NCBI GenBank assembly: GCA_016928995.1
Contig: JAFGJS010000092.1
Location: forward strand, 1 to 34,447
Length of the DNA: 34,447 nucleotides
Reading direction: 5' to 3'
Origin: Candidatus Sumerlaeota bacterium
GTDB taxonomy: Bacteria; Sumerlaeota; Sumerlaeia; JAFGJS01
Shown one piece after another: positions 1 through 34,447 of this stretch (positions are counted from its first letter, which is position 1; every line of letters starts with the position of its first letter). Both the position numbers and the translations under genes were made by a program. A model generated the notes under the pieces. The model saw nothing but the letters and a program-made list of their open reading frames with translations, was not told the DNA's origin and searched no databases.

Positions 1-132
1 GGCGTAAGGCTGGGGCTGAATCAAGCAGACTCTCCAATTGATGTCTTTAAAATTCGACGTTTGGCCTATTTTTAAATTAGCTCTATAGATAGCGATAAAG
101 ATCTGGATCTCGTTTATGCGCAAGACGATGGA

Positions 133-1572
133 GTGTACGTTATCTTCAATCAGATCGATCCATTTGAATCTGTGATCGGCCAAGGCTTGATGTCGTGGTA
201 TTTCGCGGACGGGGATGTTCAGGGAGGGTCACAGACTTATATCTTAGTCAACAACACCAACACGCAGGCGACGACGCTTTCATTGACAGTCATGTTCGAG
301 GATCAAGCGCCGGTCAAAATTGATGCGACTGCCGGGGCGCTGTCGCGCTGTACGATTGCGCTGCATGAGCGGCTGCCAGCGATGGGCGTCGCCGCCGCGA
401 GTTTCGGTTGCAGCCTGGCTTCGAATCTGCCGGTGTTCGCGGAGCGGGCGATGTATGCGCCGGAGGTGGCGCTACGCAACGGGATAACTACGACGACTTT
501 CCGCACACGCGCCACCGCCGCCATCGGCGCGCGCGAACTGCGCACGGAGTGGCTGCTGGCCGAAGGATCGACGGGCATCGGCGCGGGCGGCCAGTCGCGC
601 GAAACGTACATCTATATCGCGAATCCCAACACAACCGACGCCGAAGTCGAGGTGGACTTCCTGCGCGAGGACGCTGCGCCGATCACCGTGCCGCTGACCA
701 TCCCGGCCCAGCGCCGCGCATCGATCAACTGCGCCGAGGTGGCCGGGCTGGAGCAAGCGAATTTTTCGACGCGGATATTCTCGACGAACGGCGTCGGTGT
801 CGTGGCGGACCGCACGATGGTCGGGTCGGCGGACGATCTGCCGCGGCAATGGGCGCACGCCTCGCTGGCGGCCGATCGCGCCACGACGGGATGGTGGTTC
901 GGCGACGGCTCGCAGGCCGACGGCTGCGAGACCTTCGTGACCCTGGCGAATCCGACGACCGCGACGGCGACGGTGAACCTGCGCTTTCTGCTTGAAAGCG
1001 AGGAGCCGTTCGCAACGCAGGTCACAGTTCCGGCCTTAGCGCGACAGACTGTTATTCTGAGCGATTACGCCGAGCTGCTTGGGCGCAAATTCTCCATTGA
1101 GGCCATCGTGGCGGACGGCGGACCGGGAATCGTGGCAGAGCGGCCGATGTACTGGCGCGCGGAAGGCTACGCGCACCGCTCCGGGGCCTCCGACACCGTC
1201 GGCGCGACGCACACCGCCGCGACATGGTTCCTGCCCGAAGGCGCGGTGTACGGCCAGTCGGACTTCGAGTGCGAGTTCGCCGTCGGCAATCCGAGCACGA
1301 GCGACACCCTGGTCGAAGTCGCGTTCATGCTGTCAGATGGCGAGGTCCTGCTGGTGGAGCGCGAATTGGCTGCGGGCCGCCGCACGACGATCTCGGCGAA
1401 CGACCATCTCGCGAACACAGGCGGCACGATTTCGTTCTCCACGCTGATCCGCACGACAAACGGCGTTCCGATCATCGCCGACCGCTCGATGTACGCGCGG
1501 AGCCTGCCCAGCGAAGGCGGCATCGCCCGCTTCAGCGGCCATGCCAGCCAGGCGATCTCGCTCGAGGAGTGA
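133..1572 (+). CDS. DUF5719-like four-repeat surface/secreted protein, 5' end broken or missing
   Basis: I see four tandem units of roughly 115 residues. Each opens with W-[YLWF]-F/L-x-[DE]-G, continues with a beta-rich stretch containing a 'N(P)xT/S' turn, and closes with a '[VI][VIF]A[ED]R[APTS]M' signature. This layout is that of DUF5719-like extracellular repeat proteins; no enzymatic motif is visible. The reading frame stays open upstream of the GTG at 133 back to a TAA at 73-75, and residues encoded by 76-132 look like the end of an FG-GAP/VCBS repeat (IDSDKDLDLVYAQDDG). No Shine-Dalgarno sequence precedes 133 and no signal peptide is present, so 133 is only the first usable start codon. 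The gene may be a nonsense-mutated or misassembled longer protein that begins left of the window. Function unknown; a structural or adhesive role on the cell surface is inferred. Confidence 0.6.
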   Translation: MYVIFNQIDPFESVIGQGLMSWYFADGDVQGGSQTYILVNNTNTQATTLSLTVMFEDQAPVKIDATAGALSRCTIALHERLPAMGVAAASFGCSLASNLPVFAERAMYAPEVALRNGITTTTFRTRATAAIGARELRTEWLLAEGSTGIGAGGQSRETYIYIANPNTTDAEVEVDFLREDAAPITVPLTIPAQRRASINCAEVAGLEQANFSTRIFSTNGVGVVADRTMVGSADDLPRQWAHASLAADRATTGWWFGDGSQADGCETFVTLANPTTATATVNLRFLLESEEPFATQVTVPALARQTVILSDYAELLGRKFSIEAIVADGGPGIVAERPMYWRAEGYAHRSGASDTVGATHTAATWFLPEGAVYGQSDFECEFAVGNPSTSDTLVEVAFMLSDGEVLLVERELAAGRRTTISANDHLANTGGTISFSTLIRTTNGVPIIADRSMYARSLPSEGGIARFSGHASQAISLEE

Positions 1573-1666
1573 GTGATCTGATATTACGCAAAGCGCGGTC
1601 ATTTTGGAGTGTTTCCCGTTTCTCACGGAAGAAATGCGCGTTTCACTGCTTTGCTGAAAAATCATA

Positions 1667-1682
1667 GCGCGACGCGTCGCGC
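1667..1682. repeat. 16-bp perfect palindrome between the repeat protein and dnaX
   Basis: GCGCGACGCGTCGCGC is self-complementary over all 16 bases with no loop. It lies in the 300-base gap ahead of dnaX and is not followed by a T-run, so it is not an intrinsic terminator. It could be a protein-binding dyad; no family can be named. The rest of the gap holds no recognisable gene. Confidence 0.35.
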
Positions 1683-1873
1683 CACACCAAAACGGCATCA
1701 TGCTGCCGCGCCTTCGCGCTTCGGCGGCACCAGCACACTTCTAAAATACATTGCTGCATTTCATCAGCGAGTAAAACTTCACGCCGTTGCGCGCCGAATT
1801 CTGTTTGACGAATTCGGCGCGGCCAACGTAACCTAAAGCGCATTTGGAAAAATCGACCGTGAAGAATGGAAAT

Positions 1874-3808
1874 ATGGACGAGCTGTTTGAAGGACAGATT
1901 ATTCCGGCGGCTAATGAGACTGCCGCGCCGGCCGCGTCATCGAGCGGACATTATGTGGTCTATGCGCGCAAATGGCGGCCGCAGACCTTTGAGGAGGTCG
2001 TGGGCCAGGGCCACGTGGCGGAGGCGCTGCACGCGGCGATCTCCAAGCAGCGCATCGGGCACGCCTATCTCTTCACCGGCCCGCGCGGCGTGGGCAAAAC
2101 AAGCACGGCGCGTATCCTGGCCAAATCGCTCAACTGTCTGAGCGCGGACGCGCCGACGCCCAAGCCCTGCGGAAAATGCGACCAGTGCCGCACGGTGACG
2201 AACGGCTCGAACCTGGACGTGATCGAGATCGATGGCGCCTCGAACAACCGCGTGGAGGAAGTGCGCGAGCTGCGCGAGAACGTGAACTACACGCCCTTCG
2301 CTGGGCGCTACAAGGTCTACATCATCGACGAAGTGCACATGCTTTCCACGGCGGCGTTCAACGCGCTGCTGAAAACGCTGGAGGAGCCGCCGCCACGCAT
2401 CGTGTTTGTGCTGGCGACGACTGAGATGCACAAAATCCCGGCGACCATCGTTTCGCGCTGCCAGGTGTACGAGTTCAAGTCGATCAGCACGGCGGACATC
2501 ATCCACCGCCTGAATTACATCATCGACAAAGAGCAGGTGTCGGTCAAAGCCGACGAGCGCCAGACGATTCTGGAGACCATCGCGCATTGCGCGGAAGGCG
2601 GCATGCGCGACGCGCAGGTGGCGCTGGATCAGGCGATCACCTTCAGCGAGGGCGAGCTGACTCTGGCTGAGGTGCAGGATCTGCTGGGATTGGTGGGGCA
2701 CGACGTCTGCGTGCAAATGATCACCGGCATCCGCGAGGGCGATATCGGCGGCCTGCTGATGCTCGTCGATCAGATCATCAGCCAGGGACGCGACCTGGCG
2801 CGCGTGGTGAAGCAGGCGATGCAATTCACGCGCGACCTGCTGATCCTGATCAACGCCGGACCGGAGAGCAAACTCGTGCAGTGCCCGCGCGATCAACTGG
2901 AGGCGATGAATGAGCTGACCGGCACGGTCAGTTCGCCGTTCCTGCTGAATCTGAGTCATCGCCTGGTGGAACTCGATGCGGCCCTGCGCGGCACGGCGCC
3001 GCATCGCTATCTGGTCGAATTGGCGCTGATCGAGCTCGCCTCGGTCGCCGGACAATTAGACGCCTCGGCATTGATCGATGAAATCGACCGCCTGAAGCGA
3101 GCCTTGGCCGAAGGCGGACTGAAACCGCCAACGGCGGCGAGTCCGGCTGCGCCGCCTGCGCAAGCATCAGCGGTCAAGCCTGAGGATCGCGGCGCTATCA
3201 TGCGCGATAGCGCTCCCCTGCGCCCGGCCACAGCTTCCGCTACAACGCCACAACCTTCGACGCTCGATCCCGTTCAACTCTGGAACGCCGTCGTCGCTGA
3301 AGCGCGGCAGGCCGATCCGGAACTCGGCGCACAACTCGCCGCCGTGACGCCGGTCGCGATGGAGAAAGATTTTCTGCGAGTTGATCTCTCCAACGCCGGC
3401 GATCTGGCGGACCTGCTTGCCGGAGATACGCAACAGGCGCAACTCGTGCGCTCGATCCTGGAAGAGACCGCGGGGCGGCCGTTGCGCGTCGCTCATGCTG
3501 AATCCTCCACTGCGACAGTGGCGGACACATCGGCCAGCGCTCCTTCGGCATCCGATGCCGAAGACGAAGAGGACGACGAAGATAGCGGCGCCTCGCATGC
3601 GCATCACGCGGAGGAAGAGGCGCGCATGGCGGAGCGGCTGGAGAAGATGCTGGCCACGCAGGAAAATCCGGATCAGCGCGCCGCGGAGCTGCTGGAACAC
3701 CATCCCGATTTTCGTCAGCAGGTGAAACAAGCCTTGCAAGCGCTGAACGGCGGCGCCATTCTGCGCATTGACGGCGTGTCATTAAGCAAGCCATTGCGCG
3801 GCGTATAG
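1874..3808 (+). CDS. dnaX: DNA polymerase III subunit gamma/tau (clamp loader ATPase)
   Basis: This is the motor subunit of the clamp loader, which opens and loads the beta sliding clamp. With the ATG at 1874 the AAA+ module is complete: Walker A GPRGVGKTS at residues 69-77, a zinc-binding cluster with CGKCDQC at 99-105, Walker B DEVH at 152-155 and the 'SRC' sensor 1 segment soon after. The lid and collar domains follow, then a Pro/Ala-rich linker and a C-terminal tau-type region with an acidic stretch. An in-frame TTG at 1844 would add ten residues but has no better ribosome site; 1874 follows a purine-rich GAAGAATGGA. The protein is 644 aa, typical for tau; I saw no obvious slippery site that would make a short gamma form. 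ybaB follows after 27 bases, the common dnaX-ybaB-recR order. Confidence 0.95.
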   Translation: MDELFEGQIIPAANETAAPAASSSGHYVVYARKWRPQTFEEVVGQGHVAEALHAAISKQRIGHAYLFTGPRGVGKTSTARILAKSLNCLSADAPTPKPCGKCDQCRTVTNGSNLDVIEIDGASNNRVEEVRELRENVNYTPFAGRYKVYIIDEVHMLSTAAFNALLKTLEEPPPRIVFVLATTEMHKIPATIVSRCQVYEFKSISTADIIHRLNYIIDKEQVSVKADERQTILETIAHCAEGGMRDAQVALDQAITFSEGELTLAEVQDLLGLVGHDVCVQMITGIREGDIGGLLMLVDQIISQGRDLARVVKQAMQFTRDLLILINAGPESKLVQCPRDQLEAMNELTGTVSSPFLLNLSHRLVELDAALRGTAPHRYLVELALIELASVAGQLDASALIDEIDRLKRALAEGGLKPPTAASPAAPPAQASAVKPEDRGAIMRDSAPLRPATASATTPQPSTLDPVQLWNAVVAEARQADPELGAQLAAVTPVAMEKDFLRVDLSNAGDLADLLAGDTQQAQLVRSILEETAGRPLRVAHAESSTATVADTSASAPSASDAEDEEDDEDSGASHAHHAEEEARMAERLEKMLATQENPDQRAAELLEHHPDFRQQVKQALQALNGGAILRIDGVSLSKPLRGV

Positions 3809-3835
3809 CGGCGCATCATTCTGAAGGAGAACGCG

Positions 3836-4150
3836 ATGTTTGATTTCAAGCAGATTCAACAGATGCAAAAAGACATGCAGACCAAGATGGACGGCATGCA
3901 GCACGAAATGGAGCAGGTGCGCTGCGAAGGGCAATCGGGCGGCGGAATGGTGAAGGTCGTGCTGGACGGCAACCAGAAATGCATCTCGGTCAAAATCCAG
4001 CCCGACGCCGTGGATCCCGACGACATCGAAATGATCGAGGATCTGGTGCTCGCCGCGTTCAACGCCGCCGTGGAAAAATCCAAAGACGCAAACCAAAGCG
4101 GTCTGGCCAAGATCACCGGCGGAATCAAGATTCCCGGTTTGACGATGTGA
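3836..4150 (+). CDS. ybaB: YbaB/EbfC nucleoid-associated protein
   Basis: This 104-aa protein matches YbaB/EbfC in length and layout: an N-terminal amphipathic helix rich in Gln/Lys/Met, a central beta part with 'GGGMVKVVLDGNQ', and a C-terminal helix with 'DLVLAAFNAAVEKSK'. The family forms tweezer-like homodimers that bind DNA and is usually encoded between dnaX and recR, as here. The start is supported by AAGGAGA eight bases upstream of the ATG. Its exact role in recombination or nucleoid structure is unresolved in general. Confidence 0.93.
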   Translation: MFDFKQIQQMQKDMQTKMDGMQHEMEQVRCEGQSGGGMVKVVLDGNQKCISVKIQPDAVDPDDIEMIEDLVLAAFNAAVEKSKDANQSGLAKITGGIKIPGLTM

Positions 4151-4184
4151 CCGTATCCGCAATCAACAAAAGCGAGGCGCGGTT

Positions 4185-4472
4185 ATGCCATTAAATTCGG
4201 AGCAACAAGCGGAGCTTGAAAAACTCCTTGCCAGCAACCGGAAGATTGAAGCGATCAAAAAATTCCGCGAGTTTGAAGGAGTGGGGCTCAAGGAAGCGAA
4301 AGAGGCGGTTGAGGCGCTGGAATCCGGCAGGGCGCCGGTGGATGCTCCAGCTGGCCGACGCTCCGGCGCCGCGCTTCCCGAAGCCCAGCGCGGCAAAGGC
4401 TGTCTGCTGATTCTGGCGGCGGGGCTTGCGTTGCCGTTAACGCTGGGAACGCTGCTACGCTGCTTCATCTGA
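4185..4472 (+). CDS. Membrane-anchored protein with a ribosomal L7/L12 C-terminal-like domain
   Basis: This 95-aa protein has two visible parts. Residues about 1-46 resemble the C-terminal fold of ribosomal protein L7/L12: a helix with 'LLASNRKIEAIKKFRE', a G-[VL]-GLKEAKEAVE turn-helix and a following valine/alanine-rich helix. In real L7/L12 this surface recruits translation GTPases. After a short Gly/Arg/Pro linker comes a hydrophobic stretch, about residues 72-92, that should be a single membrane span, leaving the L7/L12-like domain in the cytoplasm. There is no N-terminal dimerisation domain, so it is not rplL. It lies between ybaB and recR in the same direction, 34 bases after ybaB, with GAGGCG upstream of the ATG. 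The partner is unknown. Confidence 0.75.
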   Translation: MPLNSEQQAELEKLLASNRKIEAIKKFREFEGVGLKEAKEAVEALESGRAPVDAPAGRRSGAALPEAQRGKGCLLILAAGLALPLTLGTLLRCFI

Positions 4473-4557
4473 CGGCTCGGACCAGTCAGACTCGTCGGAC
4501 ATGTCTGACGATTTCAGCCGAACTCATTCAACGCCAAGAAAATCGAACGCACTCATT

Positions 4558-5160
4558 ATGGCGACATTACCACCTGCAATGGAAGCATTGGTCAGCGAAC
4601 TGAACCGCCTGCCGACTATCGGCCGCCGCAGCGCGGAACGGCTGGCGTTCCATTTGCTCTCATCCGATCTCGAGGACGCCCAGGCCCTCTCCCGCTCGAT
4701 CCTCGAAATGCGCGAGCGGATCGGATTCTGCCAACAGTGTCACAATATCGCGGAGGGCGAACTCTGCGCCATCTGCCGCGACGGCCGCCGCGATCCATCC
4801 ACGATCTGCGTTGTGGAAGATCCGCGCGACGTGCTGGCCTTCGAGGAAACCGGAGCGTTTCACGGCCTGTACCATGTGCTGGGCGGGCGCCTGTCGCCGG
4901 TGAAGGGCGTCACACCGGAGAAATTGCATATCCATGAACTCCTGGAACGTTTGAAATCAGGGGCGGCGCGGGAATTGATCCTGGCCACCAGCCCCAGCGT
5001 GGACGGCGATGCAACCGCGCTCTATATTCGCAATCTGGCCCAAGCGCGCGTGGAACTCATCACTCGCATCGGACTGGGCGTCAGCGTCGGGTCCAGCCTG
5101 GACACCACGGACAGCATCACGATCCAGCGCTCGCTCGAAGGCCGCCGCGGAATGCATTGA
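4558..5160 (+). CDS. recR: Recombination mediator RecR
   Basis: RecR works with RecO (and RecF) to load RecA at gaps in single-stranded DNA. The sequence shows the helix-hairpin-helix segment 'LPTIGRRSAERLAFHLL', a four-cysteine zinc finger (C58, C61, C70, C73), a Toprim domain beginning 'ICVVEDPRDVLAFEETG' and the conserved C-terminal 'GSSLDTTDSITIQRSLEGRR'. Starting at the ATG at 4558 gives 200 aa, the usual family length; an in-frame ATG at 4501 would add 19 polar residues not expected in RecR. Neither start has a strong Shine-Dalgarno sequence. It ends the dnaX-ybaB-recR group. Confidence 0.94.
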   Translation: MATLPPAMEALVSELNRLPTIGRRSAERLAFHLLSSDLEDAQALSRSILEMRERIGFCQQCHNIAEGELCAICRDGRRDPSTICVVEDPRDVLAFEETGAFHGLYHVLGGRLSPVKGVTPEKLHIHELLERLKSGAARELILATSPSVDGDATALYIRNLAQARVELITRIGLGVSVGSSLDTTDSITIQRSLEGRRGMH

Positions 5161-6340
5161 GCGTCAAGTCAATCTTTATCTTTTATCGCTACATTCCTCC
5201 CTGCGGTTCTATGTGCGGCTTCACATCATTTTGGGCAGTCATTTCCCTATCGCGCCTATGATCACTCCGTAAAGTCACTCAGAGCCTTCTTGACTCAATC
5301 CATACAGCATTGAAATAACTGTTGTTAAATCCATCCGTTTTTTTCCAGGGGATCTTAAGATGAATGATCTCCATGCAACAACGGCTTTTTTCAGTTCTCC
5401 CCGTTGATTGAAAAGGGTGAAAAAAAAAGACGTCAATATCCAATCGTTTGAATTTTGCACTTGATATGTGCGGCATATTTTGAGAATATTAAAAATGTAT
5501 GTGGGGGGAATCCTTCATCCAGGATCGAGTGTAAGAGTGTATTCATCGTATCGTATGTTGTGATTCCATTGCGTTAATTTCATTATCCAGATTTTTTTCC
5601 ATACTCCCCTCGCTGCAAGGCTCAGCCCGGAGCCGCAAACGGCGATCCGCTATGCATCGTGGCGCAACCATACGGATCGAAGGGCCGGCGAAGCGTCTAT
5701 TCCGTATTTTGAGTGTTGATGAATTTTGCGAAGCAGGCTCGATGATGCCGATGTGTAGGGCATCTCTGCGCAGCCCGGACCGGCGAAAGGAAAGTTATTT
5801 TTTGCTCGAAACGAGCAATGGTATTCATTGACAATTAGTTTTAAGCAAGGTTTGATTTCCGTTAGAACGCTGAAAATCCCTTAAAATCGGGAAATGGGAC
5901 ATTAACTCGTCTTTTTGGATAGGGTATTACGACTGCTGGAGCCAGACAAACTGCGATACATGAAGTTACATCTTGATGGAAAAGGGACGCCGGTTCCAGA
6001 TGACCGGGATCTAACCGCAGGATGTTGTTTGGGTGAAATCAAATCAGTAATCCGCGTGTAAACGCTTACGATGCCGTTACGCGGTCATTCTCGAAGGAGG
6101 GAGGTGGCAGTCACTACATTCGAAAGATTTTGGCACCTCGATCACTGAATTTGGCCGGCGGCACGTACGACCCGCCGCACGGCATTCACAACGGATAAGG
6201 GGCATCTTCATGATGTTCATTGTCCGTTTTTTTTTCTCGTGACAACCAAGACCCCAAGTAGAAAAAATTAACTTGGATCGCTGTTGAGGACGATAAAAGG
6301 GATTATACTAATCAAAAGCGATCACAGACGAGGGGCAGAA
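5161..6340. other. 1.18-kb AT-rich intergenic region with a structured island and no confident gene
   Basis: No convincing full-length gene is present on either strand. Three things stand out. (1) About 5610-5800 is a GC-rich island with nested inverted repeats (CGAT/ATCG around 5643-5659, GATGCC/GGCATC around 5741-5764, TTGCTCG/CGAGCAA at 5802-5818) inside AT-rich flanks; part of it resembles the core of c-di-GMP-I riboswitches but not clearly. (2) A 51-codon open frame at 5906-6061 has protein-like composition but no good start. (3) A LacI-type dyad lies at 6057-6070. Short minus-strand frames around 5275-5476 look non-coding. Confidence 0.6.
6057..6070. promoter_or_regulatory. LacI-family-type operator-like dyad upstream of the M6 protease
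   Basis: TGTAAACGCTTACG is an imperfect palindrome (TGTAA...TTACg) around a central CG, the form recognised by many LacI/GalR-family repressors. It lies about 270 bases before the protease start. The same half-site TGTAAACG recurs at 15361 ahead of the GH78 gene. The regulator is not in the window. Confidence 0.35.
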
Positions 6341-9300
6341 ATGCGGTTTAATTACTTGAAGTTACGAATAATTATATATATAGCGCTGGTCATTTCAATC
6401 AGACAATCAGTAGCGGATCCTGTCGCAGGGAAAATATTCAAAGACATTCAGCAGGATGGCTCGGTTATCCCGGTGCGCGTCTGGGGCGATGAATTTTATC
6501 GTGTGGTCGAATCGCTCGACGGCTATACTCTGGTCCGTGACAAAGCCCAAAAAACAACCTATTATGCCTCCCCTGAAACGAAGGGAACGCGGCTGGGATC
6601 GACCGGCATCCCCCTGCGCCAAGGCGATGCGCCGCTCGCGGAACTGAAAGCATTGGGCGTGACTCCGCATCTCAGACTTGAGCCAGAGATCGTGGAGCAA
6701 ATCGTGGCAAACGGCCGCGCTCGCCTGCTCAGCGGCGATACGGACCTCATGAGCGGACGCGTATCGGCGCGAGCGACATCCACCGGCGACGTGGTAGGCA
6801 TCACGCTGCTGATCGATTTCTCCGACGACACGTGGACTATCGCCGCTGCGGAATTCGATAGTTTTCTCAACAGCGCCAGCTATAGCAATTATGGCAACAA
6901 CGGCTCGGTGTGGTCATACTTCAATGAAGTCTCAAATGGACACTTGAACTACACAAATTACGTCGGATCGAGTTATTATCGCGCCCAGAATACCAAGGCC
7001 TACTATATCAGCAATGACGCGGCGCTGGCCCTTGTGGTCGAGGCCCTGGAGGATTTGGACGATAGTGGTTTTAACTTCGCCGATTACGACTCGGACAGCG
7101 ACGGCAACATCGACGCGGTGAATGTCTTTTACGCCGGCGAACCGGACAGCCCCTGGGGACAGGGATTGTGGCCGCATATGTATTCCTCCACTCTCGCCTT
7201 CTTCACCGCATCGGACGGCACAAAGGCGCGGGCGTATCAGATGACCAACATCGGAACGAGTCCGTCCATCGGCACCTTCTGCCATGAAAACGGGCATCTC
7301 ATTTGCGGATTTCCCGATTTGTATGATTACGGCTATGAGTCGTATGGAGTCGGGAGCTGGTGCCACATGGCCTTCGGCACATCGTCCACGAATCCCTGCT
7401 ATTATTGCGCGCCGTTGCGGATCGAAGCGGGCTGGATGGACAATCTCACCGAACTGACCACGCCTCAATCGGACATCCCCTGCGCGACGCAAAGCGACGT
7501 ATGCTATATCTATTACAATTCATTGCGGCCCTCGACGGAGTATTTCGTCATTGAGAACCGCAAGAAAAGCGGGCGCGACGCCGGTTTGCCCGGAGAGGGC
7601 CTGGCGATCTGGCATGTCGATCTGTTAGGGAGCAATAATTATGAACAGATGACCACGTTGCTCCATTATCGCGTCAGTCTGGAACAGGCCGACGGCGATT
7701 TCGATCTTGAAAACAAAAATAACTATGGCGATACGGGCGACCTGTACTACACGGGAAACGTGACGGAATTCAGCGACGCGACGACGCCGGATGCGAACTG
7801 GTGGGCCGGAGGAACGTCCGATCTCTGGATTCACAGCGTCAGCGCGTCGTCCGACACAATGACTTTCGACTTCGGCGAATCGGGATCGATTTACATCGCG
7901 CCGATAACGTTCGAGGCGAATGGCCTGGAGGGCGGCCCCTTCCAACCCACAAGCGCGGATTACACCTTGTCGAACAATAGCGGCGAAACGCATGACTGGT
8001 CGGCAAGCGTGGATGTAGCCTGGCTCGAGCTCACCGCATACGCAGGCACACTGAACGACGGTAGTGCGACGATTGTGACTGCCAGTCTGAACACGACTGT
8101 AAACTCGCTGGCTGTAGGGACGCATACCGGAACCATCACCTTCATCGATGAAACGACTTCCGACACCACGGAGGCCGATGTGACCGTGAATGTTTACGAC
8201 ATCCCCTCGAACACCTTCCTGTATTTCGATCTGGAAACGGATCCGGGCTGGAGCACGGCCGGGGATTGGGCTTACGGTCAGCCGACTGGCGGCGGCGGCG
8301 CGGCAAGCGGAGATAACTATGGCAATCCCGACCCCGCCACAGGCCGTTTCGGGCTGAACGTGTATGGCTATAATCTCAGCGGCAATTACGCGAACAATTT
8401 AACACCGGCGCGTATCCTGCAAACGACGGCGCTGGATTGTACGGATTATGAGAATATCCACCTTAATTTCTGGCGTTGGCTCAACGTGGAAGAAGGTCAG
8501 TATGACCAGGCTGAAATTTACGTCAGTTCAAATGGTGTGACATGGACACTGGTATGGGAAAATCCAACCTACGCTGATGTTGAAGACAGCGATTGGACGC
8601 AGGTGGACTACGACATTTCAGCCATCGCGGACGGCCAAGCGACTGTCTATATACGCTGGACACTGACCACGGACGAATCCTATCGCTTTTGCGGGTGGAA
8701 CATCGATGAGATCGCGTTGACCGGAATAAACACCAACGTGCCCACGCCGGAGATTTCCGTCGCGCCGCTCTCCCTGAATTTCGGCGATCAGCGCATCGAT
8801 CTGGGCGCTTCCGCCCCCTCATCCTTCACGATCACAAACATTGGCGACGCGGACTTGGAATTCACGTCGATTGAGATCACCGGCGATTCATCCAGCGCGT
8901 TCAGTTTTACGGCAACGCCCAGCACCGCCAGTTTGAGCGCAAGCGAATCGCGCACATATTACGTCACGTTCGATCCCGATGCGGAAGGGGCGCATAGCGG
9001 GACGACAGTCCACATCGCGAGCAACGATCCATACTCGCCAACGGACGCTCCGTCCTTAAGCGGCAATGGGCTCCTGCCGCCGGATATCAGCGTATCGCCA
9101 AGCGAGATTGACTTTGGCGAACGCAACATCGACACCGGACCTTCGATTCAATATCCTGTGACGGTGTATAACACCGGCGGAGCGCCGTTGGAGATTCTAT
9201 CCATCACGATCGCCGGGAACACGGACAGCGCATTCGCGTTCTATCATGACCCGCCGGATACCTCAGACATCCCGGCAGGAGGATCGCGGGCATATCAAAT

Positions 9301-9787
9301 CACATTCGATCCAAGCACGACAACGACATACACAGCGACGCTGGAAATTACGACAGATGATCCGGATGAGGCGCAGGTGGATGTTCCGCTGACCGGAGTG
9401 GGAACGGAAACCCCGGAGCCGGAAATTTCCGCCGCTCCCGGTTCGTTGGACTTCGGCGAGCTCGACATCTACGCCGGTCCCAGCGCCGCGATGAGCATCA
9501 CAATCGAAAACACCGGCAATGCGGCGCTGGAAATCAGCGCGCTTGAATTCGCGGTGAATCCGGGCGGAATCTTCCAGTTCGAAAGCTTTCCGGGCCTGCC
9601 CACGTTGGATCCAACGGAGACGTTGGAGTTTTACGTGCTGTGCGATCCTGAAGCGGAGGGCGAAGCGAGCGGGACGTTGCGGATTCAATCCAACGACAAC
9701 GATGAAGCCACGATCGACATTCCGCTGAGCGTGACCGGCACTCTGCCGCCTCCCAACCAGGCGATGCATTGGCTGCTGTATTATTAG
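6341..9787 (+). CDS. Secreted M6-family (immune inhibitor A-like) metalloprotease with choice-of-anchor-D repeats
   Basis: This is an extracellular zinc protease of 1148 aa. The ATG at 6341 follows GAGGGG and opens a signal peptide (about residues 1-26, ending near SVADPV); an in-frame TTG at 6284 would spoil it. After a propeptide-like region, the M6 catalytic domain shows the zinc motif HENGH at 315-319 followed by 'GFPDLYDYG', as in immune inhibitor A. A jelly-roll/MAM-like segment follows at about 625-795. Then come three repeats of about 105 residues, each beginning P-[ED]-I-S-[VA]-[AS]-P and containing 'xFGxxxI', characteristic of choice-of-anchor-D/ASH-like domains. The chain ends with a proline triplet and the terminal HWLLYY, similar to the end of the GH78 protein. 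A single-gene unit, probably controlled from the long gap upstream. Confidence 0.88.
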   Translation: MRFNYLKLRIIIYIALVISIRQSVADPVAGKIFKDIQQDGSVIPVRVWGDEFYRVVESLDGYTLVRDKAQKTTYYASPETKGTRLGSTGIPLRQGDAPLAELKALGVTPHLRLEPEIVEQIVANGRARLLSGDTDLMSGRVSARATSTGDVVGITLLIDFSDDTWTIAAAEFDSFLNSASYSNYGNNGSVWSYFNEVSNGHLNYTNYVGSSYYRAQNTKAYYISNDAALALVVEALEDLDDSGFNFADYDSDSDGNIDAVNVFYAGEPDSPWGQGLWPHMYSSTLAFFTASDGTKARAYQMTNIGTSPSIGTFCHENGHLICGFPDLYDYGYESYGVGSWCHMAFGTSSTNPCYYCAPLRIEAGWMDNLTELTTPQSDIPCATQSDVCYIYYNSLRPSTEYFVIENRKKSGRDAGLPGEGLAIWHVDLLGSNNYEQMTTLLHYRVSLEQADGDFDLENKNNYGDTGDLYYTGNVTEFSDATTPDANWWAGGTSDLWIHSVSASSDTMTFDFGESGSIYIAPITFEANGLEGGPFQPTSADYTLSNNSGETHDWSASVDVAWLELTAYAGTLNDGSATIVTASLNTTVNSLAVGTHTGTITFIDETTSDTTEADVTVNVYDIPSNTFLYFDLETDPGWSTAGDWAYGQPTGGGGAASGDNYGNPDPATGRFGLNVYGYNLSGNYANNLTPARILQTTALDCTDYENIHLNFWRWLNVEEGQYDQAEIYVSSNGVTWTLVWENPTYADVEDSDWTQVDYDISAIADGQATVYIRWTLTTDESYRFCGWNIDEIALTGINTNVPTPEISVAPLSLNFGDQRIDLGASAPSSFTITNIGDADLEFTSIEITGDSSSAFSFTATPSTASLSASESRTYYVTFDPDAEGAHSGTTVHIASNDPYSPTDAPSLSGNGLLPPDISVSPSEIDFGERNIDTGPSIQYPVTVYNTGGAPLEILSITIAGNTDSAFAFYHDPPDTSDIPAGGSRAYQITFDPSTTTTYTATLEITTDDPDEAQVDVPLTGVGTETPEPEISAAPGSLDFGELDIYAGPSAAMSITIENTGNAALEISALEFAVNPGGIFQFESFPGLPTLDPTETLEFYVLCDPEAEGEASGTLRIQSNDNDEATIDIPLSVTGTLPPPNQAMHWLLYY

Positions 9788-9825
9788 CGTCAGCGAATGA
9801 CATGCGCAAATTTCCATTTTAATGC

Positions 9826-9853
9826 TTGACACACGGCGCTCAGAGCTTAGGGT
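9826..9853 (+). promoter_or_regulatory. Sigma-70-type promoter for the lysine leader
   Basis: A perfect -35 TTGACA at 9826-9831 is followed after 16 bases by TAGGGT at 9848-9853, a weak -10. Transcription would begin near 9860 and run through the leader ORF at 9886 and the terminator at 9998 into homocitrate synthase. Confidence 0.45.
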
Positions 9854-9885
9854 GCCACCAATTCATTCGATAAAAAAAACGAAAA

Positions 9886-9969
9886 ATGCACTTTACGCCC
9901 AAACGCAAACCGAAGAAAGATAAGCGTGCTTCGACAGCAACAGCGAGGCGGCGGCGGGAGGCGCATTGA
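9886..9969 (+). CDS. Lys/Arg-rich 27-aa putative leader peptide of the lysine operon
   Basis: An ATG at 9886 opens a 27-codon frame ending in TGA at 9967-9969. Five lysine codons lie within eight positions (9901, 9907, 9913, 9916, 9922), followed by arginine codons including three CGG in a row (9949-9957). The frame lies between a promoter and a terminator directly upstream of homocitrate synthase, where a transcription-attenuation leader would be expected. Weak point: no clear Shine-Dalgarno sequence precedes the ATG (the upstream stretch is A-rich). If real, stalling at the Lys codons would signal lysine shortage. A chance ORF is the alternative. Confidence 0.4.
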   Translation: MHFTPKRKPKKDKRASTATARRRREAH

Positions 9970-9997
9970 GCGCCGGATCAACCGGGAATAAAGCAAA

Positions 9998-10027
9998 AGT
10001 CCGCTGCCTTGCGCAGCGGGCTTTTTT
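9998..10027 (+). terminator. Rho-independent terminator / candidate attenuator before homocitrate synthase
   Basis: A 10-bp stem (9998-10007 with 10013-10022, one T-G pair) with a 5-base loop runs into a T-tract ending at 10027. Its 5' arm (10000-10008) can instead pair over 9 positions (two G-U) with 9950-9958 inside the leader ORF, so terminator and antiterminator exclude each other. It could also simply end transcripts from the protease gene upstream. Confidence 0.8.
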
Positions 10028-10085
10028 AGCATCAAGCCCCGCCCGAAACCAGCGGAGCCATTGATCAATATCCATCGGAGAAATC

Positions 10086-11264
10086 ATGACCACTGAACGA
10101 GCTACATCGATTAAGGAATTCAAAATCGTAGACAGCACCCTGCGCGAGGGCGAACAGTTCGCCGGGGCGCGCTTCACAACCAAGGATAAAATCAAGATCG
10201 CCAAGGCTCTGGACGCATTTGGCGTGGAGTACATCGAGCTCAGCAGCCCGATGTCCTCGCCGATCAGTTTCCAGGACCATATCATTCTGGTCGATCTGGG
10301 GCTTAAGGCCACGCTCGTGCCGCACTTGCGTTGCGCCAGGGAGGACATCGACAAGGCGCTGGCGACCGGCGTGAAGAGCATCAACATGATGTTCGCCACC
10401 TCGCCGGTCCTGCAGCAATACAGCCACGGGAAAAACATGGACTATATCGTCCGGCAGGCCGCGGACATGACCAAGTACATCAAGGACAAAGGGCTGGAGG
10501 TTCGCTTCAGCGGCGAGGACGCCTTCCGCAGCAACCTGGAAGATCTCGACCGGGTGTTCGCCGCGGTGATCGAGGCCGGCGCCGACCGCATCGGCATTCC
10601 CGACACCGTCGGCCGCTCGACGCCGTTCGAGGTCTACGAAGTGTTCCGCCATTTCCGCGAGATTTTCCCCAATGTCGATATCGAGTTTCATTGCCATAAC
10701 GACACGGGCTGCGCCGTGGCCAACGCCTGGGCCGCGCTCGAAGCGGGCTGCACGCATATCGACGTGACGGTGCTGGGCATCGGCGAGCGCAACGGCATCA
10801 CGCCGCTGGGCGGCCTGATCGCCCGCATGTACGCCATTGATAAGGGCCTCGTAAAGAAGTATAAACTGAAAAAACTGCGCGAGCTGGACGAGCTGGTCGC
10901 GAAAATGGTAGGCTTCCCGATTCCCTTCAACAATTACATCACAAGCCCGACAGCCTTCCATCATCGCGCCGGCATTCATACAAACGCGTTGTTGAAAAGC
11001 GCATCAAGCTATGAAATTTTCGACCTGGATGATTTCGGCGTGACGCGCAAGATCGACGTCGCGCACCGCCTGATCGGCAAGAACGCGATCAAGGCCCGCG
11101 CGGCCCAGCTGAAATTGGATCTGGACGAAGCGGAATTGCACGAAATCACCTGGGAGATCAAGACTATGTCCGACCAGGAGCTGCTCACGGACGACTACGT
11201 GGACAACCTGTTGACCGAAGCGGCGCAAAAAAACGGACGGAATCCGAATTTGCCAGTGAAATAG
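10086..11264 (+). CDS. hcs: Homocitrate synthase (first step of alpha-aminoadipate lysine pathway)
   Basis: The enzyme condenses 2-oxoglutarate and acetyl-CoA to homocitrate. It belongs to the DRE-TIM metallolyase fold: 'DSTLREGEQF' at about 16-25 carries the metal-binding Asp and catalytic Arg, HCHND at 202-206 gives two metal-ligand histidines, and 'GIGERNGITPLGG' and 'FHHRAGIHTNALL' follow. The wording 'EGEQFAGARF' and 'GVEYIELSSP' fits the LYS20/Thermus homocitrate synthases better than isopropylmalate synthase or NifV. The length of 392 aa lacks the long regulatory LeuA domain of isopropylmalate synthase. The start has GGAG seven bases upstream. lysW follows after 55 bases and lysX after that, which supports the lysine assignment. 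Expression may be controlled by the attenuator at 9886-10027. Confidence 0.9.
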   Translation: MTTERATSIKEFKIVDSTLREGEQFAGARFTTKDKIKIAKALDAFGVEYIELSSPMSSPISFQDHIILVDLGLKATLVPHLRCAREDIDKALATGVKSINMMFATSPVLQQYSHGKNMDYIVRQAADMTKYIKDKGLEVRFSGEDAFRSNLEDLDRVFAAVIEAGADRIGIPDTVGRSTPFEVYEVFRHFREIFPNVDIEFHCHNDTGCAVANAWAALEAGCTHIDVTVLGIGERNGITPLGGLIARMYAIDKGLVKKYKLKKLRELDELVAKMVGFPIPFNNYITSPTAFHHRAGIHTNALLKSASSYEIFDLDDFGVTRKIDVAHRLIGKNAIKARAAQLKLDLDEAELHEITWEIKTMSDQELLTDDYVDNLLTEAAQKNGRNPNLPVK

Positions 11265-11319
11265 ACACCAGTGATATAAAATTAACACCGTATCACAATA
11301 CAGAAAGGAACCAAGGATC

Positions 11320-11484
11320 ATGGAATTCACCTGTCCCGTGTGCGAAGCGGAAATCGAATTGGAAGATGTGGAAGAAGGGGAAATCGTCCCCTGCCCGGAT
11401 TGCGGCGCCGAACTTGAAGTCGTCAGCCTCGATCCGCCGGAACTCACCGAAGCCCCGGAAGAGGAAGAAGACTGGGGCGAATGA
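11320..11484 (+). CDS. lysW: LysW, amino-group carrier protein for lysine biosynthesis
   Basis: This 54-aa acidic protein is the carrier on which alpha-aminoadipate is modified: LysX joins the substrate amino group to the gamma-carboxyl of the C-terminal glutamate. The sequence shows the zinc ribbon CPVC (5-8) and CPDC (25-28) and the hallmark C-terminal EDWGE. The ATG at 11320 follows an AAGGAA stretch. The gene sits between homocitrate synthase and lysX, as expected. Everything that defines the family is present, including length. A strong hairpin follows 13 bases after the stop. Confidence 0.95.
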
Positions 11485-11497
11485 GAAGAGTGGAATC

Positions 11498-11538
11498 AAC
11501 AGGCGCATGGTAAACTTGCCATGCGCCTGTTTCATTTG
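11498..11538 (+). terminator. Strong hairpin with T-rich tail after lysW
   Basis: AACAGGCGCATGG and CCATGCGCCTGTT form a perfect 13-bp stem (11498-11510 with 11519-11531) around an 8-base loop, followed by a broken T-rich run (TTCATTTG). It should end or reduce transcription after lysW, leaving the abundant carrier better expressed than lysX downstream. Confidence 0.7.
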
Positions 11539-11540
11539 TT

Positions 11541-11675
11541 TCTCGCGCAGATTCGCGGAGGCGCGGAGAGACAAAATGCTTGCGCTTGTCTTTTTGCAAT
11601 GGGACAACCCTTAGCAATCAGGGCGTGATTCAAAATAATAATTCGATCTCTGCGTCTCAGCGCCTCTGCGTGATC
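11541..11675. repeat. Intergenic element with imperfect terminal inverted repeats between lysW and lysX
   Basis: The left arm (11543-11571, containing GCGGAGGCGCGGAGAG) and the right arm (11646-11673, containing CTCTGCGTCTCAGCGCC) are imperfect reverse complements of about 28 bases flanking an AT-rich core of about 75 bases. The 'GCAGAGGCGC-GAGACGCAGAG' wording is like dispersed intergenic repeats that I recall from many environmental bacterial genomes. It may be a MITE-like insertion that split the lysWX unit. No transposase is present. Confidence 0.5.
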
Positions 11676-11700
11676 ATCAATATTTTCGAAAGGCTCACCC

Positions 11701-12545
<845 letters not shown>

Positions 12546-12549
<4 letters not shown>

Positions 12550-15005
12550 ATATCGCCAATCACTTCATACGTGATTGGATGCTCTTCTGCCTAATATTGC
12601 TCCCGAACCAGTTTTCGCATACGGAACCACTGAAACCGGATTCTCCCATGAAACCAGCAACTCCGCTCGATGGATCTTTCAAGATGGGAACCGCGATTGA
12701 TCCTGACGGCGGCTCAATCACAGTGAACAGCCGTTATCTCCTGAAAAACGGATCGCCGTGGTTTCCGGTCATGGGGGAATTCCACTATTCACGCTATCCT
12801 GAAAATGAATGGCGCGATGAGCTGCTGAAAATGAAAGCGGGCGGCATCGATATCGCGGCCACATACATCTTCTGGATCCATCACGAAGAGGAAGAAGGCG
12901 TCTATCGCTGGGACGGGCGGCGCGATTTAAGGCGATTCGTCGAACTCTGCCAGGAGACCGGCTTGCTGGCCGTTTTGCGAATCGGCCCCTGGTGTCATGG
13001 CGAAGTCCGCAATGGCGGGCTCCCCGACTGGCTGCTGGAGAAAGGTCTCCGGACGAGGAGCAACGACGACGTGTATCTAAACTACGTCGAACGATTCTTT
13101 CACGAAATCTCTCAACAAACCGAAGGGTTGTTCTGGAAAGATGGCGGTCCGGTCATCGGCGTGCAGATCGAAAACGAATTTCGCGGACCGGCTGAACATC
13201 TGATGCGGCTCAAGGAAATCGCCGTCAGGGCCGGTCTGGATGCGCCGCTTTACACGCGCACCGGATGGCCGGACTTGACCTCTCCGATCGCACCGGGAGA
13301 GTTCCTGCCGCTCTCCGGCGCCTATGCCGAAGGTTTCTGGGACCGATCCATCGAGTCCATGCCCGGCAAATTCTGGCGCACGTTCATCTTCGAGAAAGTC
13401 CGCTCCACCGGCGCCATTGGCACCGATCAACTCGGCGAGCAGGCGCCATCATCGTCGCCCGATTACGACTGGCATCCATACCTGACGTGCGAGATGGGCG
13501 GCGGCATGATGTCGAGCTACCACCGGCGAATCTTCTTCTACCCCATGGACGCCTTGAGCGCGATCCTGGTCAAGATCGGCTCCGGCAGCAATCTTCCGGG
13601 ATATTACATGTATCATGGCGGAACGAATCCCGACGGCAAACTCTCCACATTGCATGAATCGCAAGCGACGAAATATCACAACGACCTGCCCGTGATGAGC
13701 TACGATTTTCAAGCGCCGCTCGGTGAATTCGGCCAACTCCGGGATCATTATCATCTGTTGCGCCGCCTGCATCTGTTCCTGCATGACTTCGGCGCGGAAT
13801 TGGCCGGAATGTCAGCGGATTTCCCGGCGCAATCGCCCGAGGACAAAAACGATGCGGAGACGCCGCGCTGGGCCGTTCGCAGCAACGGGGAAAGCGGATA
13901 TGTCTTTGTCAATAATTACCAGCGCCTGCTGCCCATGCCGCCGAAACCGGACGTGTCTTTCGATCTCCCTCTAGAAAGCGGAACGTTGCACATGCCAGCA
14001 AAGCCGGTCACGGTTCCCGCCAACACATGCTTCTATTGGCCGTTCAACCTGGATCTTGACGGCGTCCGTCTCGTTTACGCCACCGCGCAACCCATCTGCC
14101 GTCTCCAAGACGCGGAGACAACGTACGCCTTCTTTTCAGCGATCCCGGAGATTCCTGTGGAATTTGCAATCGAGTCGAAGAATGTCAAATTCGAAACGGC
14201 TGGCGACGTTGAAACGACGACGGCTGGACAGACGATCATCCAAAACCTGACACCCGGACTTCAGCCAGCCGTCCAAATTGAAAAGCAAGATGGCAAAAAA
14301 ATATATATCATCCTGTTGGATGAAACTGCGTCATTGCATTGCTGGAAGGAAAAAATCGGCGGATGTGAGCATGTCATCCTCACATCAGCCGGGCTGATTA
14401 ATGATGGCGGCAAGCTGCGTTTAACCTCGGAAAATCCAGCGGAACTGAGTCTTTCCATGCTGCCGGCGCCGGATGCGTTGAGCTGCGGCGATCAAACGAT
14501 CAAGCCGGTTAGCGACGGTGTTTTTTCACATTACGATCTCCCCTGCCCCGCGGCCTTAAAGACAGCGATCCACTTTGAAAAAATCAAAGATGCGGAACCT
14601 CCGCGTGAAATCAGAAACGGCTCCGCAGGCGTCGCCGAAGCGCCGTCTGATGAAGAATATTATCAAGCCGCTGTTTGGTCGATCCAGTTCCCGGAAGACA
14701 TCAATCCCGGCGATGATCTGCTGTTGCGCGTCTGGCACACCGGAGATGTGGCGCGCTTTACCCTTGATGGCAAATTGCTCACCGACAATTTTTATAACGG
14801 CAAACCCTTCGATCTTGGGCTCAAACATTACGCCCCTGAAATCTATCATGGTTTGTTGCAGTTTGAAGCGCTTCCCATGCGCCAGGATGCGCCGATTCTG
14901 ATTCCCGCCGAAGCTCAACCTGATTTCGAAGAAAAGCAAAGCGCGCTCGAAATCCATCGCATGGAAATCATCAAACGCCACACCATTGAGTTGCGTGTTC
15001 ATTAA
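12546..15005 (+). CDS. Secreted glycoside hydrolase family 35 (beta-galactosidase-like)
   Basis: This 819-aa protein begins with an N-terminal hydrophobic signal segment (about residues 8-24). The catalytic TIM barrel follows: '[13 protein letters not shown]', '[19 protein letters not shown]' and 'GVQIENEF', where N210-E211 would be the acid/base. The probable nucleophile is E316 in 'LTCEMGGG', and '[12 protein letters not shown]' comes after it. These are GH35 hallmarks; the family mostly removes terminal beta-galactose from plant side chains. The C-terminal third contains beta-rich accessory domains. The ATG lies inside the end of lysX (4-base overlap), with AAGAGG upstream, so translation may be coupled although the functions are unrelated. 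It is followed by a 430-base gap. The precise substrate is inferred from the GH78 and esterase neighbours. Confidence 0.88.
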
Positions 15006-15434
15006 CGCATCGCAAATTCCGATCAAACAAACAGCACACAACCGAAATTAAATGTTGTCGTACAAGTGCGATCATTATATATTGATCTCACCTTAATAAA
15101 AAGACTGATATGAGATGCAAACTGCGCCAGACGTTTGATGCAAATAAACGTTTATCGCATTTTGATTGTTTGTATTCCATTATAACACCACGAAAAATAA
15201 CAGGCTGCATGAAAGTGATAATTACTGGTGATTGAAAATAACATTCGTCCAACAAGCTGAATGTTTTTTTATTAAAATCATTGGATCAACTCATGCACTA
15301 ATCAAGTCCATGTTTATAGCAAGCAAGACCAAGCGTAAGCAGTGGTGCGCAGGTCAAATCTGTAAACGTTTTACGTGGTGAAAAATCAAGATATGGCTTT
15401 CCATCAATCATCTCCGAGGGGAGGAAATTGTTTC
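15006..15434. other. AT-rich regulatory gap before the GH78 gene
   Basis: No gene is visible. The gap contains a perfect 12-bp palindrome ATAAACGTTTAT at 15144-15155 and a TGTAAACG dyad at 15361-15374. TATAAC at 15181-15186 could be a -10 element, but I found no convincing -35 at the right distance. The GH78 gene is therefore probably transcribed from its own regulated promoter rather than from the lysX unit. Confidence 0.5.
15361..15374. promoter_or_regulatory. LacI-family-type operator-like dyad upstream of the GH78 gene
   Basis: TGTAAACGTTTTAC has the same left half-site as the dyad at 6057 (TGTAAACG) and an imperfect right half. It lies 61 bases before the chosen ATG, a good place for a repressor. 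No regulator gene is in the window. Confidence 0.4.
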
Positions 15435-18400
15435 ATGCTGCGTAACATTCAATCTACTATTTGCATCGTAATACTGCTCTGTTCGGGGGCGCTGATGTGG
15501 GGAGCGCCCGAAATCACGCAGGTCAACATCATTAATGCGGACACTGACGCCGTCATCAGGACATTACAGGATGAAGACGTCGTCAACCTAGCCGTGACTG
15601 GCGAAAATCTGAACATGCAGGCGGTCGTCAATGGAGAAACCGCGAGTGTTTTATTCTCATTGGACGATGATCCATATTATCGAACCGAAAGTTTTGCGCC
15701 GTATGCCCTGGCCGGCGATGATGGCGCGGGAGATTTTTACGCCTGGACGCCGCCGCGCGGCCCGCATTACCTGACGGTGATCCCGTTTGACACGACCGGT
15801 GCAACCGGAACGAGCGGCGAGCCGGTCTCGTTCTATTTCAACGTGGTGGACGATGAACCGGACGCTCCGAGCGGCTTGCTCTGCGAACTCTTCGCCTATC
15901 CGGAACGCGTAGAGATCAACGACACCACGCCGGAGTTTTCATGGATTGTGAATTCCGATCTGGAAAATGATTACCAGACGGCGTGCCGCATCCTGGTCGC
16001 TTCGAGCGAAGCCCAGCTCGACAGCAACATTGGCGACATGTGGGACAGCGGCAAGACAGCCACCACGCAGTCGGTCAGCATGGAGTACGGCGGCTCTGCA
16101 CTCAGCGCCAGCACGACGTACTACTGGAAAGTGATGACGTGGGATAAAACCGATTCGGCCAGCGCATGGTCCTCAACCCAGGAGTTCAACACATCAGCCG
16201 GATTGGGAACTTATGATTACGGCGATAGCTATCCCTTGAATCTCTCGCGCGCCTATCTTGAACTCACCCACCGTTATCCTGTGCGCGTGGTGGAGATTGG
16301 AAGCGGGCATTATTTCATCGATTTCGGCAAGGACGCTGTCGGTTGGGCTCAATTGCGGCTCGACAGTTCAGTCAGCGAGACCATCACCTTCCATCTTGGC
16401 GAAGCGGCCGACGGCGACAGCGTCGATTCTTCCCCTGGCGGCACAATCCGGTATTCAGTCGACACGAAATCAATCAGCGCTGGATTGGCAACCTACGAAT
16501 TGCGGGCGACCGGCCCAAATCCAGATCTTTATGGCAACGCCGTTGACACTCCTGCCGAATACGGACGGATCACGCCGTTCCGTTATGTTGAAATCGAAAA
16601 CTGCTCGACAGAAGTCACCACAGCTTCCATATCACAGGTGATTCTATGCTATCCTTTTGATTTTCAGGCCGCATCCTTCGTCTCATCGGACGACATTCTC
16701 AACCAAGTCTGGGAACTTTGCCGTTACAGCATGTTCGCGACAAACTTCCTTGGCGTTTTCATCGACGGCGACCGCGAACGCACACCGTATGAAGCGGACG
16801 CCTATATCAATCAATTGACCTATTACGCCGCCGATCGCGAGTTCACCATCTCGCGTTACACCAATGAATACCTGTTTGATCATTCGACCTGGCCGTTTGA
16901 ATGGAAACAGCATACAATCATGCAAAGCCATGCGGATTACCTCTACACCGGCGACACAGATTCGATCGTGGAATACTATAGCGCGCTCGAATCGTCTAAA
17001 TTGCAAACATCTTATGCGCGCTCTTCGGATGGCTTGCTCGATACAAGCGGCACAACGGACGAAATCGTGGACTGGCCCAGCGGCGAGCGCGATGGATATG
17101 ACTTCAGGGCGATCAACACTGTGGTAAACGCCTTTTATTATAAGAACCTCTGCCAAATGGCGGAAATGGCGGACGCCATCGGCAACACGACGGAAGCGGA
17201 GGATTTCCGCACTTCGGCGACGGCGATCAAGACCGCCTTCAACAACGCCCTGCTTAACACCGGCTCAGGATATTACGTGGACGGCGAAGGCTCTTCGCAT
17301 TCTTCGCTGCACGCCAATATGTTCCCACTGGCCTTCGGACTCGTTCCGGATGCATACAAGGACTCTGTCATCGCGTTCATCGAATCGCGCGGCATGGCGT
17401 GCAGCGTGTACGGCGCGCAGTACCTGCTCGACTCGCTCTATCTGGCCGGCGAGGATGATTACGCCTTGAGCCTGATGAACTCGACGTCGATGCGCAGCTG
17501 GTACAACATGATCGCTTCCGGTTCGACAATCACGATGGAAGCCTGGGACATCGCATACAAAAGCAACCTGGACTGGAACCACGCCTGGGGCGCGGCGGCG
17601 GGCAACGCCATCTCGCGTCATCTGCTGGGCCTGCAACCAATATCAGCGGGATTTGAGCACGCCCGCATTTATCCGCAGCTCGGATCGCTGAGTTTCGCGG
17701 AAGGAACCATCCCCACGATTCGCGGATCGGTGGATATCAGCGTCCATCAGACGGATTACTCCTGGCGCCTGAACACAACGACCCCGGCCAACATGTACGC
17801 CGACATTGTGATGCCGAAACTGGGCGCCACGCCCGTGGTGGTGATGGACGGCGCGCTGACATCGGCCACGGAGGAAAACGACACGCTGATCATCGAAACG
17901 GTCGGCTCCGGCGATCATGAGTTCATCGTGCTGGAAAGCGTGCGCGGACTCGATCCGTGGATCGTCGCGTCCGTGGATCCGTTCACCACGCAATCCATCG
18001 GCGCCTTGACCACGGACACCGTGACAGTGACTTTATACAACGCCGGCATCTCTACGCTGACGCTGACGCAATTGACGCTGGACAAAGGAACATACACAAC
18101 CGACGGCCTGGCGCTGGATCTCACGGGCCTTACGCTGCCCGGCGAGAATGTTCCGCCCGGCGAATCGATTCAATTCACCGTGGACTGGCGTCCGGCGGCG
18201 TACCCCGGATCGCGCGACTTTCAGATTCTGGTGGACAGCAATGATCCAGATGACGATCCGATCGCGCTGAGCGGAGCTGTGCTGGCGCCGATGTCGGCAG
18301 AGCCTCGGGTTCCATATACGGTGGACTCCTACACGCTGCATTTGTACCACCTTGATGAGTCCAGCGGTACGACTTCGGCGGACGCCGTCACTCCGGGTCT

Positions 18401-20384
18401 GGACGTCACATCGGTGACGGGCGGCGCGGCGCTTGGCGCAACGTCATACAGCGGTTTTGATCTGGCGCTCGACACTTCTTCCACGGCCTCCGATGACGCT
18501 CGCGCGGAGATCGGCGGCGGCGACGCCGTGGCGACAACCAGTTTCTGGGATCAGACCACGGGCGCATTCACCTACGAGGCGCTGATCTACATGAATTTCG
18601 ATCCCAATCCCGGCAATGAGTCAGGACGAACGGTAGCCATGCAGATTTTCTCGATGGACGATGACAGCGGAGACCGGCCATTCCAATGGCGCCTAGTTCC
18701 TCCGGGGCACGCGGAAAATTCAAGCGCTACGACCTATGCCATGCAATTCATCAATATTGACGGCGGACAGACAATCTCAACTGTCTTGCCGACAACCGGC
18801 GATCATGCCGCCGGGCAAGACGTGTGGTATCATGTGGCGATGACATATACGGGCGTTTCCGAAGCGGATAACTTCAAATACTACTGGACCCGTATGGACA
18901 GCAATGCCGTGGAAGCCAATGAGCTATATTCCACAATGATGACCTCGGATTTAAGTTCAACCAATGGCGATCCATGCATTGGCAATGAACTTCGAAGCAC
19001 AGCGACGGACAACTTCGACGGATTGATCGACGAGGTGCGCATCAGCGACATCGCCCGCGGCGCGGACGACATGCTGTTTTCCGGCGTCACGGCCTCATAT
19101 GTGCAGAATGTCGTCGTCATCGACGCCGACACCGTCAAGGTCGTCTTCAGCAAGGCGATGGGAACGGACGCGCTGCTCGCCGCTTCCTATACGCTCAGCG
19201 GATCGGGACAGGGAACGCTTAACTCGCAGCCGGACACGGTTGATTACATCACGACAGGAACCTATCAGATCAACTGGAGTTCCGGAGAAATGACCATCGG
19301 CGGCGACATCGTCATCAACGTCGCCACAATCGAGGATGCGGACGGCGCTGATCTCGCGGAGCCTTCGAGCGGCGCGGACGATGGCGCGGGAATCGGCGGA
19401 GAACCCACGGCCACGATGACCCTGCCGACCAGCGGAACGGCGTATACTGCCGGCGCTGATGTGACGCTGGCCTGGAGCGCAACTGACGACGTGGCCGGAG
19501 TCGATTACGTGCGCATCTACTATCAACGCGACGGCGGCGCGGCGACCGAGCTCGACGGCAGCCCATTTGACGCCGGCATCTCAACCACCACGACGCAGTT
19601 CCTCCTGCCGGGTTCTTATGAACTCTATGCCGTCGCCACCGACCTGGCGGGCAATGAGGAAGTCACCGATCCCGATGCGGACCGAATCCTGATCCAGATC
19701 AATCCGGGACCGCCCCTCGTGCAGCAAGTCGAAGTGATCGACGCCGATACGATTGAAGTCGTTTTCAGCAACGCAATGGGTCCGGATGCGCTCGATCCCG
19801 CTTCGTATACTCTAAGCGGCTCCGGTCAAGGTACATTCGACGCGCAGCCAGCTTCGGTGACCGGCGTTTCCACGAACACGTATCGTCTGAACTGGACTGC
19901 GCAGGAAATGACCATCGGCGGCGACATCACGATCACTGTCGCCACGATCCAGGATACGTTGGGCGCCGATCTCGTGGAGCCGAAGAGCGGCACGGACGCA
20001 GGCGCGGGAATCGGCGGAGAACCCACGGCCACGATGAACCAGCCGGCCAGCGGTTCGATATTCGAGACCAATCAGGATGTCACGCTGGGCTGGAGCGCAA
20101 CGGACGACGTGGCCGGAATCGATATCGTCAGCATCTATTATCAGCGCAACGGCGGCGCAATCACGGAACTCAGCGGCAGTCCCTTTGACGTGCTGCAAAC
20201 CTCCGTCGTGACGCAATTCTCGCTGAGCGGCATATATGAAATTTACGCCGTCGCAACCGACCTGGCGGGCAACGAGGAGACTGCCGATCCCGATCTGGAT
20301 ATAATCACGATCGAGATCGAAACACCGGAGCCTCCTCCACCGGGAAGACGAAACGCCGCCAGTGATCGATGGCTACTCTATTAA
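15435..20384 (+). CDS. Secreted multidomain alpha-L-rhamnosidase-like glycosidase (GH78 type)
   Basis: The ATG at 15435 follows GGGGAGGA and opens a signal peptide (about 1-23); a GTG at 15375 in frame would add 20 polar residues and is rejected. Ig/Fn3-like domains and a beta-sandwich precede the (alpha/alpha)6 catalytic domain. It contains 'DGDRERTPYEAD' from about 443, where GH78 places its general acid, and 'TITMEAWD' with E702 in the place of the catalytic base. 'HAWGAAAGNAISRHLLGLQP' then leads into the usual C-terminal beta domain. Next come an ASH-like domain, a LamG/concanavalin-like domain and two near-identical 206-residue units from 1223 and 1429, each a Big_5-like plus an Ig-like domain. 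The chain (1649 aa) ends Pro-rich, then RWLLY. It probably cleaves alpha-L-rhamnose from pectin-type polymers; the exact linkage is unproven. A strong terminator follows. Confidence 0.8.
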   Translation: MLRNIQSTICIVILLCSGALMWGAPEITQVNIINADTDAVIRTLQDEDVVNLAVTGENLNMQAVVNGETASVLFSLDDDPYYRTESFAPYALAGDDGAGDFYAWTPPRGPHYLTVIPFDTTGATGTSGEPVSFYFNVVDDEPDAPSGLLCELFAYPERVEINDTTPEFSWIVNSDLENDYQTACRILVASSEAQLDSNIGDMWDSGKTATTQSVSMEYGGSALSASTTYYWKVMTWDKTDSASAWSSTQEFNTSAGLGTYDYGDSYPLNLSRAYLELTHRYPVRVVEIGSGHYFIDFGKDAVGWAQLRLDSSVSETITFHLGEAADGDSVDSSPGGTIRYSVDTKSISAGLATYELRATGPNPDLYGNAVDTPAEYGRITPFRYVEIENCSTEVTTASISQVILCYPFDFQAASFVSSDDILNQVWELCRYSMFATNFLGVFIDGDRERTPYEADAYINQLTYYAADREFTISRYTNEYLFDHSTWPFEWKQHTIMQSHADYLYTGDTDSIVEYYSALESSKLQTSYARSSDGLLDTSGTTDEIVDWPSGERDGYDFRAINTVVNAFYYKNLCQMAEMADAIGNTTEAEDFRTSATAIKTAFNNALLNTGSGYYVDGEGSSHSSLHANMFPLAFGLVPDAYKDSVIAFIESRGMACSVYGAQYLLDSLYLAGEDDYALSLMNSTSMRSWYNMIASGSTITMEAWDIAYKSNLDWNHAWGAAAGNAISRHLLGLQPISAGFEHARIYPQLGSLSFAEGTIPTIRGSVDISVHQTDYSWRLNTTTPANMYADIVMPKLGATPVVVMDGALTSATEENDTLIIETVGSGDHEFIVLESVRGLDPWIVASVDPFTTQSIGALTTDTVTVTLYNAGISTLTLTQLTLDKGTYTTDGLALDLTGLTLPGENVPPGESIQFTVDWRPAAYPGSRDFQILVDSNDPDDDPIALSGAVLAPMSAEPRVPYTVDSYTLHLYHLDESSGTTSADAVTPGLDVTSVTGGAALGATSYSGFDLALDTSSTASDDARAEIGGGDAVATTSFWDQTTGAFTYEALIYMNFDPNPGNESGRTVAMQIFSMDDDSGDRPFQWRLVPPGHAENSSATTYAMQFINIDGGQTISTVLPTTGDHAAGQDVWYHVAMTYTGVSEADNFKYYWTRMDSNAVEANELYSTMMTSDLSSTNGDPCIGNELRSTATDNFDGLIDEVRISDIARGADDMLFSGVTASYVQNVVVIDADTVKVVFSKAMGTDALLAASYTLSGSGQGTLNSQPDTVDYITTGTYQINWSSGEMTIGGDIVINVATIEDADGADLAEPSSGADDGAGIGGEPTATMTLPTSGTAYTAGADVTLAWSATDDVAGVDYVRIYYQRDGGAATELDGSPFDAGISTTTTQFLLPGSYELYAVATDLAGNEEVTDPDADRILIQINPGPPLVQQVEVIDADTIEVVFSNAMGPDALDPASYTLSGSGQGTFDAQPASVTGVSTNTYRLNWTAQEMTIGGDITITVATIQDTLGADLVEPKSGTDAGAGIGGEPTATMNQPASGSIFETNQDVTLGWSATDDVAGIDIVSIYYQRNGGAITELSGSPFDVLQTSVVTQFSLSGIYEIYAVATDLAGNEETADPDLDIITIEIETPEPPPPGRRNAASDRWLLY
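19101..20325 (+). repeat. In-gene tandem duplication, period 618 bases
   Basis: Units 19101-19718 and 19719 to about 20325 encode the same Big_5-like/Ig-like pair ('VxVIDADTxxVVFSxAMGxDAL', 'IGGEPTATM', 'LAGNEE'). DNA identity is high in places; a segment of about 30 bases around GGAATCGGCGGAGAACCC is identical. A recent duplication of the stalk domain is the simplest reading. Confidence 0.85.
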
Positions 20385-20409
20385 CGGCGCCATGCCGACA
20401 AACTAAAAA

Positions 20410-20445
20410 CAGCCGGGCGGATTTTCCGTCCGGCTGTTTTTTTTT
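20410..20445 (+). terminator. Rho-independent terminator after the GH78 gene
   Basis: CAGCCGGGCGGA pairs with TCCGTCCGGCTG in a 12-bp stem (one G-T pair) with a 3-base loop, followed by nine T. It isolates lysY downstream from the glycosidase transcript. Confidence 0.9.
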
Positions 20446-20470
20446 CACTGGCCACCCCGCTCATATCGGC

Positions 20471-20487
20471 ATCCTGAATATCAGGAT
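20471..20487. promoter_or_regulatory. Perfect inverted repeat abutting a TATAAA box upstream of lysY
   Basis: ATCCTGA-ATA-TCAGGAT is a 7+3+7 perfect dyad, immediately followed by TATAAA (20487-20492), about 80 bases before the lysY start. The position suits an operator overlapping a -10 element, but no -35 is clear. Confidence 0.3.
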
Positions 20488-20566
20488 ATAAAATTTCCTT
20501 GAAAGTTCGCGCGTAGCGCTCGATGCTTCGTGTTCATCACTTGAAACACAATGGGGACGGTTATTC

Positions 20567-21616
20567 ATGGCTGAGAAAATTCAGGCCTCGATTATCGGGG
20601 CGTCGGGATACGCCGGCGGGGAACTGCTGCGGCTGCTGCTGGATCATCCGCATGTCGAGGTGAAACAGGCGACCAGCGAGCAACACCAGACGAAATTCGT
20701 GCATGCGATTCATCCGAATTTGCGCGGACGAACGCAGCTCAAGTTCGTCTCCGCCGCCCAGATCGAGGAGTGCGATTTTCTTTTTGTCTCGCTGCCGCAC
20801 GGCTCGGCGTCATCCAAGATGCCGGAGCTGGTGAAACTGGCGCCGAAGGTGATCGACCTCTCGGCCGATCATCGTCTGCGCGACGTGGCGGCGTATGAGC
20901 AATGGTACGGCGAACCGCATCCGCATCCGGATATCAATGCGCAGTTCGTGTACGGCGTGCCGGAGGTGAACCGCGAGGCGTTGCGCGAGGCGAAATGGGC
21001 CTCGGGCGCAGGCTGCAACGGCACGGCGACGCAGCTGGGGCTGCTGCCATTCAAACGGGCGGGTGTGGAGATCGTTTCGGCGCTGGCGGACATCAAGGCG
21101 GGATCGAGCGAATCGGGCAACAAGCCCAATCTTGGCTCGCACCATCCGGAGCGCAGCGGCTGCGTGCGTTCGTTCGCGCCCACGGGCCACCGGCACACGG
21201 CCGAAGTGCAGCAGACCATGGGTTGGACGCGCGACGATGCGCGGATCCAGATGTCGGTGACGGCAATTGAGATGGTTCGCGGCGTGCTGGCCACGATCCA
21301 TGTGCAGCCCAAGGAGAAACTGGAAGAAAAGGATCTTTGGAAAATTTTCCGCGGAGCGTACAAAGACGAGCCGTTCGTGCGCATCGTGAAAGACCGGCAA
21401 GGGATCTACCGCTTTCCCGAGCCGAAAATTCTATCCGGCTCGAATTACTGCGACGTGGGATTTGATGTGGACCCGCAGACCGGCCGCGTAGTGGTGATCA
21501 GCGCGATCGACAACCTGATGAAGGGCGCGGCGGGAAACTGCGTGCAGGCGATGAACGTAATGATGGGCTGGAACGAATCGGCCGGTCTTGGTTTTCCCGG
21601 TCTGCATCCCGTCTGA
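20567..21616 (+). CDS. lysY: LysY/ArgC-type N-acyl-aminoadipyl/glutamyl-phosphate reductase
   Basis: This NADPH-dependent reductase turns the LysW-bound aminoadipyl phosphate into the semialdehyde. The N-terminal Rossmann motif GASGYAGGEL (11-20), 'DLSADHRLRD', the active-site cysteine C150 in 'SGAGCNGTAT', 'GHRHTAEVQQ' and the C-terminal 'NLMKGAAGNCVQAMN' are those of the ArgC/LysY family. The 'GAGCNGTAT' active site (ArgC usually has 'NPGCYPTA') and the ending 'GFPGLHPV' favour LysY. 349 aa is normal. The start follows GGGGACGG. The gene is separated from hcs-lysW-lysX by two glycosidase genes and a terminator, so it has its own promoter. A dual role in arginine synthesis is possible. Confidence 0.88.
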   Translation: MAEKIQASIIGASGYAGGELLRLLLDHPHVEVKQATSEQHQTKFVHAIHPNLRGRTQLKFVSAAQIEECDFLFVSLPHGSASSKMPELVKLAPKVIDLSADHRLRDVAAYEQWYGEPHPHPDINAQFVYGVPEVNREALREAKWASGAGCNGTATQLGLLPFKRAGVEIVSALADIKAGSSESGNKPNLGSHHPERSGCVRSFAPTGHRHTAEVQQTMGWTRDDARIQMSVTAIEMVRGVLATIHVQPKEKLEEKDLWKIFRGAYKDEPFVRIVKDRQGIYRFPEPKILSGSNYCDVGFDVDPQTGRVVVISAIDNLMKGAAGNCVQAMNVMMGWNESAGLGFPGLHPV

Positions 21617-21652
21617 TCCCGTCAGCCCCGATCCTGGAATAGGTATAATGGC

Positions 21653-23017
21653 ATGCTTGCGCTGGACGAACAGGCTGCGAAAAAGCCGTTTGCCTTCAAG
21701 GCCCTTCTCTCAAAAGAACGGGCCTCTTTGGTTTTGGTTCCCGTCATCATGTTCGCCTGGTTCTGGTTCTGGCGCTCGCACGGCTTCACCGGCGGCGACA
21801 GTGAATACTGGGAGCGTCTGATTCACGGCGGCGTCTGGCTGAATAAACGCCAGATGCTATCCTTCTTCGTGATGCAGTTAGCCTTTCGCATTACGCATGC
21901 CCTGTTTGGCTGGACCGCGTTTATCGCGATGAACCTCGTATCATGTCTGGCCGGCGCTCTAGCGATGCTGGCGAGTTGGGCATTGCTGCGCGAACGAGAG
22001 CATGCGGGATGGTCTTTTGCGATTGTCGCCACAGCGGGATTCACCGCCATGTTTTGCGGCAATATTGAATCCTACGCGCAGCCTGTGGCGGCGTTGCTGC
22101 TGCACTTCCTGGCGATCCGCCGATATCAGCAGCGCCGATGGCCGTTATGGACGCTGTCGTTCACTTATTCCCTGGCGTTATGCTTCCACATGATCAATAT
22201 GGCTGCGCTTCCCGCTCTTGCGGCTTTGCTGGCATGGCAGGCGAAACGGCGAAACATCAGCTGGCGCGATGCATGGCTCTTTGCGCTGGGAGCGTCTCCG
22301 GCGCTCGTGCTGTGGTGGACGGTGTCTGTATGCTCTATCGGATACGGGCCGTTGGCTGACTCAAACAACTGCATCGTGCCGCCGATGGAACTGCTGACGA
22401 AGCCCTGGTTGGTGTTCACGTCGCCCTTCCTGCAACTCAAGCAATGGTTCATTGTCTGGAATGGCGGCGTTGCGGCAATACTGGCGATTCCCGCGATTAT
22501 TTGGGCGTTTCGCAAGCCTTCCGAAAATCATTTCACGATTATTCTGACCCTTTATTTCCTTTGTTTCCTCGCGCATTGGCTGGCGTGGAAACCTGACCGG
22601 GGGTTGTATGATTGGGATTTGTTTTCATTTCCGTGGGTCGTGGCTGTGTTCCTGTATGCGTGGCACGCAATGGAACTCCCCTGGCGATCAGCGGGGGTGG
22701 GACTTGCATTGGGCTGTAACATGCTGCTCTTCGCATATCGCCCGGCGCAATATGCTCAAATTTGCGAGCGGGGCTATGGAACCATCGAAGTGCATGCCGC
22801 CGAGGGAGCGGAGCCTCGCAGGGTTATGCTGGATGAACGCATATATCTGGCTCCGGAGAATCGCTATGTGCTAGCCGGCATCCATCAGATCAGGAGCATT
22901 TCAAACGCCGCCGCCGAATCAAAATTCATTCGTGTGGTGGTGATGCGCGCAGGCGAACGCCATGTTTACCGGTATGATGATCAAACGATCCGCCTGGAAC
23001 GGATCGAAAGAAAATGA
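21653..23017 (+). CDS. Polytopic GT-C-like membrane protein, probable lipid-linked-sugar glycosyltransferase
   Basis: The 454-aa protein has about nine to eleven hydrophobic segments between residues 25 and 365. The first periplasmic loop carries 'GFTGGDSEYWERL' with an acidic residue (D49), the position of the catalytic Asp/Glu in GT-C enzymes of the GT39/ArnT/PMT type. A long membrane core and a soluble C-terminal part of about 85 residues follow. I cannot name a family with certainty, and no substrate can be inferred. It begins 36 bases after lysY in the same direction and could be co-transcribed. The Shine-Dalgarno sequence is weak (AGGT). It converges on the TPR gene, 82 bases apart, with no obvious terminator between. 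Confidence 0.6.
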   Translation: MLALDEQAAKKPFAFKALLSKERASLVLVPVIMFAWFWFWRSHGFTGGDSEYWERLIHGGVWLNKRQMLSFFVMQLAFRITHALFGWTAFIAMNLVSCLAGALAMLASWALLREREHAGWSFAIVATAGFTAMFCGNIESYAQPVAALLLHFLAIRRYQQRRWPLWTLSFTYSLALCFHMINMAALPALAALLAWQAKRRNISWRDAWLFALGASPALVLWWTVSVCSIGYGPLADSNNCIVPPMELLTKPWLVFTSPFLQLKQWFIVWNGGVAAILAIPAIIWAFRKPSENHFTIILTLYFLCFLAHWLAWKPDRGLYDWDLFSFPWVVAVFLYAWHAMELPWRSAGVGLALGCNMLLFAYRPAQYAQICERGYGTIEVHAAEGAEPRRVMLDERIYLAPENRYVLAGIHQIRSISNAAAESKFIRVVVMRAGERHVYRYDDQTIRLERIERK

Positions 23018-23099
23018 TGCTCAAATCAATCTGCTTCTTGGACCGCATGATACCTACGGCTCAAAGACTCGATCCGTCCTCGGTTGCACGGCTTGTGCG

Positions 23100-25775
23100 T
23101 CATTTTCCTTGGGCTGCTCTTGCGCTCTCCGGCGCCGAGCTCAGGTTGACGTGGTCGATTTTACTTTGTATTTCCTGAGGATTCTCCGGCTGGTATTGCA
23201 GCGACTGCCGCCATGCATTGATGGCGTCGGCGTTCCGGCCGAGCTTGCTGTATGCATCGCCCAGGTGGTCGAACAGCACGGAGTCGCGGGCTGAGCTGTC
23301 CACAGCCCGTTCCAGCCAGGACACGGCCTCTTCGTAGCGCCCCTGCTGATAATACACCCACCCCAGGCTGTCCATGATATGCCCGGCCCAGGGCTGCATC
23401 TTTTGCGCATGCTTGATCAGTTCTTCAGCCTCATCAAGACGGATGTTCTCCTCGGCGAACATATATCCCAGCGCGTTGTACGCCTCATAGTGGCGCGGAT
23501 TCATTTCAATCGTTTTGCGATACATCTCCTCCGCGCCGGCCAAATCTCCGCACATATGCAGCCAGTGCGCCAGCGAAAAACACATTTGCTGCGATTCGCC
23601 ATATTGGCCGATCAAGGCGCGCACTTTCGCCACGGCCTCCGCATATCGCCCCTGCGCGGCGAGCATGCGGCACTCGGCCCATTCCACCTCACGGCCGAAT
23701 TCCTCGCCGAAGCGCTCGGATAATTCCTGCGCCAGTTTCTCCGCCTCTCCGTCCTTATTCTGCTGCGTCAGGCACTGAATCAGCGCGTTGTAAAGCATCA
23801 GCCGCTGGCCGTCGTCCCGCTTGCCGCCTTTTTCCGCTTCAAGCTCGCGCATGGCCTTCCGGTAGGCCTTTTCGGCCTTGACGTAGTCGCCGTGCTGATA
23901 AAGCACGTCGCCCAGGACGATCTGTCCCAGCGATGCGCGTTCGGAAAGTTCCGGAATGCGCCGCGCCAGTTCCTCGAAACGCTCGGATCGGTCCAACGCG
24001 CTGTAGGTGTTGGCCAGGTTGATCAACAGCGACAGATTGTCCGGCTCGGATTTCAGCGCCTGCTCATACCACTCGGCGGCTTTATCGTAGCGCTGCGCCG
24101 CGAGATAGAAATCGCCGATGTTGCGCTCAAACTCCGCGGGCTTTTCCGTGAATTGCCCGCGGCCCATGTCGATCAATGTGTTCAGCTTGCCGGTGTTCCC
24201 CGTGAGCAGGAAAAGCTGCAACAGTTTTTCATAGTTGCGCATATCGCCGGTGTTTTCCGCCAGCGCCTGCTCGTATTCCTGAATCGCCTCATCATATTGC
24301 TGGTTGCGCAAATAAAGATCTCCCAGCATCTGCCGGATGTGGTAGCGATGGCCGAAATCATTGGTGAACTGGTTGATGATGTCGATCGCCTGATCCAGTT
24401 GATCGGTCCGGCTGTAGCATTCCAGCAGGCGGGAATAAATGCTCGCCCTGTCCTGCGAAGTTTCGAGCGCCTGGCGATAAAGTTCGGCCGCCTTGTCGTA
24501 TTGCTCCTTGCCGAAATAGGCTTCGCCGAGTCCCACTGTGGCGTCGGTGCTGTCTTTGTCCAGCATCAAGGCGGTCTCATAAAGCGGAATCGCCTCGTCG
24601 AACTGCTTGCCTTGCAGCAGCAGGGCGCCGAGTTTGAGATAATGGCCAGGATCCGAGGAGTATTCTTCGACAAGGATGCGATAGATACGTTCGGCTTCCT
24701 GCGCCTCCCCGGCCTTGATCGCCATCTCGGCGTAGAGTTCCATCAACATCAGATTTTCCGGAGCGCTTTGCATCAATTCACGATAGGCATTCAGCTCGGA
24801 CAAGCCTTCGGGAAGCGTCTGCTCGAAACGCGTCTGGAATCCGATATCGTTCGGAAAAATGCGCAATGCTCGGAGATACACCGAATGGGCCGTTTCAATG
24901 TCGTTCAGTTGTTCGTAGATCTTCCCCAGCCGGGTGTAGAAGTCCTTCAATCCTTCGCGCAGATTCAAGCAGGCCTCGAAATTCTTCGCGGCTTGCCGAA
25001 GATGCTCCTCCAGCTCCTGCCGGGCCTCTTCGCCGCTCTGGCCTTCCAGCGCCAGAGCCTTGAACTGATGCATGATTCCGAGCATGTAAAACGGATAGAC
25101 GTCCCGGCCGTCATGTTGCACGATTTCTTCAAACGCCTGAATGGCGCCGTCGTAATCGCGAATCTTATAGCGCAAGTTGCCCAGAGCTTTCAGCAATTCA
25201 AGGTTGGCTGGATTCCGCTCCACGCCTTGCTCATATGTTTCCAGCGCATCCAGCAATTCACGGCCGACCGGGATCCGCTCCGGACCTTTCTCGCGCGCAT
25301 TCAGCGCTCTCTGCCGCTCGAAAGATTCTTCCAGCAAACTGCCGCGAAGCAGATACAGCTCCGCCCATTCGGGTTTGCGTTCGATCAATGCCGTCACACG
25401 CGTCAGTGCCTCGTCGCTGCGGCGCAGGAGCGCCAGGGTCTCGATCGTGGAAAGTTGAAACATAGCGTTGTCCGGCTCTATCGCCAGCGCCTTTTCAAAT
25501 AGTTTCAACGCATCGCCATACTTGCCCTGACTCAAGCGAAGACTGGCAAATTGGTATTCTTGCAACGCATCCAAGTGGTTTCGCTGTTCATCGTTTAATG
25601 GGAAATCCCGCACCTCGCCGAGTTCATCCTGCAGCAATTGAAATTTCTGAACATCAGCGTCTTCCTCGCCGGCCGCAGCCGTGGATGCGCAGCAGAATAA
25701 AAGAATCAACGCCAGGCAGATCGCCTGCAGCGCGCTACGCAGCCAAGACGTTAAATTATTTCGAACTTCAACCAT
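23100..25775 (-). CDS. Secreted/periplasmic tetratricopeptide-repeat protein
   Basis: The 891-aa protein starts with a signal peptide (about residues 10-35, ending 'STAAAGEEDA'), and AAGGAT precedes the start codon. The rest is almost entirely TPR helices of 34 residues ('A...LG..Y...G.YDEAI..YE.AL...P'), perhaps twenty. It closes with the well-known 'NALGYMFAEENIRLDEAEELIKHAQKMQP', 'MDSLGWVYYQQGRYEEAVSWLERAV' and 'DHLGDAYSKLGRNADAI' units. Such proteins scaffold complexes in the cell envelope or help outer-membrane secretion and polysaccharide export. No catalytic domain is present. It is transcribed away from the histidine kinase gene. The partner is unknown. Confidence 0.85.
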   Translation of the reverse strand: MVEVRNNLTSWLRSALQAICLALILLFCCASTAAAGEEDADVQKFQLLQDELGEVRDFPLNDEQRNHLDALQEYQFASLRLSQGKYGDALKLFEKALAIEPDNAMFQLSTIETLALLRRSDEALTRVTALIERKPEWAELYLLRGSLLEESFERQRALNAREKGPERIPVGRELLDALETYEQGVERNPANLELLKALGNLRYKIRDYDGAIQAFEEIVQHDGRDVYPFYMLGIMHQFKALALEGQSGEEARQELEEHLRQAAKNFEACLNLREGLKDFYTRLGKIYEQLNDIETAHSVYLRALRIFPNDIGFQTRFEQTLPEGLSELNAYRELMQSAPENLMLMELYAEMAIKAGEAQEAERIYRILVEEYSSDPGHYLKLGALLLQGKQFDEAIPLYETALMLDKDSTDATVGLGEAYFGKEQYDKAAELYRQALETSQDRASIYSRLLECYSRTDQLDQAIDIINQFTNDFGHRYHIRQMLGDLYLRNQQYDEAIQEYEQALAENTGDMRNYEKLLQLFLLTGNTGKLNTLIDMGRGQFTEKPAEFERNIGDFYLAAQRYDKAAEWYEQALKSEPDNLSLLINLANTYSALDRSERFEELARRIPELSERASLGQIVLGDVLYQHGDYVKAEKAYRKAMRELEAEKGGKRDDGQRLMLYNALIQCLTQQNKDGEAEKLAQELSERFGEEFGREVEWAECRMLAAQGRYAEAVAKVRALIGQYGESQQMCFSLAHWLHMCGDLAGAEEMYRKTIEMNPRHYEAYNALGYMFAEENIRLDEAEELIKHAQKMQPWAGHIMDSLGWVYYQQGRYEEAVSWLERAVDSSARDSVLFDHLGDAYSKLGRNADAINAWRQSLQYQPENPQEIQSKIDHVNLSSAPESARAAQGK

Positions 25776-26221
25776 TAATCTATCCTTGCTTCTGCTTTGT
25801 TTATTCCGATTTATCGATCTTTTCCGCCGTCTGCCTTCAGTGGATTAGAACAAAAAATTATGTCACGCTCAGCAAGACAATGCAAATGGAAAAAAAATAG
25901 TGAAATCCAGCCTTTCTCCGCCCTGATCAAGCAATGCCATCCGCAATGCATCGCATGAAACGTTTGATGATATTCGACAGGAAACATAACAATGAAAAAT
26001 AATTTTCACTTGGGATAAAATTCAAAAAAAGTTACTTTGATCAAAATAATGTTGATTTTAAAAGAAGGAAAAGAGAAAGGTCTTAGCGTGCTTGGAAATG
26101 GCTTTGCATGGCGTTGAATATATTCACCAAGATCGTTCCGTTCTCAAACAGCAAAGTTTATTAGCGCGCCGGTTGAGTGGATTTCCCTGCCCAAGAGCAT
26201 CCATTGGCAGGATATGTAATT
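25776..26221. other. Divergent intergenic region between the TPR gene and the histidine kinase
   Basis: This is AT-rich sequence that must hold the promoters of both genes. I saw no sigma-70 box good enough to list, no tRNA and no repeat. A short plus-strand frame at 26092-26283 overlaps the kinase start and shows no coding character. Confidence 0.45.
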
Positions 26222-28000
26222 ATGTCCGCGCAAGACACTCATGCCCTAAATCTGGATTCGCGCCTGAAATCAGCGTTGCGTGAATTATTGCAACGTGTGG
26301 TTCAGCAGGGGCGAAACATTGGATTGGATCAGATTGATTCCATGTTGGATGAAGCATGGCGGGAATTGCGCATTGCCGAATCCCTCTCACAGGACGCCGC
26401 GAACGGCGCCACCCAATTCAAACAACCCGTCAATTTCTTCCAGCACCTGCTGGAAACCATGCCGCATTTCGTCATCGGCTTGGACGAAATAGGCCGTTGC
26501 GTGGCTTATAACGCCTTGTTCGCGGAATTGGCGCGCAATAACCAGAAAACCGAGCCTGGTTTTAACTTCAACGAGATCGTGCATGCCGTGGCCGGCGGCG
26601 ATCCGCTGGAGATGCACGAAGTGCTGCAGCAAACCGCGGCCATCGGACTCTGGAACGGAGACATCTGGATTCAGCGCGGCACAGGCAGCCGTATGCTGGT
26701 CAACGCCTCCATCTTTAACCTTGTGGCGGAGAATCCCGCGACTCAGCCGTCCAACATCCGTTACGCCGCGATCCTGCTCGATATCAGCGGCCATCGCAAG
26801 ATGGAGCAGGACTTCCTGCATCAGGAAGTGATGCGTGGAGTGGCGTTGCTCGCGGGCGGCGTGGCGCATAATCTGAACAACCTGCTGGTCGGCGTACAGG
26901 GCTATGCCGCCCTGCTCAAGCCGATGGTGAAGGACGACGAGCGCGCCCAGAAGTATCTCAGCATCATCGACCGCTCCTCCAGCAAGGCCGCCGATCTGTC
27001 CAAGCAACTGCTGCGCTTCTCCCAGCGTGACGAAGCCACGCCGATCGAGGTGGATCCGAACAGCGCCATCGAGGAGGGAGCGCAACTCGCCAGCAAGCTC
27101 ATTGGTCCAGACATCGAAATCATTCTGGAACTACAGCCGCAGGCGCAGGCGATCCTGGTCGATCCCGGACATCTGGATATGATTCTGCTGGAGCTGTGCA
27201 TCAACGCATCGCACGCCATCAAGAAAGAGGGGCGGATCACGATTCGCACCGCAAGCTCCCGCGTTCCACGCCAATTGGCGGACAGCCATCCGCAAATCGA
27301 CCCGCAAAAAACCTACTTGTGCGTTTCAGTGGCCGACACCGGCAGCGGCATCGATCCCAAACAACTCAATGATATTTTCCAGCCTTTCGTCACATCGCGG
27401 GAATTCCAAGCCCGAGGTTTGGGGCTTTCCATGGTCTATGGCCTGGTGAACCGCTATGACGGAGCAATCGCCGCCGAAAGCGGCCTGGGAAAAGGAACCA
27501 CCATCAATGTATATTTACCCTTCGTTCCGAGCGAAACGAAGGGCAAAGGACGTCCTGAAATGGAACAACAAGAACAAAGTCCGATCGAGCCGCAACCGAA
27601 ATCCAACTCAAAAACATTGCCCCAAACGCCAACGCTGCTGATTGTGGACGATGAGGCCGTGGTGCTGGAATTCTTCGACAACATGCTGAAGAACGAATCC
27701 TACAACGTCCTGTTCGCCAGCAACGGCGAAGAGGCGCTGGAGATGTTCCGCCGCGCACCTGACGAGATCGACCTGGTGTTCATGGACTTGATCATGCCAC
27801 GCAAGGACGGCCTGCAAACCCTGCTTGAAATGCGCGAACTGCGGCCGGACATCAAAGTCGTGCTGACCAGCGGCTATGTCTCTAACCGCAGCCTGGATGA
27901 ACTCGTGAAAAACGGCGAAGCGGAATTCATGCACAAGCCATTCAGCGTGCGCGACTTTTTCGATATGATCGACCGCCAATTGTACTCATCTAGACCTTGA
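26222..28000 (+). CDS. Soluble hybrid sensor histidine kinase with PAS and C-terminal receiver domain
   Basis: The 592-aa protein has no membrane span, so it senses a cytoplasmic signal. Residues about 75-195 form a PAS domain ('LLETMPHFVIGLDEIGRCVAYNALF'). The dimerisation helix carries H216 in 'GGVAHNLNNLLVGVQG', the NtrB-like 'AH[DN]xNN' form. The ATP-binding domain shows the N-box 'LELCINASHAI', the G1 box 'DTGSGID' and the G2 box 'GLGLSMVYGLV'. A linker rich in Gln/Pro/Lys leads to a receiver domain with 'IVDDE' and the phosphoacceptor D522 in 'VFMDLIMPRKDG'. The start at 26222 was preferred over 26177 because GCAGGATAT precedes it. There is no partner regulator beside it; output may pass through another protein. 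The stop codon overlaps the -35 box of the tRNA promoter. Confidence 0.9.
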   Translation: MSAQDTHALNLDSRLKSALRELLQRVVQQGRNIGLDQIDSMLDEAWRELRIAESLSQDAANGATQFKQPVNFFQHLLETMPHFVIGLDEIGRCVAYNALFAELARNNQKTEPGFNFNEIVHAVAGGDPLEMHEVLQQTAAIGLWNGDIWIQRGTGSRMLVNASIFNLVAENPATQPSNIRYAAILLDISGHRKMEQDFLHQEVMRGVALLAGGVAHNLNNLLVGVQGYAALLKPMVKDDERAQKYLSIIDRSSSKAADLSKQLLRFSQRDEATPIEVDPNSAIEEGAQLASKLIGPDIEIILELQPQAQAILVDPGHLDMILLELCINASHAIKKEGRITIRTASSRVPRQLADSHPQIDPQKTYLCVSVADTGSGIDPKQLNDIFQPFVTSREFQARGLGLSMVYGLVNRYDGAIAAESGLGKGTTINVYLPFVPSETKGKGRPEMEQQEQSPIEPQPKSNSKTLPQTPTLLIVDDEAVVLEFFDNMLKNESYNVLFASNGEEALEMFRRAPDEIDLVFMDLIMPRKDGLQTLLEMRELRPDIKVVLTSGYVSNRSLDELVKNGEAEFMHKPFSVRDFFDMIDRQLYSSRP

Positions 28001-28027
28001 CAATCCCCACGGATTCGACGCTATGAT
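27997..28027 (+). promoter_or_regulatory. Promoter of the tRNA(CAU) gene
   Basis: TTGACA at 27997-28002 and TATGAT at 28022-28027 are near-consensus, though the spacer of 19 bases is long (18 to CTATGA). The -35 box overlaps the TGA stop of the kinase gene. Wording right after the -35 (ATCCCC) matches the tRNA-Ala promoter (TTCCCC). Confidence 0.5.
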
Positions 28028-28068
28028 CCCTGCTCGCGTTTGGAAAAGAGGACGCAGCGGCGGCATCG

Positions 28069-28142
28069 GGGCCAATAGCTCAGTTGGTTAGAGCTCCCGG
28101 CTCATAACCGGGCGGTCCCTGGTTCGAGTCCAGGTTGGCCCA
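28069..28142 (+). tRNA. tRNA with CAU anticodon (Met elongator or Ile2)
   Basis: A full cloverleaf of 74 bases is visible: acceptor GGGCCAA with TTGGCCC, D arm GCTC...GAGC, anticodon stem CCCGG/CCGGG around CTCATAA, T arm CCTGG/CCAGG with TTCGAGT. The anticodon is CAT. The 3' CCA is not encoded (the discriminator A is followed by CTA). The CAU anticodon alone cannot separate elongator Met from Ile2 with lysidine; overall wording resembles Ile2 of Bacillus as I recall it. The A-T at the end of the acceptor stem and the G1-C72 pair exclude initiator tRNA. Confidence 0.93.
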
Positions 28143-28247
28143 CTATTTCCCCCCGCATTCAGCTCCCTGGCGCGCCATCAAGCCCATTTTCACGCAAGCC
28201 CTATCGAACAGCGCCGCTTGACTACGAAGACCGAGAGGCCAATCGCC

Positions 28248-29615
28248 ATGCGAATCAACCCGATTATATCCACGCTCCTCTGCATGATGCTGATTAGCCT
28301 TGGGGGCTGCCACTATAGCGAATCATCACTGGAGAAAAGCATGCTTGACACCAATAGTACGGAGACTGAAAACCGGCTTTCCTATAATTTCAACTTTGGC
28401 GCCAGCGAATCGATCGACGGCTATGCGCCGGTCAGTCCAGACATGATTTACAGCCCAACCTCGGGCTATGGCTTTGAACCTGGCATGCAAATCGATTCAA
28501 TCAGCCGCGGCGGGGACGATCCGCTGACAAGCAGTTTTTGCACGGCCGATACGCCGTTCTATTTTTCCGTCGCCTTGCCCGAGGGCAATTACAGCGTCAC
28601 GGTCTTGCTCGGTGATGCGCAGGAAGCGTCGAAAACCACGATCAAGGCCGAGTTGCGGCGATTGATGATCGAAGAGGCCGAAACTCAACCCGGTGAGTTC
28701 ATCCGGCGGACGTTCATGGTGAACATCCGCACACCGGAGATCCCCGACGGCGGCAAAGTGCGCCTGAAAGACCGGGAACTGGAAAACGAAATCTGGGCCT
28801 GGGATGAAAAACTGACGCTGGAGTTCAACAACTCCCGCCCCTGCATTTGCGCGCTGGAGATCGAACGCCGCGACGACATCCCCACGATCTTTTTGCTGGG
28901 CGATTCCACGGTCTGTGACCAGCCCGGAGAGCCATATTGCAGCTGGGGCCAGATGCTGCCAAGGTTCTTCAAGCCCACCGTCGCCGTCGCCAACCATGCG
29001 GAATCGGGAGAATCGCTGACGAGCGCCCTCGGCGCGCGGCGCGTGGACAAGGTGCTCAGCCAGATGCGTCCGGGCGATTATCTCTTCGTCCAATTCGGCC
29101 ATAACGACCAAAAAATTACCTGGGAAGGCACCGGCGCCTTTGAAAGCTATCTCGCAAATCTCAAGCGCCTGGCGCAGGATGTTCAGCGGCTCGGTGGCGT
29201 CCCTGTGCTGGTGACATCCATGCACCGCCTTCGTTTTGATAGTAACGGCCGAATCGTCAACAGTCTGGGGGACTTTCCAGCGGCAGTGCGTCAGGCCGCC
29301 GCCGAAACGCAATCAGCCCTGATCGATCTGCACGCGATGAGCGCCGATTTCTACGAAGCGCTGGGACGGGATCATGCGCATAAGGCATTTGTCAAGGGCG
29401 ACGGCACACATCATAACAACTACGGCGCCTATGAATTGGCCCGCTGCATTGTGACTGGAATCCAGCGCGCCGAATTGCCCATTGCAGAAGATCTCGTGGA
29501 TGATCTATCTGTATTTAATCCGTCAGAGCCTGATGACGAACAAAAGTTCTACATCCCCGTAAGTCCAGGTATGACCAGCGTCCGGCCGTTGGGAGATGGC
29601 CATGATCAGCCTTGA
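28248..29615 (+). CDS. Lipoprotein SGNH esterase, rhamnogalacturonan acetylesterase (CE12)-like
   Basis: The ATG at 28248 opens a lipoprotein signal ending in LISLGGC, so the mature protein is lipid-anchored; an ATG-like start at 28218 would bury it. GAGAGG lies about ten bases upstream. The N-terminal beta domain ('YNFNFG...', 'GGDDPLTSSFCTADTPFYFSVALPEGNY') is the accessory fold found before many rhamnogalacturonan acetylesterases. The SGNH domain shows 'LLGDST' with S220 as nucleophile, 'AESGES' for block II, 'QFGHND' for block III and 'DGTHHNN' with D385 and H388 completing the triad. It would remove acetyl groups from pectin. The protein (455 aa) ends in a short disordered tail with no WLLY motif. 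It lies alone between the tRNA and the DksA-like gene. Confidence 0.85.
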   Translation: MRINPIISTLLCMMLISLGGCHYSESSLEKSMLDTNSTETENRLSYNFNFGASESIDGYAPVSPDMIYSPTSGYGFEPGMQIDSISRGGDDPLTSSFCTADTPFYFSVALPEGNYSVTVLLGDAQEASKTTIKAELRRLMIEEAETQPGEFIRRTFMVNIRTPEIPDGGKVRLKDRELENEIWAWDEKLTLEFNNSRPCICALEIERRDDIPTIFLLGDSTVCDQPGEPYCSWGQMLPRFFKPTVAVANHAESGESLTSALGARRVDKVLSQMRPGDYLFVQFGHNDQKITWEGTGAFESYLANLKRLAQDVQRLGGVPVLVTSMHRLRFDSNGRIVNSLGDFPAAVRQAAAETQSALIDLHAMSADFYEALGRDHAHKAFVKGDGTHHNNYGAYELARCIVTGIQRAELPIAEDLVDDLSVFNPSEPDDEQKFYIPVSPGMTSVRPLGDGHDQP

Positions 29616-29692
29616 TTTCGATACGGCGAAGTTCGATCCACCAAAAAAAAGCACACTCTGACGAAAATCATTGAATTTTCTACATTTTTTTA

Positions 29693-29721
29693 TCGACAAT
29701 ACCTCACGTTCTGATTATGTT
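29693..29721 (+). promoter_or_regulatory. Possible promoter of the DksA-like gene
   Basis: TCGACA, 17 bases, then TATGTT, about 100 bases upstream of the start codon. Both boxes are degenerate, and the flanks are AT-rich. Confidence 0.25.
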
Positions 29722-29821
29722 CCCGCCACCTTAGCCGTGGTCGCAGAACTCAGGTGCATTAAAATCGCAGTGATTATTCTAAAACCACGACTTACAAATC
29801 TGTGTGACCAGGTGCATGCCG

Positions 29822-30865
29822 ATGGCCGTTAAAAAAACGCGTAAAACATCATCCGCTCAAAAAACTGCACGACGCGCGACGAAAAAAACCGTTGCGAAAA
29901 AGCCGACTCGCAAGGCGATAAAAACCGCGGCTCCCAAAAAATCGAAGACCAAAGCCTCCGCCTCAAAAGTGAGTAAAAAAAAGACGGCGACGAAAAAGAC
30001 CGCCCAAAAAACTGCGAAGGCCAAATCGTCCGCAAAGAAGACAGCTGTAAAAGCGGCGAAAACCAAGAAAGCGCAATCGCCCAGCAAACGGAAAACCACA
30101 GTGAAGAAAACCAGCGCCAAACCCGCAGGCAAAAAAGCATCCGCCAAGAAACGAACGATCAAGAAAACCGTGGCGAAAAAGTCCGCCGTCAAGAAAAGCG
30201 CCGTGAAAAAAACCGTGGCTCAGAAAACCGCTGTTAAAAAGACATCGCCCAAGGAGGCGCAAAAACCGGCTCGCAAAACCGCTCCAACAACGCCGAAAAA
30301 AACCGCTTCACAGGCATTGATCAATCGAAATTCATTAACCACGGCAAAACCCAAAGTCCGCCCGCAGATCATCAGCCGCGGATTGGTGAAACCCGCAGTT
30401 GCCGCTAAGAAACTGCGCCTGACCAAAGAACAGCTGAAAATCCGTGAACGGCTGAACATCGAGATGATGCCCAATGTGGACAACAAGCCGTTGAAAAAAG
30501 GCGAAATCAAGGAACTGGCCGCAACGCTTCTGGTCGAAAGGGATCGCCTGGCAAAGGAAATCAATGATCTGCAGCGCCTGTCGCTGATGAACGAAGATGA
30601 AAACGGGAAAGACACCGACACCTATTCGATTCATCCGGCGGAATCGGCTTCGGATTATGCCATGATGGAAATGACGCTGCTGCAAAACAGCCATGAGACG
30701 TTGCTGCTGCAAATGATCAATGAATGCATGGAAAAGTTGGATAACGGCATCTATGGCATTTGCGAGCGCTGTTCGGCGTATATCGGTTATGAACGGCTCT
30801 CGGCAAAACCCTGGGCGCGGCTATGCATCGTTTGCCGCGACAACATCGAACGTGGAAAAATTTAA
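29822..30865 (+). CDS. Histone H1-like lysine-rich tail fused to a DksA/TraR zinc-finger protein
   Basis: Residues 1 to about 195 are a low-complexity Lys/Ala/Thr/Ser tail built on 'KKT[AV][VA]KK' units, as in eukaryotic H1 and bacterial HctB/AlgP-like proteins, and should bind DNA non-specifically. Residues about 205-347 form a DksA/TraR-type domain: a long coiled coil ('RDRLAKEINDLQRLS' ... 'MINECMEKLDNG') and a C4 zinc finger with C314, C317, C335 and C338 (CERC, CIVC). DksA-family proteins bind the RNA polymerase secondary channel. The expected acidic coiled-coil tip (DxxDxA in E. coli DksA) is replaced by 'HPAESASDYA'. Starts at 29804 and 29816 are also in frame; 29822 has the best-spaced AGGTG. 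The N-terminal DNA is very A-rich. Combining chromatin binding with polymerase control is inference. Confidence 0.85.
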   Translation: MAVKKTRKTSSAQKTARRATKKTVAKKPTRKAIKTAAPKKSKTKASASKVSKKKTATKKTAQKTAKAKSSAKKTAVKAAKTKKAQSPSKRKTTVKKTSAKPAGKKASAKKRTIKKTVAKKSAVKKSAVKKTVAQKTAVKKTSPKEAQKPARKTAPTTPKKTASQALINRNSLTTAKPKVRPQIISRGLVKPAVAAKKLRLTKEQLKIRERLNIEMMPNVDNKPLKKGEIKELAATLLVERDRLAKEINDLQRLSLMNEDENGKDTDTYSIHPAESASDYAMMEMTLLQNSHETLLLQMINECMEKLDNGIYGICERCSAYIGYERLSAKPWARLCIVCRDNIERGKI

Positions 30866-30895
30866 CGGCGACAAGGGCAAACGCCTGGAATGTGC

Positions 30896-30924
30896 TTGAC
30901 ATTCCCCGGCGCAAGACCTATGCA
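30896..30924 (+). promoter_or_regulatory. Promoter of the tRNA-Ala gene
   Basis: A perfect TTGACA at 30896-30901, a 17-base spacer and TATGCA at 30919-30924. The stretch TTGACATTCCCC parallels TTGACAATCCCC at the other tRNA promoter. The leader to the tRNA is about 85 bases. Confidence 0.5.
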
Positions 30925-31013
30925 CTTCCCGTCGTTTGCGCGAAACCACGGCGCGACGGCGTTTTTCTTTCCGCCGCACGGCAAAAATCGGCGGCGGGTC
31001 TTCGACAGAATGT

Positions 31014-31089
31014 GGGGCAGTAGCTCAGCTGGGAGAGCGCGGCGTTCGCAATGCCGAGGTCAGGGGTTCGATCCCCCTCTGCTCCACCA
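31014..31089 (+). tRNA. tRNA-Ala (anticodon CGC)
   Basis: The cloverleaf is complete: acceptor GGGGCAG with CTGCTCC including the G3-U70 wobble that marks alanine, D arm GCTC/GAGC, anticodon stem CGGCG/TGCCG around TTCGCAA (anticodon CGC, reading GCG), T arm AGGGG/CCCCT with TTCGATC, discriminator A. The 3' CCA is encoded (31087-31089), unlike the other tRNA. A strong inverted repeat begins two bases after it. Confidence 0.95.
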
Positions 31090-31090
31090 G

Positions 31091-31134
31091 CCTTCGCCAA
31101 GGCTTCGGCTGGCAAGCCGGAGTTTTGGCGAAGG
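31091..31134. repeat. tRNA-adjacent inverted repeat
   Basis: CCTTCGCCAA (31091-31100) is perfectly complementary to TTGGCGAAGG (31125-31134); inside, GGCTT pairs with AAGCC (31101-31105 with 31114-31118). The hairpin may end the tRNA transcript, but no T-run follows. The wording resembles a repeat I have often seen directly after tRNA genes in candidate-phylum genomes. Confidence 0.6.
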
Positions 31135-31364
31135 TTGCCCGCCGTAGTCCAACCAAGGATATTTCCAAGCCGATCGTCTCCAACATACCAAGCGGAACCT
31201 GATGCCGCTTCCAGCAGGCTGTCTTCTTCTCTACTTTGAACTCGCATTGTCTTCTCAGCGCCTCGCAGCATGGGAAACAGGCCGTTGACAGCCGCCGGAG
31301 CAGATGATAGTTTCCTGCGTTCAAATACACACGCTCGCGGAGGTTCGACTGACGTCGATTGACT

Positions 31365-32978
31365 ATGGCCCGCCAACCGGTTCGGATTCTTCTACTCGCT
31401 TTTTTCGATGAATGGTGCCTGGGACTGCGCACGCTGTCGGCCGTGCTGAAACGCGAAGGCCATGACGTGCGGCTGGCGATCTTCCGCGGGATGAGCGAGA
31501 TGCACGATTCGGCGGGAGAAGGCGATCCGGATGGATATCACCACCCCCCGGCCAGCGCCACGAACGCGGATTTCGATGCGCTGATCAACGTGGTCCGCGA
31601 GGTGAAGCCCGATCTGATCGGGATGGGCTTCTGTTCGAATTTCTTCGGCCTGGCTCGCGAAACGACGCGCCGGATGCGCTCCGCGACTGAGGCGCCGATT
31701 CTGTGGGGCGGCGCCGATCCGACGGTCAATCCGGATCTGGGCGTCCAATACGCTGACGCGGTTTGCGTCGGCGAGGGCGAAGCAGCGCTGGTTGAGATCG
31801 CCGAACGAATCGCCGAAAAACGCCCCTTCAACGACGTGGCCAATCTCTGCATGCGCGACGCGCAAGGTGAAATCATCCACAACGCCAGGCGGCCGCTGAT
31901 CACGGAGCTGGATGCGCTGCCATGGCCGGATTTCGACCGCCAGAGTCAGATCTATATCACCAGTGGCGAGGCGCGCGCCGGAGCGTTGCCCGCAGTATCA
32001 AGCCTGCATGATTCTTATCCGTTGCTCTCCGGACGCGGATGCCCGTTCTCCTGCACCTACTGCTGCAATTCCCATCTGCGCGAGCTGTACGGCGCGAAAC
32101 ACTACGTCCGGCAACGCTCGGTGGACAACGTCATCCGCGAAATCGAACAGGCCCGCAAAAACAGTCCGGGCATCCGCCACGTTGAATTCCACGACGATGT
32201 TTTCAGCATCGACATGGAATGGCTTCAGGAGTGGGCCGGACAATACACCCAACGCATCGGGCTTCCGTTTTCCTGCTACAGCCATCCAGCGACGACCACA
32301 GCCGAACGCGTAGCGATCCTCAAGCGGGCGGGCGTCTCCTTCACGATCATGGGCGTGCAGTCGGGCAGCGAACGGATCCTTCGCGAGATCTATAAGCGCA
32401 ACACGCCGCGCGAGCGCATCCTGGAGGCGGCGCGGCAGATTCGCGAGGCGGGCATCCACCTGGTGATCGACCTGATCAGCGCCAATCCGTTCGAAACCGA
32501 GGAGGATCGCCGCGCGACGCTGGACCTGATGCTGCAAATGCCGGAGGGCTTCATGCTGCACGAGGTGAACCGGCTATGCATCTTCCGCAATCACCCGATT
32601 TCGGACCAGATGATCGCGGCGGGATTCGAGGAGCAGGGGATTCTGGAGCTCTGGGACGAAGATCGCAACATGCGCGGCGCCAAGGACAGCGACGAGCATC
32701 GTTTCTGGATCGCGTTGCTGAGCCTCACGGAATTCAAAAACGAACTGGGCGAGATAAACATCCGGCAGATGGCGGATGATCCGTTCCTGCGTCAGCATCC
32801 CGCCATCGTCGAAGGCATCTCACACGCCATGATTGACGCGCGCTACCTGCCCGGCTCGCGCAAACGGCGCGACACTCGCCTGCATGAACTGGAGGCTGAA
32901 TTGCTACGGCTCAAAGGCAGCCGCATCGTCCGCTACGCCCTGCGCCTGCGCGAAATCCTCTCGCGCCGCACTGCGTGA
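31365..32978 (+). CDS. B12-binding-domain radical SAM protein
   Basis: The 537-aa protein has an N-terminal Rossmann-like B12-binding domain (about 6-165, with 'DLIGMGFCSNFFG' and 'PILWGGADPTVNPD') but no DxHxxG, so any cobalamin would not be held by that histidine. The radical SAM core follows with the [4Fe-4S] motif C226-x3-C230-x2-C233 in 'GRGCPFSCTYCCN', then 'HVEFHDDVFSIDMEWLQEW' and 'GVQSGSERILREIYKRNTP', typical of this B12-rSAM class (BchE/HpnR-like outline). The class does methylations and ring or lipid modifications; the substrate cannot be inferred here. A TTG at 31359 is two codons upstream; no good Shine-Dalgarno sequence supports either start. It converges on rarA, 14 bases apart. 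Confidence 0.82.
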   Translation: MARQPVRILLLAFFDEWCLGLRTLSAVLKREGHDVRLAIFRGMSEMHDSAGEGDPDGYHHPPASATNADFDALINVVREVKPDLIGMGFCSNFFGLARETTRRMRSATEAPILWGGADPTVNPDLGVQYADAVCVGEGEAALVEIAERIAEKRPFNDVANLCMRDAQGEIIHNARRPLITELDALPWPDFDRQSQIYITSGEARAGALPAVSSLHDSYPLLSGRGCPFSCTYCCNSHLRELYGAKHYVRQRSVDNVIREIEQARKNSPGIRHVEFHDDVFSIDMEWLQEWAGQYTQRIGLPFSCYSHPATTTAERVAILKRAGVSFTIMGVQSGSERILREIYKRNTPRERILEAARQIREAGIHLVIDLISANPFETEEDRRATLDLMLQMPEGFMLHEVNRLCIFRNHPISDQMIAAGFEEQGILELWDEDRNMRGAKDSDEHRFWIALLSLTEFKNELGEINIRQMADDPFLRQHPAIVEGISHAMIDARYLPGSRKRRDTRLHELEAELLRLKGSRIVRYALRLREILSRRTA

Positions 32979-32992
32979 TCGCGCTTAAAAGT

Positions 32993-34354
32993 TCATTCTT
33001 TCTGATCGGTGTTTTTATCTTTGAGCGATTTCCACCAATCCAGCCTTTTCTGGATTTCTTTTTCGAAACCGAACTTGGACGGGGTGTAGTAGCTGCGGTC
33101 GAACAACTGTTCTGGAAGGCAGTCCTGACCGCTGTAGTGGTGCTCATGATCATGGTCGTACTGGTAGTCCTTGCCGTAATCCAGATCCTTCATCAACTGC
33201 GTCGGAGCGTTGCGGATGTGCAGTGGAACGGGCAGCGATCCGTGCCGCCGGACGTCCTGCTGGGCCGCGAGATGCGCCATGTAGGCGGCGTTGCTTTTGG
33301 GCGCCGTGGCGAGGTAGATGGCGCATTGCACGAGGGCAAGCTCGCCCTCCGGCGTTCCGAGCGATTCGTAGGCGGTCTTGGCCTGATTGGCCACGGTGAG
33401 CGCGTTGGGATCGGAAAGGCCGATGTCCTCCGAGGCCATGCGGATCATGCGCCGGGCGCAGTACAGCGCGTCCTCGCCAGCTTCGAGCATGCGCGTCAGC
33501 CAGTACACCGCCGCCTGGGGATCGCTGGAGCGGATGCTCTTATGCAGGGCGCTGATCAGGTTGAAGTGCTCCTCGCCGGAGCGGTCGTAGATCAGCTGGT
33601 TGCGCTGAGTGAGTTCCTTGATCGCGTCGAGCGCGACAAAATGCGAGCCGTCCTTGCGAGGCTTGCCTGCGCGCACGGCGATCTCGAGCAGGTTGAGCGC
33701 GCGCCGGGCGTCGCCGTCGGCCAGCCGGCAAAGCCAGGGCATCACTTCGGCGTCGAGCTCGACGCGCAAGCCGCCAAGTCCATGCTCCTCGTCCTCCAGC
33801 GCGCGGCGCAGGATCGTCTCGATGTGCTCGTTATTGAGCGATTCGATGGTGAAGACCTTGGCGCGCGAGAGCAGCGGCGCGATGACGCTGAACGACGGAT
33901 TCTCGGTTGTGGCGCCCATCAGGCAGATCGTGCCGTCCTCGACGTGTGGCAGGAAAGCGTCTTGCTGGACTTTGTTGAAGCGATGGATTTCATCGACGAA
34001 CAGGATCGTCGGCAGATTCTTGATCCGGCGCAGTTCCTTGGCTTCATTGATCACGCGGGTGATGTCGGCCTTGCCGGAAGTGACGGCGCTGAGTTTGCGG
34101 AACCGGGCCTTGGTGCTGTGGGCGATGATCGCCGCGAGGGTCGTCTTGCCCGTGCCGGGCGGCCCCCAGAAAATCAGCGACGGCACGGTGTCCTGCGCGA
34201 TGAGGCGGCGCAGCATGGAGTCAGGCCCGACAAGGCGCTCCTGGCCGATGAATTCATCGAGCGTGCGCGGCCGCATGCGTTCCGCCAAGGGAATGTCATG
34301 GGGCGACGCATGCTCGACCTGCGCGTCGTTGCTGTTGTCGTTAAAAAGATCCAT
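32993..34354 (-). CDS. rarA: Replication-associated recombination protein A (RarA/MgsA AAA+ ATPase)
   Basis: RarA is a clamp-loader-like ATPase acting at stalled replication forks. From the ATG at 34354 it has 453 aa, the usual size, beginning 'MDLFNDNSN' and reaching the conserved 'PLAERMRPRTLDEFIGQE' by residue 40. Walker A GPPGTGKTT is at 64-72 and DEIH at 121-124. 'GATTENPSF' and the C-terminal tetramerisation region ('EHHYSGQDCLPEQL', 'YYTPSKFGFEKEIQKRL') follow. The frame stays open to the window edge, adding about 31 residues, but these are not RarA-like. No strong Shine-Dalgarno sequence precedes 34354. An eight-C run and a short inverted repeat lie about 30-45 bases upstream of the start. 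Confidence 0.93.
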   Translation of the reverse strand: MDLFNDNSNDAQVEHASPHDIPLAERMRPRTLDEFIGQERLVGPDSMLRRLIAQDTVPSLIFWGPPGTGKTTLAAIIAHSTKARFRKLSAVTSGKADITRVINEAKELRRIKNLPTILFVDEIHRFNKVQQDAFLPHVEDGTICLMGATTENPSFSVIAPLLSRAKVFTIESLNNEHIETILRRALEDEEHGLGGLRVELDAEVMPWLCRLADGDARRALNLLEIAVRAGKPRKDGSHFVALDAIKELTQRNQLIYDRSGEEHFNLISALHKSIRSSDPQAAVYWLTRMLEAGEDALYCARRMIRMASEDIGLSDPNALTVANQAKTAYESLGTPEGELALVQCAIYLATAPKSNAAYMAHLAAQQDVRRHGSLPVPLHIRNAPTQLMKDLDYGKDYQYDHDHEHHYSGQDCLPEQLFDRSYYTPSKFGFEKEIQKRLDWWKSLKDKNTDQKE

Positions 34355-34447
34355 GTTGGAAATCCCGGATTCAACTTCCAAGTGCCCCCCCCACGGGGTG
34401 GTTGACAAAGCAGTGAGTTGAGGCATCCTCGCTCCTGCGATAATCAA

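Follow-up and report, generated by a model that had tools for sequence, protein, structure and literature searches.

The homocitrate synthase gene hcs of a Candidatus Sumerlaeota bacterium is preceded by a short Lys-rich open reading frame (ORF) and a strong hairpin, which raises the question of whether this leader is a switch that adjusts transcription of a biosynthetic operon to the supply of lysine, or an ordinary terminator belonging to the gene upstream. In this study, we analyzed the whole stretch of 34,447 nucleotides that carries the locus (contig JAFGJS010000092.1, hereafter the window). Sequence comparison and folding suggest, with a probability that we put at about 0.88, that positions 9826-10027 constitute an attenuator of hcs-lysW-lysX transcription in which the ribosome senses the supply of charged tRNA-Lys. 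A lysine attenuator had already been proposed in the first-pass annotation of this DNA, and the proposal is strongly supported by homologous loci, its mechanism being right as far as sequence can show.

Leader region and downstream genes

The first gene behind the leader, hcs (10086-11264, forward strand), scores above the curated cut-off of the homocitrate synthase model TIGR02146, and its best solved relatives are the homocitrate synthases 3ivs, 2ztj and 3a9i. On the same strand follow lysW (11321-11485), which encodes an amino-group carrier protein (PF21344) with the C-terminus EDWGE, and lysX (11701-12549), which encodes a LysW-aminoadipate ligase above the curated cut-off of TIGR02144 with the LysX-type enzymes 3vpd and 1uc8 as best solved relatives. 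No match to lysA was found in the genome of the window, which is about 92% complete, while the gene was found in 13 of 14 control genomes, and lysA is likely to be truly missing. Because of the matches of hcs, lysW and lysX together with the absence of lysA, lysine made via the LysW/aminoadipate route is the likely product of this pathway. Directly downstream of lysX lie a gene for a GH35-type glycosidase and then one for a very long rhamnosidase-like protein (window positions 12546-20384), with an argC/lysY-like gene at 20567-21616; the lysine operon of the window seems to be interrupted relative to the order hcs-lysW-lysX-lysY-lysZ of loci L161 and L162.

The ORF of 27 codons with five Lys codons in eight positions that had been noticed earlier is present at 9886-9969 on the forward strand (MHFTPKRKPKKDKRASTATARRRREAH, with the stop codon at 9967), and its putative sensor codons are K6, K8, K10, K11 and K13 (9901-9924). 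The encoded peptide is strongly basic, with 5 Lys and 6 Arg in 27 residues, four of the Arg forming one run. Inspection of the window leader revealed no Shine-Dalgarno sequence before the ATG, a weak point conceded from the outset. The TTGACA promoter of the first-pass annotation survives in part: a -35 element is found at 9826-9831, but the -10-like TAGGGT at 9848-9853, behind a 16-nt spacer, is weak and was missed by a consensus scan, which found no full promoter and no promoter-like site within 9700-10200. Between the ORF and hcs lies an intrinsic terminator (9996-10027) with a stem of 9996-10007/10013-10024, a loop of 10008-10012 and a U run at 10022-10027; its core is the 10-bp stem previously placed at 9998-10022 (9998-10007/10013-10022), is extendable to 12 bp and is worth -19.6 kcal/mol. 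A small hairpin, GGCGC-auuga-GCGCC, folds around the leader stop codon (9960-9974), and the 241-nt leader as a whole has a folding z of -2.0. As in a ribosome-mediated attenuator, a leader ORF enriched in Lys stands before genes of lysine synthesis, with a terminator between ORF and hcs.

The combination is rare by chance. Of 1000 dinucleotide shuffles of 9826-10085, a single one produced an ORF in which five or more of eight codons are Lys, and no shuffle combined such an ORF with a terminator; on both strands of the 34-kb window, this is the sole place where a terminator follows a short ORF with four or more Lys in eight codons.

Competing helices and the position of the ribosome

The antiterminator had been drawn between 9950-9958 and 10000-10008. 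This pairing exists, but as a minor register with a probability of about 0.00-0.06 at most ribosome positions, whereas in folds that mask the RNA under the ribosome a register of 12 bp, two of them G-U, dominates, joining 9943-9954 (GCGAGGCGGCGG) to 10001-10012. The 3' strand of this helix is a segment shared with the 5' arm and loop of the terminator, its loop holds the small hairpin around the stop codon, and the second register is possible because of the CGG repeat. With the RNA folded up to 10012, that is, before the 3' arm of the terminator, the favoured register had a probability of 0.93-0.99, both in the absence of a ribosome and for most Lys codons placed in the A site (K11 gave 0.60, against 0.38 for the minor register), and fell from 0.99 with the ribosome at K13 to 0.08 at the stop codon, where neither register exceeded 0.08. 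The terminator 5' arm was sequestered in the antiterminator with a probability of 0.73 when the ribosome sat on the Lys codons and of 0.11 when it sat at the stop. The antiterminator thus overlaps the terminator and is computed to be free while the sensor codons are read and blocked at the stop codon, which bears out the mutual exclusivity claimed for the two structures.

Once the full leader is transcribed, the terminator is the equilibrium winner at every ribosome position, and therefore the switch has to work kinetically, as trp-type attenuators are generally agreed to do. When no ribosome is present the antiterminator is predicted to form, so that untranslated transcripts would read through; in contrast, an untranslated trp leader terminates, and the window apparently has no counterpart of the trp 1:2 protector hairpin.

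We infer translation of the ORF, stalling, termination and a response to lysine as follows. Transcription would start near 9860, and the leader peptide would be translated as it is made. If charged tRNA-Lys were scarce, the ribosome would stall at codons 6-13 (9901-9924) and leave 9943-9954 free to pair with 10001-10012 before the terminator 3' arm is made; with the antiterminator formed there would be no terminator, and RNA polymerase would continue into hcs. If lysine were ample, the ribosome would reach the stop codon and cover about 9952-9981, the antiterminator would be lost, the terminator stem at 9996-10024 would form and transcription would end near 10027.

The masking calculation was extended to 81 loci, a set including Thermus-type loci, which the model handles poorly; sequestration dropped by more than 0.2 from the last Lys codon to the stop in 30 and rose in 7. 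Counted from the first base of the last Lys codon, the distance to the antiterminator start is about 20 nt in the window and about 12 nt at Thermus-type loci, a shorter spacing at which the model performs poorly. At L003, a relative from the phylum of the window, the leader stop lies 18 nt further downstream, a ribosome at the stop misses the antiterminator and the model no longer switches. The leaders of L003 and of a second relative, L004, are nearly identical, but the TGA of L004 is CGA in L003, and L004 still switches.

Recurrence of the leader upstream of hcs

An alignment of the leader in relatives had been suggested as a check. We searched for hcs in the phylum of the window (40 genomes), in the G057 phylum, in the classes of G093, G098 and G479 and in a set of 386 genomes sampled across the domain; the 128 distinct regions upstream of hcs were then scanned. 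Of these, 79 contain an ORF with three or more Lys in eight codons, 72 have a terminator behind it, and 60 have in addition an antiterminator at least as stable as -20 kcal/mol, the search for which was extended 14 nt upstream of the core terminator arm to capture Thermus-type helices, which begin just upstream of that arm. A control scan of both strands of 1.06 Mb of other DNA from the fetched loci gave about 10 matches, several of them antisense of hcs leaders. The suggested check thus speaks for the attenuator: ORF, antiterminator and terminator are conserved before hcs at homologous operons, where the sequence differs and the pairing is kept. No attenuator was found upstream of hcs in f193 (actinobacterial-looking), f69, f78, f88, f91 and L032/L033; one close relative, L005, has hcs with neither leader nor terminator upstream.

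In the phylum of the window, L003 and L004 encode homocitrate synthases 71% identical to that of the window within operons of the order hcs-lysW-lysX-lysY-lysZ (lysY and lysZ named from translations). Their leaders are rich in Lys and Arg (..AKEKPSGIKKRRPIIGRR..), and GGGCGGCGG/CCGCCGCCC forms an antiterminator of 9 bp without mismatch over the terminator arm. The leaders of the window and L003 share 7 of 18 residues (E 0.067, for very short sequences). An Acido-Lenti-1 RNA (RF01687) match lies near hcs of L004 (429-473, reverse strand).

A second group comes from the class of G098, which we read as Chloroflexia from gene content and GC. These leaders follow the pattern ..KQxKRxKKPxxRSG with the stop next, hold about four Lys and few Arg, and keep tandem Lys codons in 40 of 43 cases (AAG AAG in 27, AAA AAA in 7, AAA AAG in 5 and AAG AAA in 1); an obvious Shine-Dalgarno sequence was absent in 31 of the 43. 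The terminator arm CTCACCAGACC is the pairing partner of their last codons, CGG TCT GGT TAG. In the alignment 92.3% of the cells of this antiterminator helix are paired, against at most 37% when it is slid, and two pairs are changed on both sides, covariation being modest because the core is mostly invariant. The terminator is paired in 93.1% of cells, with covariation above that of 500 of 500 shuffles. A second antiterminator helix of these leaders shows covariation by eye (CTTGCAC/GTGTAGG versus CTTGTCT/AGACAAG) and was left out of the covariation count, its MAFFT columns being out of register.

Thermus-type leaders form a third group. They have 14-15 codons (e.g. MLAREKKLGRRGVG and a stop), AAA AAA is present in 34 of 34, and their antiterminator, CGGGGGGTAGG.../...TTATCCCCCGG, extends into the terminator arm. 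Among these loci, the L063 enzyme is nearly identical to the homocitrate synthase of PDB 2ztj/3a9i, which we take to be that of T. thermophilus. The window shares with this type Lys codons and an antiterminator within one ribosome footprint, placed before hcs. Apart from the Lys codons, the peptides of the different lineages have no sequence in common, and the leaders compared between them, at 14-30 residues, are too short to infer ancestry.

Two further short ORFs were observed during the survey. In about 36 loci (L007, L040-L042, L044, L047-L062, L093, L095-L099, L103-L105, L108, L112-L115 and L118) the interval from the attenuator terminator to hcs holds a conserved ORF of about 35 codons, which reads ..AYTPRYCRPELFGSCQVR.. 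(variant ..HRPAAVRPELFTGCSCGR..) and overlaps the hcs start in L007 (about 1383-1500); it has no Pfam match and is absent from the window. In L015, upstream of a leuA-type gene (about 1230, reverse strand), a leader-like ORF ending ..VKKIGLLLSLLLLKARPGAFREG before its stop is followed by strong hairpins and looks like a leucine attenuator. No convincing leucine leader was found before the two leuA-like genes in the genome of the window.

Alternative readings and known lysine switches

While the preferred reading has lysine as the single input, a two-input switch might be considered, in which Lys shortage would open hcs-lysW and stalling on the CGG run, which coincides with the antiterminator, would shut it; we regard this as improbable, but if true, such a leader would compare charged tRNA-Lys with charged tRNA-Arg, and with them the lysine and arginine branches.

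Less probable still, the hairpin may be an ordinary intrinsic terminator of an upstream transcript, with an ORF arisen by chance and the hcs promoter downstream of the hairpin. In its favour, a same-strand gene ends at 9787, about 210 nt before the hairpin, and the leader has no Shine-Dalgarno sequence. However, the promoter scan found no site in 9700-10200, the joint occurrence of Lys-rich ORF, antiterminator and terminator at hcs in three lineages is far more frequent than in the control, and the distance from TTGACA to leader start (60 nt in the window, 60 in L003 and 61 in L004) points to a promoter before the leader rather than past the hairpin.

A similarly small chance is given to a leader that responds to arginine, alone or with lysine, where stalling at Arg codons would be the signal. 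The six Arg codons, four of them in a run, and the Arg codons found after the Lys codons in L003, L004 and Thermus-type leaders are consistent with it, and in some archaea carriers of the LysW type can act in the synthesis of arginine. The first-pass annotation had allowed such a response on condition that LysW serves both pathways. Through the CGG run it is disfavoured: a ribosome stopped at R21-R24 would cover the antiterminator, and a shortage of Arg there would end transcription. The Chloroflexia-type leaders, with their few Arg codons, the first gene hcs, which belongs to lysine synthesis, and the apparent Lys specificity of a T-box at the same site in L034 also argue against arginine; a minor Arg effect through R7 and R14, located among the Lys codons, is possible. 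Least probable of all is a TnaC-type or similar arrest in which the nascent peptide, perhaps with free lysine as ligand, stalls the ribosome, since, for all the basic character of the peptide and the conserved C-terminal RSG of Chloroflexia leaders as a potential arrest motif, the RSG codons are explained by antiterminator pairing and the peptides differ outside the Lys codons between lineages, down to the weak match of window and L003.

Taken as a lysine attenuator, the locus resembles several known systems. In 2005, Tsubouchi and colleagues reportedly described that transcription of the lysine biosynthetic gene cluster of Thermus thermophilus is attenuated through a leader peptide. The earlier statement that no such attenuation was known for a LysW-type lysine operon would then be mistaken, and the window attenuator a new example of a switch type already described in Thermus. 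Both have hcs as first gene, Lys codons in a short leader, an antiterminator just past these codons and a terminator before hcs, but the window belongs to another phylum, its hcs is about 52% identical, its leader has 27 codons instead of 14 with five Lys in eight instead of a tandem pair, and the helices have no common sequence. With the enteric trp and his attenuators it shares a leader rich in the regulated amino acid and an exclusive antiterminator and terminator, and differs in amino acid (Lys), pathway, phylum and sequence.

Two other RNA devices serve lysine genes without a leader peptide. In the relatives L034-L036, T-box motifs stand upstream of hcs in place of the leader; that of L034 is above the Rfam threshold (RF00230) with specifier AAG (Lys), read from the alignment. 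Gene and signal, charged tRNA-Lys, would be the same, but a T-box binds the tRNA directly, and no covariance match to RF00230 was found in the window. The lysine riboswitch (L-box, RF00168) likewise attenuates lysine genes but binds lysine directly, and was matched neither in the window nor in any of the 16 loci scanned. When the window was compared with Rfam to find known leaders, two tRNAs were the only hits, and in the scans of the window and 16 loci no Rfam family covers a Lys leader-peptide attenuator. A literature search of limited coverage, and hence weak evidence, found no paper on a Lys attenuator for Chloroflexia or the phylum of the window.

Our results suggest that Thermus is not alone in using a Lys leader peptide for attenuation, and that at least three lineages have this type of control at the committed step of the bacterial aminoadipate route, with a T-box replacing it in another. 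The strict conservation of Lys codons and helices provides a signature for finding further lysine-controlled operons, and this signature could help to decide whether the LysW-type clusters of poorly known phyla make lysine.
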